The position numbers were made by a program, and so were the translations under genes. A DNA stretch of 64,000 nucleotides from a virus: IMG/VR virus record IMGVR_UViG_3300044984_002503, positions 1-64,000 of that record, one strand, 5' to 3'. Below are positions 1 to 64,000 of this stretch, piece after piece. The notes beneath the pieces are model-generated. The model was not told where the DNA came from. It saw only the letters and a list, made by a program, of their open reading frames with translations, and ran no database searches. The stretch's first letter is position 1, and each line of letters starts with the position of its first letter.

Positions 1-720
1 TACCTGAAGTTCCTGAAGAACCATCCGTACCTGAAGTTCCTGAACTACCATCCGTACCTGAAGTTCCTGATGAACCATCTGTTCCGCTAGTACCTGAAGT
101 TCCTGAAGAACCATCTGTTCCGCTAGTTCCTGAAGTTCCGTCTGTTCCGCTAGTTCCTGAACTACCATCCGTACCTGAAGTTCCTGAAGAACCATCTGTT
201 CCGCTAGTACCTGAAGTTCCTGAAGTTCCATCCGTACCTGAAGTACCGCTTGAACCATCTGTTCCGCTAGTTCCTGAAGAACCATCTGTTCCGCTAGTTC
301 CTGAAGTTCCGTCTGTTCCGCTAGTTCCGTCTGTTCCGCTAGTTCCTGAACTACCATCCGTACCTGAAGTTCCTGAAGAACCATCTGTTCCGCTAGTACC
401 TGAAGTTCCTGAAGAACCATCTGTACCTGAAGTTCCTGAAGAACCATCCGTACCTGAAGTTCCTGAACTACCATCCGTACCTGAAGTTCCTGATGAACCA
501 TCTGTTCCGCTAGTACCTGAAGTTCCTGAAGAACCATCTGTTCCGCTAGTACCTGAAGTTCCTGATGAACCATCTGTTCCGCTAGTTCCTGATGAACCAT
601 CTGTACCTGAAGTTCCGCTTGAACCATCTGTTCCACTAGTACCTGATGAACCATCAGTTCCACTAGTACCTGAAGTACCATCTGTTCCACTAGTACCTGA
701 AGTACCACTTGACCCAGCGG
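1..720. repeat. Tandem repeat array encoding collagen-like G-X-Y triplets
   Basis: Short direct repeats (9-27 bases, coding GTS/GTD/GSS) fill this interval, with alternating synonymous and near-synonymous variants. The repeats are in frame with the minus-strand gene and have no unique spacers, so this is coding low complexity and not a CRISPR array. Such arrays can expand or contract by recombination or slippage. Confidence 0.85.
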
Positions 721-1591
721 TTCCCGTTCCTCCTGTAAAATTAATTGTTATATTACCACCTCCATTATTAATAACGGAAGCACCTGAAAATGTCATACCT
801 GTAACATTTGAGACTGTTACACCTGACGTGGCATCATAAACGGTAAGAGGATTACCTCCACCACTTGTAAACCCTGTTATATCAATACTAGAACCTCCTG
901 CACTATTAAGTGATAGTGTTTGTGACCCACTATTATATGTTCCACCCGTAATTGGTGCGGTAAATCCTGAAATTGTTATTGTACCACCAGAACTATTGTA
1001 TAAATCTAAATCAGATGTCCCTGAATAATAAGTTCCACCTGTGATTTGAACGTCAGTACCCCAAAATATTTGCCATCTTGCATCATTTTTTGTGACACCA
1101 CCAACACCTTCAATAGTTGAGGCTGTCCAAGCATTAATAAATGTTGTTCCTTCAGTGGTGTCGTTATAAACCTCATAACCATTACCAGTATCTATAACTG
1201 ACCCTACCGCTTCTGCCGCATCCCACATCGCAGTAAATCCTGTCATAGTATATTGATATACTGTGTCAGTTTCCTGAACATAAACTTGCATACCTAATCT
1301 TCTACGACCACTAGAAATACCGTCATTATTAAGATTTAAAATATTAAAATAATCAAATGGAACATTATAATAAAAACTTATTGGAGTTGTATTTCCTGAA
1401 TATTCAACCAATCCACCATCAATTAATGTTTGAGGAGGAATTATCCAATTTAAATTGGATAAATAAAATACCTCCATGTAACCACCAATACCAAGGACGC
1501 TAAAATTAGTTCCATCGGTACTAATTCTGGTTACCGAATCGGGGGCTTGTAAAATGGTGGTCGAAATTGGATTTTTATAATTAAAGCTCAT
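1..1591 (-). CDS. Collagen-like tail fibre/adhesin protein, 3' end beyond the window
   Basis: The frame is open from an ATG at 1589-1591 to position 1 without a stop, so the C-terminus lies outside the window. The first ~285 residues are a Ser/Thr/Gly/Asn-rich, beta-type sequence without an obvious family. From about position 720 down to 1 the protein becomes uninterrupted G-X-Y triplets (GTS, GTD and GSS units), i.e. a collagen-like rod of at least ~235 residues. Gly at every third position is characteristic of phage collagen-like fibre stalks, which trimerise. The gene is last in a run of tail genes, following the Thr/Pro-repeat protein with a 39-base gap. A distal fibre or adhesin role is inferred; the receptor-binding end is not visible. 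The 27-base repeat units are near identical, so array length may vary between isolates. Confidence 0.8.
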   Translation of the reverse strand, partial: MSFNYKNPISTTILQAPDSVTRISTDGTNFSVLGIGGYMEVFYLSNLNWIIPPQTLIDGGLVEYSGNTTPISFYYNVPFDYFNILNLNNDGISSGRRRLGMQVYVQETDTVYQYTMTGFTAMWDAAEAVGSVIDTGNGYEVYNDTTEGTTFINAWTASTIEGVGGVTKNDARWQIFWGTDVQITGGTYYSGTSDLDLYNSSGGTITISGFTAPITGGTYNSGSQTLSLNSAGGSSIDITGFTSGGGNPLTVYDATSGVTVSNVTGMTFSGASVINNGGGNITINFTGGTGTAGSSGTSGTSGTDGTSGTSGTDGSSGTSGTDGSSGTSGTDGSSGTSGTDGSSGTSGTSGTDGSSGTSGTSGTDGSSGTSGTDGSSGTSGTDGSSGTSGTDGSSGTSGTSGTDGSSGTSGTDGSSGTSGTDGTSGTDGTSGTSGTDGSSGTSGTDGSSGTSGTDGTSGTSGTSGTDGSSGTSGTDGSSGTSGTDGTSGTSGTDGSSGTSGTSGTDGSSGTSGTDGSSGTSGTDGSSGTSG

Positions 1592-1630
1592 ATTATTTGT
1601 TATATTTAATGGTTATCTATTTTTTTATTT

Positions 1631-3847
1631 TTATACTAAAGACCCTCCTTGGAAATACCAATTATTACCAAGATTATTAATGTTAAGACCTGACGCGGTT
1701 TTTGTTGTATAAACTCTATATGTTCCTGCCGGTATATTTGTTGACCCACTATAATTAACAACTAAATTATTAGTTACGGCATTAACAACTGTGTCGGTTA
1801 ATGGCGGATTTGAACTACCGTTTTTAATGGTTGAATATTTTTGTCCGTTTGTCGCACCTGTTGCAACTATCCATGTATACCAAGCAATCTCACCTGAAGG
1901 AACTGTAGTGTTTGGAACTTGAATTGTTTGGAATTTGTAAGCAGTAATTGTATTACCCCATACGTCAACCCCACCAGATGTTGTTGATATTGGGGCAGTA
2001 AATATTGCAGGTTCACTAACACCCCAACCACTATAAGCGATATATGCGTTCATTTGAGCATCAAATGTTGCTTGGACAGTATTAGTCACGTTATTAATAT
2101 TAAATCCTCTAAATGCACTTCCTTGAGCCGCCATATAATTATTTAAGGCCGTTCTAAGTGTTGCATCACTTCGGTCAATAAACAAGTATGCGGTTAATCC
2201 TGGAGGTGTTGTTGAAGGTGTTGGTGTCATAGTTGTCGTATTAGTTGGTGTTTGTGTTGTTGTATTAGTTGGTGTTGCCGTATTGGTTGGTGTTTGACTT
2301 TGTGTTGGAGTTGTAGTATTTGTTGGCGTAGCAGTTTGACTTGGGGTGGCAGTTTGACTTGGTGTAGCGGTTTGAGTAGCCGTTTGACTTGGAGTTGCTG
2401 TTTGACTTGGAGTTGCTGTTTGACTTGGCGTAGCGGTTTGACTCGGAGTAGCGGTTTGACTCGGAGTAGCGGTTTGAGTTGCAGTTTGACTTGGCGTAGC
2501 AGTTTGACTTGGCGTAGCAGTTTGACTTGGCGTTGCCGTTTGACTTGGACTCGCAGTTTGACTTGGACTCGCAGTTTGACTTGGTGTTGAGGTTTGACTT
2601 GGACTCGCAGTTTGACTTGGTGTTGCAGTTTGACTTGGTGTTGATGTTTGACTTGGCGTAGCAGTATTAGTCGGCGTCTCACTATTAGTTGGAGTTTGAG
2701 TTGGAGTCGCAGTTGAAGTAGTAGTCGTTGTAGGTGTCTGACTTTGAGTTTGAGTCGCAGTTTGCGTTGCAGTTTGAGTTGGAGTTTCTGTTGGAGTTTC
2801 TGTTGAAGTTTGAGTTGGTGTTTGAGTTTGAGTTGGTGTCTCTGTATTTGTTGCAGTTTGAGTTTGAGTTGGTGTCTCTGTATTAGTTTGAGTTGGGGTT
2901 TGAGTTGGGGTCTCCGTTTGACTTGGCGTAGCAGTTTGAGTTGGAGTTTCTGTTGGAGTTTCTGTTGTAGTAGGTGTTTGAGTTTCAGTCATAGTAGGTG
3001 TTGCACCTATAGTAACTGAAGGAGTTGGTGTCATTGTTTCGGTTGGTGTTGGAGTTTCCGTTGAAGTTTGAGTTGGAGTTTCTGTTGAAGTTTGAGTTGG
3101 TGTTTGAGTTTGAGTCGGAGTTTCTGTATTTGTCGCAGTTTGAGTTTGTGTAGGTGTTTCTGTATTAGTTGGCGTAGCGGTTTGACTTGGCGTAGCGGTT
3201 TGAGTTGGTGTTTGAGTTTGAGTCTCCGTTTGACTTGGCGTAGCAGTTTGAGTTGGAGTTTCTGTTGGAGTTGGTGTCTCTGTATTAGTTGGAGTTGCGG
3301 TATTAGTTGGCGTAGCAGTATTAGTCGGAGTTTCAGTCGGTGTTGGTGTCTCTGTATTAGTTGGAGTTGCGGTATTAGTTGGAGTTGCGGTATTAGTTGG
3401 CGTAGCCGTATTAGTTGGCGTAGCCGTATTAGTCGGAGTTTGAGTTTGAGTTTGAGTTGGCGTAGGTGTTTGAGTTTCAGTCGATGTAGGTGTTGCACCT
3501 ATAGTAACTGAAGGAGTTGGTGTCATTGTTTCGGTTGGTGTTGAAGTTGGTGTTGAAGTTGGTGTTGAAGTAGAAGACGGAGGAGTAGTTGGTGTATTTG
3601 TTGGAGTAATTGTTGGTGTTGATGTAGCACAATCTAATGGGAGAATAACACCCATAAGCATGTTATTTCTTGTCACCGCAGAATAAATTAATGTAGTGTC
3701 TACATATACATTAAATGGTCCTAAAGCATTTGAATTTGACGCTAATTTTACAATATATGAGGTACAACCTGCTACTGTTAATTGTTGTTCAATTTCAGCT
3801 GCACATCCAGGGGCGTTATTTGTTACAATTATTGTGTATATGGACAT
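1631..3847 (-). CDS. Thr/Pro tandem-repeat (mucin-like) tail fibre protein
   Basis: This 738-aa protein has three parts. Residues 1-~75 form a small N-terminal domain with a few cysteines, ending in LPLDC; it resembles the C-terminal half of the neighbouring 102-aa protein, which also ends its beta region in LDC. Residues ~76-545 are almost entirely Thr, Pro, Ser, Gln, Asn and Ala in six-residue units such as [12 protein letters not shown] and TPTQT. Residues ~546-738 form a globular C-terminal domain rich in Asn, Tyr and Thr. The layout (anchor, extended stalk, globular tip) suggests a fibre whose tip may bind a host surface ligand. The stalk is rich in potential O-glycosylation residues. 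A TATTTAT box lies just upstream. The function is inferred from architecture and position, not from a recognised family. Confidence 0.75.
2210..3590. repeat. 18-base-type tandem repeats encoding the Thr/Pro stalk
   Basis: The interval consists of tandem near-identical units coding [18 protein letters not shown] and related hexapeptides on the minus strand. Two longer blocks (around 2985-3050 and 3470-3530) repeat almost the same passage, including a shared [13 protein letters not shown] peptide, which suggests a segmental duplication inside the array. Confidence 0.85.
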
Positions 3848-3862
3848 CCGTAGTTTTTATTA

Positions 3863-3872
3863 AATAAATACC
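3863..3872 (-). promoter_or_regulatory. Candidate late promoter box (TATTTAT)
   Basis: The minus strand reads GGTATTTATT, ending about 15 bases before the start codon of the Thr/Pro-repeat gene. It belongs to a set of TATTTAT elements found in sense orientation ahead of structural genes in this window. The assignment rests on recurrence only. Confidence 0.45.
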
Positions 3873-3934
3873 TTAACTATTCTATTTCAGTAAAAACTAT
3901 TAGAAAAAATTAAAATGAAATAATAATGTTGGTA

Positions 3935-4243
3935 TTATTCAATAACCATATTAACAACACATGATGCTAATTCAATAGTAATTAAGAAAGTACATCCGAA
4001 TGTACAATCCAAAACTTTAAAAACTTCACAATTATTATTATCAGTTAATGTCAAAACAATTTGAGGCGCTGATTGGAAAATTGATGGTATTGTAGTATTG
4101 TATTCAACAACAGGAGGAACCGCACCACTAATAGTACCTAACAAAGTTTGATAATTAAGATAAATGTCTGATATAAAGACACTAATTGGGTAGGCAGTAC
4201 TACCAGATATTTCGGTTATTCTTACTTGGGTCATGATAAACAC
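3935..4243 (-). CDS. Small tail/baseplate-associated protein, unknown family
   Basis: This 102-aa, beta-rich protein has cysteines near the C-terminus (a CEVF..LDCTFGC pattern). Its start overlaps the end of the upstream SprB-repeat gene by 13 bases, so the two are probably translationally coupled. Its C-terminal half resembles the N-terminal domain of the following Thr/Pro-repeat protein, suggesting a related fold or shared attachment role. I recognise no family. The position among tail fibre genes suggests a connector or fibre accessory. Confidence 0.6.
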   Translation of the reverse strand: MFIMTQVRITEISGSTAYPISVFISDIYLNYQTLLGTISGAVPPVVEYNTTIPSIFQSAPQIVLTLTDNNNCEVFKVLDCTFGCTFLITIELASCVVNMVIE

Positions 4244-6366
4244 ATTATATCGTAAACAATTATCAAATCAATAATAATTTCTTGACCCTCTAAAGATGTA
4301 TTATCTCTACTAGTTTCAATAGTTATTTGATTATCAAGAGCATCAATACTAACATTACCAACTCCAGGAACACTTAATAATAATTGTCTAAGGGCATCGT
4401 AATATAAATTATCAGTAGGTACCTGAACTAATGTTGTTCCTGTAAAGAAAGTTTGACTTGTTGTTAATCCTGCAGGATTAACTGAAACTTTCACAGTAAA
4501 TGTTGCATTAACTAAATCACAATTTGTATTTCCTGATGTTAAGTCAAAATAACCCTCATTCAACATTTGTAATAATCCAAACTTAGTAGGTGATGAAACT
4601 CTAAATATTTCTTCGCCCATAACATAAGTTTGATATGAAACATAATTTTGATTACATGTGATTGTTGCAGTTCTTTTTAAAGAACATCCGTTATTATCTA
4701 CTACGGTTAAACTATATGTTCCTCCTGTCAACCCTGAAACTTGAATTTGTTGAGGTTCGTTAGGAATATTATCAGACCAATTAAAGTTAAATGGTGGTTC
4801 ACCTGATGTAATAAAGGCTGTTATTTGCCCACTATTTCCACTACCACAAGAAGTACTATACAATGAAAAATCTAATTTTTGACTAAATGGTATCAACACA
4901 TTTTTTGTTTGAACACATCCATCAGCGTCGGTAACCGTTACAACATGACTTCCGGCAGTTAAATTATTAAATGTTACTGCGCTTAAGTTAGTATCAATAA
5001 TGTTATACAATCCATCAATAGAATAGTCTAATGGTAATGTGCTTCCTGTTGTTGTGTATATTTTTATTTTTCCATTATTTTGATTACATGATGTTGAGGT
5101 AACTTCCGTAGAAATTGTATATTTGTTTTGAGCAACAATTGTAATTTCTTGTATATTAGAACACCCTGTTGAATCTGCAACAGCTACAGTATACGTTCCC
5201 GAAGATAGCCCGTCAAAAACATATGTTGTTTGAGAATTACTAACATTTAATGTGTTACCGTTAGGAGAAATTAAAGTATATGTATAAGGTAAACTTCCTC
5301 CAACAACAGAAATTTGAATTTGACCATTAACACTTGAACATGTTGAATTTTGACTAGTTACAGAGACAGAGGTTATTCCTCCAGGTGTTGCCAATGTTGT
5401 ACCCACAGATGATTGACAATATGCCGCGTCTGTAACTTGAAATTGATAGTTACCTGCAGTTAAACCTGAAATAGTATAACTTTGAGAATAGGAAACCTCA
5501 ACATTTCCTGTTGAAGCCGAGTAATAATATGGCGCAGTACCTCCTGTTAAAGTTACGGTAATAACTCCATTACTTTGGAGACAACTTGGTGCTGTAGATG
5601 TTACTAAAGCAAATCCAACTGGGTCAACATTTTCAAGGTATGCCGATTTTGTAATATCACACCCTAATGAATCCGTAACCTGAACAGAGTAATTACCCAT
5701 AGTTAATCCAGTAATAGTACTTCCTGTTTGTCCATCACTCCAAAGATATTGATATGGTGATATTCCTGTTTGACCCGTCACTATTATTTTACCAATTGGT
5801 GAACCTCCACAACTTGAATTTGGGACTACATATAAACCATAGTCAAACTCATTTGAATTATTTACAATAAAACTTTGGCTCAACCCAGTGCAACCTCCTA
5901 AATCAAGAGCTTCTATGGAATAAGTACTGGCACTTAAATTACTAAAGGTAAAGCTATCAGTATTTGTAGAACCCGAATTAAGAAAATTATTGTTTGAATC
6001 AAATAAATAAAAAATTGTTGATGAGTATATTGATGTTGACCCAACCGTAACAAAACCATTAGGTAGATTACATGTTGTATTGTTTACTGATGTTATTGAA
6101 GTACAAACCCCACTAGACACAGGAATGTTTATGTAAAATTCTGAGTTGGTAGGTAATGTACTATCATTTACCCTAGCAGCATATGTTGATGCAGATAAAT
6201 TTGTAACAGTAGAGGCGTTTGTCGTAACAACATCAACTTGAGTTAATGGTGATTGCCATTGCACTGTATAAGGTTCTGTCCCACCTGTTAAAAACAGGCT
6301 TATAATCCCCGCATTTGTGTTAGAACAATCCCCTGTTACCGCAATACTATAATTGAATGATGCCAT
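4231..6366 (-). CDS. Tail adhesin with about seven SprB-type repeats
   Basis: The 711-aa protein has roughly seven repeats of ~70 residues across residues 1-~555. Each follows the pattern Cys, then G-I-I/V-T-V, then GGT.PYTY.W, then ..GL.AGTY.V.VTD..GC. That pattern is the SprB repeat known from the gliding adhesin SprB and other large cell-surface proteins of Bacteroidota. Residues ~560-711 are different and likely anchor the protein to the particle. The start overlaps the upstream baseplate gene by 20 bases and the end overlaps the 102-aa gene by 13, so it belongs to the tail operon. A role in adsorption to a Bacteroidota surface is inferred. No enzymatic motif is visible. Confidence 0.75.
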   Translation of the reverse strand: MASFNYSIAVTGDCSNTNAGIISLFLTGGTEPYTVQWQSPLTQVDVVTTNASTVTNLSASTYAARVNDSTLPTNSEFYINIPVSSGVCTSITSVNNTTCNLPNGFVTVGSTSIYSSTIFYLFDSNNNFLNSGSTNTDSFTFSNLSASTYSIEALDLGGCTGLSQSFIVNNSNEFDYGLYVVPNSSCGGSPIGKIIVTGQTGISPYQYLWSDGQTGSTITGLTMGNYSVQVTDSLGCDITKSAYLENVDPVGFALVTSTAPSCLQSNGVITVTLTGGTAPYYYSASTGNVEVSYSQSYTISGLTAGNYQFQVTDAAYCQSSVGTTLATPGGITSVSVTSQNSTCSSVNGQIQISVVGGSLPYTYTLISPNGNTLNVSNSQTTYVFDGLSSGTYTVAVADSTGCSNIQEITIVAQNKYTISTEVTSTSCNQNNGKIKIYTTTGSTLPLDYSIDGLYNIIDTNLSAVTFNNLTAGSHVVTVTDADGCVQTKNVLIPFSQKLDFSLYSTSCGSGNSGQITAFITSGEPPFNFNWSDNIPNEPQQIQVSGLTGGTYSLTVVDNNGCSLKRTATITCNQNYVSYQTYVMGEEIFRVSSPTKFGLLQMLNEGYFDLTSGNTNCDLVNATFTVKVSVNPAGLTTSQTFFTGTTLVQVPTDNLYYDALRQLLLSVPGVGNVSIDALDNQITIETSRDNTSLEGQEIIIDLIIVYDIMCLS

Positions 6367-9300
6367 TTGATATATCTTTTTTGTTAGGTGTGCAGTTTAT
6401 GCTAATGTTTATTCCTGAATTTAAAGTTAATGTTTCCCCAAAGTTTCTTTCGGTACAAGTTAAACTTGTAATTGTTAAAAAACTACCATCTAATAAATAA
6501 TTAAACCCATAATCATATAGATTAGGTAAATATAAAATAAGGGCATTTCTCCAATCATCATTTGTTGGGACATCCGTTAACCCATACCCCGTATAAAACA
6601 ACTCTTGTATAATAATATCACCATCTATTTGTAAATCAACATACCAATTACTTTCAACCGAATTTTGGGTACAATTACCTAATGTTAACCCACTTGATGA
6701 TAACATATCATTTAATCTATTTGATAAGATACTACTAAAATTACTAACCTCAATATCACCATTCCTCCATGGATATATGAAGAAATCCACGGATTCTGTT
6801 GCACAGGTATAATCAAAAATATTTGATATGATATAACACGGTTTAACAGGTACTGGTACAAATTCACATCCTCTTTGTCTTCTATAAACAAATTTTTGTT
6901 TTTGTAATACTGAGTTTTCAAATTTAACTCCCGTATTCCAAATAGTTGTTGCAGGAACCATTTGTTCCACTAACTTCATCCAATATGGCCCTATACCGTT
7001 TACATAATCAATTAATTTTTGATAAGTGTATTTGTTATTTGGTAATCCAACGGTTTGTTCAGATTCAATATATTTCCACCATATAGATTGTAATGTTGGA
7101 TATCCTCCTGTTTTACCGTCAGTAATATATTGTCTATTTCTTACATTAATCATGTTTTGCCAAAATGTTTGTGAGAACTCAAAAAATGTTTTCTTTTTTG
7201 GTTCAGGATTAACGTAAGTCCAATCCACACCTCCAGGTACAGGGTACCCTACCGTTAACCCTGATTCAGGTATAGGATAATCATATCTCCTTGATTGGTC
7301 CCAAACATCATATACAAGTCCTTGTGAAGGATTTAAAAATAAATCAACATTTTTAACATTTAATACAAGTTTTTCATTATCAACATAATAATATGCATTA
7401 TAATCTGCATTTATAGAAACTCTAATTTTATTATCTTCTTCTAACCATGATTTATTATTATCAACTACTTTAGTCAATTTAAAACCTTCAGTCATATATG
7501 GGAAATCTCTAAACCTATTTAAATATGGTTGTCCATAACTAAATGGTGTTAATTTAGTTTGAAAATCATAGTTTTGACCCGTATAAACATTTCCTGTAAT
7601 TACCACCTCATCAGGACTTCTATGTTGAGGTGTTGATTCGTACCAACCAGAACCTAATTGGAAAAAATAATTGTCAGTATTTAAAGGTGCTGACGGATAA
7701 CCTAAATCATCAATAGGATAATCACTTAATTTAACATTAACATCTTGGTAACTTTTATTTGAGGTATAACCACTATAGAAATCACCTTTAATTTTATAAG
7801 TTTGTCCCGGCAAATACGAAGGAGTATCTTGAACATATGTTCCTCCTGAGATTTTCATCCATTGAGTATAGAATTGGTCTAAATTAATTCTTTGGTCGGC
7901 AAGATAAATATGTTCGTTAAATTCAACCAATGAATCAGGAGCCCCAATTAGTCTCATCATAAATTCAATAGACCTTCTTGTTCCTTTTGATTTAAAAAGG
8001 TAAGCCGCGTTTAGAATTAAATTTCTATAGAATGCATAGTTTAATTCTGTTGGAGTAAGAGCTCTTGCATATCCAGGATATGTTGGGGTACTTGTATTAC
8101 CAAATACCGAACTTAAGAAGTCTTCATTTGTTATTGGCGAAAAGTTTGAAGACCAACCTAAAGTTCTCGCAAGATTTACCAACAATTCTGATGGTATATC
8201 ATTTGAAGGATTATAATTAACCGAATTCATATAAGCCAAAGCATCAATAAATTGTTTTACTTGGTCAAAACTTCTACCATAGATTTGAAATATTTTTTCA
8301 ACTTTTTGTCCTCGTGTGTCAAACTCTTTTAACGAGTCCGTAACTAAAAATCTTGATAATAAATTAGTTTTAAATGAATCTAAATTTTGCGCAATAATTT
8401 CTAACTGAGACAAGTAATCATCAAACAAATATGACCTAATGTCTAAGTTCCAATTTCCATCTTTTGGCCAAGTTACTTGTTGATAGTCAGTATAAAATTG
8501 TCCATCTTCATTTTGTTGTGGTACTTGGAAAGTCGCCGTATATTCAGGTCTTACTAAACGATTTAATAAAAATTTCTCAACCTCATCAAAGTTTTCCGCA
8601 AATACTTTATCCGTAATAAAATCATTTAATCTTATCTGATATTGTTCATTAATTGTTGTTGCTGTATCTCCAAAAGGCGCCCCTGAAACATAAAACTCTA
8701 TGTAACCCGTATTTAAATTTTCCGAAGGATTAAATGACATTACATTGTATATGTTATCATTAATACTAATACAATAATCCAAATAACTATTATACAAATT
8801 TCTATATGGTGACACAATTATCTCTCTAAGTGACAAGTTAGTTGCAGCACTAATTGAATAATCAATATCAAAAGGATTATTAATCCTATCAACATTAACT
8901 TTAAAATATGTTTCATCAGTTGTTAAATCATAAGATATGTCATATGCTGTTGGCCCTGTAGTAAAATCTAAATTGGTGTATAATACATCTAATCCCGCAG
9001 GGAAATTATGGATTATATGTGTAACCGAAACTTGGAATCTTTTACTTAAAGACCCATACATTGAAAAGTTTAAAACTTGGGATACATCATAGTTTGGATA
9101 AACTCTAAATTGAGTCGCCATTATTCTACGGCTTTCCGTTAAATCTCCAATATCTAAATCATCTAAATTAATTGGTTCCGAAAAAGCTCCAACCGTAAAA
9201 GTTCTATTAACTTTTTCAACAATAGAAGTTGTGAACTCAAAATTACCTTGCGTAAGACCTCCACCCTCAACAGTTTGTAATCCTACAATGTTGTCTGAGA

Positions 9301-9367
9301 AAGTCCCCGCACCACTACCAGGTCTTGGGGGATAAAAATATTTTGTGCTCTTTTGTGTTATTGCCAT
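6347..9367 (-). CDS. Large baseplate protein with a phage tail protein I-like region
   Basis: In this 1006-aa protein, residues ~395-480 contain the pattern LARTLGW, then YRNLILNAAYLFKSKGT, then RSIEFMMRLIG. This is the hallmark of the P2 gpI-type baseplate family that links the wedge to the fibres. The rest is aromatic-rich beta structure, including several PYxxxYNSY-like stretches, and the C-terminal ~130 residues are Cys-containing. It follows the 302-aa gene with a one-base stop/start overlap and precedes the SprB-repeat gene. A peripheral baseplate protein that holds the fibres is the most likely role. It is far longer than P2 gpI (about 175 aa), so most of it is additional domain. Confidence 0.6.
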   Translation of the reverse strand: MAITQKSTKYFYPPRPGSGAGTFSDNIVGLQTVEGGGLTQGNFEFTTSIVEKVNRTFTVGAFSEPINLDDLDIGDLTESRRIMATQFRVYPNYDVSQVLNFSMYGSLSKRFQVSVTHIIHNFPAGLDVLYTNLDFTTGPTAYDISYDLTTDETYFKVNVDRINNPFDIDYSISAATNLSLREIIVSPYRNLYNSYLDYCISINDNIYNVMSFNPSENLNTGYIEFYVSGAPFGDTATTINEQYQIRLNDFITDKVFAENFDEVEKFLLNRLVRPEYTATFQVPQQNEDGQFYTDYQQVTWPKDGNWNLDIRSYLFDDYLSQLEIIAQNLDSFKTNLLSRFLVTDSLKEFDTRGQKVEKIFQIYGRSFDQVKQFIDALAYMNSVNYNPSNDIPSELLVNLARTLGWSSNFSPITNEDFLSSVFGNTSTPTYPGYARALTPTELNYAFYRNLILNAAYLFKSKGTRRSIEFMMRLIGAPDSLVEFNEHIYLADQRINLDQFYTQWMKISGGTYVQDTPSYLPGQTYKIKGDFYSGYTSNKSYQDVNVKLSDYPIDDLGYPSAPLNTDNYFFQLGSGWYESTPQHRSPDEVVITGNVYTGQNYDFQTKLTPFSYGQPYLNRFRDFPYMTEGFKLTKVVDNNKSWLEEDNKIRVSINADYNAYYYVDNEKLVLNVKNVDLFLNPSQGLVYDVWDQSRRYDYPIPESGLTVGYPVPGGVDWTYVNPEPKKKTFFEFSQTFWQNMINVRNRQYITDGKTGGYPTLQSIWWKYIESEQTVGLPNNKYTYQKLIDYVNGIGPYWMKLVEQMVPATTIWNTGVKFENSVLQKQKFVYRRQRGCEFVPVPVKPCYIISNIFDYTCATESVDFFIYPWRNGDIEVSNFSSILSNRLNDMLSSSGLTLGNCTQNSVESNWYVDLQIDGDIIIQELFYTGYGLTDVPTNDDWRNALILYLPNLYDYGFNYLLDGSFLTITSLTCTERNFGETLTLNSGINISINCTPNKKDISNGIIQL

Positions 9368-10275
9368 TAGCTACTTATATTTGTGAAATTTTTACTGAAA
9401 TCAATATTATCGTTTCTATTCTGTCTAACTTCATATAACAATGCATTAAATTGGTCTCTAATTTCATATAAGTTGTATTGTCTGTATATGTTATTTTGAG
9501 AATCGTAAATTGTGTAGATACCGTCATCAATAGATTTGGTTTGATTACCGTAAAGAGCAATTGCCAATGAATCAATGTCATATTCCGCCATTTGTATTTC
9601 CAAAGTAACAGGATTGAAAAAAGTATTACTAATTATAATGTCTTGGTCAGGCTGTCCAATAAATGGTGTTGCGTTTGGTTTGTTTGTTGGTGATGACGAA
9701 GGTGATAATGTTAAAAACAAAAGATTTGAACTACCGTCAACATATCTATATCTAACCGATTTTTGTGAAGTGTTAACCTCATTTGTTACAACAGGTTGAC
9801 AATAAAAACTTGAGGTCACTACTCTAAAGAAATTAGGTATTTTTGAACCGTCGGGATTTAAATATTCAATTCTAAATCCAATAAGTCCTTGTGGAACAAA
9901 TTTATTTTGATATTGAGTAGGAACATTTGTAATGTCAATTACAAGACCCTTAACATTTGGTAACGCACTTAAAACACCACAATCAGTAATTGTTGTTCTT
10001 ATTTGTACAGGTCTTAAATATAAGGTATAAATCCCTATTGCGTTAAATTGACTTGCAGGTAGAGTTAAATTGTATAATCCGCCTAAAACCTCAACTCCTG
10101 CATTTCCACCTGTTTCAGTATTCGCAAAGTAAGGTCTAAGTATTGTCTGTGCATCTAACTTTGTAAGCAAGAATTGGTCTGTTACATCCCTTGTTGGTGT
10201 GTAATTCATTATAATTTCAACATCTGCTGGTGAGACATCGGATGGTCTTATCGTACCGTATGAACCTATTGCCAT
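9367..10275 (-). CDS. Baseplate/tail structural protein, unknown family
   Basis: This 302-aa protein begins MAIGSYGTIRPSDVSPADVE and ends in a helical, Asn-rich tail. It is mostly beta-type and has no catalytic motif that I can see. It lies between two other large tail genes, its stop overlaps the next start by one base, and a TATTTAT box sits 12 bases before its start, so it may begin a late transcript. The structural assignment is contextual. Confidence 0.55.
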   Translation of the reverse strand: MAIGSYGTIRPSDVSPADVEIIMNYTPTRDVTDQFLLTKLDAQTILRPYFANTETGGNAGVEVLGGLYNLTLPASQFNAIGIYTLYLRPVQIRTTITDCGVLSALPNVKGLVIDITNVPTQYQNKFVPQGLIGFRIEYLNPDGSKIPNFFRVVTSSFYCQPVVTNEVNTSQKSVRYRYVDGSSNLLFLTLSPSSSPTNKPNATPFIGQPDQDIIISNTFFNPVTLEIQMAEYDIDSLAIALYGNQTKSIDDGIYTIYDSQNNIYRQYNLYEIRDQFNALLYEVRQNRNDNIDFSKNFTNISS

Positions 10276-10287
10276 ATTCTTTTATTT

Positions 10288-10296
10288 TATAAATAG
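10288..10296 (-). promoter_or_regulatory. Candidate late promoter box (TATTTAT)
   Basis: The minus strand reads CTATTTATA about 12 bases before the start of the 302-aa tail gene, inside a 39-base AT-rich gap. The only other content of the gap is A/T runs; no Shine-Dalgarno sequence is visible. Confidence 0.5.
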
Positions 10297-10314
10297 TTTA
10301 GTTCCTTTTTTCAA

Positions 10315-11409
10315 TTAGGTTGTTTGTTTTTTATTCTCAACATTAAAGAATCCGTATCCATAATTTATCATATCTCCCAAATTATCAACTTCTCCCAATC
10401 TTTGAACTCTTTCATATGCACTGTTTTTACCTCTTTCAACAAAAACATCCGTTTGTATTTGAGCTTGGTCAACAACTTTTAATAATACCTCATCTTTTGT
10501 TATTGGTTCGGCGGTAAGATTGTTTGTTGTCAATCCTGAAGATTGTTGGAAATATATTGTAGTACCGTCCTCATAGTCATAATAGTTGATACCTGTAATA
10601 GTGTAAGCAGTGTAGATAACATTTATATCTGATATTGCCCCCCATATTTGACCATTAGCAATAACAGGAACTCCAACTTGAAATTTATTAGGTCCGTATT
10701 GAGCTAATTCATTTATTCTTGATTTAGTTAAACCTGATACTGTAAATGGTACTGTAACATAATTATTTGATGTTTGTGCTGATACTTCATTTACCGCATC
10801 ACCTGAAAAGATATAATCATATGATACAGGAGTACCAACCCAATTACCTGATGATGGGACAAAAAAAGCTTCCCCTTGAGGGTTATAAATTGTTGGATTA
10901 CTAAACGGTGTTGTTATTTTTTTAATTACTTTAGTAACACCCCATGGATTTGTTTGTTCCATAGTAATCTTATAAACTTTATTAGCCGATGGGTATGTAT
11001 GTGTTATTGAGTTAGGCGTATACCCTGTAATAAGTTGTGTTGGCGAATTATCACCCCAGTTTATTCTATATGCAGATAAGTCTAAAAACTTTTGAAATTC
11101 ATTTGAAGTATTGTAAACATTATAAACATATGGGTTGGTAGTTGTTGATGAAAATATAAAATTTGCAACTACATTTTTTTGTAATACCGCACCATCAAAT
11201 GGACTATAATATCCCGCGTCAACGGCACTTTGTCGTAATAATATTGGTACACTTAAGTTAGTTAATAATGAGGTACCATATGAACCAGAACTAACCACTT
11301 TGGTCATGGCAGAATAAACCCCAACAGGAGTACCTTCTGTGTCATATACCACAGACAAATCTCCTTTAATGTTTTCAGGTGATACCGTTATTTTATAGTA
11401 ATCTTCCAT
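10315..11409 (-). CDS. Baseplate structural protein with a PKD-like domain
   Basis: In this 364-aa protein, residues ~110-170 read INWGDNSPTQ, then ITHTYPSANKVYKITM, the WGDG...HxYxxxGxYxV pattern of PKD-type Ig-like folds. The remainder is beta-rich without catalytic residues. The end is separated from the 302-aa gene by 39 bases containing a candidate promoter, and the start shares one base with the stop of the upstream 276-aa gene. A structural or adhesive baseplate role is inferred from the domain and context. Confidence 0.55.
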   Translation of the reverse strand: MEDYYKITVSPENIKGDLSVVYDTEGTPVGVYSAMTKVVSSGSYGTSLLTNLSVPILLRQSAVDAGYYSPFDGAVLQKNVVANFIFSSTTTNPYVYNVYNTSNEFQKFLDLSAYRINWGDNSPTQLITGYTPNSITHTYPSANKVYKITMEQTNPWGVTKVIKKITTPFSNPTIYNPQGEAFFVPSSGNWVGTPVSYDYIFSGDAVNEVSAQTSNNYVTVPFTVSGLTKSRINELAQYGPNKFQVGVPVIANGQIWGAISDINVIYTAYTITGINYYDYEDGTTIYFQQSSGLTTNNLTAEPITKDEVLLKVVDQAQIQTDVFVERGKNSAYERVQRLGEVDNLGDMINYGYGFFNVENKKQTT

Positions 11410-12239
11410 TATTGTGGTGGGTTAACATATTCGTACCATTTTATGGGAATCTCAGTCCCTAATCTTTGACCAACAGAATTAAATACTTGATAGGTTTGTG
11501 TTAAATAATCTAACTTTACCGTGTAATAAAAATAAGTAGCACCATCAAAAGTGTATGGATTAGTTCCCATATCCCACTGAGGTCCTTCTGTATCGTCTGA
11601 TGGATTTGTTCCTTTACCTGTCATCATTTTAGTAAACTGACCTGTTTTGGCGTTAAAAAACTTAGCTGCCATATAGAAAGTATCTATATTTAAAAAGTTT
11701 CTTTTCTTTAACCAATAAATAAAAAACCCTTCTTTATCACCAACATAGTCTAAAATAAATTTTGGTTTTTTAACACTAACTAATGTTCGTTGCATCAGAG
11801 TATCCATTGTAAGACCTTGTTGTGTAGGTATGATTATTGTTAAATAATTTGTTTGTGACTTATCATCAGGGCTGTCATAAAAATCTAATTTAAAAAATGA
11901 ATTTGAAAAATTGTTTTCATAATAATAAAGTTCTTGAGGGGTAAATCCCTCTCCTAAATAATTTATCTTCCAATTATTAATATCCGATAAAGAACCACCA
12001 GAATAAAAATAAAATTCATAATTAATTTCAGTATTATTTGTGGTAGCAGTTGCAGGTAAATGAGCAAATCTTGAAACTTCAAAATCTCTACCAACACCAA
12101 TTACTTCCGTAATTACAGTTTTTTCATATTCCTCAATAGCCATATCTAACCCAAGATAATCCCAAGTAAGAGATATCGGTATATCAATTTGCTTATCTTG
12201 AAATCCGTCTTGTCGTATTACAAATTTATTCACACTCAT
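11409..12239 (-). CDS. Baseplate-region protein, unknown family
   Basis: This 276-aa protein is rich in Tyr, Phe and Asn, consistent with a beta-structured particle component. It overlaps the upstream 565-aa gene by 14 bases and the downstream 364-aa gene by one base, so it is deep inside the tail operon. I see no recognised motif, signal peptide or membrane segment. Confidence 0.5.
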   Translation of the reverse strand: MSVNKFVIRQDGFQDKQIDIPISLTWDYLGLDMAIEEYEKTVITEVIGVGRDFEVSRFAHLPATATTNNTEINYEFYFYSGGSLSDINNWKINYLGEGFTPQELYYYENNFSNSFFKLDFYDSPDDKSQTNYLTIIIPTQQGLTMDTLMQRTLVSVKKPKFILDYVGDKEGFFIYWLKKRNFLNIDTFYMAAKFFNAKTGQFTKMMTGKGTNPSDDTEGPQWDMGTNPYTFDGATYFYYTVKLDYLTQTYQVFNSVGQRLGTEIPIKWYEYVNPPQ

Positions 12240-13923
12240 CTATTAATGGTTTGAATGAGAAGTCATATCCGTCTAAATTCTCATTATAGTTTATTCCTTC
12301 AGGAATTAATCTAAAAACAATTTCTGAAAATGGGTAATGTGCCGTATTAATATACGGGTAATCCACTCCTCTATTTAAATTATCTCTAAATCCATAAGTA
12401 TACAAATCTCTCCATCTAAACTGTCGGTCGCTAGTTGAATAGAAAGACCATTCAGGGACTTGGTCAACAAACTCCACATCTCCTGTTTCCACATAATCTG
12501 AAAATACCCTAATAGTCATTTTATTATGTGGTTGATAGTAATACCCTGGTGAATTTGTTGTTGCAACCGTTGTTGTTTGAAAAACAGTTTGGTTAAACTT
12601 TAACTTGTGATAGTATGGTGAAACTACTCTTTCAATCTGTTCATAATCATTCCATTCACAAAAATCACCATCCATAATATCATCCTTTTTCAAATCAAGA
12701 TTATAATAAAATGTTTTTGTTTCACCGCTAGTTAATGTATATGAAGAAACAGGAATAGAAGTATTAGACCTTTGTTCAGTTAGATTCCACCAAGGATTTG
12801 TTGTTTTTGATAAATTAAACTCCCACCCTTGTTTTAACCCAAAACCATTACTTGGTTGATTAAAGTAACCTGAATATCCTTTATTAACAATCGTTAAATT
12901 AATTTCGCTAATAGGTCTTTTTTGATTATCTTTTAAATTCGCAAAATCTAAATCGTATGCCGAAGTCATATTATAAGCATTACTACTAGTTTTTTGAGAT
13001 ATTCTTGTAAGATTGTTTGGTGTTATAGAACTATATTCTAATTTTTTTTGTTCCGCAAATACATTTTTTTCAAATCCAGCTTTGGTTATTTCCAAATCTG
13101 TTAAATTTGTAAGAACTTTTTGTTCTCTAATATAATATTTTGATTTAGTTTCCGTTAAATTATCAGGATTAATAACCCTTTTAAATGTGCCTGTAGTTCC
13201 ATTACTAAATGTTGTTCCTGTATAACCTATGTTTAACAGATTAAATATGTGAACATCACTATCCAATAATCCATTACCTAAAGAATATACTTGGAATAAA
13301 TTTGAGTTTCTATAAACAAGTGATAACTCCACGTATTCACCAATAGTTAATCCATGTGGTGCAATACAAGTAAATGACACTAACCCATTACCATTTTGTG
13401 ATGTATTTGTAATTGAAAAAGGTATTCCATCTCCCGCAATCCAATTAATAGAGTTTATATTATTTCTATAATATGTTAACTGTTTAGTGTAGTTATTATT
13501 ATAAGGATATGTTAAATAGTAAGTCCAATTATATGTGTAGGCACTTTTAGCTTTATAATTAAAATGTTGGTCACCAACATCTGGTCTATAAAAATCAAAT
13601 TCATAATATTGTGGGAAACCTTGCCATTTTGTACTTTGTTTTGATGAAACAGGTGCGGTATAATAAAGGTTATATTGAAATGGTAGATATCCCGTAGTTC
13701 CCGTATAAGTATTTTCATACAGGAATGTCGCCTTAAAAGTTGGTCTAAATACCGTACATCCCTGTCTCTCATCATCATAAACTTGAGCAAGACTTATGGT
13801 TGAACTTCTATCATATTCAGTAATCTGTTGATTCTGACTATCTAATGATATTGCAATTTGTTCATCAACCGAAGGTGCTCCTTTATATCTTAAATTACTC
13901 GGAACTATTAAATAATTACTCAT
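12226..13923 (-). CDS. Baseplate-region protein, unknown family
   Basis: This 565-aa protein has very high aromatic content (Tyr, Phe, Trp) and Asn/Thr-rich beta segments, typical of phage tail proteins. Its start overlaps the end of the 1713-aa gene by eight bases, and its end overlaps the next gene by 14, indicating coupled translation. No catalytic motif or known domain is visible. A structural role is inferred from context only. Confidence 0.5.
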   Translation of the reverse strand: MSNYLIVPSNLRYKGAPSVDEQIAISLDSQNQQITEYDRSSTISLAQVYDDERQGCTVFRPTFKATFLYENTYTGTTGYLPFQYNLYYTAPVSSKQSTKWQGFPQYYEFDFYRPDVGDQHFNYKAKSAYTYNWTYYLTYPYNNNYTKQLTYYRNNINSINWIAGDGIPFSITNTSQNGNGLVSFTCIAPHGLTIGEYVELSLVYRNSNLFQVYSLGNGLLDSDVHIFNLLNIGYTGTTFSNGTTGTFKRVINPDNLTETKSKYYIREQKVLTNLTDLEITKAGFEKNVFAEQKKLEYSSITPNNLTRISQKTSSNAYNMTSAYDLDFANLKDNQKRPISEINLTIVNKGYSGYFNQPSNGFGLKQGWEFNLSKTTNPWWNLTEQRSNTSIPVSSYTLTSGETKTFYYNLDLKKDDIMDGDFCEWNDYEQIERVVSPYYHKLKFNQTVFQTTTVATTNSPGYYYQPHNKMTIRVFSDYVETGDVEFVDQVPEWSFYSTSDRQFRWRDLYTYGFRDNLNRGVDYPYINTAHYPFSEIVFRLIPEGINYNENLDGYDFSFKPLIDECE

Positions 13924-16900
13924 CTACGGAATATTTTGTTTTAAATCTATCTAATGCCGAAGCTCCTTTAACAGGACCAAAATAAAATTGGAACGGTGCC
14001 CCAACTAAAAATTCACTTGATTCTTGACCTGTATTTATGTATTTACCACCTGTTGTTGGGTAATTAGTCCTGTCTCCATCAACACTAAATATGTAAGCCC
14101 TTGCGGTTAAATCATTAGCAACAGATGTCCCATTTAAAAAATATTTAGTATTTGTTGCTGCTCTATCTAAAGATTGGTAATAATTTTGAATAACATCACT
14201 AGTACTTGTCTTCCAATTATTTTTTTGATTACCAAATATTCTACTTCCATCCGCTAACCCCCATTGATAAAATGGTACCAATTGAGATTTAATCCCATAA
14301 GGATATGGATAATACCCTAAATTATCTGAACTTCTAAAATCAATTATACCCGGTGTTAAATAATCTTTTGTTTGTAAATCTTGAGTTGTTGATGAAAACC
14401 AAACAGCCATTGCGGGGTCACCAGCACTTCCTAAAACATTAGTAGGTGGGTTTGTATCTCCCGGTAGTATTTCATAAAATTGAGGCGAAAAATTAACATT
14501 TCCAATCTCAGAATTTATTGAGGTTAATTGTGCAAAATCTCCATCAACTCTTAATTGGTCTCTTGAAAATAATTTATCTATTCCAGCATCTCCGGCAGCA
14601 ATAAGTTTATCCAAAAAATCTGAGTCGGTTATTCTAGAAATTACAAATAAATTAACTAAATCTGAAGTATCCGCGTAACTTGTAGAGTCTATATTTGGTA
14701 TTATGTAAGCTTTAGTAGTTGCATCAAAAGTAATTTCAGAATAAAAATAATCTTTCATACCTAAATTAACAATTGTTGTTGGATTTAATAAATTAACCCC
14801 ATTTAAACCTGCAGGATTATTGGTTCTCTTACCAACAAATTTATTAAAATTATCATTCCATGGACTACTTCTGTAATAAAAATTTTGACTATCCATATTA
14901 TAATAAGCAATTCCTTGACAAAATCTTGGATATTCTGCTTTGTTTTGATTATTATAGTATGTAGTAACTTGTATTGGATAGGCATATAACGCTCCATTAA
15001 TCCAATTATTCATAAATGATTGCGATAACACTCCTCTACAGAGTGCGTAGAAAAATCTAAATCTATAACCCCATTCAGGAAAAGTTTGTCCAATGTCTTT
15101 AGTTAAATCTGTTAATGGTCTTCTTAAAAACATATAACACCCACCTTCAACAGCATCCGCTGTTGGACAATCTTGATTAATTCCAAATTGAGTTCCAAAT
15201 CCTGTATAACACCCTAACCCAACCATATTTTCACAATCAAAACTTTCTAACACACCAGTTGTTAATTGTCCGTATCCATCTAAATCTGCTGTCACTGTTT
15301 GAGCACCAACACTAAAAGATACTGAACTAATATCATCCCCTGCGGTATTAATTTCATAAATCGCAAAATTAAGATTTTGTTGTAATAATGAAGGATTATT
15401 ATCCCAACTACCACCATCTAATTGGTCTGAACTTGGTAACCTATCTGTTCTAATAACATTTAATTGGGAAGCATTAATTGTCATTGGTATAAAAATAGGA
15501 TTTGTCGTATTAAAACTTGATGTAAAAATTCGAGTATAATAATAAGAGCTAAAATCAAACCTAGGACTACCAACATAAGGAATATTATTCCATAATGGTG
15601 GGGTAAATTGTGACATTATTCCCATACCAGAAACATCTTCACTATTATCATAACTTGTAGAGCTAGATGAACTGTCATACATTCGATTAGTAGTTAAGGA
15701 AATCATTTCATTGGGAACTGTTGATGGTGTAGGACAAGAAGTAAATGACTCAATATATCCATTAGGTTTAACTTTAATATTATAATAAGCTCCATTCCAA
15801 TTTATCTTCCAATACAAATTATTACCAGGTAAAGGATTACTATAATATCCTGAACCATATTCAGTATAATCTTGAAATAGTCGTAATCCAACAACAGGAG
15901 ATGTGTACGCTACAGGAACAAATAAACTATCCGCAACCACTGCAGTCGATATATTACAAGTTGACAATGGATTAGATGTAGAACCATAGTAAGATAATCT
16001 TCTAGCTCCCCCCGTAGTTCCAGGATTATTAGGGACCAAAGAAGGTTTTGCCCCTGGTGCTTGACCATTGGAATCTAACGAACCGTAATACGCAGTATTC
16101 GTTGTATTATACCCTGTAAAAGATTGTCCAGGTATTGGTTGAGTTGTTGTACCAGGTTTAAAAAAGTAAGACTGATAAAATATTTCATTTTGAGAATATC
16201 CTTGAACAGAGATAGTCGGATTACTTAATTTTTGTATAGGAATATTAAGTCTTGTTTCCGCAGTAAATGTCCAATTTGGGTCAAATTCATTGGTTCCAAA
16301 TATATTACCCAAACTATACTCATTTCGATACACAGGAGAATATGGGTCAACACCTCTTTGTAACACCAACACATATTGTGTTTGGAATGCTTCATAATAA
16401 TCTGTTGCAACAAAAGACAATCCAGGATTTCTGTATGGTATAAATCTAAATCCCACACCACCAAGATATTCTGAAATCCAATCGGTCGCTTCTGTTGGTT
16501 CCAATAAAATATTACCAAATGATTGTGTTGTACCTGTATTCCATAATTTTGCGGCATCAGCAACGGTAATTGCCGTTACAACCTGAAAATATTCTACGTC
16601 AGCAGGAAATTTATAATTAGTTTCACCAGACCCATAAGGTAGATTATATGTAACTGGCACAGAATTAGTAACTTGATTTATTGCATATGAAACATTAACT
16701 GTAGTCGCACCAGTGCCATTATAAGTTTCACCGCTAATACCTGTTATAGTCCCAGTTGGAGTTGATGCTGAATAAGTATAGTTCATATCCGTAGTACCTG
16801 TAATATTAATAAAACTTAATAACGTACCAGCAGGTATAGGTTCTTGGGATAAAACTGTTAATGTATTATCATAATGGTATTTACCAGCATTTAAATCTTT

Positions 16901-19057
16901 AGCCACAGTAACTTTAATTTTATTAATATCTGTAAAAAAAGAACTCCTTTGATTAAAAATATTAATTCTTTCTCCAACAGGTAAATCATATGATTGTACA
17001 AATCTTTGTCTATTATCACTTAAAGTTATTATTTGAGAAATAGGTAGTTTATAACTGATTGGATTGGAAAGTTCTGCAGTCGGACAGAAACCCGCAAGAG
17101 ATTGTGAAAACATAATAGACCAATCAGCACCATTTTCAGTATCCCCAGAAAAATAAGTCGATTGAAGTTTGTCTTCATATAAGGTAGAATCCGATAATAA
17201 AGTTAAAGCTCCTGTACCTTGTGAATTTGTAAACGCAGTATTGTTTGGTTTTGTTTGTATATTTTGTTCACAACCACAGGCTTGGCATTCAGGATAAGTA
17301 ATCATCGGTAATCTAACTGTAAAATCTTTTTTAGGACAATATTTATTCAACCATCTAAATGGTTTCCAATTAATTGGCCTACCTATTCCTTGTTTAGAAA
17401 GCCAACATAAAAAGTCTGCGATTAGGTTATACAGATATAATAAAATATGGGCAATTACTAAAACGATTATCCCAACAGGTTGTAAAATTGTGAATATAAT
17501 TGAAAATAAAAAGTATAATAAATCAAAATTTTTAAATCCGTCATTAACAGGAAATTTATTTACAGTATCTTCACAATCAAAGGAATCAATTTCTTTAATA
17601 CCAATAAAATTACCTGAAGATGGACCAATAAAGTTCCCTCCTTTTTTCCATTGGTCAATAAATGATGAAACGGTATAAACTCTATTAAATTCAAATTGAT
17701 AAAAAGTGTCATTACAATCAATAGATTCATTTAATTTATCTATTTTTTGTTGGTCGATAAAACCATCAGTATATCCACTCCAAGCCAAACCAAAATAATA
17801 TGAACTTAATTGTTGTTTTTGTTTATTTGTATATCCCGATACTGGTCCTCTACTTGTTGGGTCCGACTCACTAGTAGTCCACCCATATTCTTTAACATTA
17901 GGGATTAAAAAATATGGTCTCCTTGTTGCTAATGTTAAATCATTTGGTTGTGTCCATTTTACTTTAAATCTATATTTACCTTTTGTTGGGATTCCAACTG
18001 TTGGGTCGTAAGATATTATTTTTTCTCCAAATTCATTTGTGATAAAGTAATCTAAATTCATAGGTAATTCAATTAACCATGTACCACTCGCATCAATAAC
18101 ATTTCCAGCCTGTTCTAAATCATATTGCTCTAATACAGGATTACCTTCAGAATCTTGTTGAATTGTTTGTCTAATTGCAAGTATTTGACCAGGAGCTGTT
18201 GTTAATCCACAAAGATTACCCATATCATCTCTTGGTTTACAATTATCTCTAACTTTAAACCCATCAGAAGATGAAAACATTGAACCCATGAATACTGATG
18301 TCGGTTGTATATCAACATTTGCCTCATCTCTTAAATCAAAATCTAATCTATTAACGGCTATTTGACAGGTAGTCGGGTCTCCCCATAATGGAGAAATCTC
18401 AGCGCTTTTAACAATATTAATAATTTGTGGTAATGATTTTAAATCAGTAGAAGTTCTAAATTTATTACCCGCAACTTGTCCTTCAGTTGCAAGTCCCATT
18501 CTAATTAAATCTTGAGGTGTTAATGAAAATTCACCAATGTCCGATAAATCCACATCCATGACAACGGTTTGATTCCCCAAAGGAACTCCCATTATCATAT
18601 AATCACCACTCTCATTTGTTTTGGCCGTAAATTTATAGTATTTGTCAAATATTTCAACAGCGGTAGAACCTGTTAAAGAATCAATCCTTGATGGTAAAGT
18701 ACCCGTTGCTGCGTGTTTTGAATAAGATTTTTCGTAAGGTAAAAGATTGTATCTATAACCATCCTCATTTTTATCTGTAGGTGATTTATAAGGGTAGATA
18801 CTTGAGATTAAAGGGTTTGATTGGTCGGCAACTGTAATTGGGATAAACACCGAAACTCTGGCGTTAGGTACCCCAAATCCTCCATTTGCAATTACTCTAC
18901 CTACTAATACACCATAGTCAGCACAACTTCTTGTGTAAACATCTGTTTGTTGTATTTTTAATGATAATATTTCTAAAAACTCAAAATCTTGGTCTAATTG
19001 TACATTGATTGTCTTATTGACACCAAGTTCAGTTTTTATTCTATATGATTGACCCAT
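13916..19057 (-). CDS. Giant baseplate protein with carboxypeptidase-regulatory-like domain and internal hydrophobic hairpin
   Basis: This is a 1713-aa protein. Residues ~45-170 follow the carboxypeptidase regulatory-like/prealbumin-like pattern (GRVIANGGFGVPNARVSVF, then AKTNESGDYMIMGVPLG), often found in surface proteins. Residues ~509-552 form a strikingly hydrophobic run (FLFSIIFTILQ, then GIIVLVIAHILLYLY), long enough for one or two membrane-spanning helices. It is followed at ~590 by a Cys cluster, PECQACGC, that could bind metal or form disulfides. The remainder is beta-rich with many Tyr, Asn and Gly. It lies directly after the gp6 and gp25 wedge genes and has a TATTTAT box 15 bases upstream. 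A large peripheral wedge protein is inferred. The membrane segment suggests contact with the host envelope during infection. Confidence 0.6.
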   Translation of the reverse strand: MGQSYRIKTELGVNKTINVQLDQDFEFLEILSLKIQQTDVYTRSCADYGVLVGRVIANGGFGVPNARVSVFIPITVADQSNPLISSIYPYKSPTDKNEDGYRYNLLPYEKSYSKHAATGTLPSRIDSLTGSTAVEIFDKYYKFTAKTNESGDYMIMGVPLGNQTVVMDVDLSDIGEFSLTPQDLIRMGLATEGQVAGNKFRTSTDLKSLPQIINIVKSAEISPLWGDPTTCQIAVNRLDFDLRDEANVDIQPTSVFMGSMFSSSDGFKVRDNCKPRDDMGNLCGLTTAPGQILAIRQTIQQDSEGNPVLEQYDLEQAGNVIDASGTWLIELPMNLDYFITNEFGEKIISYDPTVGIPTKGKYRFKVKWTQPNDLTLATRRPYFLIPNVKEYGWTTSESDPTSRGPVSGYTNKQKQQLSSYYFGLAWSGYTDGFIDQQKIDKLNESIDCNDTFYQFEFNRVYTVSSFIDQWKKGGNFIGPSSGNFIGIKEIDSFDCEDTVNKFPVNDGFKNFDLLYFLFSIIFTILQPVGIIVLVIAHILLYLYNLIADFLCWLSKQGIGRPINWKPFRWLNKYCPKKDFTVRLPMITYPECQACGCEQNIQTKPNNTAFTNSQGTGALTLLSDSTLYEDKLQSTYFSGDTENGADWSIMFSQSLAGFCPTAELSNPISYKLPISQIITLSDNRQRFVQSYDLPVGERINIFNQRSSFFTDINKIKVTVAKDLNAGKYHYDNTLTVLSQEPIPAGTLLSFINITGTTDMNYTYSASTPTGTITGISGETYNGTGATTVNVSYAINQVTNSVPVTYNLPYGSGETNYKFPADVEYFQVVTAITVADAAKLWNTGTTQSFGNILLEPTEATDWISEYLGGVGFRFIPYRNPGLSFVATDYYEAFQTQYVLVLQRGVDPYSPVYRNEYSLGNIFGTNEFDPNWTFTAETRLNIPIQKLSNPTISVQGYSQNEIFYQSYFFKPGTTTQPIPGQSFTGYNTTNTAYYGSLDSNGQAPGAKPSLVPNNPGTTGGARRLSYYGSTSNPLSTCNISTAVVADSLFVPVAYTSPVVGLRLFQDYTEYGSGYYSNPLPGNNLYWKINWNGAYYNIKVKPNGYIESFTSCPTPSTVPNEMISLTTNRMYDSSSSSTSYDNSEDVSGMGIMSQFTPPLWNNIPYVGSPRFDFSSYYYTRIFTSSFNTTNPIFIPMTINASQLNVIRTDRLPSSDQLDGGSWDNNPSLLQQNLNFAIYEINTAGDDISSVSFSVGAQTVTADLDGYGQLTTGVLESFDCENMVGLGCYTGFGTQFGINQDCPTADAVEGGCYMFLRRPLTDLTKDIGQTFPEWGYRFRFFYALCRGVLSQSFMNNWINGALYAYPIQVTTYYNNQNKAEYPRFCQGIAYYNMDSQNFYYRSSPWNDNFNKFVGKRTNNPAGLNGVNLLNPTTIVNLGMKDYFYSEITFDATTKAYIIPNIDSTSYADTSDLVNLFVISRITDSDFLDKLIAAGDAGIDKLFSRDQLRVDGDFAQLTSINSEIGNVNFSPQFYEILPGDTNPPTNVLGSAGDPAMAVWFSSTTQDLQTKDYLTPGIIDFRSSDNLGYYPYPYGIKSQLVPFYQWGLADGSRIFGNQKNNWKTSTSDVIQNYYQSLDRAATNTKYFLNGTSVANDLTARAYIFSVDGDRTNYPTTGGKYINTGQESSEFLVGAPFQFYFGPVKGASALDRFKTKYSVDE

Positions 19058-19072
19058 GTAATACCTTTAATT

Positions 19073-19081
19073 TATAAATAG
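19073..19081 (-). promoter_or_regulatory. Candidate late promoter box (TATTTAT)
   Basis: The minus strand reads CTATTTATA, preceded by AAA, about 15 bases before the start of the 1713-aa gene. The context AAACTATTTATAAA is shared almost exactly with the box at 10288-10296. Confidence 0.5.
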
Positions 19082-19155
19082 TTTATGTGTTATTTTTGGA
19101 ATACAAACACACTCTTTTTAAATTATAAACTAATCAATTCAAGAATAAACCTATA

Positions 19156-20994
19156 TTATGAGAAGGTAACAGATTGGAAATTTTTAACAGATACTCGGAT
19201 ATCTTTATTAGGATATCTAATTTGATAAACTTGTGAAGGTTGTGCAAAAATTGTATCATCTACAGGTGCGATTTCTTTAGTTTCAGGGTCCGAATATTGC
19301 ATTGATGTTTCTGCTGATGAATATTGCCCACCAACATTATTATAAACATTAAGTCCTGCAACTGTTAATACACCATTTTGGTTTTGAACAATACTTTTAA
19401 TTTCTGACAAATAAACATTTTGTCCTAATTGTCTTATTTGTGGATTAAAATATGTTGATATTTTATCAACGACATCTGCAATAATTTGTCCTGAATTTTG
19501 TGCAGAGTCTAAAACAATTTGTACATCCACACTAAGGTCAATAACTTCAGCCGTTAATATTGAAATGTAATCATTCATCATTCTATAATTTGACAAGTAT
19601 GTTGCAACATTTTGTCTTAATGTGTCTGATACAATGTTAGTTAATTTACCTGAAGTATCATATGACAATAATTGAATTAATATTTTATTATTATTTTCTG
19701 TAATTGCTACTTTCGCAGGTGCCCCAAATTCTGCCGGCATATTTCTAATTATCGCCTCATAATCTTGAACTGTAACAGCTCTTTTTTGTGCTGCGAAGTT
19801 AAATGAAACATAATTTCGTATTTCTTCTAATGATGGAATACCCGCGCCACCAATAGCTGCGGTAACATTATTACATCTTAACGAGTTAACAACTGAAGAG
19901 TTTGTTAATTCTGATGGTCCATTAACATAAAACGAAACGGTACCGATTTGAGTAATTACATTTGTCCCTAAATTTGTTGCTAATCCACCACCAACTCTAT
20001 ATTGTATGAATAATGTTGAGTTCGGGATTAATGCAGAACCTAATGAAAAGTTATTAGAATATCTTTGTAAGTCTAATGTTGCACCCACCGTTGTAAATTG
20101 ATTTAACGCGTCTTGGGCTGTATTAGTTCCTCCACCAAAAGTCATTTTTTTAAATCCTTCAGGCGTATACTCTGTCATAAATCTATTTTGTGTTTGAATA
20201 TATCTACCAACTTTAATCCCTGGTTGGTCAGAAACTTTTGTCGGGTCTTCAATAAAAACTCTATCTTCAGCCAAAGCGTCTACTTCATACCATTTATTTG
20301 ACACACCTAAAAATTCAGCTGCTGTCGGTATATTTGTATATTCAGTCCCACTTTTTAATAAAACACTTGTAATCCCTAAAACGTTTTTTTCAGGTAAGAA
20401 TAATTCAAAAAATGGTCTTACATCATTTGGCGTAATAACTCTTTTGAATACCTTAGTAATACCATTAACTACAAGTTCTCTTTTTGTTATTGTGTAATTA
20501 ATTAATACATTATTGGCGTTGAAATTAGGTATTTTAAGTCTGTTTGGAAAACCTTGAGCATTATATGGTGATGTAAAATCAATATCATAAATGTTTTCAA
20601 ATACAATACCCGCGCCTGTAATTTGTGAACCTCTTGTTAAAGTACCCAAATATCTTTCATCTTCTTTATCCCCAAAAGCAGGAACTGTAATAGAGAAATC
20701 AACTAAAGCAACCGAAGGTCTTTGACCCGGTAATTTTAATCCATAAGTTCTTGCAATATTGTAAATTGAAGACCTTTGTTGAGCGTATTGAAGAACTGTC
20801 TCTTGAATACTTCTATCTATGTGATAATGTAAGTTATCTGCTACGGCAGCATTTAAATCCAAGAACACAGAAAATACCGAAGCATCATTAAAGTCTTGTA
20901 TTAATTCAGGATAATAAGTTTTAACATAGTTTAATAACTCTGTTCTTATCCCCTGATAATCTCTAGTTGTATATGATATATTACGATTTGCCAT
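19156..20994 (-). CDS. 6: Baseplate wedge protein, T4 gp6-like (baseplate J family)
   Basis: This 612-aa protein is close to T4 gp6 (about 660 aa). The N-terminus reads MANRNISYTTRDYQGIRTEL, followed by YPELIQDFNDASVFSVFLDL and AAVADNLHYHIDR, the conserved start of gp6/baseplate J proteins. Residues ~385-460 contain the IRNYVSFNFAAQKRAVTVQDYEAII segment typical of baseplate J. In T4, gp6 forms the continuous ring of the inner baseplate together with gp25 and gp53. The gp25-like gene lies immediately upstream, five bases before this start, the same partnership as in T4. Confidence 0.85.
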   Translation of the reverse strand: MANRNISYTTRDYQGIRTELLNYVKTYYPELIQDFNDASVFSVFLDLNAAVADNLHYHIDRSIQETVLQYAQQRSSIYNIARTYGLKLPGQRPSVALVDFSITVPAFGDKEDERYLGTLTRGSQITGAGIVFENIYDIDFTSPYNAQGFPNRLKIPNFNANNVLINYTITKRELVVNGITKVFKRVITPNDVRPFFELFLPEKNVLGITSVLLKSGTEYTNIPTAAEFLGVSNKWYEVDALAEDRVFIEDPTKVSDQPGIKVGRYIQTQNRFMTEYTPEGFKKMTFGGGTNTAQDALNQFTTVGATLDLQRYSNNFSLGSALIPNSTLFIQYRVGGGLATNLGTNVITQIGTVSFYVNGPSELTNSSVVNSLRCNNVTAAIGGAGIPSLEEIRNYVSFNFAAQKRAVTVQDYEAIIRNMPAEFGAPAKVAITENNNKILIQLLSYDTSGKLTNIVSDTLRQNVATYLSNYRMMNDYISILTAEVIDLSVDVQIVLDSAQNSGQIIADVVDKISTYFNPQIRQLGQNVYLSEIKSIVQNQNGVLTVAGLNVYNNVGGQYSSAETSMQYSDPETKEIAPVDDTIFAQPSQVYQIRYPNKDIRVSVKNFQSVTFS

Positions 20995-20999
20995 CTATA

Positions 21000-21470
21000 T
21001 TAAATATTAATAATAACAAAATCACTTTGTGCAAAAGTGTTTTTATCTGTTGAGTAGTCTATTTTAATTTTAGCAGTATATTCTGAAGTTCCTTTACCAG
21101 GAAATCTATAGATTGGTGATTCACTACTACCGATAGAATTTTGTCCTGTTGCGATATCAACTTCTTCTTGAGGGTCTGCTGGTGTTATTGTTATATTATT
21201 TAATAATAAATTTGGCATATAATTTGAAACCGCTTCTCTAATGTCAGATTCAATTGCATCAAAAGTAAGACCATCAAATGGTTCAAATAAGAACTCATAT
21301 AACCTAGTACCAAAATCAGGTAGATAATATCTTGTACCTTTTCTTGTTAACAATAAATGGATTAAATCCGCCTTTACTTCTTGAGCTTCAAATTGAGTTA
21401 ATTCCAAATAATCTCCTCTTTTAGAATTTCTAAAAGGAAAATTAAGACCGTATGTTGTACCTGCTGCCAT
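21000..21470 (-). CDS. 25: Baseplate wedge protein, T4 gp25-like (GPW/gp25 family)
   Basis: This 156-aa protein has the family signature: an N-terminal strand, then VKADLIHLLLTRKGTRYYLPDFG, the conserved LLT..GTR...P.FG..L motif, then LYEFLFEPFD, and a C-terminal I..DIR.AV..Y.P segment. It resembles T4 gp25 (about 132 aa), which clamps sheath to baseplate. It opens the wedge operon, has a TATTTAT box ~30 bases upstream, and is separated from nrdA by a terminator. Confidence 0.88.
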   Translation of the reverse strand: MAAGTTYGLNFPFRNSKRGDYLELTQFEAQEVKADLIHLLLTRKGTRYYLPDFGTRLYEFLFEPFDGLTFDAIESDIREAVSNYMPNLLLNNITITPADPQEEVDIATGQNSIGSSESPIYRFPGKGTSEYTAKIKIDYSTDKNTFAQSDFVIINI

Positions 21471-21500
21471 ATCTATAATTATAGTGTTGTGATTATTTCT

Positions 21501-21510
21501 TATAAATACC
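21501..21510 (-). promoter_or_regulatory. Candidate late promoter box (TATTTAT)
   Basis: The minus strand reads GGTATTTATA about 30 bases before the gp25-like start and directly downstream of the nrdA terminator, exactly where a promoter for the wedge operon is needed. Confidence 0.55.
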
Positions 21511-21518
21511 TAAAAATA

Positions 21519-21545
21519 AATAATCCCGACATTGCCGGGATTATT
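21519..21545 (-). terminator. Rho-independent terminator after nrdA
   Basis: A perfect 10-bp stem (AATAATCCCG / CGGGATTATT) with a 7-base loop is followed on the minus strand by a U-rich stretch. It starts a few bases after the nrdA stop and ends the replication/dNTP operon before the gp25 promoter. Confidence 0.9.
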
Positions 21546-21552
21546 TTAATAA

Positions 21553-23982
21553 TTAAGATGAACATCCAAAACAATCAATTTCAATACCTTCAGGTTTGGG
21601 TGGTAAATTCATGTTACTATAGTCTACTTTAGGGACTTCAACATTTTTAGGTTTTTGTACCTTTGAAATGTCTACCGCTAAGTGTTTAGCTCCCGTTGAT
21701 ATAGCTTTTGTTCTTACATAATAACAAAGAGTTTTTAATCCTTTACCCCAAGAATGGAAGTGTGATGATGAAATCTTTGACAATGTTGGATTAGACATAT
21801 AGATATTCATTGATTGTGATTGGTCAATGAATGGTGCTCTGTCAGCCGCCATATCAATAAGTTCTCTTTGAGATATCTCCCAAATTGTTTTGTATTTTGG
21901 AATCAAATGTTCAATTCTTTTAACTTTTTTGTTGTAATTCTTGTCTTCTGTGTCAAGGTAATGATTAAAGTTAATATTTTGAATTGAACCTTCATTCATG
22001 ATGATTTCATTTTTCAAATCTTCACACCATACTCCTAATTTTTCAAAATCACTAATTAAGTATTTGTTAACAATTAAGATTTCTCCTCCAACTACACGAC
22101 GATTAAATAATGCCGAATGAGCTGGTTCTGTCATTTCAAATGAACCTGTGATTTTAGCAGAAGATGCAACTGGCATCTGAGCCGTAAATAACGAGTTACA
22201 AACCCCGTGATTAGACACTTCTAATTTTAGTGAATCCCAATCCCACATTCTACTTAATCCTTCGTAATCTAATCCCCACATATCAAATTGGAATTCCCCT
22301 TTTGACATTGGTGAACCTTTAAAAAATTTGTATGGTTTATATCCCCCTGATTTACATAATTCCATACTTTCGGTGATTGCCGCAAAGTAGATAGTTTCAA
22401 AAATTTCTTTATTTAATTTTTTTGCTTCTCCCGATGTAAAGATATAGTCCATCAAATAAAATACATCAGCAAGTCCTTGAGTTCCAATCGCAATTGCTCT
22501 TTGTTCTAATCCACCTTTTCTACCTTGTTCAGTTGAATAACTATTAATGTCAACCACTTTGTTAAGTGCTCTAACAACTTTTCTAACCTCACTATAAAGT
22601 AAGTTAAAATTGAACTCACCTTTAATAATAAAATTCTTTAATACCATAGATGATAATGTACAGATTGCCGTAGTAGTTTCATCAGTATATTGGTAAATCT
22701 CATTACATAAGTTAGATTGTTTAATCACCCCAATGTTTTGATGATTTGTCTTTCTGTTAGCACTATCTTTAGAACATAAATAAGGCACTCCTGTTTCAAC
22801 TTGAGATTCAATAATTTTATTCCAAATTGTTTGAGCTTTAACCTTTTTACCTAAACCAAGTTCAACCGCTTTATTGTAGTTTGATTCATACTCATCACCA
22901 TAAGCTTCTTGTAATGGTTTAATACCCGCCTTAACAATATCATTAGGACAGAATAAATACCAATCCCCGTTGTCTTTAACTGCGTTCATGAAGTTGTCTG
23001 GTAACCATATAGATGTAAACAAATCTCTTGCTCTCATCTCTTCAGCACCTGTGTTCTTTTTGATTTCAAGTAAGTCCATGATGTCTTTATGCCAAGGTTC
23101 AATGTAGATAGCTGCACTACCCGGTCTTCTTCCTTGTTGATTGAAGAATCTTAACCCCTCATTAACAATTTTTAAGTATTTTAATAGACCACCAGCAAAT
23201 CCTCCTGATGAGTTAATTCTACTTTCTTTACTACGAATGTTAGACATACATAATCCAATACCTGCTGCATCTGATGAATAGGTTGAAATATCGTTGAATG
23301 TTTGTAATAACCCTTCTCTTGAATCCCCATGATTGTATTTCAATACACAAGACGCTAATTGAGGTGTCTTGGTTCCTGCATTAATCATGATTGGTGTTGC
23401 TGGAGAAATAAGTTGGTTTGACAATGATTGGTAATACTCAACCGCTTGTTCAAATGATTTAGTAACCCATAAAGCAACTCTCATGTACATGTGTTGAGGT
23501 CTTTCAATTGCCTTACCTTCGGGAGTTTTTAACAAATACATTTCTTGTAATGATTTCCACGCAAAATAATCAAAATTGTAATCATTCTCGTGATTTATTA
23601 CAGAATCAATATTTTCAGGACCATAAAGTTCAATAGTTTCCATTAACTTATCGTTAATGATACCATCAACATGTAAGGTGTGCATTGTATTACAGAAACT
23701 TTCATCAGTTTCTTTATGGTATGCAGAAATTGCAACTGAAGACGCTAATCTTGAATAATCGTGATGACTTCCAGTATATGCTGCAGCAATCTCGTAAACC
23801 AATTTATCTAACTCTTTGGTTGTAATAACACCCTCTGTTGGTACTGAGGTAATAACTTTAATGAATACTTCATCAGCATTAACTGTTAATCCTCTTGCTG
23901 CTCTTTTAACTCTATTGTATATTTTTTGAGGGTTAAACGAAACTTCGTCCCCATCTCTTTTTTTTATCTTTAATGACATCAT
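21553..23982 (-). CDS. nrdA: Ribonucleoside-diphosphate reductase class Ia, alpha subunit
   Basis: NrdA (809 aa) reduces ribonucleotides to deoxyribonucleotides. Residues ~3-95 are an ATP-cone. The active-site landmarks are present: the substrate-site Cys in QLASCVL, the thiyl-radical Cys in SNLCNEI, and the paired Cys in AICTLSS. The radical-transfer tyrosine pair lies in KTLCYYVRT, and a C-terminal CFGC pair (C804, C807) serves for re-reduction. nrdB lies directly upstream with one base between stop and start region. Unusually for this window, a strong Shine-Dalgarno (GGAGG) sits nine bases before the first ATG. A second ATG follows immediately, so the protein may begin with one or two Met. 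The gene ends at the operon terminator. It supplies dNTPs for phage replication. Confidence 0.97.
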   Translation of the reverse strand: MMSLKIKKRDGDEVSFNPQKIYNRVKRAARGLTVNADEVFIKVITSVPTEGVITTKELDKLVYEIAAAYTGSHHDYSRLASSVAISAYHKETDESFCNTMHTLHVDGIINDKLMETIELYGPENIDSVINHENDYNFDYFAWKSLQEMYLLKTPEGKAIERPQHMYMRVALWVTKSFEQAVEYYQSLSNQLISPATPIMINAGTKTPQLASCVLKYNHGDSREGLLQTFNDISTYSSDAAGIGLCMSNIRSKESRINSSGGFAGGLLKYLKIVNEGLRFFNQQGRRPGSAAIYIEPWHKDIMDLLEIKKNTGAEEMRARDLFTSIWLPDNFMNAVKDNGDWYLFCPNDIVKAGIKPLQEAYGDEYESNYNKAVELGLGKKVKAQTIWNKIIESQVETGVPYLCSKDSANRKTNHQNIGVIKQSNLCNEIYQYTDETTTAICTLSSMVLKNFIIKGEFNFNLLYSEVRKVVRALNKVVDINSYSTEQGRKGGLEQRAIAIGTQGLADVFYLMDYIFTSGEAKKLNKEIFETIYFAAITESMELCKSGGYKPYKFFKGSPMSKGEFQFDMWGLDYEGLSRMWDWDSLKLEVSNHGVCNSLFTAQMPVASSAKITGSFEMTEPAHSALFNRRVVGGEILIVNKYLISDFEKLGVWCEDLKNEIIMNEGSIQNINFNHYLDTEDKNYNKKVKRIEHLIPKYKTIWEISQRELIDMAADRAPFIDQSQSMNIYMSNPTLSKISSSHFHSWGKGLKTLCYYVRTKAISTGAKHLAVDISKVQKPKNVEVPKVDYSNMNLPPKPEGIEIDCFGCSS

Positions 23983-23983
23983 A

Positions 23984-24934
23984 TTAAAAATCCTCCGTAA
24001 ATGTTAATGATTCACCTAACTTGGCCTTTTGATACTCCATAGTTCTTGATTCAAAAAAGTTTCCTTTTGTTTCAACAGCTATCTGTTCCATAAATTTGAA
24101 TGGTTGTTCAACATTAAATTGTTTTTTACAACCAAACTTAACTAATAAACCATCAGTAACAAACTCAAGGTATTGCTTCATTAAGTTTGAATTCATACCA
24201 ATTAACGATACTGGAATAGATTCTGTAATAAATTCTTTTTCAATTTCCAAAGCGGATAATAAGATTTCTCTAATTCTCTTCTCACTTGGTTTATTCTCAA
24301 CATGATTATTAATTAAATGGATTGCAAAATCACAATGTAAATTTTCATCTTTAAAGATAAGTGAGTTAGCATTACATAACCCTTGCATTATCCCTCTTGA
24401 TTTCAACCAAAAGATTGAACAGAATGAACCTGAGAAGAAGATACCTTCAACCGCAGCAAACGCCACCAATCTCTCTTGGAATGTTGAATTTTCAATCCAA
24501 TCCAAAGCCCATTTGGCTTTCTTTTGAACCGCAGGTAATTTATCAATAGCATGAAAACATTCATCTTTTTCGTCTGCGTCTGAAATATAAGTGTCAATCA
24601 ATAATGAATACATTAAAGAGTGAATATTCTCCGCCATAAGTTGGAACCCGTAGAAGAATTTGGCTTCAGGGTATTGAACTTCTTTTAAGAAATTTTCTGC
24701 AAGGTTTTCGTTAACAATTCCGTCAGATGCTGCAAAAAATGACAATACATTCTTCACAAAGAATCTTTCATTATCTGTTAAATTTTCCCAATCTCTAATA
24801 TCATTAGATAAATCAACTTCCTCTGCAGTCCAAAATGCCGCTTGATGTTGTTGGTAAAATTCCCATATATCGTTGTGTTCAATAGGGAAAATCACAAATC
24901 TATTCGGATTTTCTTTTAATATTTTTTCTTCCAT
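23984..24934 (-). CDS. nrdB: Ribonucleoside-diphosphate reductase class Ia, beta subunit
   Basis: This is the radical-generating subunit (316 aa). The diiron and radical residues are visible: D71 in FFAASDG, E102 and H105 with the radical tyrosine Y109 in AENIHSLMY, and later E and H ligands in [12 protein letters not shown] and the DENLHCDFA segment. All are intact, so it should be active with NrdA, the next gene. It follows the helicase gene after four bases. The C-terminal tail, ending [11 protein letters not shown], is the expected flexible region that docks on NrdA. Confidence 0.97.
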
Positions 24935-24938
24935 TTTT

Positions 24939-26321
24939 TTAATTTTGTTTTAATTGTTCTTCTTTTTGTTTTCTTTTTTCCATTAACTCCTTAACCCTAT
25001 CTCTTTTTCTTTCCTCTTGTTGTTCTCCAAACCCTAAGAATGTTACTGAACTTTCAGTATCAATTTCTAATAACTCATTGTTGAATTTACAATTTTCAAA
25101 AACTACACCGTCTTTACCAAGACGAGATTTTGTTATAGCGATTGTCGCCAAATTCATTTCTTTTTGTTGAAGGGTTTTTGCAATGGAGATAATTACGTGA
25201 CCAACCTGAGCCTTTTTAATTGACCCACCCATTTGGTCGGTCGTCACTACTTCAGCTGAAATTGAAGACCTATTACCTTGTGTTGCGGTCCATCCTACTA
25301 AATCTAGTTCATGACACATTGCTTCAAATCCTCTCATTACAGAACCTTCCGCTTTCCATTCGTCTTTACTTGATGATTCAGGTAATATACAATCAATATA
25401 ATCTAACATAATTAAATCAATCTTTGTTCCATCGGCAATAATTTTTCTAACTTGATTTTTGATTTGATTCATAGTCATAGTATCAGAAGCTAATTTTTTC
25501 AGAATTAACTCATTTTTCATCGTCTCTTTAATTTCAGTTATTTTAGACATCACCTCTTCTTTATTTTTAACCAAATTATCCGGCTCAATCCCTGTCCAAA
25601 GTGTGAAGTGTTTTCTTTGAATAATTTTAGGGTTGTCTTCAAAAAATATTTGAAGTACATTATACCCTAAATTGAATGCTGTGTTTGCAATTTTGGTTAA
25701 AATTGTTGTCTTACCAACCCCTGTTGGTGCCAAGATAACACCAATTTCACCTTTAGCCAAACCACCCTTAAGTAATCTATCAATACCCGCAATTCCCATA
25801 GGGATTGGGTGTCTGTAATCTTCATCTAATACGGTATCTAAGTTATCAAAGATGTCTGTCTGTCCTTTTTCAATTTCACCGACTTGTAATGCATTTCTTA
25901 CTAACCCCTCAACTTTATCGTATGATTCAAAATCACCTTCTGTAATAATTTTTTGAGCTTTATCCATTGCTTTCTGAAGTTCTTGTTGTTTACAAAACTT
26001 CAAAGCTTTCTCTTGAACAAATGTTGTACCCTCAAATGGAGCATCACTTACCTGTTTTAGGGTGTCTAAAACCACTTTTGCTACTATTTCTTGACTAATT
26101 TCAGATTTAACAATTTGGTCAAGAGTTTCAAAATTAGGTGTAGATTGGTACTTTATGTAATATTCTTTAATCATTTGTAAAATGATTTTAAAGTACTTAT
26201 TGTCAAAGTACGATGATTCAATTACTTCCATAATAGAAGATGAAAAATCTTTATCTACCACTATTTGATTTAGTAATTGTAGTTGAAATGTGTTCCCTAA
26301 ATAATCAAAATTTTTGTTCAT
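24939..26321 (-). CDS. 41: Replicative DNA helicase, DnaB/T4 gp41-like
   Basis: This 460-aa protein comprises an N-terminal helical domain (~1-150) and a RecA-like motor. Walker A is APTGVGKTT at ~195-203. Walker B is the [10 protein letters not shown] segment at ~300, followed by helicase motif H3/H4-type sequence (WTATQGNR, then [19 protein letters not shown]). The C-terminus is charged ([19 protein letters not shown]), probably helical. It unwinds the fork ahead of the phage polymerase. The gene belongs to the replication operon, between a 150-aa ORF and nrdB. Confidence 0.88.
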
Positions 26322-26359
26322 AAATTGTTTTAATGTTTAACTGTGTATTAATTAAATAG

Positions 26360-26812
26360 CTACTTACTTAGGTCAAATTCCAAATAATTGTAACTTAATT
26401 TATGATTTGAAAAAATGTCAGTTAATTCACGAAGTACCTCTTTTAAAAGTGGTCGTACATCAACTGTATAACGAACTTTTGGTGGATAAAATTTTCCATC
26501 AAAAACTCTATGACAAATTGTCTGTTCCCCAAGTTTAACATAAATGTTAAAATCTTCAGGACCATCTGTATAAGATGTGTTCATAATTGATTGGTCGTGG
26601 ACAATCGCTTCTTTATTGTCCATCATGTAAATTACGGTTTTCATTTTTAACGCGTGTTGAAGCTCATCTTTTAGATTTAAAATAAAATCATATAAATCAG
26701 TAGAGCTTTTTGCCTTTGGGTTATACCCTCGGACATTAAAAAATCTTTGAACTACGATGTTTTCATTTAGAGTCAAAAGGAATTCCATTTTTGTACTGTC
26801 TTGTTCTCTCAT
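26360..26812 (-). CDS. Replication-operon protein, unknown family
   Basis: This is a 150-aa acidic/basic mixed protein without a recognisable motif. It lies between the 5'-3' nuclease gene (six bases upstream) and the helicase gene (38 bases downstream). T4-like operons often place helicase loader or recombination accessory genes here, but the sequence does not show me such a relationship. I assign no function. Confidence 0.6.
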   Translation of the reverse strand: MREQDSTKMEFLLTLNENIVVQRFFNVRGYNPKAKSSTDLYDFILNLKDELQHALKMKTVIYMMDNKEAIVHDQSIMNTSYTDGPEDFNIYVKLGEQTICHRVFDGKFYPPKVRYTVDVRPLLKEVLRELTDIFSNHKLSYNYLEFDLSK

Positions 26813-26818
26813 GTTTGT

Positions 26819-27820
26819 TTAATTTTTGTTTGTGTTTCTTTTTTCTTTTCTAGTTAATTTCATAAATGGTCGGAGGAAGTTTACCCAAGCTTCGTCGTTT
26901 TTTGGAAGATACTTAAAGAGACCATCTTCCATCATAAGTCTCATTAAGTTTTTGTATCCTCTTTCTGAGGGGTCTATGGTATCTGTATAAATTTGTTCAA
27001 CAAGTTCTTTACCTTCATCAGTAATAAGTGGTGTTCCAAGGTCCACAATCTTTTTATTCATCTTATAGAACTCTTCTCCAAGTATACCATTTTTTGTTTT
27101 ACCAATCAAAATATTCTCTAATGATTTGGGTTTTTTCTTTTGCTCGTTATTTCGGGCACTTTCCAATAGAATGTCCATATTAACGGGCATTTTTTGAATA
27201 TCGGGAAATAACTTAACCAAAGTTTTTTCCCCTAAACCTTCAATACCATCAATATTATCAGATGAATCACCGGCAAAAATTTTACAAGTCAACACATTAT
27301 AATGAGGTATTTCAACTTTATTTATGGTGACCATATCACCTTGTTTAAAGTATCGTTTTAAGTTTGGTGAGTAAACGGACACTTTACCCGAAATAAGTTG
27401 TGTAAGGTCTTTATCTGACGAAAAAATAGTAATATCCTCATCAATAGCTATCTGACAGTAATAAGCAATTAAGTCATCCGCTTCGTTATTAATCATCTCA
27501 ACTTGTCTAACAAAGACCTCTTCAAGATATTCTTTAATACGAGCATTTTGTGTAAGATATGATTCAAGTTTATACTCGTTCATATCATTTTTTCTTTTTC
27601 CTTTATATTGAGGATATAGTCCTTTCCGAACGGACGAACTATGTTCGGCATCCCAGAACACAACTACCTTATCGTAGTTATGCTCTTCAAGGAATTTCCG
27701 AATTGTATTGATGAAGTGGTAAATGGCACCTAAGTGACTTCCGTCACTATAAAGGTCTTTTACTCCGTGGAATCCAATCTTCATTAAGTTGGAACCGTCT
27801 ATTGCTAATGTTTTAATCAC
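26819..27820 (-). CDS. 5'-3' exonuclease/RNase H, FEN family (T4 Rnh-like)
   Basis: This 333-aa protein is similar in length to T4 RNase H (305 aa). Metal-binding acidic motifs of the FEN superfamily appear in order: IDGSNL at residue ~7, VVFWDAEHSS at ~53, EADDLIAYY at ~112, FSSDKDLTQL at ~131, and AGDSSDNIDGIEGLGEKT at ~190, the last being the H3TH DNA-binding motif. The expected role is removal of RNA primers and 5' flaps on the lagging strand. It is translated within the replication operon downstream of uvsX. Confidence 0.9.
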   Translation of the reverse strand: MIKTLAIDGSNLMKIGFHGVKDLYSDGSHLGAIYHFINTIRKFLEEHNYDKVVVFWDAEHSSSVRKGLYPQYKGKRKNDMNEYKLESYLTQNARIKEYLEEVFVRQVEMINNEADDLIAYYCQIAIDEDITIFSSDKDLTQLISGKVSVYSPNLKRYFKQGDMVTINKVEIPHYNVLTCKIFAGDSSDNIDGIEGLGEKTLVKLFPDIQKMPVNMDILLESARNNEQKKKPKSLENILIGKTKNGILGEEFYKMNKKIVDLGTPLITDEGKELVEQIYTDTIDPSERGYKNLMRLMMEDGLFKYLPKNDEAWVNFLRPFMKLTRKEKRNTNKN

Positions 27821-27848
27821 AGTTGTGATTTAAAGGGTGAATAAATTA

Positions 27849-28853
27849 CTAATTGTCTTCTTTTTCTTCTTTTAGGTCAAAATCACCATCTGTTCCGATG
27901 ATTCCTTTCCAATAATCTGCGTATTCTTTTTTGTATTTTTCCAATGAAGTTTTCTCTTCAGCAGCATCTTTACCTCCAATAAATCCGTGTGGTGTGACGA
28001 TTATTTTTCCATCATCATACCCTAACCCATTAATATGGTTTTTCATAACAGACACTTTTGTCCTTGATGCAAACTTAATTGTTCTTTTATCTTTAGTTGC
28101 TGTAATTTTAGTTGTACCAGCTCCTTTTTGATTTCCATATAAAAAAACTAATGATGAGTTTAACCAAATCGCTTCACCACCTTTAGCTTTAATTTTTGGT
28201 TGTCCAAAAGGATTATCAGGTAATTCAACCCATGGTTGATTTACAATGATTAAAGTGTTTTCATATTTTGAATCAGATTTACGAGAACCTGAAATTCTTT
28301 GATTGATACCCATACCAATCTTATCGGCTAATGTTGAAGCGTTGTGTTGTTTCCCACCTTTACCTTCAAAAGTCATTTTACAAGGAACAGAACCAACTGA
28401 ATCCCACATAAAACATAAACTATAATCTAAATTACCTTTTTCTTGTTCATCTAACAAATTATTAATATAATCGGTTATTTGTTCAATATAACTAAAATTA
28501 TTATTAAAAATATAAAATCCGTCCCAATCAAGTTCACCTGTTTCTTCATCAACAACTTCCTCACAATCAAAGCCCATAAGTTTTGCGTGTTCAAACGACC
28601 ATTTTTGTTCTGTGATAATAAACACAGGAAGAATACCTTTCTTTTGGGCATCCACCGCAGTTTTAACCAAAGCAGTTGTTTTACCTGTATCTGAGTGACC
28701 TAAAAACATATTTAAATGTCCTATAGCAGGACCAGGTAATCCAACAGCATCCAAAAAATCAGGACCTAAATCAAAAAATCTTTGAGGTTTATATTTTGCG
28801 GATGTTGAGAATTTGTCTTTAATAGACTTAAAATCAGTTTTCTTGATTGCCAT
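27849..28853 (-). CDS. uvsX: UvsX/RecA-like recombinase
   Basis: This 334-aa RecA-fold ATPase has Walker A in GHSDTGKTT at ~51-59, an aromatic/Glu switch in IITEQKW at ~80, Walker B in CFMWDSVGSV at ~145, and a NQPW.E pattern at ~205 that fits the L2 region. It lacks the long C-terminal domain of cellular RecA, as T4 UvsX does. The C-terminal acidic tail (DGDFDLKEEKEDN) is typical of RecA-like proteins. Its start overlaps the upstream 100-aa gene by 20 bases. The likely role is strand exchange for recombination-dependent replication and repair. Confidence 0.88.
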   Translation of the reverse strand: MAIKKTDFKSIKDKFSTSAKYKPQRFFDLGPDFLDAVGLPGPAIGHLNMFLGHSDTGKTTALVKTAVDAQKKGILPVFIITEQKWSFEHAKLMGFDCEEVVDEETGELDWDGFYIFNNNFSYIEQITDYINNLLDEQEKGNLDYSLCFMWDSVGSVPCKMTFEGKGGKQHNASTLADKIGMGINQRISGSRKSDSKYENTLIIVNQPWVELPDNPFGQPKIKAKGGEAIWLNSSLVFLYGNQKGAGTTKITATKDKRTIKFASRTKVSVMKNHINGLGYDDGKIIVTPHGFIGGKDAAEEKTSLEKYKKEYADYWKGIIGTDGDFDLKEEKEDN

Positions 28854-29136
28854 TTTCTATTCTTTTAATGTTAGGTAATTTACTTGTTTTATTTCTATTA
28901 TAGAAAGTATTGTCTTCTTCGTAAAGAACACCAATTTCTTCTTCATGAAGGGTTATCAATCTAAGACCTAATTCCCCATCTTCTGATTCTTCTTTCAACA
29001 TAGCAAACAAAACTGTTTCACCAATCTGTTTAGCCCTACCTGAAAAGTATCCTTTATCTTTTAGTTGACTTAAGATTTCATAAGACAACATTTTATTATC
29101 CCTTAATTGTAGGTCAATTTCTTCTTTAAATGTCAT
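28834..29136 (-). CDS. Small acidic protein coupled to uvsX, unknown family
   Basis: This 100-aa, Glu/Lys-rich, mainly helical protein has no recognised motif. Its end overlaps the uvsX start by 20 bases, implying translational coupling. It follows ssb across a 58-base gap that contains a perfect inverted repeat. A recombination or replication accessory role is possible from the neighbours only. Confidence 0.6.
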   Translation of the reverse strand: MTFKEEIDLQLRDNKMLSYEILSQLKDKGYFSGRAKQIGETVLFAMLKEESEDGELGLRLITLHEEEIGVLYEEDNTFYNRNKTSKLPNIKRIENGNQEN

Positions 29137-29150
29137 GTGATAGAATTAAC

Positions 29151-29180
29151 ATGTATGGTACCATACAAGATACCATACAT
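29151..29180. repeat. Perfect 10-bp inverted repeat between ssb and the 100-aa gene
   Basis: The arms ATGTATGGTA and TACCATACAT flank a 10-base spacer that itself begins with another CCATACA copy. The T8 run lies on the plus-strand side (29183-29190), so for the minus-strand operon the hairpin is not followed by U residues. It may be an mRNA processing or stability element after ssb, or an antisense terminator. Confidence 0.7.
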
Positions 29181-29194
29181 GATTTTTTTTTATT

Positions 29195-30049
29195 TTAGAA
29201 TGGAAGGTCTTCGTCAACCTCATCATTTGCTTGTGGGTCAACAGGTTTTGAGTCATTTGATTTTTTACCACCAAAAGATTCTGTTTCAACAGAACTATCT
29301 CCGTAAACGTATCCACCTTTTTCTGAATCCCATTTTGGTGTTTCTCCACGAGATATCGCCTCAAGGTATTCAACAGGTTTTTTAGAATAAACATCTAACC
29401 AAGTTAACTCATCTTCAATCCAAGCCTTTGCTTGTGCCGTATCTTCGTGAACAGGTGCTGGGTCATCATACATAATTGTTGATACCGCAGTATATTCTTT
29501 ACCATTTGGTGCTTTTGATTTGTTTAATTCAATGATTAAATCACGACCTTTTTCAGAGTCAGTAATATCACCTTTATTTCTCCAAATCGGAATAATCTTG
29601 TCTAAGATACCATCGTTTTTGTAGTTGTGTTTGAATCTCCAAAATTTTGGTCCGTCTTCTTCTTTATCTCTATCTATAACTTTTACAATATAGAATTTAC
29701 GAGAACGATATTGAGCCGCTAATTGTTTGTCAGACTCTTTACCTGTTGCAATTAATTCTTCGTAAACCTCATTCAATGGTGAACGCTCGTTGTCGTTTTT
29801 TCCTGGGTCGTAGAATTTTTGCCATTGACCACCAACTTGGATTTCGTGGTACCATGCTTCTTTGAACGGTGAAGAACCGTCTGTTGTAGGAAGAATTCTT
29901 ACTCTTCTCTGTCCTGATTTCTCTTTATCTAATAAGATTAAAGCGAAATACTTTTTCATTCTTTCGTCTTGCGACATTTTACTTTGGGCTCCGCCCGCAG
30001 ATTGTTGTGATTTTTCGTACTGTGCCAATACGGCGTCTAATGAACTCAT
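29195..30049 (-). CDS. 32: Single-stranded DNA-binding protein, T4 gp32-like
   Basis: This 284-aa protein is similar in length to T4 gp32 (301 aa). The N-terminus is a short basic, cooperative-binding-like segment. The core contains VRILP, AWYHEIQVGGQWQKFYDPGKND, then SRKFYIVKVIDRDKEEDGPKFW, resembling the gp32 OB fold. The C-terminus is Gly/Ser/Asp-rich and ends DEVDEDLPF, an acidic tail with the terminal Pro-Phe seen in bacterial SSBs. No cysteines are present, so the zinc site of T4 gp32 is absent. It is the first gene of the replication operon, with a host-type promoter and a TATTTAT box upstream. It protects ssDNA and recruits replication partners. Confidence 0.85.
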   Translation of the reverse strand: MSSLDAVLAQYEKSQQSAGGAQSKMSQDERMKKYFALILLDKEKSGQRRVRILPTTDGSSPFKEAWYHEIQVGGQWQKFYDPGKNDNERSPLNEVYEELIATGKESDKQLAAQYRSRKFYIVKVIDRDKEEDGPKFWRFKHNYKNDGILDKIIPIWRNKGDITDSEKGRDLIIELNKSKAPNGKEYTAVSTIMYDDPAPVHEDTAQAKAWIEDELTWLDVYSKKPVEYLEAISRGETPKWDSEKGGYVYGDSSVETESFGGKKSNDSKPVDPQANDEVDEDLPF

Positions 30050-30083
30050 GTTTTTTTAATTTTAAGTGATTATCTATCTGATA

Positions 30084-30115
30084 TAAATATAGGTTATAAT
30101 GTGACTTTAGTCAAA
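30084..30115 (-). promoter_or_regulatory. Promoter for the ssb-replication operon
   Basis: The minus strand reads TTTG-N20-TATATTTA, close to the Bacteroidota vegetative consensus (TTTG at -33, TAnnTTTG at -7). It ends 34 bases before the ssb start. The same -7 region contains the TATTTAT element found at late units, so ssb may be served by both promoter classes. Confidence 0.6.
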
Positions 30116-30117
30116 TG

Positions 30118-30143
30118 AAAAAGGTGTCTCTCGACACCTTTAT
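30118..30143 (-). terminator. Rho-independent terminator between hub genes and the replication operon
   Basis: A perfect stem AAAGGTGTC/GACACCTTT with a TCTC loop is flanked by A and T runs on both sides, so it can work in either direction. It follows the stop of the 231-aa gene by a few bases and precedes the ssb promoter. Confidence 0.88.
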
Positions 30144-30144
30144 T

Positions 30145-30840
30145 TTATCTAAACGATGTTTTGTAATTATCGTTACTTGGTGTTCCTCCTGGTTGAAAAG
30201 AACTTTTAATATCTGAAGAATTAATGTCTGTTACATCATCTGTTGTTAAAACATAATCATTTTTTCCCGTCTTTTCCATCTCTTCCGATTTATCATCAAA
30301 AAATTGTGATAGTTTTTGATTGAATGGGTAAGAATCGTATGTTCTTAATTCTAATTTTTCTTGTGGAGTTTTTTCTCTATACTTTTCAATCTTAGCTTCA
30401 AGGCTATTTAATTTGTTCATTATATTATCCATTTCTCCAAGTCTTGATTGTAAATTATCCAACTGACCGAATAAGTTATTAAAATATTCTTCTTGTTTTG
30501 TTTCAATATTTTTTTGAGAATCCACTAATTCTGTTATATCAAGTTCTTCAGAATCTTCACTTCCTGTATCAGAACTCTCATCAGGATTTCCATCATCGTC
30601 AAGTTTTTCAATATCAGGGTCATTTGCAATATCAATTGGTTGGCCTGCTTCCGGTGCTGGTGGTGGTACCGCTCCTGCGTCTGAAGGTGGTGGTGGAGCT
30701 CCTGCCCCTGCATCTCCAGGTGCTGGTGCCAATGGACCTAAATCTTCAGGAGGTAGTGCTTCATCCGCAGCCTGTTCTGTAATGTATTGATTAATACTTT
30801 TATATCTTTCAATTTCACTTAATATTTTTTTATCTATCAT
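30145..30840 (-). CDS. Acidic Pro/Ala-rich coiled-coil protein, unknown function
   Basis: This 231-aa protein has three parts. Residues 1-~25 are a helical start (EIERYKSINQYITEQ). Residues ~26-105 are a low-complexity linker rich in Pro, Ala, Gly and Asp. Residues ~105-165 form a predicted coiled coil (EYFNNLFGQLDNLQSRLGEM, then NKLNSLEAKIEKYREK). The C-terminus is polar. It lies four bases after the 74-aa gene and ends at a terminator, so it closes the hub transcript. It could be a scaffolding, hub-chaperone or internal particle protein; no family is recognised. Confidence 0.6.
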   Translation of the reverse strand: MIDKKILSEIERYKSINQYITEQAADEALPPEDLGPLAPAPGDAGAGAPPPPSDAGAVPPPAPEAGQPIDIANDPDIEKLDDDGNPDESSDTGSEDSEELDITELVDSQKNIETKQEEYFNNLFGQLDNLQSRLGEMDNIMNKLNSLEAKIEKYREKTPQEKLELRTYDSYPFNQKLSQFFDDKSEEMEKTGKNDYVLTTDDVTDINSSDIKSSFQPGGTPSNDNYKTSFR

Positions 30841-30844
30841 TGTG

Positions 30845-31069
30845 TTATCCGTTTAATAATTGTTTAATTCCTCCTGCTGTCTCAACTCTAACTTTTCTGT
30901 TAATTGTTGTTTGATGACCCGCTCTCTCAATAAGACCATCTCTTTCTCTGATTGTATAACAATCTCCTGTGTCTAAATCACAAACTTGTTGTGTTCCGTC
31001 ACCGTTATCTGTTTGAGAAACTCTTGTTGATTTCCCAAGATAGTTGTCTAATGCTGATTTTATGTTCAT
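30845..31069 (-). CDS. Small protein with C-terminal TAGGIK motif, unknown family
   Basis: This 74-aa protein has a DNGDGTQQVCDLDTGDCYTI segment with two Cys that could pair. It ends ETAGGIKQLLNG; the TAGGIK string also occurs at the C-terminus of the HAD-like protein at 47863-48690. A TATTTAT box lies 14 bases before its start, so it may be expressed late. No function is assigned. Confidence 0.6.
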   Translation of the reverse strand: MNIKSALDNYLGKSTRVSQTDNGDGTQQVCDLDTGDCYTIRERDGLIERAGHQTTINRKVRVETAGGIKQLLNG

Positions 31070-31083
31070 AAAATTGTTTTTAT

Positions 31084-31093
31084 TATAAATATG
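31084..31093 (-). promoter_or_regulatory. Candidate late promoter box (TATTTAT)
   Basis: The minus strand reads CATATTTATA, 14 bases before the 74-aa gene and within the 32-base gap after the 1407-aa gene. Confidence 0.45.
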
Positions 31094-31101
31094 TTGTTAT
31101 G

Positions 31102-34100
31102 TTATAAAGTGAATGGTGGACTATAAACGATTTGTTCTAAGACTTTACCTCCGATTGGCGCAGTAAATCCATAAGGTTTATACGATATTTTTAATTTAAA
31201 CACACCTAAACTATTAACCGTATATTCATATGTTTGACTATCGACATTTAATCTACCAGAATATGGCGCTATTTGATTATTAGAATTAAGAATTGCCCTA
31301 TCATTATACCAACTATCCTTAAAGTCAGGAGAGTTAAACCTGAATGTAATATAACCACCGGCGGGTTTTTTAATATTAAAATATTCTAATCCCATTCCTT
31401 GTATATCAGGACTTTCCCCAACTAAAGTTATTGACAATTGTTTTTCTGGAAAAGTAGTACCACTAGTTGTTACAGGTGGTGGTGGTGTTGCAACCACAGG
31501 GTCACCCTCTTTAATATCTGTTTGGAATATATTAAAATTATAATTTAAAATTACATCGTTTGGATTTTTAACTTTATCATCAGGTCTTACATATAATTCA
31601 ATTTGAGTATAAGCTCTAATATTTTTTTCATCTAAATCATCTATACCTACCACCTCAATCATTTGTTGTTTTGAAATTGAAAATTCTTGTTGGTCGGTAG
31701 AAACATATCCATTAAAATGTTGCCCATAACTATTTTCAAATGTGTCTTCAATGTATTTGTTATTTGGTCCTGGTACTACATCCACGATTTTAGATGAATA
31801 ATCATTTTGAGTGTCTATTTTCCAAGCACCGGCATCAGGATTTACCCTAACAGTTAATTGAGTTGTACTACCTCTAGCGTCTTTAGAATCAGTAACAACA
31901 ATTAATGGTGTTGGTCCTGTGTTTTGTGGATTTGTATTCACCCCCGGCGCAACATTCGTTACAGTTGTTGCGGTTGTTGCTGTCGTACTTGTTGTTGACG
32001 GAGTGTTTGCCGCTTCTGGATTTGTAATTGAACCTGGTGATGTCATAGAAGTTCCACTTAATGATGGGTTATAGTTAAATAAAGTTCCTCCTGAAAATGA
32101 ACCATAATCCGTTGTAATACCAATTTGGGTATAAATGTTAACATCTCCCGTGAAAATTTTAGGAACTACAAATCTCACCAAAGTATCATTAACAATAGTT
32201 ACACTACTAAATGGTACCAATACATTAGCAATCTTAACTTCTTTAGTTGTTATTAAATTTCTACCATTAACTTGGAGAACCGTTCCTGTATATCCTGATA
32301 ATGGTGCAATTGTTGTATACACCGGTGGAGGACAAGTTTTACCCGCCAACGCTGGAAGTGGTGTTGGTGTTGGTGTAACACCAGGAGTTTTTCCTTTTTC
32401 CTCTGTCTTCTTAATTGTCAATTTAAGGTCTTTAGAATCTGCAACTGTTGATAATCCAACTTTAACCGCAGAATTTAACGCATTGTATAACGTATCTTTA
32501 GTTTCTTTAAATTCACCAATATGTGAGTTATAATAATCTTCTGAAACATTATCTATAGGCCAATGACAAACATACCATTTTGCAAGACCCATTTCTAATA
32601 TTTGTGGAACTCTTTCCGATAATCTTCCAATCATAAATCTAATATAAGAGTCAATTGTATCAAAATGTGCTAGTGGTTGAGAGGTACTTGATGATGCATT
32701 TGTTTTAACTTTTACACAACTATAATTTCTTTGTATTAATGTGTTTTGACCTCCCCAATCCTTGCTTAACGAAATTAATCCAAAGTTATTATCCCACCCA
32801 TTAAATGACTTATCTTGGAATGTGCTAATATATGATAAAGAATAAATAATAATTTGAAGTTCTTGACTGTTTGGTACAAGTTTAATTAATGCGTCTGCAA
32901 ATGTTTTTGGTTGTATTGGGGTTAATACGCCTGCAACACTTTGGTATCCAGCGGCAAATGAACTATTAAGATTAGAAACACAAGCGTTTGTTGTATCTAA
33001 AGTATTGTCCGCCTTTTGTGGTACTTGAGTACTCTTAATCGCATTTGTGGTACCACTAATAGTTACACTATCTTTATTAATTTTTAAAATTTCTTCAAGT
33101 TTAGTCAAAAGATTTTGATTAATACTTTGTAAGAAAGTATCAATCGCAGGTAAATCAAATACCCCTTGTCTAATACCTGTAAAAGTTGTTTGGAAGTTAC
33201 CCGATTGAATACTATGGTCAACAGATTGAATCATATAAGGTCCATTAAACATTGGAACATGTCTAAGATTAAAGTACATTGTTGGTTGTATCAACGCATT
33301 ACCTAATGACACAACAGTACATTTATAACTTCTATTTTTATAAAGATTGTATAAACTAACATTTTGAGTAGCACTTTGTCTTCCTGACGCTTGGTCAACC
33401 ATATTCAATTGAGTATTAATTGATTCTGAAGTTGCCACTCCATTATCTTGAGATACACTAAATGAATAAAATATATTTTGATTACTAATCCCAATATCTA
33501 CGGTAAATCCCACACACTTATTAGAAACAGCCCAATCTGTTTTACCTTGTAAATTTTCAAGTAAAGGATTTTCAGAGGCTCTTCTCATCTCAAACGCATC
33601 ATCTCTAAATTTAAAATTACCTTTAGGTAAATCTAAATATTGTGATGGTTTACCCGCATAAAAACAAACCATTTTAGGACCTGATTTTCTATAATCAACA
33701 TCCAAGAAAGTCCCCCATAAACTATCTGCAAATGCTAAAGACCCTCCACTACCTAATGGTGTTTTAATCCCGTCAGCATCTTGTACATTATAAAAATTAA
33801 CATACGCGGGCAGGTTCATTACATTAAAATTATTCTTAATAAGAATACCACTAATGAACGTATAAACACTCATAGCATTATTTAAAGAATACTCACCTTC
33901 TTTTCCCCCAACACCAAACATATATTTCAAATCAAAGATATCAATTAAAAGAGTGTCCCCAATATTTCTTGATGCCCTATCTAAAAACATTATATCTTCA
34001 AATAAAGTTTTGGTTGTATAGTCACCACCTGATATCCATTTGTCATTTAACGCCTTAAAAACTTCATAATTCTCAACTTTACTTTGGTCTCCACTTATAA

Positions 34101-35325
34101 CACTTTGTACTGTTCTTTCAGGTACTTGTTGTTGATTAGGTAATATTGCGTTTAACCCAGATAATAAACCATTTAAAAAGTTACCTTGTAAAGTAGATTC
34201 TAAATCCAAATATTTTTTTAACTCATTTTTAAATTGAGCAACGGCAATTGTTGGCGATTTTAATTTTTGAGTAGCATACATTTTAATTATTGGTGCCAAT
34301 AATATTACATTCTGTGCGGTAAACTCTATGTTATTATCAATAAAAAAGTCGGTAATATACGAACCATTAGAACTATAAAAAACATTCTCTATTGTTGAAA
34401 ACCCTACCTGTGTTTGTAACTCAAACCATGCTGTCGGGTTATTAATTTGTGATTGTTGTAATGTTATTCCACCGACACTAGACGGTAAACTATTTTTAAC
34501 ATATGAATTAAATGTTATAGGGTCCGCAACTTCAATTTGTCCATTAAATGATAAATAAGAATTAAGAATTCTTCGGTTATAATTTGACGGATTACCATAT
34601 CTAATAAGAATATCATATTGCATAAAATTAGTAATACTATTACTAAAGACATCATATTGTTTAGTAGTAACATTATTAAAATAATCTGATTCTAACTCAC
34701 TTGTGGTTTTGGCAGGAACTTCCATTAATGTTTTAAATAACGCTTGGAAGTTTCTAAACGATGAATTAAGATTAATAGGGCTTTGATTAAAAGTCACAAT
34801 CTCTTTACTCAAATTAATGTCAGTATCAGGTTTACACCAATTTAAAAATTCTTCTTCAAAAGAATCCAATATTTTTTTATCAAAAACCGAAAATATTTCT
34901 TCAATCTTTGAGTAATTGTTATCAGTTAAAAATTGTACTGGTGATTGGTCGCTCCCTGTTGTTATGTTATTAATATATGAATATGGGTCAGGATATGCAA
35001 TTTGATTATTATCATAATACCCAAAATTAGTTGCCGGCCATAAACATCTAACAGAACCATTATAAACACTAGTATTGTTTGTAAGATTAACTTTAGTTCC
35101 TGGTGATGTAGTTTCACCCGTCATACAAGTATCAATAGTTTGGTTAAATGATGTTCCAAATGATGGAACAACATAATAAGTTGCACCTTTAGTATTATTT
35201 GTTGGGTCGCAATCTTCATCATCTTCAGGTACATTATTTGGTAACATTACAGACCATGTTATTAATCTTAAATTTTTACCATTTTGTTTACCATTATTGA
35301 TATTTGAACCTAAAAAATTATACAT
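31102..35325 (-). CDS. Baseplate hub-like giant protein with an IPT/TIG domain
   Basis: In this 1407-aa protein, residues ~620-730 contain a segment ending FNGPYMIQSVDHSIQSGNF then TTFTGIRQG. The G.Y.I..V.H.I..G.F.T...G.R pattern is common in hub proteins of contractile tails. Residues ~790-925 form a helical, Trp-rich domain (NGWDNNFGLISLSKDWGGQ, and a Cys-containing WYVCHWP) that might be peptidoglycan-active but shows no certain catalytic motif. Residues ~995-1085 are an IPT/TIG Ig-like domain (PPPVYTTIAPLSGYTGT, then VQVNGRNL-type sequence). A Thr-rich linker and beta domains follow. The context, next to other baseplate genes and downstream of the tape measure, supports a hub/spike role. 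Confidence 0.55.
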   Translation of the reverse strand: MYNFLGSNINNGKQNGKNLRLITWSVMLPNNVPEDDEDCDPTNNTKGATYYVVPSFGTSFNQTIDTCMTGETTSPGTKVNLTNNTSVYNGSVRCLWPATNFGYYDNNQIAYPDPYSYINNITTGSDQSPVQFLTDNNYSKIEEIFSVFDKKILDSFEEEFLNWCKPDTDINLSKEIVTFNQSPINLNSSFRNFQALFKTLMEVPAKTTSELESDYFNNVTTKQYDVFSNSITNFMQYDILIRYGNPSNYNRRILNSYLSFNGQIEVADPITFNSYVKNSLPSSVGGITLQQSQINNPTAWFELQTQVGFSTIENVFYSSNGSYITDFFIDNNIEFTAQNVILLAPIIKMYATQKLKSPTIAVAQFKNELKKYLDLESTLQGNFLNGLLSGLNAILPNQQQVPERTVQSVISGDQSKVENYEVFKALNDKWISGGDYTTKTLFEDIMFLDRASRNIGDTLLIDIFDLKYMFGVGGKEGEYSLNNAMSVYTFISGILIKNNFNVMNLPAYVNFYNVQDADGIKTPLGSGGSLAFADSLWGTFLDVDYRKSGPKMVCFYAGKPSQYLDLPKGNFKFRDDAFEMRRASENPLLENLQGKTDWAVSNKCVGFTVDIGISNQNIFYSFSVSQDNGVATSESINTQLNMVDQASGRQSATQNVSLYNLYKNRSYKCTVVSLGNALIQPTMYFNLRHVPMFNGPYMIQSVDHSIQSGNFQTTFTGIRQGVFDLPAIDTFLQSINQNLLTKLEEILKINKDSVTISGTTNAIKSTQVPQKADNTLDTTNACVSNLNSSFAAGYQSVAGVLTPIQPKTFADALIKLVPNSQELQIIIYSLSYISTFQDKSFNGWDNNFGLISLSKDWGGQNTLIQRNYSCVKVKTNASSSTSQPLAHFDTIDSYIRFMIGRLSERVPQILEMGLAKWYVCHWPIDNVSEDYYNSHIGEFKETKDTLYNALNSAVKVGLSTVADSKDLKLTIKKTEEKGKTPGVTPTPTPLPALAGKTCPPPVYTTIAPLSGYTGTVLQVNGRNLITTKEVKIANVLVPFSSVTIVNDTLVRFVVPKIFTGDVNIYTQIGITTDYGSFSGGTLFNYNPSLSGTSMTSPGSITNPEAANTPSTTSTTATTATTVTNVAPGVNTNPQNTGPTPLIVVTDSKDARGSTTQLTVRVNPDAGAWKIDTQNDYSSKIVDVVPGPNNKYIEDTFENSYGQHFNGYVSTDQQEFSISKQQMIEVVGIDDLDEKNIRAYTQIELYVRPDDKVKNPNDVILNYNFNIFQTDIKEGDPVVATPPPPVTTSGTTFPEKQLSITLVGESPDIQGMGLEYFNIKKPAGGYITFRFNSPDFKDSWYNDRAILNSNNQIAPYSGRLNVDSQTYEYTVNSLGVFKLKISYKPYGFTAPIGGKVLEQIVYSPPFTL

Positions 35326-35355
35326 TTTTAATCCATCATTAACACTTTGTTGTAT

Positions 35356-38300
35356 TTAACTATTTGTATAACCCGTATACAAATCATATCCATTATAAAA
35401 GAAATTAAAATCGTTAATTAATTTTGGATAAAATCCAACTTGCATATCAACATCTATAGATGTTTCACTTTGTAAAACAACATTTCTATTAACACCATTG
35501 TATTTAAATTTATATTCTACTGACGTACTTGTTGTACCTGTAATTATCACCCCTGTTGTAGTGGTCCCTGTTGTGGTACCCGTTGTTACCGGAACTATCG
35601 GATTATAATTTTTGGAATAATCAAAATTTTTCCAAGCAGTTTTTAATATATCAGTACCTGTTTGTTTGTACGTTTTATATCTATACCATATTGACCCGTA
35701 TTTTAATATCCAAGCATACGGTATTTTATGTATTGCACCAAACTTTTTAAAACAAGATGATATGTAATCTAATTCAGTTACAGTATTATTATCTGATACT
35801 GATTTATATTTTTCTCTTAAAGTTGCTAATGGTAATGAATTAATGAATAAATACGCGGCTTGAGTATATGGATAAGTGTTACCTGAAATTCTTGAATTAT
35901 CTACACCGTTTTGAATAGCGTTAACAAAATACGGAGTATTCAACATGGACGTTGTTGTTCTTGGACTTAATATTCCTGTTGGAGTGGCTCCATAAACATA
36001 TCCTTCAGTTGCAATAAAATCGTCAGACTCCCTTGTATCATAAAAACCGGATAACCCTAAACCAAATAACATTGATGAAAGTGCAAGAATTGTAGGATTT
36101 TGACCTAATAAATATGAAAAGTTTGTTACAGGTCTATTATTTTTAAAGTCAAAAACATTATTAAAATTTGCAATAATTTTTCTTGGTTCAAATATCATCA
36201 AACTTTTTTTAGTTCCATATACTTGATTACCCGTAGAGCTCGCCCCTTGATTTAAATTGTTTGCACACCATGTTTGGTCTGTGTATGGTATTGTATCAAC
36301 AATCATTGGGTCGTTAGGCGCATTGTCTATTAACTTTTTAAGTCCTTCTGATTTTGTTGTTGTCTGTGGAATTTTACCAATATCTTCAACACCTAATATA
36401 CTGAAAGAATCTTCAGTAATAGTTTTAAGATATGGTGTAACAAAGAAATCTCTAACATAATCTTGGTATGCTCGGCCTGTTCCCATATTTGAGATATTCT
36501 TTAAGAAATCCGGATAGGAAGCCGCGTTTAACCCATAATTTTTTAATGTAAATGTAATATAAGGAGAACTTAATCCTAAACCATTTTTAACATTACTAAT
36601 TTCCGCCTCAACATTAAGTTTAATTAAATCTTGAATTTGATTTAAATTAGCCCTTACAAATCCTGAATAATGAGCAGTCAAAAATTGTCTTTCCCATATC
36701 TCATAGAAAAATTTAATTTCTTCTTTATTACGATATGCAATTCCTGTCGAAGGAAATTCAATCGCATTAATATTAATTATATTAGTTTCTCTTTCCGTTT
36801 CTAATGGTGGCGGAGCAATTGGTGATTGAAACTTCATTGTAAGTCCTTTCATGTACTCTTCAACAAATTGAACTTCAGGCCATTTAGCATAATTACCCCC
36901 ATCAGTTTTATCAATTTCTGTTGGGTCTGCAAGATACTTTAATTGGAATCTACCTTTTTTATCATCAGATGTCTCAACAAAATATTGTGGCCATGGGTAT
37001 ACAGGGATTTGAGAATTCTCAGCCGCGGTATTACCTAATAACGAACCTTGTGTTTGTACTACGTGGTCTCTTGTTTCAGAACTAGGTGCCGATGAAGGAT
37101 TATCTAAAATAGCTTGTTTTCTAACAGGGTCATATTTTACATTCCACGCTTTGGTATGCGTGTCATCCATTAATCTAATAAACCCTTCTGCAGACGCCAT
37201 AATAACCGCAATAATGTTTCTTACTGTTGGCTTAAACCCAAGTCCTGTGTCTTTATCTTCAATTTTTCTTAATAATTCCGCAGTAATCTTTGTTTCGTAC
37301 TCAGATAATTTTTTATTTGCCTGTGTTTCTAAAGACGATATTGTTGAATCAAATCTACCATTACCTTCAAACACAAAAAATGAAGGTTTAATTTCTGTAC
37401 GTTGAGGTTTTCCATTAACTATTGTTTCATTAATAGCTGGTGTGAATATTGGAATATATTGATTGTAAACCGAATCAACAACTTCTTTACTTGGTTTATA
37501 ATTTCCCGTTTGTGCGGTTGCTGTTGCAACCCAATCAACATTAGAGTCTAATGGCGGGTCAATTTTAATCATTTTAAGGGTAATTGGATTAGGTATTGGT
37601 GCCGTGCCATTAGTACCTAATGTTGGATTTTCTGCCAACCCTTCATTATATTTTTTAATATTACTTTCTAATAATGAAATAGCGGTAACATGAAGACCGG
37701 GGTCACTATTTTTAAAAACATAGGTTTTATCACCACCCTTCAAAATTATTGGATTTGGATTTAAATATGTATTAAACCAAGAACTTGTTGCCCCTCTAAC
37801 ATTTGAAAAATATTGGGTTAATATTCCTTTATAATTTCTAATATTTGTTAATGACCCAACTTCAGTTTTATCAAAAGACGCAGTAATTAATTTTTCAAAC
37901 TGTTCTAATTTAGACATTAATTGGACTATTGTTAATTCCGGTAAATCTTTTGAAATTAGTCCTTTAGCTTTATATTCACTATAAACTTCGGCAATTTTTT
38001 GATATCCTTTTTCCGCAATTAACTCAGTCACAACCGCATCAGAACTATTAACATTATTAAACGCCTTTGCCGCTTGAGTCTTAGATTGTGATTCAGTTGC
38101 CCTATTTGTTTGTTGTGGACCAACAGGAGATTGACTTATATTAAATGTCTGAGAAAACATGTGTGGTGTTGCCAAAAGATGACCCATAGCAATCTCATTT
38201 AATATATTAAACTTATATCCTTTAAAAGTTAATGAAACTTGGTAATTACCGCTTACCGAATTAAATCTAGCGTTAAATTTTTCTAAGTTTAATTGGTATC

Positions 38301-38919
38301 TAATCGCCTGTCCGTAATAACCTTTTAGTGTTAAATAAAATACTGGATATGGTAAATTAAAAAAGGCAGAATAAGGAGAGTTGTTACCTAATTGAAATAA
38401 TGCCTTACCTTGAACATCTTCTAATTCCATAGTTACAGATGGTATAAATGACGTATTTGTTGTAACATGTATTTGGGTAATACCTAATAACCCATTATCC
38501 ATTACATTTGTTTCATTTGAAACCGTATTAGTATAATATGGTTTATCCCCATTTTTAGGTATTACACCTACTTGTAGTGGTTGGTTAGTTCCATCAAATT
38601 TTGTAACATTTTGTCCTGTTAGTTCGTCATAATATCCCGTTCCAAGATAATCATTTTTACCTGGTTTTAAAAAATTCATTTTAGCAACAGAAATTGTTCT
38701 TATCCCACTATCTTCAGGACTTATCCCTACCGCAAGTTTTGTTCTTGGAAGTACTTCCGCTTCCAAATTCGCATACATAACAAGATTTTCGTGGTCAACT
38801 AATCTTTCAGAAACTTGACCATCTTTAGTTGTTTTGTTTGGGTCAACAACTATTAAATTGTTATAGTCAAATTCAACATATATGTTTCCGCTGTTGTCCG
38901 GTCCTAAATTACCTACCAT
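35356..38919 (-). CDS. Giant baseplate protein, unknown family
   Basis: This is a 1187-aa protein. The N-terminal ~270 residues are beta-rich (VTMELEDVQGKALFQLG, PVFYLTLKGYYGQAIRYQL, YQVSLTFKGYKF), resembling domains that pack on a central tail structure. The middle contains long helices. The C-terminal 60 residues include a Thr/Gly-rich linker (VTTGTTTGTTTTG). It overlaps the gp53-like gene by 11 bases and precedes the hub-like gene by 30 bases. It is probably a baseplate component. No enzyme motif is seen. Confidence 0.55.
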   Translation of the reverse strand: MVGNLGPDNSGNIYVEFDYNNLIVVDPNKTTKDGQVSERLVDHENLVMYANLEAEVLPRTKLAVGISPEDSGIRTISVAKMNFLKPGKNDYLGTGYYDELTGQNVTKFDGTNQPLQVGVIPKNGDKPYYTNTVSNETNVMDNGLLGITQIHVTTNTSFIPSVTMELEDVQGKALFQLGNNSPYSAFFNLPYPVFYLTLKGYYGQAIRYQLNLEKFNARFNSVSGNYQVSLTFKGYKFNILNEIAMGHLLATPHMFSQTFNISQSPVGPQQTNRATESQSKTQAAKAFNNVNSSDAVVTELIAEKGYQKIAEVYSEYKAKGLISKDLPELTIVQLMSKLEQFEKLITASFDKTEVGSLTNIRNYKGILTQYFSNVRGATSSWFNTYLNPNPIILKGGDKTYVFKNSDPGLHVTAISLLESNIKKYNEGLAENPTLGTNGTAPIPNPITLKMIKIDPPLDSNVDWVATATAQTGNYKPSKEVVDSVYNQYIPIFTPAINETIVNGKPQRTEIKPSFFVFEGNGRFDSTISSLETQANKKLSEYETKITAELLRKIEDKDTGLGFKPTVRNIIAVIMASAEGFIRLMDDTHTKAWNVKYDPVRKQAILDNPSSAPSSETRDHVVQTQGSLLGNTAAENSQIPVYPWPQYFVETSDDKKGRFQLKYLADPTEIDKTDGGNYAKWPEVQFVEEYMKGLTMKFQSPIAPPPLETERETNIININAIEFPSTGIAYRNKEEIKFFYEIWERQFLTAHYSGFVRANLNQIQDLIKLNVEAEISNVKNGLGLSSPYITFTLKNYGLNAASYPDFLKNISNMGTGRAYQDYVRDFFVTPYLKTITEDSFSILGVEDIGKIPQTTTKSEGLKKLIDNAPNDPMIVDTIPYTDQTWCANNLNQGASSTGNQVYGTKKSLMIFEPRKIIANFNNVFDFKNNRPVTNFSYLLGQNPTILALSSMLFGLGLSGFYDTRESDDFIATEGYVYGATPTGILSPRTTTSMLNTPYFVNAIQNGVDNSRISGNTYPYTQAAYLFINSLPLATLREKYKSVSDNNTVTELDYISSCFKKFGAIHKIPYAWILKYGSIWYRYKTYKQTGTDILKTAWKNFDYSKNYNPIVPVTTGTTTGTTTTGVIITGTTSTSVEYKFKYNGVNRNVVLQSETSIDVDMQVGFYPKLINDFNFFYNGYDLYTGYTNS

Positions 38920-39232
38920 AATAATAAAAATGATTTTCTAACGCTGCCTTATAATCCTGTAATGAAGGTAGTAATGGAAAAGGAATTATCAATATAGCAC
39001 CATCATATATGTTGTTTTCAAGTCCACCAAATTGTGGATTAGCTTGGAGTATTAACCAACTAAAGTATGGTGAATTGTAATACTCTTGAGAAACTTTATC
39101 TAATCTACTTTGAGCGACTTTATAGATGTAAGCTTTATCCGTAGATTTTTGGGCGATTGGCACATACGGTACAACGGTTTGTTCTCCGTTAATTAAAAAA
39201 TCACTATATCTATTCCAGTATTGAAATGCCAT
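38909..39232 (-). CDS. Baseplate wedge protein with LysM-like fold, T4 gp53-like
   Basis: In this 107-aa protein, residues ~30-90 read YIYKVAQSRLDKVSQEYY, then SPYFSWLILQANPQ, then IYDGAILIIPFPLL. This matches the LysM-type pattern (Y.V...D.L..IA..YYG....W..I..AN......G..I.IP) used by gp53-like and related baseplate proteins. It overlaps both neighbours (one base with the 1683-aa gene, 11 bases with the 1187-aa gene). In T4, gp53 completes the inner baseplate ring with gp6 and gp25, which here are encoded 18 kb away. Confidence 0.7.
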   Translation of the reverse strand: MAFQYWNRYSDFLINGEQTVVPYVPIAQKSTDKAYIYKVAQSRLDKVSQEYYNSPYFSWLILQANPQFGGLENNIYDGAILIIPFPLLPSLQDYKAALENHFYYYGR

Positions 39233-42200
39233 TAGTTTAATTTTGCTTTAGAAATGTATGCTCCTGTCGTATTACCATCAGTATCATTCCAAGTGTTTTT
39301 ATTTGTGTTTTGATTTGTTGTCGCCCCTAAACCTTTAATCATATTTTTTTGTGATTTTACCTTATCTTCAGACGCGCTATTTTCAATAGTATATGTAAAT
39401 TCCCTTGTTTTAGTAGTAAATGGTGTATAAATTAAAAAGTCTTTTAATTTTGTTTTTTCCATATTTTCAATAAAAGATTTAGTTATATTATTCTCCCCTA
39501 AGAAAACAGGTTTTGTAACAGTCAACCAATATGCGTCAAATACCGCATCGATATTGTCAGCCCCCTTACCAATTATTGATTTATTACCAATTATATTACC
39601 AATTATTGCCGTTTTAAATGTTTGATATTTTTTATCATCAAGTATATCGTCTGATAAAATCATATATTCTTGTTTAAATGATACATTATCAAATAACGAA
39701 TTTTTACTAAAAGGTACAAAAACTTGTTCAACAGTTGTCGCTTTTGATATCCCATCACTAACACTAAAAACTAAAGTACCTGTATATTCTTTACTATCTG
39801 CAGGATATACAAATGTTGAGTCGGTCCCAATAACTTGATTAAAGTTTTTAATACCGAGTTGTATTTTTTTAACATCATCCACTAATTCTATTAATGTGTC
39901 GGCACCTGAGGAAGATGTTGACACTTTTGTTGTACCTGAAGTCACATAAACTTTGGCATTACCCGTACTACCTTGTAACCCATCAGTTCCATTATTTAAG
40001 GTTCCAGCAAAAGTAATAAGATTTGTTTTACCCATTGTTTGAAGATAACTTTGTTCAATAGTTGTTAAATCTTGGGTGATTTTAAAAATTGCGTTTTGAA
40101 ATGCACTTCTTTTATTTTTAACAAAATTAAAATAATTGTCTTGTACTGTTGAAATTAATCTTTTAGAGAAGTCTCTAATTGGTGCACTTATAAACTCTAT
40201 AAATGGGTCATTATCATTTTTAATGTTTTTTTCAAATGCTCCAAAAATTTCATCAAATCTTTTTTCAACACCACTAGGTTTACCAAAAAGAACAACAGGG
40301 ATTTCATTATCAACATTTAATTTACCCTGTGTGTACGAGCGTTGTAACATCCATTGTTGACGAACCGCATTATTATATTGACTAACGGTTTCTTTTGTTT
40401 TATTAACAACAGTAGTAAAATATGTTTGAGTATCTTTAACTACTTTATCCATAAATTCTGAATAATTTAATGTTCCCGTTTCACCACTAGCGGTAATATT
40501 ATTACTAGTTATTTTTCCAACCGTTCCATTATTATCCTGACCGGCATTAGGTTCTGCCTGATTAACAGCAGGAGGTGCCGGCGGATTATTTAACGCTAAA
40601 AATTCTTTATCCAATACTTTTAATAATTCCTTATTTGAAGTAACATCAGACCTATCATCATATATTTCTGTATTTGCATAATAGTTAAATGTCAAAGCGT
40701 TTTGTAATTTATCTACAGATTCTTTTAATCCACTACCACCAACAAAATTGAACGCCATTGTTACATTGGCAATCATTGGTTGCACACCAATCCCTTCAGG
40801 ATTAATATCCAATTGTTCATATGTTAATGCCAATGAAGTTGGGATAATTTTTGTATTATAAAAATCCCCAATTCTTAAAATTAATACCGGTGGAGCACCG
40901 AAAGCCGTGTTAATAGCGTTATTATATTCTAACACGGGTTTACTTTGAGGTGTATTTTGTTTTATTGTTGGTATAGTATTCCCAGGTCTCATACATTGTT
41001 GTAAAAATGTAAGTCTTGTATTCAACCCTTCCGGTGTTGTTGAGTGAAATGCTGGTTGGAAAAATTTCAACTTATCTTTAAGGTTATCATAAACCATTGG
41101 AGTTTCAGTCTTAATTGTTTCAAAATAATCACACTCCGATAATAAAGACCTTAAAACTCTTTTAGTTATATTATCGTATGGTCTTCTTTCTTGAGTAATT
41201 ACTTCTTCTTTAACTGTTTTTGTCACAACATTACCAACCGTAACTTCTGTATATTGTGGTACAGGAGGTGATTTAGGTGCGTTTAATGTTGACTCAATTG
41301 CCGATATGTAAGCTCTCCTACAAGCCATCGCGGCTGTTGTAAAAATGTCTTTTGACCCTGCTTGTGTATCACCTCCAGGGGTATTAACATCACTATCGGT
41401 ACAATTTACTGTCGTCCCTTGTTTAGTTAAATTGTCAGCGGTAAATGGACCTGTAGAACTATTTGCCATACGTGGCTGAGTGTTTTGAATATTTTCACCA
41501 AACGCTTTACCTTCTTTAATGATTAATCTTTTTTGTGTAACAAACGCAGCAACATTAGTATCTTCTTCAAAAAATTTCTTAAGTGATGATATTCTTCGTT
41601 TGGATAATTCAACATTATATGTTTGTGTCGCAGGTGCAGAACAACTCGAATCAATCATGACCGTAACAATCCCATCAGGATATTGTTTTAATTGTGTTGA
41701 CAAATCAAGTGTCATCGCAGTTAAAACATCATAGTTTGGAGTAACAACAGTGTTAAAAAATTCTCCTAATTGAGCTCCATTAGTTTTTCCTGTGTATATC
41801 GTTACATTAGCAGGAGATGTATATCTAGTATATTCACTTGAATAATTTAAAACATTACTTGGTTTTGGGAAATCATTTCCAAAATAAGCACCTACATTAA
41901 CATATTTTTTAAAATAATCTTTTGTATTACCACCACCTCCAACTTGAGAAATTGGGTCTGTACTTCCGTCAGGTGATTTATCTCCTGTTTGAATGGTACC
42001 TTTAGTATATTCTAATTCTTCCTTAGACACATCTTTTGAACTAATAATGTCTTGTAAATAAGATAGTTCTCCAGGAGGTATATTAGCATATTTTTTGGCA
42101 AGTTCATATAAATCGTATTTTCTACATCCCGCAAAGAATGAGTCCAAAATACTATTAACTCTAGTTTTATTTGTTTCGTTTGCTAATACTTTATTAACAA

Positions 42201-44283
42201 TTACATTTAACACAGATGGGTGGTCAACAACTATTTTCCAAGTTAAACTACCAGTCCTTTGAGTACTTTTATATGTATAAACAGGTTCAGGTCTTCCTAA
42301 GAAATCACTTTGATTCCAATTTGTTGAAACTGATTCACTAAAAGTTAATCCATATGGTGGAAACCACATAACTCTACCACCGTTTGGACCTCTTTCACAA
42401 ATTGCCAAATCGGAAACAGAATACCCAGGAGTGCTTGAGGTTCTCCACGCCAAGTTTTCTAAAGAAAACATATATTTTTTGGCGTAACCATTTACCCCAC
42501 TACCTATTAAATTTGTAGAGTCTTGCCCACCTTCTTGTTTGTTTGGAGCTATATTAAGGTTGTATGTATTATCTAATACTGAATCTGCAAATCTTCTACC
42601 GTTAACTGTAATACCATCAACTTTTTGAAGGTCATTATATTGTAAGTAAGGTATATCTTTGGCAAATACTCTACAATATTCTGTACCTACCTCTTGTCCA
42701 ATAGCACCTGTATATTTATAAACCATTGAACCTTTAGTCATTTCTTTATATCCATCATGAAAGACTTTACTTACTTGGTCAATAGCATTTCCAACATGTT
42801 GTAATCTTCTACCACCTTGAGGTTGACTATCAATAATTCTTTGTGTTTGGTCTAATATTGAACCTTGTTTAAATGTTCTTTCTGTAGACTCAGTTGAATT
42901 ATATGATGAAGGTTTAAAGTCTTGGTCTTGGTTTATAATTTCACCACCAATACCAACTGTCTTACCAGCATTACCTTTGTATTTAGGTGATACCCATGTA
43001 AATCCACCCTCAATACCACCACCGTTACTATATGTTGGACCATTGGCTCCTAAACGAATTTCTTTACTTGGACCTTCATATAGTTGTGCTAACTCTGATG
43101 GACCATAAACAGGAGTTTGTTGTTCTTGTCCAAAAGCGTTAACAGGAACATCTCCACCTGGTGAGAATACTCTTGATGGGTCTGATGTTATACTACCAAC
43201 ATAGAAATTACTATTATTAGTTAAAGTACCTGTTAGTGCACCACCAATTCTATCAATAAGAGTTCTGTCGTAATTTGGTTTGTATTTGTTATAATCAATA
43301 TTTTTAAACAATCTTGATTTTTGTCCTGCACCTGTATTGTTATAAAAAATTTGAGACCCTGTCTGTCCAGCACCAATTAACTTATTAAAGAAATTACCAA
43401 CAGTACTTTGTCCAAAGGCCAATGATAATTGTTGTATTGTCGTTGGTTGACCAGGATTAACGGTAGGGTCAAAATAAGAACCTGGTATTGTAGATGTTGG
43501 TAAAATACTACCTCCTAATCTTAACGCAAAATTAGCCGCCGCTAAAATTGGGTTTGCATTTACCGTGATTGTGTAGTTTGGCTCCAATAATGGAACATTT
43601 CCTGATATAATGTTAACTAAATCAGAACCACTATTAATATTTAAAATATTGGCGCGACCTATTGTGTCTTGATAAATTTGTGCTGCAATCCTTTCTTCAA
43701 ACTCACGTCTAAGTGTTTGAGCCCCTAAACGAGCAATAAAACTATCTTGACTTAACGAACCATTACTACCTGAAGGGTCAGGAGATAATAATATAGATAA
43801 AGGACTATAAAATGATGGTACAAATGTAGTTGGATAGGGTTGATTGTTATAGTTGTTTGTGGTTTGTGGTTTGTCTAATGAATTAAAAAATTCGGCACTA
43901 TCAATTTGTGTTTGCGAACCATTTGAAAAAACATTAAGTGGTTTCCATTTTTGAGATTCGGGTAATGATTGGTCTACAATATGAGCATCTTGAAATCCAT
44001 ATTCGCCCTCATTTGATTTGGTATTCATTAATGCGTTTGGGTCAGGAACTTGTTCATAACCACCCTCATTACCGTATTGGTTAAGAGGATATAATTGATT
44101 TGCAAATGATGGGATATCAATTAATTGGTCAGGACTATCTTGTACAGATGTGTCTGATTGAATATATTCTGTATCAATTGGTTGCGTAGGTCGGTTAGGA
44201 GACTTAGCATAAGGTGTTAAGTTTCTAACAATAAGTTTCTTTCTGAAACCATCCGAATTAATATAATCTAAAGGACTTCCCAT
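39232..44283 (-). CDS. Giant baseplate protein with an OmpA-like peptidoglycan-binding region
   Basis: This is a 1683-aa protein. Residues ~640-730 contain GGRVMWFPPYGLTFSESVS, FLGRPEPVYTYKSTQR and SLTWKIVVDHPS, a beta pattern recurrent in contractile-tail baseplate proteins. Residues ~830-935 resemble an OmpA C-terminal domain: a strand VTVMIDSSCS in place of the GHTD motif, then TQTYNVELSKRRISSLKKFF, matching N..LS.RRA..V...L. Such domains bind peptidoglycan. The remainder is helical and beta-rich with no other known motif. It follows the tape measure gene after 43 bases with a TATTTAT box, and it overlaps the gp53-like gene. It could dock on the cell wall during contraction. Confidence 0.55.
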   Translation of the reverse strand: MGSPLDYINSDGFRKKLIVRNLTPYAKSPNRPTQPIDTEYIQSDTSVQDSPDQLIDIPSFANQLYPLNQYGNEGGYEQVPDPNALMNTKSNEGEYGFQDAHIVDQSLPESQKWKPLNVFSNGSQTQIDSAEFFNSLDKPQTTNNYNNQPYPTTFVPSFYSPLSILLSPDPSGSNGSLSQDSFIARLGAQTLRREFEERIAAQIYQDTIGRANILNINSGSDLVNIISGNVPLLEPNYTITVNANPILAAANFALRLGGSILPTSTIPGSYFDPTVNPGQPTTIQQLSLAFGQSTVGNFFNKLIGAGQTGSQIFYNNTGAGQKSRLFKNIDYNKYKPNYDRTLIDRIGGALTGTLTNNSNFYVGSITSDPSRVFSPGGDVPVNAFGQEQQTPVYGPSELAQLYEGPSKEIRLGANGPTYSNGGGIEGGFTWVSPKYKGNAGKTVGIGGEIINQDQDFKPSSYNSTESTERTFKQGSILDQTQRIIDSQPQGGRRLQHVGNAIDQVSKVFHDGYKEMTKGSMVYKYTGAIGQEVGTEYCRVFAKDIPYLQYNDLQKVDGITVNGRRFADSVLDNTYNLNIAPNKQEGGQDSTNLIGSGVNGYAKKYMFSLENLAWRTSSTPGYSVSDLAICERGPNGGRVMWFPPYGLTFSESVSTNWNQSDFLGRPEPVYTYKSTQRTGSLTWKIVVDHPSVLNVIVNKVLANETNKTRVNSILDSFFAGCRKYDLYELAKKYANIPPGELSYLQDIISSKDVSKEELEYTKGTIQTGDKSPDGSTDPISQVGGGGNTKDYFKKYVNVGAYFGNDFPKPSNVLNYSSEYTRYTSPANVTIYTGKTNGAQLGEFFNTVVTPNYDVLTAMTLDLSTQLKQYPDGIVTVMIDSSCSAPATQTYNVELSKRRISSLKKFFEEDTNVAAFVTQKRLIIKEGKAFGENIQNTQPRMANSSTGPFTADNLTKQGTTVNCTDSDVNTPGGDTQAGSKDIFTTAAMACRRAYISAIESTLNAPKSPPVPQYTEVTVGNVVTKTVKEEVITQERRPYDNITKRVLRSLLSECDYFETIKTETPMVYDNLKDKLKFFQPAFHSTTPEGLNTRLTFLQQCMRPGNTIPTIKQNTPQSKPVLEYNNAINTAFGAPPVLILRIGDFYNTKIIPTSLALTYEQLDINPEGIGVQPMIANVTMAFNFVGGSGLKESVDKLQNALTFNYYANTEIYDDRSDVTSNKELLKVLDKEFLALNNPPAPPAVNQAEPNAGQDNNGTVGKITSNNITASGETGTLNYSEFMDKVVKDTQTYFTTVVNKTKETVSQYNNAVRQQWMLQRSYTQGKLNVDNEIPVVLFGKPSGVEKRFDEIFGAFEKNIKNDNDPFIEFISAPIRDFSKRLISTVQDNYFNFVKNKRSAFQNAIFKITQDLTTIEQSYLQTMGKTNLITFAGTLNNGTDGLQGSTGNAKVYVTSGTTKVSTSSSGADTLIELVDDVKKIQLGIKNFNQVIGTDSTFVYPADSKEYTGTLVFSVSDGISKATTVEQVFVPFSKNSLFDNVSFKQEYMILSDDILDDKKYQTFKTAIIGNIIGNKSIIGKGADNIDAVFDAYWLTVTKPVFLGENNITKSFIENMEKTKLKDFLIYTPFTTKTREFTYTIENSASEDKVKSQKNMIKGLGATTNQNTNKNTWNDTDGNTTGAYISKAKLN

Positions 44284-44295
44284 TAATTACTTTAT

Positions 44296-44305
44296 TAATA
44301 AATAG
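44296..44305 (-). promoter_or_regulatory. Candidate late promoter box (TATTTAT)
   Basis: The minus strand reads CTATTTATTA about 12 bases before the start of the 1683-aa gene, in the 43-base gap after the tape measure gene. Confidence 0.45.
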
Positions 44306-44326
44306 ATTGAGGGTTATTTTTTATCA

Positions 44327-46177
44327 TTAAACCGTAACTTCTTTAGGTGATTTAGTTGGATTGCCGGGACGAGCATTATTATAGGATGTTTGTGCAAATG
44401 CTGTAGAGCGTAATGTACTTGTAATGGCTTTAGTTACTTGTTCCATTTGTGATGGGTTTAAATCTTTCGCACCATTTCCTGTAAAATTAACATTAACATT
44501 AACTGTACCATCATAAGTAACATTTTGACTTTTACTTCCAAAAGCGCCCTCCGTTGATGAGGATTCTTTTAAATCTTTTGTTTGTCTTCCTTCAATAAGT
44601 GAAGATATATTTTTATTACCGTAAACAGTATTTTTTTCTTTTGCTTTAGCAGCATTTTCTGTTTTGTCTAATTCGTTTAAAATTTTATTATAACCTTCTT
44701 GAACCATTTTGTCCAAACCTGTTTGATTAGGGTTTTTATCACGAGCTTCTTTTATTGATTTATTAAAACTAGATAATAATTTTGAATTAATGTTTTCCCC
44801 TTGTTCTCCCATCTTTTTAAGATAATCGCTAAGAGCGTCTGTTGGGGTTTTCTTACCCTCTTGGATATCTTTATACAGTGATTTCATATCACCTAACGCT
44901 GTTGTTAATTCTCCTCTAACTGCCTCAGGACTTGCAAAGTTTCGTGATGCTGCTCCTGTTAAATCAGTACTTCTTGACCTAGCAGATTCTGAAAGTCTTA
45001 ATAAATCTTTTTGTGTTACAGCACCTCCAATAACCGCCGATTTAATCGCCTTTACATCAGACGAAATTATGTCAGAATAATTCATTTGTTTTCTGGCAAT
45101 GTCTTCTAAAGTTTTTGGACCTGTTTTTTGTTGTTCAATTAATTTATCAAATTCAGGTTGTGTTAATTCTGCCAATTCTTTTTTGGTACCATCTTCTAAA
45201 GTCACTTTGTATTTACCATCTTGCATTGTCGCAATGTTAGCTAAATATTGTTTGTCTTCTTCACTTGCAATTGTAAGTCCCGCTGTTTTAATCGCTGATA
45301 ATCTTTGGTCCAATTCCGCAGCCGCAAGACCCATTTTACTCATCTCTCTAGCACTAACACCTGTTTGAGTCTCCATTTCTTTTAAAGTTAATACACCCTG
45401 TGGGTTAATTTTAAAAGTTTTTGTTTTTTCATCAAAATAAGTAAATTGTTTGGCAACATCCGCCAAGCTATTTTGTAAACCTGATGGGTCATTAATTGAC
45501 TGATTCATTAATGCAAATGGGTCGGCGAGAGCTCCTGCAGATATTCCCAATCTTTGGAATGCTGCTGCAGTTTCAATTGCACCTTCAGGAGTTAACACTT
45601 TTTCCGCTAATGCAAATGTTTGACCCATATCAAATCTTAACATTGACGCTTGGGCTGCCATTTTGGTTAAACCTTGAACACCACCTTCAAATTGGTAACG
45701 ATTCATTTGACCCATGTTGTCTTGAACATCTTTCATTACCTGTTTGGTGTTACCACCAATACTTTGAATATAATTGATTGATTTTTCTAATTCTTCTGGT
45801 ATTTGGGAAATACCAACTCCAATATCCATAAATTTTTCAGATAACTCCCCAACAGAAGTTCCTAAAATTTTCTGAGCCGCGTACATTTGCTCCACATCTT
45901 CTTTATTCGCAACAACATTTCTTCTTGAAGCGATAGCTATTTCACTAATAGTATCAGCAACGGCACCTAAATCCCCACCTAATCTAACAATTCCAGGTGA
46001 AGTGTCTGCAAGAGAAGTTTTTAATTCATTAATTCTTTCTCTTGTCTGTCCAAAAAGTTTGTTGATTTGTCCAGCGGTGGAACTAATTCTTTCGTATCCA
46101 TACTCAAATTCTTTAGCTGAGAAATTTGTAGCATCTTTCATCTCATTTAAAAATCCGTCTTCTGTATTATCTGCCAT
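44327..46177 (-). CDS. Tail tape measure protein
   Basis: This 616-aa protein is nearly the length of T4 gp29 (590 aa). It is largely alpha-helical and rich in Ala, Lys, Glu and Gln, with helix-forming stretches throughout (RERINELKTSLAD, AAAELDQRLSAIK, NKILNELDKTENAAKAKEK). It is compositionally unlike the aromatic-rich baseplate proteins. Its place directly after a tail assembly chaperone carrying a frameshift extension is the classic tape measure position. In the virion it sits inside the tail tube and sets its length. A TATTTAT box and a terminator lie between it and the chaperone gene. Confidence 0.72.
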   Translation of the reverse strand: MADNTEDGFLNEMKDATNFSAKEFEYGYERISSTAGQINKLFGQTRERINELKTSLADTSPGIVRLGGDLGAVADTISEIAIASRRNVVANKEDVEQMYAAQKILGTSVGELSEKFMDIGVGISQIPEELEKSINYIQSIGGNTKQVMKDVQDNMGQMNRYQFEGGVQGLTKMAAQASMLRFDMGQTFALAEKVLTPEGAIETAAAFQRLGISAGALADPFALMNQSINDPSGLQNSLADVAKQFTYFDEKTKTFKINPQGVLTLKEMETQTGVSAREMSKMGLAAAELDQRLSAIKTAGLTIASEEDKQYLANIATMQDGKYKVTLEDGTKKELAELTQPEFDKLIEQQKTGPKTLEDIARKQMNYSDIISSDVKAIKSAVIGGAVTQKDLLRLSESARSRSTDLTGAASRNFASPEAVRGELTTALGDMKSLYKDIQEGKKTPTDALSDYLKKMGEQGENINSKLLSSFNKSIKEARDKNPNQTGLDKMVQEGYNKILNELDKTENAAKAKEKNTVYGNKNISSLIEGRQTKDLKESSSTEGAFGSKSQNVTYDGTVNVNVNFTGNGAKDLNPSQMEQVTKAITSTLRSTAFAQTSYNNARPGNPTKSPKEVTV

Positions 46178-46198
46178 ATTATAATTGTATTAGTTATT

Positions 46199-46207
46199 TA
46201 TAAATAC
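46199..46207 (-). promoter_or_regulatory. Candidate late promoter box for the tape measure gene
   Basis: The minus strand reads GTATTTATA immediately after the chaperone terminator and 21 bases before the tape measure start. The terminator-promoter order supports a new transcript. Confidence 0.5.
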
Positions 46208-46233
46208 AAAAGGACTGAGTTTTCAGTCCTTTT
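46208..46233 (-). terminator. Rho-independent terminator after the chaperone frameshift extension
   Basis: A stem of 11 bp (AAAAGGACTGA / TCAGTCCTTTT) with a GTTT loop has A/T runs on both sides. The TGA stop of the frameshifted chaperone extension lies inside the stem, so coding sequence runs right up to the terminator. Confidence 0.88.
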
Positions 46234-46382
46234 TATTATCTTCAATCCATTTATCTAGTAAATATTTCCTCATAAAAAGAGGCATTATTAAAAAATCTTG
46301 GTATCCTATGTGTAATAACGTAGTCAAATAGTAATATTCATCGAGCTGACTTTTCCTATAATCAGAAGAAAGGACGAAAAAA
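46223..46382 (-). CDS. Putative +1 frameshift extension of the tail assembly chaperone
   Basis: The zero frame of the chaperone ends at a TGA (46362-46364). The +1 frame is open from the six-T run at 46377-46382 to a TGA at 46223-46225, about 52 codons. The extension is protein-like: it contains DYRKSQLDEYYYLTTLL and then MPLFMRKYLLDKWIEDN, the Y..L..L....Y.....MP...R.YL..K pattern seen at the ends of tail assembly chaperones. It has no suitable start codon of its own near its beginning. On TTT TTT C, a tRNA-Phe can move from UUU to UUC and re-pair perfectly, giving a plausible +1 slip. The arrangement mirrors lambda G/GT, where a fraction of chaperone molecules gains a C-terminal domain that contacts the tape measure. 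Confidence 0.65.
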
Positions 46383-47105
46383 GTCAACCCCAAATCCTAC
46401 ATTAACTGTAAGTTTTTCTCCTGATGGGGTTGTAACTGTGCGTGTCATATCTAATCTTGGTTCATTATCATTCATAAATTTTCGTATGAATTTTGAATCC
46501 GCGATTGGCATCGACTCAATAAATTTTGCGATTTCGCCTTTATCGGTTATCCCGTTAACTTCAATAATTTCTTTTTGAAGTCTTAATGTAACTGTTGGTA
46601 CAACTCTACCTGCAGGGTAAGTGTCTGCAATTCTTTGATTTTCCAAAATTTCACCATAAGTCATTGGTTTTAACTTAATAGTATTTTGTGATTTTGGTAA
46701 AGTGGTAATAAAAGTACCGTCCTCATTAGGTTGTTGTCCTTGACTGATTGATAGTTGGTCTAAAGCAACCGTAGTTTTAAAAGGTTTCCGAGTACCAGGG
46801 TCAGTAAGTGTTAACTCCATTTCAGGGCCAAAAGCCGTGTTTCGTAAAAAGATAAGTATTGCCTCAACATCACCTTCTAACATATCTTCAACACGTAAAT
46901 CTGGTTCGTAAATTTTGGTTCTTAAAAGATTTTGAGTCATTCCGTCACCACCCGCCATTAATAAATTCTCATCATTAGCGGTTAAATAACCGACTTTGAT
47001 AGATTTTTTCTTGTTTTTGTAAAAGACTCCCTGAGATGGTAATGGTACCACATCGTGGGGTAGCGTAAAATTCGCTTGTCCGTATTCTTTTGATTGATTA
47101 TCCAT
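46362..47105 (-). CDS. Tail assembly/baseplate chaperone, T4 gp26-family-like
   Basis: In this 247-aa protein, the N-terminal third reads LPSQGVFYKNKKKSIKVGYLTANDENLL, followed by LLEGDVEAILIFLRNTAFG-type sequence, which is the pattern of the T4 baseplate hub/chaperone family (LPS.G..Y......V.V..LT..DE..L, then D....L..LR...FG). The gene lies between tail tube and tape measure, the usual place of tail assembly chaperones. Its zero frame ends GVDFFRPFF, and the +1 frame continues for another ~46 codons past that stop (see the extension entry). The upstream gap carries a TATTTAT box and a hairpin with a T run just before the ATG, which may limit its expression relative to the tail tube. Confidence 0.7.
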   Translation of the reverse strand: MDNQSKEYGQANFTLPHDVVPLPSQGVFYKNKKKSIKVGYLTANDENLLMAGGDGMTQNLLRTKIYEPDLRVEDMLEGDVEAILIFLRNTAFGPEMELTLTDPGTRKPFKTTVALDQLSISQGQQPNEDGTFITTLPKSQNTIKLKPMTYGEILENQRIADTYPAGRVVPTVTLRLQKEIIEVNGITDKGEIAKFIESMPIADSKFIRKFMNDNEPRLDMTRTVTTPSGEKLTVNVGFGVDFFRPFF

Positions 47106-47115
47106 ATAAAAAATT

Positions 47116-47143
47116 AACCGTAAAGTTTATGTTCTTTACGGTT
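47116..47143 (-). terminator. Terminator-like hairpin just ahead of the chaperone gene
   Basis: A perfect 10-bp stem (AACCGTAAAG / CTTTACGGTT) with an 8-base loop is followed on the minus strand by AATTTTTTAT and then the chaperone ATG. It lies after the tail tube stop, so it can end the abundant tube transcript. It could also act as an attenuator for the chaperone. Confidence 0.75.
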
Positions 47144-47166
47144 AAATATAATTAGTATTAATTTTT

Positions 47167-47175
47167 TATAAATAG
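47167..47175 (-). promoter_or_regulatory. Candidate late promoter box (TATTTAT) upstream of the attenuator-like hairpin
   Basis: The minus strand reads CTATTTATA 61 bases before the chaperone start and 24 bases before the hairpin. This order (box, hairpin with T run, ATG) differs from the other boxes, which are close to the ATG. Confidence 0.4.
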
Positions 47176-47196
47176 AAAGACTATTCTATTACTATA

Positions 47197-47685
47197 TCAG
47201 TAAACAAGTACACATCTATCCATACGAAGTGTCGCAGTGATTGTTGCTAACGCGTCTGTATTGTAAGCCAACGCATTGAAGTTTACATCTGTTAAGAATG
47301 TTCCGTAAAGAATCCATTTTTCAACAACAACTCCTGTTGGGTCTAACATTTCAAGGTCAATATCTTTTTTATAACCCGCAGCATATCCCATACGACCTGT
47401 TACAGACTCAGCATGTAAACGAACCCACTCCATAAGAGCTTGTGATGCAGAAGGACCAATTGGGTCTCTAAATGTTACATTAATTGTTTGCCAGTTGAAT
47501 CTACCAGCAACATAAGTTGAAGTATTTAAGAACGGTATTTCCGTCGCTGCAATGGTAATGTGTGGTCTTGATGTAGACTCTACAAACCATTCATTAATCC
47601 CTAAACTTGATGGAAACCTTAAAATGAATCGGTTTTGTCTTTTCGGTTCATAAGGAATCGGCATTTTCATCAATAAATCAGCCAT
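47197..47685 (-). CDS. 19: Tail tube protein, T4 gp19-like
   Basis: This 162-aa protein matches the size of T4 gp19 (163 aa). The sequence has the tube-protein pattern: a basic start (PYEPKRQNRFILRFPSSLGI), WFVESTSRP, then the beta-hairpin FNWQTINVTFRDPIGPSASQALMEW, and a C-terminal VDFNAL-type hairpin (TDVNFNALAYNTDALATITATLRMD). It polymerises into the inner tube through which DNA passes. A TATTTAT box lies 33 bases upstream, and a terminator-like hairpin follows. Confidence 0.88.
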   Translation of the reverse strand: MADLLMKMPIPYEPKRQNRFILRFPSSLGINEWFVESTSRPHITIAATEIPFLNTSTYVAGRFNWQTINVTFRDPIGPSASQALMEWVRLHAESVTGRMGYAAGYKKDIDLEMLDPTGVVVEKWILYGTFLTDVNFNALAYNTDALATITATLRMDRCVLVY

Positions 47686-47718
47686 ATTATTTAAATTAGT
47701 TTTTCTTTGTTTATTATC

Positions 47719-47727
47719 ATAAATATA
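47719..47727 (-). promoter_or_regulatory. Candidate late promoter box for the tail tube gene
   Basis: The minus strand reads TATATTTAT, with TTTGGA just upstream, 33 bases before the tail tube start. It lies downstream of the CTAGT repeat cluster. Confidence 0.5.
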
Positions 47728-47787
47728 TCCAAATGGAAAATATTTTTATTGACTTTCTGAAATTAAATTATTATCATTATATTCCAG

Positions 47788-47864
47788 ACTAGTTTATTTA
47801 ATTCTAGTTATTTTAACTAGTTTTTTTTCTTTATTTATTTAATACTAGTTTTTTATTACTAGTT
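47788..47864. repeat. Cluster of five CTAGT repeats at ~14-base spacing
   Basis: Copies of (A)CTAGT(T) occur at 47788, 47803, 47816, 47844 and 47858. The intervals are 15, 13, 28 and 14 bases, i.e. about one or two units of 14. The sequence between them is almost pure A/T. ACTAGT is a palindrome, so each copy could bind a dimeric protein. The cluster is in the gap between the HAD-like gene and the tail tube gene; the last copy overlaps the HAD stop codon. Confidence 0.7.
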
Positions 47865-48690
47865 AATATTCTTTTTTTATTCCTCCTGCAGTAGAATAAG
47901 TTTTAACAATGTTATCAGGCTTATCCTTAAAATGTTTTTTCATTACTTCCACATTTCTAATATCATCATCTGAAAATCCAATAGTAGGTTTTGATGGGAC
48001 AAAATTATTATTAACATCGTCTTTAAAAAATGCTCTTTTATTTAAATTAGAAGATAATTCTCTAATGTACTCCACAAATTTGTCCATTGCACGAACTTTG
48101 GCTTCCTCAGGATTTGCAGCCCCTTCCACATCATTATAAGATACAGGATGGAATTTACACATATCTAAATAAGTTTTAATTAACTCATCATCATTCATCT
48201 CATCTTCACCAGCAAACGACCTATATTTTTTAAGATTCTTAAGAAGTTCTTCTTTATTAATCCCATTATAATCATTTATTATGTAGTTATAAACCGCCTG
48301 TTTTAAAGTGTTTGGTTTATGACCTCTCGCAGTGATTATAGAAAAAATTGACCCGTTATTAATCGCCTCTTTAAAATCATTAAATGCCGGACCTTCTTCA
48401 GCCCTCATCGCGTCAATTAAAAAATCTTTATCCCCCGGAGTTTGGAAATTTTTAAATGGTTCATCACCATAACCTACAATTGTCTCACCTTTATATTGAA
48501 ATGGTGATTTACCTAATTGATGTCTATATTCCGCAAAATCATCAGTTGACATACCCACTTCGTCACCCCCTTCTGTTTTAACCATAATTTTGGTTGGCAT
48601 ATGAACAATATTATCGTCCCAATCAAACGCATAATATTTCATATCTGGGGAACCTTCTTCTTTAAATCCTTCTGTTAAATTCTTTTTCAT
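47863..48690 (-). CDS. HAD-like hydrolase/phosphatase encoded between tail tube and sheath
   Basis: In this 275-aa protein, HAD motif I is AFDWDDNIV with D23 and D25, motif II is SIITARG around residue 118, and the acidic motif III is GFSDDDIRNVEVM around 243. All are intact, so it is likely an active phosphohydrolase or phosphatase-like enzyme; the substrate is unknown. Residues ~125-215 form a helical cap. The first 16 residues (MKKNLTEGFKEEGSPD) precede an alternative ATG at residue 17, directly before the HAD core. The C-terminus ends STAGGIKKEY and shares TAGGIK with the 74-aa protein at 30845. It sits in the tail structural operon, where an enzyme of this type is unexpected. A hairpin lies just upstream of the start. 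Confidence 0.75.
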   Translation of the reverse strand: MKKNLTEGFKEEGSPDMKYYAFDWDDNIVHMPTKIMVKTEGGDEVGMSTDDFAEYRHQLGKSPFQYKGETIVGYGDEPFKNFQTPGDKDFLIDAMRAEEGPAFNDFKEAINNGSIFSIITARGHKPNTLKQAVYNYIINDYNGINKEELLKNLKKYRSFAGEDEMNDDELIKTYLDMCKFHPVSYNDVEGAANPEEAKVRAMDKFVEYIRELSSNLNKRAFFKDDVNNNFVPSKPTIGFSDDDIRNVEVMKKHFKDKPDNIVKTYSTAGGIKKEY

Positions 48691-48698
48691 TTGGCTAA

Positions 48699-48716
48699 GG
48701 GGGGATTGTTCCCCCC
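48699..48716. repeat. G6/C6 hairpin between sheath and HAD-like genes
   Basis: GGGGGG and CCCCCC flank ATTGTT. A T8 run follows on the plus strand, so this is a good terminator for plus-strand (antisense) transcription. On the minus strand the hairpin ends eight bases before the HAD ATG, without a U run, and could mask its translation start. Confidence 0.7.
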
Positions 48717-48726
48717 ATTTTTTTTA

Positions 48727-51700
48727 TTAAATATTCTCGAACGAAGCTCCTGTTGGAGTAATGAAGAATTCAATATCAATGAACTCTAACGCCTTCGTAG
48801 GTTTTAAATAGATTTTCCCTACTAATGTATTTCTATCTAAGTCTTCAGGTGTTGAAGAAACTGTTACACGGAAATCATATAAACCTCTGTCTCTTCTAAT
48901 TGAGTCTAAGATTGGGTTAACACTATCTAAGAATTGTTGTCTAACGATTTGGTCGTTTTGTTCAAACAATAATCTTACTGCCACCGCTGAAATCAACTTA
49001 CGAGCTTGAAGTAATAATCTTCTTACGTTCAATCTGTTAAGTGCTGAATCAGCAATTTGTAATGTTTTGTTACCCCAAATTACAGTACCTACATCCGCAA
49101 AAGTAGCAATTGGGTTAATTCTACCTTGGTAAAGTGTGTCTCTATCTTCTTGAGTCAATTTAACTCTTGCTTTGATTGAGTTTACAAGACCTCTTGTGTA
49201 ACCCGCAGATGCGAACCAAGGGAACGCAATGTTATCAGTTAATGCCAAGTTTCTTACAACTTCACCTGTTGGTGGTAAATAGATTTGTGTGTTATTCACA
49301 GTATCTCTTACTAAAATCCATGGATAGTAAGTTGCAGTATAGTTAGAGTCAATTCCTGTATTATCTAAGTTATCAACCGCTTCTTGTGAGTAGATGATAT
49401 CTAAAGAGTTAGTTCCATCTGGAGTGTACATTAAGTAATCAGGAGTTGTTGCGATATACACAGAGTCAGCTCTTGAATATTGTACCATATCAATAGTTTC
49501 TTCAACAAGGTTTGAGTTGTTAACATAATCAATACTTGAAGTTGCAAATATGTTAATATTTGTTGCCTCAGGATTTGAGAATGTTAAGATACCAAGTAAG
49601 TATGCATAATAATCAGTGTTTGCAAAATCTTGTGTGTTATTACTTACCACAATTCGTTTAAATAAACCTTGACCTGTTGCTGTTGGGTATCTTGTAGAAG
49701 ACGATGCTCCTGCCAAGTAACCTGATGCTCCTAATTGGAATCTATCTTGGTTAGTTCTAAATTCTCTATAAACATCCCAACCATCAAATCCTCCCGCAAA
49801 ACATAATGTATATTTTCTTGAGTAAATGAAGTAGTATGGGTTTTCTTGAGTTTCAGGGTCAAATCTAAAATCAGCTACACCACATTCAAAAGCAGTCGCC
49901 CCACTTGTTTGGTATGAGTTTGCAATTGTAACAACAGTTGCTCCTGAGTCCATGTGGAAACCTCTACTTAAGTAATTCCACGCTTGACCTGCGATAGGTA
50001 ATGCTGAACTAACCCAGTTTGGTGGGTTTTGTTTACCTTTATAAGATAAAAATGCTTCATCAATACCAAATTGACTTGAGAATCCTAAGTAAGTTCTTCT
50101 AACAATATCACCTGCTGATTCAGTTGCATTTGCAGTTGTTCCAAATGGGGGGTTAAAAACAACCTCACCTGGATAATAATATTTAGTTTTGAATTTAGGT
50201 ACTGGTGAAATATTTTCAGTTGATTCGTATTCTCTCTGAGTATAACCGTAGAATCCACAAGGAATTGCGTCTATAGGATATTCTTCCGCTAATTCAATCA
50301 TAACGAATTTTGAAATTAATGCGTATTCCCCATTTGCACTACCAATTTTTTTCGCTACGAAATTGTTAGAACCTGCGTCCATATTACAATTAGTGAATTT
50401 CTCAATAACAACAGGATTTGCATCAGTATCAAAGAAGTTTCTAACAAGTACATCAAATGTCATGTTATTAAACGATAAGTTAGCTATTGAAATTTTTACC
50501 TCAACATTCGCTGCGTCTCCATCAGAGATTGAGATAAATTTAAATAATTTATAAACTTGATTACCTCTTAACTCAGAAACCAAAAATGGTGTTTCAGGTG
50601 ATTGGTATTTTTCAACTTTATACGCGATTGATTGTGTGTTTTCACTTCTTGCATCTTCAAGAGCAACTAATTGAGGATTAATACCTTTAATATATCCTTG
50701 GTTATAAGCATAACTCAAAGAACTTGGATATAACTCTTCAACAAAGATTGGTACTTCATATCTTGATTTACCAAAATTATCTGTGCCTAAAACTTTAGTA
50801 ATAAATTTAGATGATGCCGCTGATAATGAAGTTTCAAAAGAAAACGTATTACTATCATTAGTTATACCTGAAAGTAAAAACCCTTCATATGGTGAATTAG
50901 TGATTCCTGAATATTGTCCAGTACTAATTAAAGTAACATCAGTAAGTCCTGTCACTTCATATACAGGTCCATGTTGGTCAAGGTCTGCATTGTTAGAATA
51001 TAATGAAATACCTCTTGAACGCAAAGTTCCAACAACCATATTATTATATTCACTATAAGCAGTTCCTGAAAAATTATATGACTCTCCTGTAATAGTTCCT
51101 GTATAAGTGATACCACCATCACTAGTACTTAATGATGATACATCATAATAAAATGAATAACCAGCATAATCGTTATTTACATTTGCATCATTAGTAAACG
51201 CTGCGTAATACCATGGGTCATTTGAGTCTGAACTTAAATCGTTAGTATCTAAATTATTTGTGTCTGAACCAAAAACATTTAATTGATTTGAATATTGACT
51301 AACAAGACTCCAATATTGGTCTGAAGGAATTGCACCATACATAGCAACGGTTGTTGCGGAATAAGAATTATTATCAATAATAAAACTTAAATTACTATTG
51401 AAATCTTCACCATATGTTGAAGTACTACCATCAGATAATCTGTAAAGAGTATTATAGTTATTACTTACTTGAGTTGGTAATGCTCCCCCAATAAATTGAA
51501 TTGTACTTCCTGAAGAATATCCTGTGAATGTTGCCGAAAAAGCGGTTCCTCCTGTTGGTGAAATTATACCAATCGTTAACGGGTCAACATTGGCAGTAAC
51601 TCTAATACTCCAAGATGGACCAGCGTCATATCCTGATAATCCTAATATTCTTGTTACAAACAATTGGTTAGATTGTTGTAAGTATGATTTGGCGATATAC

Positions 51701-51942
51701 GCCGCTTCATATTTTGGTATTTGTGTGTTTACAAATTTTACAGGTTCAGTTCCTCCAAAATATGCTTGGAACTCGTCGTAGTTAGTTATAAATACAGGTT
51801 CGAATGCAGGTCCTTTTATTGTTTCCCCTACTAAACCTAAGGTAGTAACACCTACACTTTGTGCTACGAACGATAAGTCCGTTTCTGATGTGTAAACTCC
51901 AGGTGATACAAAAACTTTTTGATTTGCTTGTGCTGTTGCCAT
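48727..51942 (-). CDS. 18: Tail sheath protein, T4 gp18-like, enlarged
   Basis: This is a 1071-aa protein. The N-terminus has the sheath signature VFVSPGVYTSETDLSF, GLVGETIKGPAFEPVFI and F.AYFGG. The C-terminus has the conserved core: DVGTVIWGNKTLQ, NVRRLLLQARKLISAVAVRLLFEQND, then a final beta strand pair for the interlocking arms. The protein is far longer than T4 gp18 (659 aa). The extra length lies mainly in residues ~100-600, Ser/Tyr/Asn-rich beta domains that should face outward. It contracts around the tube to drive injection. A TATTTAT box is 35 bases upstream. Confidence 0.9.
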   Translation of the reverse strand: MATAQANQKVFVSPGVYTSETDLSFVAQSVGVTTLGLVGETIKGPAFEPVFITNYDEFQAYFGGTEPVKFVNTQIPKYEAAYIAKSYLQQSNQLFVTRILGLSGYDAGPSWSIRVTANVDPLTIGIISPTGGTAFSATFTGYSSGSTIQFIGGALPTQVSNNYNTLYRLSDGSTSTYGEDFNSNLSFIIDNNSYSATTVAMYGAIPSDQYWSLVSQYSNQLNVFGSDTNNLDTNDLSSDSNDPWYYAAFTNDANVNNDYAGYSFYYDVSSLSTSDGGITYTGTITGESYNFSGTAYSEYNNMVVGTLRSRGISLYSNNADLDQHGPVYEVTGLTDVTLISTGQYSGITNSPYEGFLLSGITNDSNTFSFETSLSAASSKFITKVLGTDNFGKSRYEVPIFVEELYPSSLSYAYNQGYIKGINPQLVALEDARSENTQSIAYKVEKYQSPETPFLVSELRGNQVYKLFKFISISDGDAANVEVKISIANLSFNNMTFDVLVRNFFDTDANPVVIEKFTNCNMDAGSNNFVAKKIGSANGEYALISKFVMIELAEEYPIDAIPCGFYGYTQREYESTENISPVPKFKTKYYYPGEVVFNPPFGTTANATESAGDIVRRTYLGFSSQFGIDEAFLSYKGKQNPPNWVSSALPIAGQAWNYLSRGFHMDSGATVVTIANSYQTSGATAFECGVADFRFDPETQENPYYFIYSRKYTLCFAGGFDGWDVYREFRTNQDRFQLGASGYLAGASSSTRYPTATGQGLFKRIVVSNNTQDFANTDYYAYLLGILTFSNPEATNINIFATSSIDYVNNSNLVEETIDMVQYSRADSVYIATTPDYLMYTPDGTNSLDIIYSQEAVDNLDNTGIDSNYTATYYPWILVRDTVNNTQIYLPPTGEVVRNLALTDNIAFPWFASAGYTRGLVNSIKARVKLTQEDRDTLYQGRINPIATFADVGTVIWGNKTLQIADSALNRLNVRRLLLQARKLISAVAVRLLFEQNDQIVRQQFLDSVNPILDSIRRDRGLYDFRVTVSSTPEDLDRNTLVGKIYLKPTKALEFIDIEFFITPTGASFENI

Positions 51943-51977
51943 TATTTAATTAATTCTATTGCAGATTTATTTTATTG

Positions 51978-51988
51978 ATAAATATTAG
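51978..51988 (-). promoter_or_regulatory. Candidate late promoter box for the sheath gene
   Basis: The minus strand reads CTAATATTTAT, ending 35 bases before the sheath ATG in the divergent gap shared with a small plus-strand gene. Confidence 0.45.
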
Positions 51989-52072
51989 ATACTAACACAA
52001 AAAACTTGACTTTTGAATATGTATTAGTAAACAGTAGGAATAAATTCTACCTTTTTTCTCACCACAAAAACT

Positions 52073-52225
52073 ATGAAAGAAATCAAGAACATTAAAATAG
52101 ACCCTAAAGTCCACGAAATACTAAAAAAGTATTGTGATAAACGAGGGTTTAAGATTTATAAATTTTTAGAAAATTTAATCGTTGAGACCTGTAAAGAGAA
52201 AAAAGATATCTACGGGGAAGATTAA
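52073..52225 (+). CDS. 50-aa ribbon-helix-helix-like protein
   Basis: This open frame starts at an ATG at 52073 and ends with TAA at 52223-52225. The peptide begins MKEIKNIKIDPKVHEILKKY and continues through a CDKRGFKIYKFLENLI helix. A short strand with alternating hydrophobics followed by two helices is the pattern of ribbon-helix-helix DNA-binding proteins such as Arc/CopG. It is the only plus-strand gene inside the tail block. Its stop codon overlaps the stop of the convergent 346-aa gene; both use the same TTAA. The upstream gap is shared divergently with the sheath gene, so it could regulate late genes, but no operator is identified. Confidence 0.6.
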   Translation: MKEIKNIKIDPKVHEILKKYCDKRGFKIYKFLENLIVETCKEKKDIYGED

Positions 52226-53262
52226 ACTAAGATATTATCAAACTTAATGTTTGATTCTAATAAGTTATTTTGTTTCACTACGGTGATTGATAATATATCG
52301 TTAGTAGTTATTTGAATTTTTTGTACATCAGTCCCATAATAGTCTCCATTAATATAAACATCATAAGAATTTACATTAGTTGAATTTGCCCAAGTTAAAT
52401 TTGCAGTGTAAGCAACAACATCACTTAAAGTATCATTACCTACCATATAATAAAAATTAGATAAAAATTCATCAGGGTTTTCAGGAGATTTTTTTCTTCT
52501 CTTACCAAACGATGAAGTTTCAAGTTCTGTTAATAAAGCAACTCTCGCAATTGCCGGTTTAACTTCAAATTCATCTTCGTCAATTAAATAACCTAACATA
52601 GTAAAATCATAATTTTGAACATAATATTTTCTTGATTCAATACTCATTTGAGATTCATCAGAAATATTATTTAGTATGATTGGAACATATTGACCTTTTA
52701 TAAATGTATAAGCCTGTCTTGATGAAAACTTTTGCATTATAACTTTGTTGAGTTCGTTTAACTCTCTCATTCGGTTACAAATAATTTTCACACTATAATT
52801 AATATCAACAGGAACAGGTTGTGGTATTGTGTAAATGTCCATACCTTGTTCATTACCATTCCAAGTTGGTACTGAGGCGTAATAGAATTGTTTTCTATTT
52901 GGGATTGTATATTGAAGTGCGGGATTAGTTCCAAATTTTACTTCAGGACTTCTAACTACGGTAATGAAAGGTGGTGAAGGGTTATAATCTAAATCAACAA
53001 ATAATGCTGTCTCAACATATTGACTCCAATTCTGAGTTGTAATAATGATATCCACCATTGGTACAATTTTTCCTGCTGTGATAACTTGTAAATCATCTTT
53101 AACAAAATCTAACATTCCTCTATCTAAATCTGCATGTAAAACTGACTTAGGTAAATAAGTTCCATCTTCATTAATATATTCTAACAATTGTTCTCTACGA
53201 GCAGACAATGTCTTTTTAGGGACTAATGGTAGTGTTGGTATAACTTTTTTTGGTAATGGCAT
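52222..53262 (-). CDS. Tail completion/sheath stabiliser protein, possibly T4 gp15-like
   Basis: This is a 346-aa protein. Features consistent with gp15 are YNPSPPFI, a helix with NYSVKIICNRMRELNELNKVI, then PIILNNISDE and RKYYVQNYDFTMLGYLIDEDEF, followed by a C-terminal Fn3-like extension (YTANLTWANSTNVNSYDVYINGD cut by linkers). In T4, gp15 caps the tail above the sheath, and here it lies directly upstream of the sheath gene. The similarity is by pattern only, and the protein is longer than T4 gp15 (272 aa). Confidence 0.5.
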   Translation of the reverse strand: MPLPKKVIPTLPLVPKKTLSARREQLLEYINEDGTYLPKSVLHADLDRGMLDFVKDDLQVITAGKIVPMVDIIITTQNWSQYVETALFVDLDYNPSPPFITVVRSPEVKFGTNPALQYTIPNRKQFYYASVPTWNGNEQGMDIYTIPQPVPVDINYSVKIICNRMRELNELNKVIMQKFSSRQAYTFIKGQYVPIILNNISDESQMSIESRKYYVQNYDFTMLGYLIDEDEFEVKPAIARVALLTELETSSFGKRRKKSPENPDEFLSNFYYMVGNDTLSDVVAYTANLTWANSTNVNSYDVYINGDYYGTDVQKIQITTNDILSITVVKQNNLLESNIKFDNILV

Positions 53263-53263
53263 A

Positions 53264-53677
53264 TTATTTTTTAACTACAAATAGTTTATTTTTTGAATTT
53301 ATCATGTCAACTTCTTTTGCTTGATATACAGGTTCTTCAGTATTTTTATACACAAATGTGTTAAACTTGTATGGGTCATAGGTGACAATCATATCTGATG
53401 GTGGATTTGGAATATCATCACATGGATACTCACAATAATCAAGTAATGTACCAATAACAAATGCATGAACATTTTTACTTTTTTCTTTTCTAACCCTATC
53501 CTTACCACCAGGTCTAACTCTAAATTCAACATCCCCTAACTTAACATAGTCTGAATGTAATATTATCTTACTATCGTATGTAACTGAAAAAGTATGTTTG
53601 TGTAAATTATAATACACCATAACTTTTTTACCTATAAAGATGGAATCAAATTGAGATTCGGTTACTAATATTTTCAT
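53264..53677 (-). CDS. Small neck-region protein, unknown family
   Basis: This 137-aa protein starts MKILVTESQFDSIF, similar to MKYIITENRLNSII of the next upstream protein; the shared MK..(I/V)TE...(S)I pattern may be a common N-terminal leader. The rest is beta-rich with a YCEYPCDD Cys pair. It overlaps the upstream gene by four bases (ATGA-type) and precedes the gp15-like gene by one base. No function can be assigned. Confidence 0.55.
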   Translation of the reverse strand: MKILVTESQFDSIFIGKKVMVYYNLHKHTFSVTYDSKIILHSDYVKLGDVEFRVRPGGKDRVRKEKSKNVHAFVIGTLLDYCEYPCDDIPNPPSDMIVTYDPYKFNTFVYKNTEEPVYQAKEVDMINSKNKLFVVKK

Positions 53678-53979
53678 ATTTCATCTACCTTAACAAGGTT
53701 TTTTATCCTAAACCCAAATTTATTACTACACCAATTTAATAGAATTTTTTCCGTCTCGTCATAATCTAAACCAAACATATTTGTAATAAAACTCCAAACT
53801 TCATTAACAACATATAATCGTTTTGTTCTTAAATTATACATGAATTTAAACCTTCCATTTTTAGATAAATAAATTTCCCTAAATTCAGTACGATGATATC
53901 TTTCTAAATCACTATAGTTTTCATTTAACCAATTTTCAATAATCGAATTTAACCTATTTTCAGTTATTATGTATTTCAT
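53674..53979 (-). CDS. Small neck-region protein, unknown family
   Basis: This 101-aa basic protein has an N-terminal helix starting MKYIITENRLNSIIENWLNE. It overlaps both neighbours by one to four bases, so it is translated as part of the neck/tail-completion operon. The N-terminal ITE string resembles the I/L-x-E sites cut by T4 prohead protease, but that is only a motif match. No family is recognised. Confidence 0.55.
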   Translation of the reverse strand: MKYIITENRLNSIIENWLNENYSDLERYHRTEFREIYLSKNGRFKFMYNLRTKRLYVVNEVWSFITNMFGLDYDETEKILLNWCSNKFGFRIKNLVKVDEI

Positions 53980-54491
53980 TATATCCCTCTAAATTCGTTT
54001 TCACTTACGTAAGTGGCCATAATACTTCTATAAAATGGTTTATAACCACCATAAGTATGTTTATTGTCTGACTTAACATATCCATCATCACTCACCACAT
54101 AATATCTAATTCTATCTTCAGTTTCATTATATCCAATATAATCCCCTAGGAATATTTCAACACCTAACTCATCTAAAGTTTTTTGATAAATAGAAAACTT
54201 CATATTACCAGGTTCTTGTTGTTCCACTTTAGAATTACCTAAAAATTTATGGGCAGGGGCCATTACCTGAACCAAACCTTTTAACTCAATAGGTACCATA
54301 AATTGTATTCCATCTTCGGTTACCTCACCGTAGACATCGTCAGTTTTTGTCTTATATTTATCAACACGATAAAGAACTACTGTGAAGTTCATATCACCCA
54401 ATAACCATTCTTCACCCATACCTATGTCTAGGGTGTAATCTTCTCCTCCGAAGAATTTACCTAATCTTGTTATTGGAACTAATTTCTGCAT
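53979..54491 (-). CDS. Neck protein, possibly T4 gp14-like
   Basis: This is a 170-aa protein. Like T4 gp14 it is beta-rich and contains a DVYGE segment, followed by a FSIYQKTLDELGVEIFLGDYIGY region that parallels the GDLIY motif of gp14. Its position between a gp13-like gene (plus strand) and a gp15-like gene is where gp14 would be expected. The match is weak, so the assignment rests on context and pattern. Confidence 0.42.
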   Translation of the reverse strand: MQKLVPITRLGKFFGGEDYTLDIGMGEEWLLGDMNFTVVLYRVDKYKTKTDDVYGEVTEDGIQFMVPIELKGLVQVMAPAHKFLGNSKVEQQEPGNMKFSIYQKTLDELGVEIFLGDYIGYNETEDRIRYYVVSDDGYVKSDNKHTYGGYKPFYRSIMATYVSENEFRGI

Positions 54492-54492
54492 A

Positions 54493-54813
54493 TTAATGTT
54501 GTTTTAATCTATTATGATATGATTCAGATTCAATAGACGATGAACTAATAACAACATTAACATTAAAATAATTTTTAATGGTATTTTTAATTTCACGATT
54601 CCATTGGTCTCTATAAACATCAGTTTTTTTCATGTTGTCTCTTCTTAAAAATTCACTTCCATCAGGGACAATATATGTGACCCTCATGTAGTATTCATCC
54701 TCATAAGTTTCCATTGGTTCTAAATTAAAACCCATATCAGATACACCATTAGGTTTAATGACATTCATCATTTTACCTATCAACTTTTCTAATTGTTTTT
54801 GATTCATACTCAT
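54493..54813 (-). CDS. Small neck-operon protein, unknown family
   Basis: This 106-aa protein is the first gene of the minus-strand neck and tail block, one base ahead of the gp14-like gene. It has a helical start (QKQLEKLIGKMMNVIK) and a beta-rich middle (YYMRVTYIVPDGSEFL) and carries no recognised motif. A TATTTAT box is 16 bases upstream in the divergent gap facing the SET-domain gene. Confidence 0.55.
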   Translation of the reverse strand: MSMNQKQLEKLIGKMMNVIKPNGVSDMGFNLEPMETYEDEYYMRVTYIVPDGSEFLRRDNMKKTDVYRDQWNREIKNTIKNYFNVNVVISSSSIESESYHNRLKQH

Positions 54814-54829
54814 ATATTGATAAATACAT

Positions 54830-54837
54830 TATAATTA
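54830..54837 (-). promoter_or_regulatory. Candidate late promoter box in the divergent intergenic gap
   Basis: The minus strand reads GTATTTAT, 16 bases before the 106-aa gene. The 46-base gap also contains TATATTTAAG on the plus strand ahead of the SET gene, so both directions may start here. Confidence 0.45.
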
Positions 54838-54859
54838 CTTATATTTAAGGTAATCTTTT

Positions 54860-55252
54860 ATGAAAATACCAACACCACATAAAATTTACATCGCTCATAG
54901 CACAATACATGGGTTAGGAGTATTCGCAAATGAAATAATTTACGAAGGAGAAATCATTGAAATATGTCCTGTAATTGATATGGGGTTGAATAAAGAAGTT
55001 AGTCACATATTAATTGATTACCGATATAATTGGCCTCAAGGAAATGATTGGACATCACAAGTTATACCTACAGGTTATGGAATGTTGTATAATCATAGTG
55101 ATAACCCAAATTCAAGTTGGAGGTCAAATTTGGAAAACAACACTTTTGAATTTTACGCAATAAAAGAAATAAATCCTAACGAAGAAATTTTCACATATTA
55201 TGGTGATATGAGTTATTGGAGCGACGGTAGGACACATACTAATGTTACTTAA
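54860..55252 (+). CDS. SET-domain protein (putative lysine methyltransferase)
   Basis: This 130-aa protein consists of a compact SET domain. It has HGLGVFANEIIYEGEIIE near the N-terminus (S..HG.G.FA...I..GE.I), YGMLYNHSDNPN at ~74-85 (the NHS.. AdoMet-binding pseudoknot motif), and EFYAIKEINPNEEIFTYYG at ~97-115 (FA...I..GEE...YG). All the usual SET signature elements are present. No pre-SET or post-SET cysteines are visible, except that the C-terminal 15 residues are polar. It probably methylates a lysine; the substrate may be host, phage or the SNF2 protein encoded immediately downstream (stop TAA directly followed by ATG). Confidence 0.8.
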   Translation: MKIPTPHKIYIAHSTIHGLGVFANEIIYEGEIIEICPVIDMGLNKEVSHILIDYRYNWPQGNDWTSQVIPTGYGMLYNHSDNPNSSWRSNLENNTFEFYAIKEINPNEEIFTYYGDMSYWSDGRTHTNVT

Positions 55253-57007
55253 ATGAGTGAAGCAAGTTTAGAGTCTAAGGCGATGACCTTATTGGAGACT
55301 TACGAAGGGGGAAATAATTATCTTATTGAACTTAAAAGAAAATCTCAAATAAATAGAAGATTTTATCCAACAAGAAGTCAGGCAGAATACATAATTAATA
55401 ACCATGACAAACAACCAAAGGTTGCAAAAAAATGGGTAATACTTGATGCCTATTTTGCACAAAAATTGGCGGATGATAAACTTATGACTGAAATACCTGA
55501 AAGGGTGTGGGTTGAAAAGTTATTGGCAGACAAAGAAAAAGCGTTTCACATTTGGGGTAGAATAACAGAGACACAAGAATTTCATGATTTTTGGTTACCA
55601 AAAGCGGCAATCATTAAAGATAATACGGTAAAAAATGTTGTTATAAATTACGACAAATATTCTCACCGTCCACCACTTGACCATCAAAAAGAATCAATCC
55701 AAAAATTAGTAGAAAACAAAAAGTTTATTCTTGCCGATGATATGGGATTGGGTAAAACAACCTCAACAATCATTGCCGCATTAGAATCAGGTTCTAAAAA
55801 AGTTTTAATTATTTGTCCCGCAACTTTAAAGATTAACTGGAAAAGAGAGATAGAAAATTATTCAGATAAATCTATCTACATCTCAGAAGGTAAAAATTTT
55901 AATGGTGATGCGGATTTTGTCATTATTAATTACGATATTATTAAAAACTTTCACACCACAAAAAAGAAAGAAAACTCCCAAATTCTTGATTCTAATTTTG
56001 ATTTAGTAATTGTTGATGAAGCCCACTACATTAAAAACGCCACCGCCCAAAGAACAAAATTAATCAATGACCTTGTTAAAAAAGTAGACCGACTTTGGTT
56101 ATTAACAGGTACCCCAATGACATCAAGACCAATGGATTATTTTAATCTATTAAGTTTAGTTGATTCCCCCGTTGCAAAGAATTGGATGGCATACGCTATT
56201 AGATATTGTCAAGGTTATCAATTTAATGCTGGCGGTAGAAAAATATGGAATGTAACAGGAGCATCCAATCTTGAAGAATTAAGAGACCGAACTGCGGGTC
56301 TTACATTAAGACGACTCAAAGAAAATGTCCTTAACCTTCCCGACAAAATTATCACACCTGTATATCTTAGGTTAAAATCTAAAATGTATGAAGCAATTAT
56401 GGGTGAGTATTATGATTGGTATGATAAAAACCCCGAAGAGTCAAAATCACTTACGGTTCAATTTACTAAATTAACAAAAATACGACAAGTTATTGCTGAT
56501 GAAAAAATCACCCAAACAATAGAACTTGCCGAGAACATTATTGAACAAGGTAAAAAAGTTATTATCTTCTGTAATTTTACTGATTCATTAGAAAAAATAA
56601 CAGAACATTTTGGAAAAATGGCTGTTAAACTTAATGGGACAATGTCTAAAACAGAAAAACAATATAGTGTTGACCAATTCCAAGAGAATGATAAAATAAA
56701 AGTATTTGTGGGTAATATTAAAGCTGCTGGTGTTGGTATTACATTAACCGCCGCCGAAGCGGTAATCTTTAATGATTTATCGTTTCTTCCTTCAGACCAC
56801 GCTCAAGCTGAAGATAGAAGTTATAGATACGGTCAAAAAAATAATGTATTAGTTTATTACCCAATATTTGAAAATACAATTGAAGGAATTATCTATGACA
56901 TACTCAATAACAAGAAACAAGTCATTGCAACTGTGATGGGTGATAATCAAAATACCGCAGATGCTGCCGAAGAAATTTTGAAACGAATTAACCAAATGCG
57001 TAATTAA
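55253..57007 (+). CDS. SNF2-family DNA-dependent ATPase/helicase
   Basis: This is a 584-aa protein. A variable N-terminal region of ~140 residues precedes a two-lobed helicase core. Motif I is DDMGLGKTT at ~161-169, Ia is ICPATLKINW, II is VDEAHYIKN at ~254, and III is LLTGTPM at ~285. Lobe 2 has VIIFCNFTDSL, KAAGVGITLT, and motif VI QAEDRSYRYGQ at ~520. The DEAH box and the ...R.YR.GQ ending place it with SNF2 enzymes such as SMARCAL1/RapA-like translocases rather than UvsW. The start codon follows the SET stop directly. It probably moves along duplex DNA and may remodel forks or remove bound proteins. Confidence 0.88.
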   Translation: MSEASLESKAMTLLETYEGGNNYLIELKRKSQINRRFYPTRSQAEYIINNHDKQPKVAKKWVILDAYFAQKLADDKLMTEIPERVWVEKLLADKEKAFHIWGRITETQEFHDFWLPKAAIIKDNTVKNVVINYDKYSHRPPLDHQKESIQKLVENKKFILADDMGLGKTTSTIIAALESGSKKVLIICPATLKINWKREIENYSDKSIYISEGKNFNGDADFVIINYDIIKNFHTTKKKENSQILDSNFDLVIVDEAHYIKNATAQRTKLINDLVKKVDRLWLLTGTPMTSRPMDYFNLLSLVDSPVAKNWMAYAIRYCQGYQFNAGGRKIWNVTGASNLEELRDRTAGLTLRRLKENVLNLPDKIITPVYLRLKSKMYEAIMGEYYDWYDKNPEESKSLTVQFTKLTKIRQVIADEKITQTIELAENIIEQGKKVIIFCNFTDSLEKITEHFGKMAVKLNGTMSKTEKQYSVDQFQENDKIKVFVGNIKAAGVGITLTAAEAVIFNDLSFLPSDHAQAEDRSYRYGQKNNVLVYYPIFENTIEGIIYDILNNKKQVIATVMGDNQNTADAAEEILKRINQMRN

Positions 57008-57017
57008 ATAAAAACTG

Positions 57018-57030
57018 GATTATTTATATG
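57018..57030 (+). promoter_or_regulatory. Candidate promoter box (TATTTAT) ahead of the SOD-fusion gene
   Basis: The plus strand reads GGATTATTTATAT, ending 19 bases before the SOD-fusion start. It matches the TATTTAT element seen on the minus strand, but in plus-strand sense. Confidence 0.4.
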
Positions 57031-57049
57031 TAATGAATAATCTAATTAT

Positions 57050-58588
57050 ATGAAAAAAATAGAAGAGAAAATTCAACAACTCGAAACACAAATACTTGAA
57101 AACCACATCACCAAAGAAAAAGAGTTATTGATTACCGAAATGAAAAAAATAGGAATAGAAAAATTACCATACTCCTATTCAGCCCTCAAACAGTTTATTG
57201 ACCCCGAAACAATGAACTTCCACTACAACAAACATTACAAAGGGTATGTAGATAAACTAAACGATGCTTTATCCAAGAAAAAATACGGGGACTTAGAGTT
57301 AGAACAAATTATTAAAACAATAGGTCGTTTTGATAAAACAATTAGAAATAATGCCGGTGGAGCCTTTAACCACGCATTATTTTGGAACATGTTAACCCCG
57401 ACCCCTAAGAAATTAGAAGGGGAACTTTTAAAAAAAATAACAAAACAATTTGGAAGTTTTATCTCTTTCAAAAAACAATTTGATACTGTTGCTAAAGATA
57501 GATTCGGTTCAGGTTGGGTATGGTTAGTACTCACAGCTAAAAACACATTAAAGATTATGTCAACTCCAAATCAAGATAATCCTTTAATGAATGTTATTGA
57601 AGGTGGTGGATTTCCACTTTTAGGGTTAGACCTATGGGAACACGCTTATTATCTAAAGTATAGAAACAAAAGAGATGAATATATTGTAAACTTTTGGAAA
57701 GTTGTAAATTGGGATTTTGTTTCTAAATTATATGAAATGAAAACAGAAACAAAACTAATGGAATCTGTTAAACTTGAGAAATTAATAACCGAATCTAAAG
57801 AGGCAAAATTCTGTGATGCCAAAGAAGTTCAATTCTACAGAGAACTTATCAACAATACAAAAATTAAGAAAATTTATCAAGACGGAGTAACTGACTCACT
57901 AAAACAAGTATTCCATCAATTTTGGGTTGAGAGTACTGATAAAGAAATGTCAGGGTTTTACGGATTAGAGTCTAAAGAAGGAAGGTCAATCCTTAATAAT
58001 TTAAACACAAACTTCAACACATTTTGTTTGTTAACCCGAGCAATCAATATTCAAATTGAGAAATTAGGTAAACCCGAAAAGAAATTTGATTTTTCTAAAA
58101 AAGAAAACAGAACAATTACAGAAATTAACCGATTGGTTAAAGCGTTAAATCATTTTAAAACAAAAATATTCACAAAAAATAACGAAGAATTTATTAATAT
58201 CATCAAAGTATTAAAAAAACTATGGGATAGAGGACAAAAGTCTGAAGATGAGGTATTAGATAAATTCCAAAAATATTTTGGAGATTCTGCAAAACTTGAA
58301 AAACTTGGGGGTCATGGTCAAAAAATAGACGCATTTAAAGGGGAAGATTTGGCAATCACTTTAAATGGTAAAAGATATAGAACACAAGTTAAACCATATT
58401 CCTCAATCACAAAAGAAAACAACACAATTACGGTTAAAGATACTGGTAATGTTCAACCATATAGTGTAGATTGGATGATATTTATTAATACAAAAACAAA
58501 TAAAATTTTGATTTTTGATAATAAACCAATAAAAAACCATAACCAATATGTGTTTAATGATTCATCATTAATTCACGAAATAGAATAA
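57050..58588 (+). CDS. Mn-type superoxide dismutase fused to a C-terminal putative nuclease-like domain
   Basis: This is a 512-aa protein. Residues 1-38 form a helical lead. Residues 39-~210 are a complete Fe/Mn-SOD with ligands H58 (in FHYNKH), H108 (in NNAGGAFNHALFW), D194 and H198 (in GLDLWEHAYY). G104 and Q175 (in NQDNP) follow the Mn-SOD pattern rather than the Fe-SOD pattern. Residues ~215-512 are not SOD. They are mainly helical, and at ~420-450 they contain GGHGQKIDAFKGEDLAI then YRTQVKPY, a D...(Q)xK arrangement resembling PD-(D/E)XK nucleases. SODs are normally ~200 aa, so the fusion is unusual. It lies between the SNF2 and gp13-like genes. The SOD should turn superoxide into hydrogen peroxide and oxygen; a nuclease activity is conjectural. 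Confidence 0.85.
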   Translation: MKKIEEKIQQLETQILENHITKEKELLITEMKKIGIEKLPYSYSALKQFIDPETMNFHYNKHYKGYVDKLNDALSKKKYGDLELEQIIKTIGRFDKTIRNNAGGAFNHALFWNMLTPTPKKLEGELLKKITKQFGSFISFKKQFDTVAKDRFGSGWVWLVLTAKNTLKIMSTPNQDNPLMNVIEGGGFPLLGLDLWEHAYYLKYRNKRDEYIVNFWKVVNWDFVSKLYEMKTETKLMESVKLEKLITESKEAKFCDAKEVQFYRELINNTKIKKIYQDGVTDSLKQVFHQFWVESTDKEMSGFYGLESKEGRSILNNLNTNFNTFCLLTRAINIQIEKLGKPEKKFDFSKKENRTITEINRLVKALNHFKTKIFTKNNEEFINIIKVLKKLWDRGQKSEDEVLDKFQKYFGDSAKLEKLGGHGQKIDAFKGEDLAITLNGKRYRTQVKPYSSITKENNTITVKDTGNVQPYSVDWMIFINTKTNKILIFDNKPIKNHNQYVFNDSSLIHEIE

Positions 58589-58592
58589 CTAA

Positions 58593-58601
58593 TATATTTA
58601 T
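58593..58601 (+). promoter_or_regulatory. TATTTAT element next to the gp13-like start
   Basis: The plus strand reads TATATTTAT ending only four bases before the ATG. This is too close for a normal -10 box with a leader, so it is an outlier of the motif set, perhaps part of an AT-rich translation start. Confidence 0.3.
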
Positions 58602-58605
58602 TGAC

Positions 58606-59730
58606 ATGGCAGTAATACCGGAACCAGAAAGAAGTAAAATTTATACAAGAATTAAACATCAGTTAGGTGCACCACTAAGAAGTGTTGAACTTGAAGATGA
58701 GATGATGGATTCATTAATGGAGTTAGCCCTTGGGGATTACGAAGAGTATATTCTTCAATGGTTAATTGATTCACAATGGGTTAATCTTGTGAATTTAAAC
58801 ATGAACGAAAGGTCAGTTGCAAGAGCCTTAGTCACAAGAACTATGGATTTTGAACAACAGTTCAGTTATGCTTATTCTAAAATTGTTGGTCTTCAAACTG
58901 AAGGTCCTTGGGTTTTAAAGAAAGATTATTTTGTTCTTGAAAAGAATGTTCAAACATACGAAATTCCCGCAGGTAGAGAGGTTAACGAATTACTATGGTT
59001 TAGTGACCAACCTTGGACCGCCTTTGGAATAGGTGGTATGGGTGGTGGTTTTGGTGGTATCGGTTTAGGTGCCGACCAAGCAGGATTTGCTCAAATGGGT
59101 AATCAAGGTTCTTATTTTATGATGTCAGGTTTTGATTATTTAATTAGAATGCAAGAAGCAAATATTCTTAATAGAATATTAGGTGGTTCAATGACATATA
59201 GAATAACAGGATTACCTGATGGTAAAAAGTTAATTCACTTAATGAATACCCCTGGTGGTAAATTTAATTGGTCAAGTTATAGTCAATACGTGGGTAAAGC
59301 CGTATGGTATTGGTACTATGATGTTGAACCTGATAGTAGAGCCGATTGTTTAAAAAATAATCCTGATATTATTAAATTACCAACAGATGTACCTATTGAA
59401 GAATTATCTTGGGAAGACTTAAATGTCCCTGGTCAACAATGGGTGAGAAGATGGTTTACAGCATATTGTAAAGAAACTTTGGCGAGAGTTAGAGGTAAAT
59501 ATAGTGGGAACTTAAAGACACCTGATTCTGAAATTGTAATGGATTACCAAAGTTTACTAACCGAGGCCAAAGATGAAAAATCTAAATTAATAGAAGAATT
59601 AACAGGGGCTGAAGGATGGTTAACAAGAATGAGACCCGATAAAGTAATGGAAAGAGAAGCGTTAATCGCAGAAAACTTAAACAAACAAATGAAGTTTAGA
59701 GCAATGCCTCGTCAAATATATGTAATTTAA
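58606..59730 (+). CDS. 13: Neck/head completion protein, T4 gp13-like
   Basis: This is a 374-aa protein. The start MAVIPEPERSKIYTRIKHQL and the helical SVELEDEMMDSLMELALGDYEEY are followed by beta-rich sequence and a glycine-rich insert (GGMGGGFGGIGLG at ~145). The C-terminal WVRRWFTAYCKETLARVRGKY, then SEIVMDYQSLLTEAKDEKSKL pattern is typical of gp13-type neck proteins of T4-like phages. In T4, gp13 and gp14 form the neck that closes the head and receives the tail. It is on the plus strand, unlike the other neck genes here. Confidence 0.7.
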   Translation: MAVIPEPERSKIYTRIKHQLGAPLRSVELEDEMMDSLMELALGDYEEYILQWLIDSQWVNLVNLNMNERSVARALVTRTMDFEQQFSYAYSKIVGLQTEGPWVLKKDYFVLEKNVQTYEIPAGREVNELLWFSDQPWTAFGIGGMGGGFGGIGLGADQAGFAQMGNQGSYFMMSGFDYLIRMQEANILNRILGGSMTYRITGLPDGKKLIHLMNTPGGKFNWSSYSQYVGKAVWYWYYDVEPDSRADCLKNNPDIIKLPTDVPIEELSWEDLNVPGQQWVRRWFTAYCKETLARVRGKYSGNLKTPDSEIVMDYQSLLTEAKDEKSKLIEELTGAEGWLTRMRPDKVMEREALIAENLNKQMKFRAMPRQIYVI

Positions 59731-59734
59731 ATTT

Positions 59735-60070
59735 ATGGCAATTATAAAAACAATACCCTCAAGAAAAATCATTAATGGTTTAGTTATAGACACATCAGAA
59801 ATCTCAATAGTTTCTGAAACAAATTACCAAACCAATGGTGAATCTTGTATAGTTGTTAGGGGAGTTTCCGACTCAACAGTTATTTTAGACTCAAAAACAA
59901 CAGACCATGTTGTAGTAAAATCAATGACAAGACTTACAATCATACCTGACACCGGTAAAATTGATGAGGACTATGATGAAGTAGTCGCAGAAAGATATGC
60001 TTGTATTGAATTTAGGTTTGTTGGTGGTAATTGGTATATTTTAAGTTCAGACGGTTTGAAGCAATCCTAA
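59735..60070 (+). CDS. Small beta-rich protein, unknown family
   Basis: This 111-aa protein is almost all predicted beta strand (SEISIVSETNYQ, ESCIVVRGVSDSTVIL, HVVVKSMTRLTII). It follows the gp13-like gene by four bases, suggesting a particle component such as a decoration or fibre-like protein. Its 3' end overlaps the end of the convergent DNA polymerase gene by 24 bases. No motif is recognised. Confidence 0.55.
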   Translation: MAIIKTIPSRKIINGLVIDTSEISIVSETNYQTNGESCIVVRGVSDSTVILDSKTTDHVVVKSMTRLTIIPDTGKIDEDYDEVVAERYACIEFRFVGGNWYILSSDGLKQS

Positions 60071-62842
60071 TTTTTCTTCCCAATTTTCTTCTGCCATTTC
60101 ATACATATAATCAGAATTAAGACCTCTTTTTTCCCAATAAGATAATTCACCATCTGATAATGTCATAACTTCTTCCAAACTATCTTGGTCCCCATTACCT
60201 AATGGATAACCATTGATTAATTCACATTGTGCCGTTGTAAAAATACCTCTTTCCTCAGGGGTATTAACAATTAACCCATTTCTAACTTCATCTTTAAAAA
60301 CAACCATTAAAGGTTGAAGTTTTTTATTGAATGTTGCAACTGCTCGTGGTACATTATAGTCGCCTGTCAAATCAGGATTATTATCTAAAATGTCTTTATC
60401 TAACATATAACAATTAATCATTACACCATCACTGATTGATTTTGATTTCGGGTCATTAAACAAGTTAAAAGCGTTTGCATCTTTGATTTGTTTTACCGTC
60501 ATCTTTTGCACATCTCCTTGTGATGATTTGGTTCCATTATTAACATACATAATAACATCACCTAAACTTACATTTAGACTATTTTGTAATGCCAATTCCA
60601 TATGAGCCATTCTACTCATACTATTACCTGCTTTAGTTTTTGTTGTTAACCTTTTTTTATAATCATCAAGACTTAACTTAACTCTAGCTCTTTGTGCAAT
60701 TTTAGACAATGGAATTTTTTTATCATAAATGGTTTGAAGATACTCGTAGTAATATTCAACAAATGCTTTACCATCACCTTCCAATAACATTTTAATACCT
60801 TTATCCAAAAACGCCTCAATGTACAATGGTAATTTTTTAGATTTAATACTATTACCTGTTAATTTAATCTTACCCTTGGCATCCATAACCGCATAGTTTT
60901 TACGAGCCAAATTAATGGTTGACGGCCAAACACCATCAGTATCAAGAGCCATCTCACCTCTCATAAAAATATCATTATACTCCGCAACATCAGCTTCGGG
61001 TCCATAATACTCTTTACCCTCTTCAACTTTCCAATTCAATCCACGACCAACATAAACTCGGTCTTTTGCATCATCAGGTGTTGAAAAGTTAACACCGTCT
61101 GTATCCATAACCAATGGTACATATCCTTTGGTCATAAAGAATTTAATCATCTGACGAAGATATTGTCTACCCGTACAAGTAATCTGTTCTCCCATGTACA
61201 TATCACCCCAAGCATAAACCTGAGGGGCAGACAAGGCACCAAACATAGAGTTAATAAAAATCTTAATTGGTAATTGTTTATTACCATACGATTCAGATTT
61301 ATTACGGTCAATGTTATAATATTCTTCAGCAAGTTGTTTGTACTTAATACGAGTATTACGGAAATAACTTAACATCCCTTTCATAGCTCCCGTCACATCA
61401 CAATCAGGAAATACATCATGTACCAACTGAATAGAAGGATATAGGGACGAGAAATCCAGTTTAAGTACATTCTTACTATAACCAACCTTAAGTAGTCTAG
61501 AAAGACCTCCTACGAAGTCAGTCTTTGATTCTTTGGCAGGGATTGCAAGTCCATGTTTGTAAGACCATGCTAACATTAACATTTTCCACAATGTTGCGGT
61601 ACCCATTGTTGAAACCCTTTCATATGTTGTTGGAATCATTGCAGCCAACAAGAATGAACCTTGGTTGAACTCTTGGTCAACTTTAAGGGTTTCATCTAAG
61701 TCATCGTCAAGATACATCTCAACTAACTTATCTCCTGTTATTTTATTGTAGATATCACTTCGTTTCTCACAAACCGCATCAATTTTAGAATCAATACCAA
61801 CTTTTTTATACTTACCATTTTGAATGTTTAACCAAAAGTCTTCTTTCTTTGTATAGAATGGACCAATATTTAAATGGTCAATATACACACGGTCAGGTGC
61901 TTCCGCATTAATGTATTGGGTAATGTATTTCAAACCAGCAGCTTTGATACTTGAGTTAATTGCTTGCGCTCTACGAACAGCATGAATTATATCAATAACA
62001 TTGTAACCCCAAATAGAAGTTTGAGTATAAGACTCAACCTCATTGGCGAGTTTTAACATACTATCTTTTCTTGTAAATGAATGGTCGGGATGCAATGATT
62101 TACAAATTTTCTTTGGGTCAATATTTAAAATCTTACATCTTTCAAATATCCAATGCCAGTCAAAGTTTGCAGAATTATAACCACCAATAATACTTGGTTT
62201 AAGTTCGTTAATTACTTTGAAAAATTCAATGATGGCATTTCTCTCTTCAGATTCATCCACACATTCAATAACTCTATGGTAACCTTTATTGGTTTTAATT
62301 CCAATCATGAAGATACGACCATCTTGAGGTTCAAGAGCAGTCGTCTCCAAGTCATATACCATTCGGGTAACTTCTTCGTAATTCTCAAATCCTTTGAATA
62401 ATCTTTTTTCTTTGGATATTAAATATTGTTCTACAGGAGGTAGAATTATTACTTTGTCTTTGGTTTTATCTCCCCATGGGTCACATCCGCCTTCTCTAAA
62501 GAATTGGATAAGTTCTCTATAACCTTTAAGTGATTTAACCATGAAAGTCATACCCTTTTGTAATCTTTCATTACCGTGGGTTTCTAATTTTTCAATCATA
62601 ATACCATGTTTGGTCATGGCTTCTTTTTGAGCTGCTTTGGAACCTTTGTAAAAATTAATTTGACGTAAGTCACCTACCCAAGCAAATGGGGTAAATGTAT
62701 CTTTACGGATTTCTTTTCCTTTACCAGGAATCTCTTTAATTTTGTAGATGCAGTTCTCACGATAGTCGTACTCAATGGCAACTATAAATTCTTCTGGGTC
62801 GTTTCCATGTAGGAACGACTCAATGTATTGGTCTGTAAACAT
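60047..62842 (-). CDS. 43: Family B DNA polymerase, T4 gp43-like
   Basis: This 931-aa protein is close to T4 gp43 (898 aa). The exonuclease motifs are intact: Exo I YDLETT at ~163, Exo II GYNSANFDWHWI at ~220. The polymerase motifs are A LDFSSLYPSIQ at ~459, B KIFINSMFGALSAP at ~525, and C VMDTDGVNF at ~579. Motif C is DTDG; T4 and most family B enzymes have DTDS or DTDT. The second metal-binding Asp is kept, so activity is expected. No intein is present. It is transcribed from a host-type promoter in the 313-base upstream gap. Its 3' end overlaps the convergent 111-aa gene. Confidence 0.95.
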   Translation of the reverse strand: MFTDQYIESFLHGNDPEEFIVAIEYDYRENCIYKIKEIPGKGKEIRKDTFTPFAWVGDLRQINFYKGSKAAQKEAMTKHGIMIEKLETHGNERLQKGMTFMVKSLKGYRELIQFFREGGCDPWGDKTKDKVIILPPVEQYLISKEKRLFKGFENYEEVTRMVYDLETTALEPQDGRIFMIGIKTNKGYHRVIECVDESEERNAIIEFFKVINELKPSIIGGYNSANFDWHWIFERCKILNIDPKKICKSLHPDHSFTRKDSMLKLANEVESYTQTSIWGYNVIDIIHAVRRAQAINSSIKAAGLKYITQYINAEAPDRVYIDHLNIGPFYTKKEDFWLNIQNGKYKKVGIDSKIDAVCEKRSDIYNKITGDKLVEMYLDDDLDETLKVDQEFNQGSFLLAAMIPTTYERVSTMGTATLWKMLMLAWSYKHGLAIPAKESKTDFVGGLSRLLKVGYSKNVLKLDFSSLYPSIQLVHDVFPDCDVTGAMKGMLSYFRNTRIKYKQLAEEYYNIDRNKSESYGNKQLPIKIFINSMFGALSAPQVYAWGDMYMGEQITCTGRQYLRQMIKFFMTKGYVPLVMDTDGVNFSTPDDAKDRVYVGRGLNWKVEEGKEYYGPEADVAEYNDIFMRGEMALDTDGVWPSTINLARKNYAVMDAKGKIKLTGNSIKSKKLPLYIEAFLDKGIKMLLEGDGKAFVEYYYEYLQTIYDKKIPLSKIAQRARVKLSLDDYKKRLTTKTKAGNSMSRMAHMELALQNSLNVSLGDVIMYVNNGTKSSQGDVQKMTVKQIKDANAFNLFNDPKSKSISDGVMINCYMLDKDILDNNPDLTGDYNVPRAVATFNKKLQPLMVVFKDEVRNGLIVNTPEERGIFTTAQCELINGYPLGNGDQDSLEEVMTLSDGELSYWEKRGLNSDYMYEMAEENWEEKLGLLQTV

Positions 62843-62906
62843 ATTTTGTGTAGGAGTGGTTTATTGGCAATCACGTCATTGTGAAGTTCACCTTACTCAT
62901 TGTATA

Positions 62907-62937
62907 CAAATATAGAAAATTAAAATGGTTAGTCAAA
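62907..62937 (-). promoter_or_regulatory. Host-type (Bacteroidota) promoter for DNA polymerase
   Basis: The minus strand reads TTTG-N19-TATATTTG, an exact match to the Bacteroidota vegetative consensus TTTG/TAnnTTTG with normal spacing. It lies 64 bases before the polymerase start and just downstream of a terminator, so it should start a new early transcript. Confidence 0.8.
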
Positions 62938-62950
62938 TTCTATTAACTAA

Positions 62951-62975
62951 AAAACCCAACACTTTTATGTTGGGT
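62951..62975 (-). terminator. Rho-independent terminator after the 37-aa gene
   Basis: An 8-bp stem ACCCAACA/TGTTGGGT with a 6-base loop is followed on the minus strand by TTTTTT. It starts six bases after the stop codon of the 37-aa ORF. Confidence 0.9.
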
Positions 62976-62981
62976 CATTCA

Positions 62982-63095
62982 TTAATATTTGTTGATGTTG
63001 TGTTTTGGTTTTCTATTGTAAGTTTTTTTACTTTTTTGAATTGATGGTCTTGAAGCTGCCCATATTTCTTGCATTGTGAAAGTTACTGTTGTCAT
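62982..63095 (-). CDS. 37-aa basic peptide gene with own promoter and terminator
   Basis: This ATG-to-TAA frame on the minus strand encodes MTTVTFTMQEIWAASRPSIQ followed by a Lys/Arg/Asn/His-rich tail (KSKKTYNRKPKHNINKY). The N-terminal half is hydrophobic/amphipathic and the C-terminal half strongly basic. The gene lies between a host-type promoter (63133-63162) and a strong terminator (62951-62975), so it forms a complete mini-unit. This is typical of early host-takeover peptides, but no function is known. The size is below usual gene-finding limits. Confidence 0.55.
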   Translation of the reverse strand: MTTVTFTMQEIWAASRPSIQKSKKTYNRKPKHNINKY

Positions 63096-63132
63096 GATTT
63101 CTGTGGGTGTTAGGGGTTGTTGTTATTGAGTA

Positions 63133-63162
63133 CAAAGATAGTAAACTATTTTAAACCTACAA
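63133..63162 (-). promoter_or_regulatory. Host-type promoter for the 37-aa gene
   Basis: The minus strand reads TTG-N19-TATCTTTG, matching the flavobacterial consensus TTG/TAnnTTTG. Its -33 part overlaps the end of the upstream 161-aa gene. It is 37 bases before the small ORF. Confidence 0.65.
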
Positions 63163-63642
63163 CATAAATCTTGGACTATTTTTAGTTTTTCCAAAAGTTT
63201 TTAGGTAATCACCATATTCTGAAAATACGGAAGTAACTATTGTATAGTTTATTAAGTCTTCCGTGAATAACAAAAATTCAATAAAATTCATATATTGAGG
63301 TAAATTTAATTCATCACCAACTTCTTTTATAAAAACCACTGAATTTTTGGGATTATTTAAATTTGACATCCTTTTTTTAATAATATAAAAATCATTAATA
63401 AATACATTTTTAATTAACCTGTTTGGAACGCCAACTCTATCATAAAATTTAGGATTGTTTAAAAAATTATCCTCATATATTTCAACAATATCTTCAAGAG
63501 ATTTACTTCCTTGTCTATCTTTCCACTGATGTTTACTGGCATTAAGTGTTATCAAATAACCATCAGTTACAAATTTAGTAACAGGAATAGTAGTACCTAC
63601 TTCCTCTAAAATTATCTTTGTTAATAAATTAGTTAGTTTCAT
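63157..63642 (-). CDS. Unknown protein, 161 aa
   Basis: This mixed alpha/beta protein begins MKLTNLLTKIILEE, a hydrophobic helix with I-L-E near the start, similar in style to the N-termini of the small neck proteins. No catalytic motif is seen. It follows the right-edge gene by three bases, so the two probably share a transcript. Its end carries the promoter of the 37-aa gene. Confidence 0.5.
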   Translation of the reverse strand: MKLTNLLTKIILEEVGTTIPVTKFVTDGYLITLNASKHQWKDRQGSKSLEDIVEIYEDNFLNNPKFYDRVGVPNRLIKNVFINDFYIIKKRMSNLNNPKNSVVFIKEVGDELNLPQYMNFIEFLLFTEDLINYTIVTSVFSEYGDYLKTFGKTKNSPRFML

Positions 63643-63645
63643 AAG

Positions 63646-64000
63646 TTAACAACAAGCAGTTTCTGAAATAAAACTATCTTGGATATTAATATAAAGTTCT
63701 TCTCTAATCGGAAGAATTAAATTTCCTTCGTCGTTTTTAATTAAAAATTGTCCTTGATATCGACCCGGTGTATTTGTATCTCTTTCTGTAAATTTAAAAT
63801 AGATATAATATTCGGGGTCAGAACCTTCAGGTAAAATTAAATTAACTATTTCAGCAGGAGCGGAGACAATTTTAGGAATACCTGTCTCCTCTTCAATCAT
63901 AGTAAAAAAAATAGTAGAGACCTCCAAGTCTTGCATTAGTTGCATGTAACCGGCCCTACCATCTTTAACTACCTGCATTTTTAACACAGGTAATGTTGCA
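63646..64000 (-). CDS. Unknown protein, 5' end beyond the window
   Basis: The frame is open from the right edge to the TAA at 63646, giving at least 117 residues. A GTG at 63987 and an ATG at 63978 exist, but the frame continues upstream to the edge, so the true start is probably outside. The visible part is beta-rich (YYIYFKFTERD, GRYQGQFLIKNDEGNLILPI) and ends in a CC pair. Its style resembles phage structural proteins. No family is recognised. Confidence 0.5.
   Translation of the reverse strand, partial: ATLPVLKMQVVKDGRAGYMQLMQDLEVSTIFFTMIEEETGIPKIVSAPAEIVNLILPEGSDPEYYIYFKFTERDTNTPGRYQGQFLIKNDEGNLILPIREELYINIQDSFISETACC

Follow-up and report, generated by a model that had tools for sequence, protein, structure and literature searches.

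The window, a stretch of 64,000 nucleotides (positions 1 to 64,000 of the viral record IMGVR_UViG_3300044984_002503), carries on its minus strand an ORF at 4231-6366 that starts with ATG and encodes 711 residues, present as first described. Seven Cys-bounded repeats of 77-88 residues each tile residues 1-574 of the product, and a GG.PY / AGTY.V.VTD..GC pattern can be followed through them by eye and in the alignment, where C14, G20, L57 and D68 (repeat 1 numbering) are common to 7/7 repeats. The features of the locus are as follows, the repeats being delimited by alignment and by the bacterial-repeat profile described below.

1-1591, minus strand: collagen-like protein with GTSGTDG repeats, cut by the record end (sequence)
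1631-3847, minus strand: 738-aa protein with a long Thr/Pro linker (TPT, SQTAT) and a C-terminal globular region, candidate tip (ORF, relatives)
3935-4243, minus strand: protein of 102 aa whose gene overlaps the SprB gene at its end; in some relatives its homologues are fused parts of longer proteins (ORF, relatives)
4231-6366, minus strand: SprB-repeat protein, 711 aa, whole ORF including stop (ORF call, Pfam, relatives)
4234-4644, minus strand: C-terminal alpha/beta domain, residues 575-711, not SprB (AF2 secondary structure, hhalign)
4645-4878, minus strand: repeat 7, residues 497-574
4879-5124, minus strand: repeat 6, residues 415-496
5125-5379, minus strand: repeat 5, residues 330-414, with the best Pfam SprB stretch at 336-368 (also Pfam)
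5380-5619, minus strand: repeat 4, residues 250-329
5620-5850, minus strand: repeat 3, residues 173-249
5851-6102, minus strand: repeat 2, residues 89-172, which of the seven matches bacterial repeats least well
6103-6366, minus strand: repeat 1, residues 1-88
6347-9367, minus strand: conserved tail-region protein, 1006 aa, directly upstream of the SprB gene with a 20-nt overlap (ORF, synteny)
6386-6676, minus strand: residues about 898-994 of the 1006-aa protein, a domain aligned to the end domain of the SprB protein (hhalign)
19156-20994, minus strand: gp6/J-type baseplate wedge protein, which anchors the tail assignment (PHROGs and homologue searches)
21000-21470, minus strand: gp25-type baseplate protein (phmmer to T4 gp25, E=4e-12)

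On this strand the order runs from the gp25 homologue through the gp6/baseplate J homologue and six genes, the last of them the 1006-aa gene, to the SprB gene, which in turn opens a cassette continued downstream by the 102-aa, Thr/Pro-linker and collagen-like genes. The SprB gene is co-oriented with the baseplate genes, and the local order is kept in relatives. The assignment to the tail rests on this order downstream of the gp25 and gp6 homologues and on the gene being locked behind the 1006-aa gene; the position in a putative tail cassette supports the suggestion of the earlier note that this is a tail protein.

The 1006-aa protein itself had no match in Pfam, PHROGs or NCBIfam, and AF2 gave no usable fold for it (pLDDT 29). 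Its identification as a P2 gpI-like protein, considered on the strength of motifs, was dropped, as neither the three databases nor the AF2 model supported it. Its homologue is split into two ORFs in two contigs (431 + 500 aa in L045, 645 + 311 aa in L096) and is intact in contigs otherwise near-identical to L045; the splits are either assembly errors or frameshifts. In the 738-aa protein, the linker comprises several hundred Thr, Pro, Gln and Ser residues, and its length and sequence vary widely among relatives. Several further proteins encoded by these phages also have linkers of this Thr/Pro type, and the length of the collagen-like protein is highly variable in relatives, several copies also being cut by contig ends.

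Identity of the repeats and of the end domain

With the Pfam SprB model (PF13573) the 711-aa protein was matched in six stretches as tandem copies (E=2.6e-18), scoring 65.8 bits where the curated cut-off is 28 bits. A profile made from Bacteroidota repeats only matched all seven repeats (284 bits, E=3.6e-88, iE 5.8e-7 for the weakest); since the bacterial repeats behind it had been gathered with a profile of the phage repeats, which retrieves 793 bacterial repeats, the 284-bit test is not fully independent, while the Pfam test is. The Bacteroidota-repeat profile matched no other ORF in the 90-kb record and nothing in a 49-kb stretch of T4, Hoc included, or in a 49-kb stretch of a cultured Flavobacterium phage, and 0/500 shuffled versions of the 711-aa sequence reached E<1. 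Among other Ig-like families of Pfam, which were below or near their cut-offs, BiPBP_C scored 27.5 against a cut-off of 26.8 and the phage tip-J Ig model stayed below its own. PHROGs gave a match to Hoc-like head decoration (PHROG 3945, E=1.2e-9), of which the best stretch spans one repeat, and T4 Hoc was not matched by the phage-repeat profile. Against solved structures, the repeat profile found the neck-whisker protein gp24, Aureispira GhpA, RemZ, phage decoration proteins and Hoc, all weakly (E 2.5e-4 to 1.6e-3); because phage and bacterial Ig-like proteins were equally weak, these matches do not discriminate and were set aside as a guide to repeat identity, and a full-length profile of the SprB protein found nothing among PDB sequences at 0.01. 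The Ig-like fold is common, but on sequence the phage repeats group with SprB, and the proposal of about seven SprB-type repeats, rather than generic phage Ig-like domains, stands.

The SprB-type secreted adhesins of Bacteroidota share with the phage protein the repeat family and the Cys / GG.PY / AGTY.V.VTD pattern. They often contain far more repeats, together with signal peptides and T9SS/gliding C-termini, whereas the phage protein has seven repeats and its own end domain and is encoded in a phage tail cassette. No signal peptide was visible on inspection of its N-terminus (MASFNYSIAVTGDC), and none of Pfam's T9SS or gliding C-terminal domains exceeded its cut-off; this phage-encoded protein therefore differs from gliding adhesins of the SprB type, which are cell-encoded and carry both.

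An AF2 model built from 38 relatives shows seven beta-sandwich units followed by a C-terminal alpha/beta domain spanning residues 587-709, with a mean pLDDT of 82 and a pTM of 0.34, at which the relative arrangement of the repeats is unreliable. Between the end domain and residues about 898-994 of the 1006-aa neighbour there is a collinear alignment (hhalign P=2.4e-5, prob 76%), compared with P values of 0.24 and 0.48 for reversed controls and 0.07-0.83 for five other proteins of the cassette. This was seen with deeper alignments and missed with shallow ones, and suggests that the C-terminal domain is weakly homologous to the C-terminus of the 1006-aa protein. The end domain was absent from the ORFs of the Bacteroidota loci that were fetched. 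Both this distinct domain and the tips fused behind it in relatives had been overlooked in the first reading of the sequence.

In Foldseek searches the closest solved structure was the grappling-hook protein GhpA (PDB 9flp, 9fly, 9flw), the tandem beta-sandwich shaft of a surface appendage of Aureispira, a predatory member of the Bacteroidota. GhpA is a cellular protein with a chain of 5898 residues, and the overall TM-score is low because the inter-domain geometry differs or is not predicted. The closest viral match, over the full length and at 35% identity (E=1.4e-62), was a 714-aa protein of near-equal length from an uncultured Caudovirales phage, A0A6J5LD72 (UniProt/BFVD), already named 'SprB repeat' in UniProt; the name is apparently only automatic, and we found no analysis of its function, neighbourhood or host. 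Ig-like virion-associated proteins are likewise already known as a kind. Hoc, the T5 pb10-type decoration protein and gp24 display Ig-like modules on the virion, as is proposed here for the SprB protein, but their sequence similarity to it is weak and their gene location different. In the partly covered literature, no paper describing SprB repeats in phage virions was found.

Relatives, repeat evolution and host

Phages with the SprB protein form a large group from lake water. A profile scan with the protein gave 209 relatives, the best 80 of which were kept, and a separate scan was made with the conserved 302-aa gene. The protein measures 709-715 aa in 72 of these best 80. In the scan with the 302-aa gene, every contig reaching far enough has the SprB gene next after the 1006-aa gene, down to 44% identity of the SprB protein. 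Conservation declines along the cassette, from 81-100% for the 302-aa protein through 67-100% for the 1006-aa protein to 44-100% for the SprB protein, followed by the variable linker proteins. Most relatives stop at the conserved end domain, and a minority are longer (827-1133 aa) and carry extra, variable modules behind it, mostly after Thr/Pro linkers. One such module consists of leucine-rich repeats (E=1e-15); others resemble beta-propellers by eye, for which Pfam gave no confirmation.

A number of further features were noted in these genomes. Elsewhere in their genomes, larger relatives encode a second large protein that combines Thr/Pro linkers with weak SprB-like repeats (L246:5389-7878 (-), L247:5711-8200 (+) and L248:4784-7102 (-)) and adjoins a conserved protein starting with MAYIIKNTAGLINTRLTDVGRR or similar. 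In LR756502.1, a 642-kb 'uncultured phage' record, a 1670-aa protein (L030:12514-17526 (+)) combines 13 SprB-like repeats, counted by profile, with an apparent signal peptide and a C-terminus of the gliding type; it is either an adhesin genuinely carried by a phage or a piece of bacterial sequence within the record. Between the conserved 364- and 302-aa genes, some relatives have extra ORFs of about 210-280 aa (L168, L249:13138-13977, L051, L059, L203), and the Cys-rich start of one of these suggests homing endonucleases. In the present record, several genes at 64001-90128 (L028, L029) resemble sugar-transfer or nucleotide-sugar enzymes by eye, and their products might act on the Thr-rich linkers or on the surface of the host. 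Terminase (PF17289) was not found in five large relatives, nor were tRNAs in the record or in the stretches of relatives.

When 56 phage and 81 bacterial-type repeats were placed in one tree, the repeats of each of the seven positions grouped in a clade of their own (support 0.95-1.0), while the phage repeats as a whole did not form one. The distance between phage repeats is roughly that separating them from bacterial ones, whereas the bacterial repeats of one protein are more alike among themselves, and repeat number and order are fixed in nearly all relatives. The separate position clades, together with these distances, imply that the array is old. Over the whole protein dN/dS is about 0.08 (0.05-0.10 by domain), values that are approximate because dS is near saturation; the protein is under purifying selection, unlike a fast-evolving tip. 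The comparison with bacterial repeats, which the earlier note had called for, speaks against a recent borrowing of host modules or surface mimicry. It points to the seven-repeat array as an old, fixed structural part, acquired anciently or held by shared ancestry, the direction of any transfer being unproven.

The host is very probably a member of the Bacteroidota, and the hint to that effect taken from the repeats is strengthened by several other signals. Shine-Dalgarno-like 4-mers precede 5/58 genes here and 1/51 in stretches of relatives (two of which overlap), compared with 30/38 in the T4 stretch, and missing SD sequences are typical of Bacteroidetes (PMC6847099). The ribonucleotide reductase is nearest to those of Cellulophaga and Tenacibaculum phages, at about 40% identity versus about 30% for named phages of other hosts. 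Flavobacterium phages are among the gp6 matches, as is one Microcystis phage, and the DNA polymerase is nearest to those of Salinibacter and cyanobacterial phages. The 46 bacterial loci found with the SprB protein are in records named Bacteroidota or members thereof, bar one MAG labelled Sphingomonadales (L130); this one has a Bacteroidota-type adhesin with a protein end like those of Bacteroidota, and is probably a misnamed record. A search for the conserved 302-aa protein in 395 Bacteroidota genomes returned nothing and, lacking a positive control, is uninformative on the host. Ribosomal protein bS21 is encoded by two large relatives, as it is by freshwater huge phages of Bacteroidetes, whose genomes are very large (PMC9723584); the text of that study does not mention SprB. 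The cultured Flavobacterium phage immuto (NC_055915) has homologues of the gp25 and gp6 genes, and its fibre and spike genes follow gp6 in the same direction, which agrees with a tail role for the SprB gene here; no SprB repeats were detected in its 49-kb stretch.

Proposed role at the tail

The SprB protein would most likely be a conserved tail-fibre shaft or an adaptor for exchangeable tips, a reading to which its position, constraint, fixed length and fused variable modules lead. The seven SprB-type Ig-like domains would form an elongated, semi-rigid shaft, and the C-terminal alpha/beta domain, of a kind shared with the end of the neighbouring tail-region protein, may serve as an assembly or docking module. 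The variable parts contacting the receptor would then be the downstream Thr/Pro-linked and collagen-like proteins, or else the modules that in some relatives follow the C-terminal domain directly in the same chain. We accordingly consider it fairly probable that the protein is a conserved host-attachment part at the contractile-tail baseplate of freshwater T4-like Bacteroidota phages, with SprB shaft, docking end domain and variable tips. Against the shaft speak the Hoc-like match in PHROGs, the 76% probability at which the kinship of the end domain stands and the pLDDT of 29 for the neighbour. As to origin, it is conceivable, and we propose it only tentatively, that a bacterial adhesin array was anciently fused to a duplicated end domain of a phage tail protein, and that the resulting chimeric virion shaft was fixed in a widespread family of large Bacteroidota phages while tips (LRR, propeller, Thr/Pro-linked domains) were swapped behind it.

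It could also be that the repeats themselves are the receptor-binding part and bind host glycans or SprB-type filaments in a first, reversible adsorption. Large secreted proteins of the likely hosts do contain SprB repeats, and gliding adhesins have been discussed as phage receptors in flavobacteria (PMC13288928, PMC7345892). However, strong purifying selection in all repeats, with fixed number and order, is unlike what a host-range determinant would show, and the variable parts sit downstream or fused behind the end domain, which makes this role rather unlikely. Hoc-like decoration of the capsid, in which Ig-like domains borne by the head keep the particle close to cells or surfaces, would account for the PHROG match and for the weak hits of the profile on Hoc and on a phage decoration protein in the PDB (about 1e-3), but is improbable given that in relatives the gene is locked behind the tail-region gene and the baseplate wedge block, and that the repeat profile misses T4 Hoc while SprB scores far better.

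Sharing a repeat family with exported bacterial adhesins might further suggest surface mimicry, or a protein exported by the host and shown on the infected cell, for instance to block superinfection; with neither an evident export signal nor a T9SS/gliding C-terminus, and with the gene lying inside a structural cassette, we regard this as very improbable. Convergence of a generic phage Ig-like domain on SprB is the hardest to credit, for although the beta-sandwich fold is common and the structural matches to phage and bacterial proteins are equally weak, the bacterial-repeat profile separates this protein from everything in the T4 and Flavobacterium phage stretches, and the phage repeats in turn retrieve bacterial ones by the hundred.

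Read as a conserved shaft or adaptor, the SprB protein provides a marker for abundant, mostly uncultured lake phages of Bacteroidota, together with a testable model of how they attach to their hosts. It is also a concrete example of parts shared between a family of bacterial adhesin domains and a structural cassette of phages, and the fused tips mark the likely site at which host range is set.
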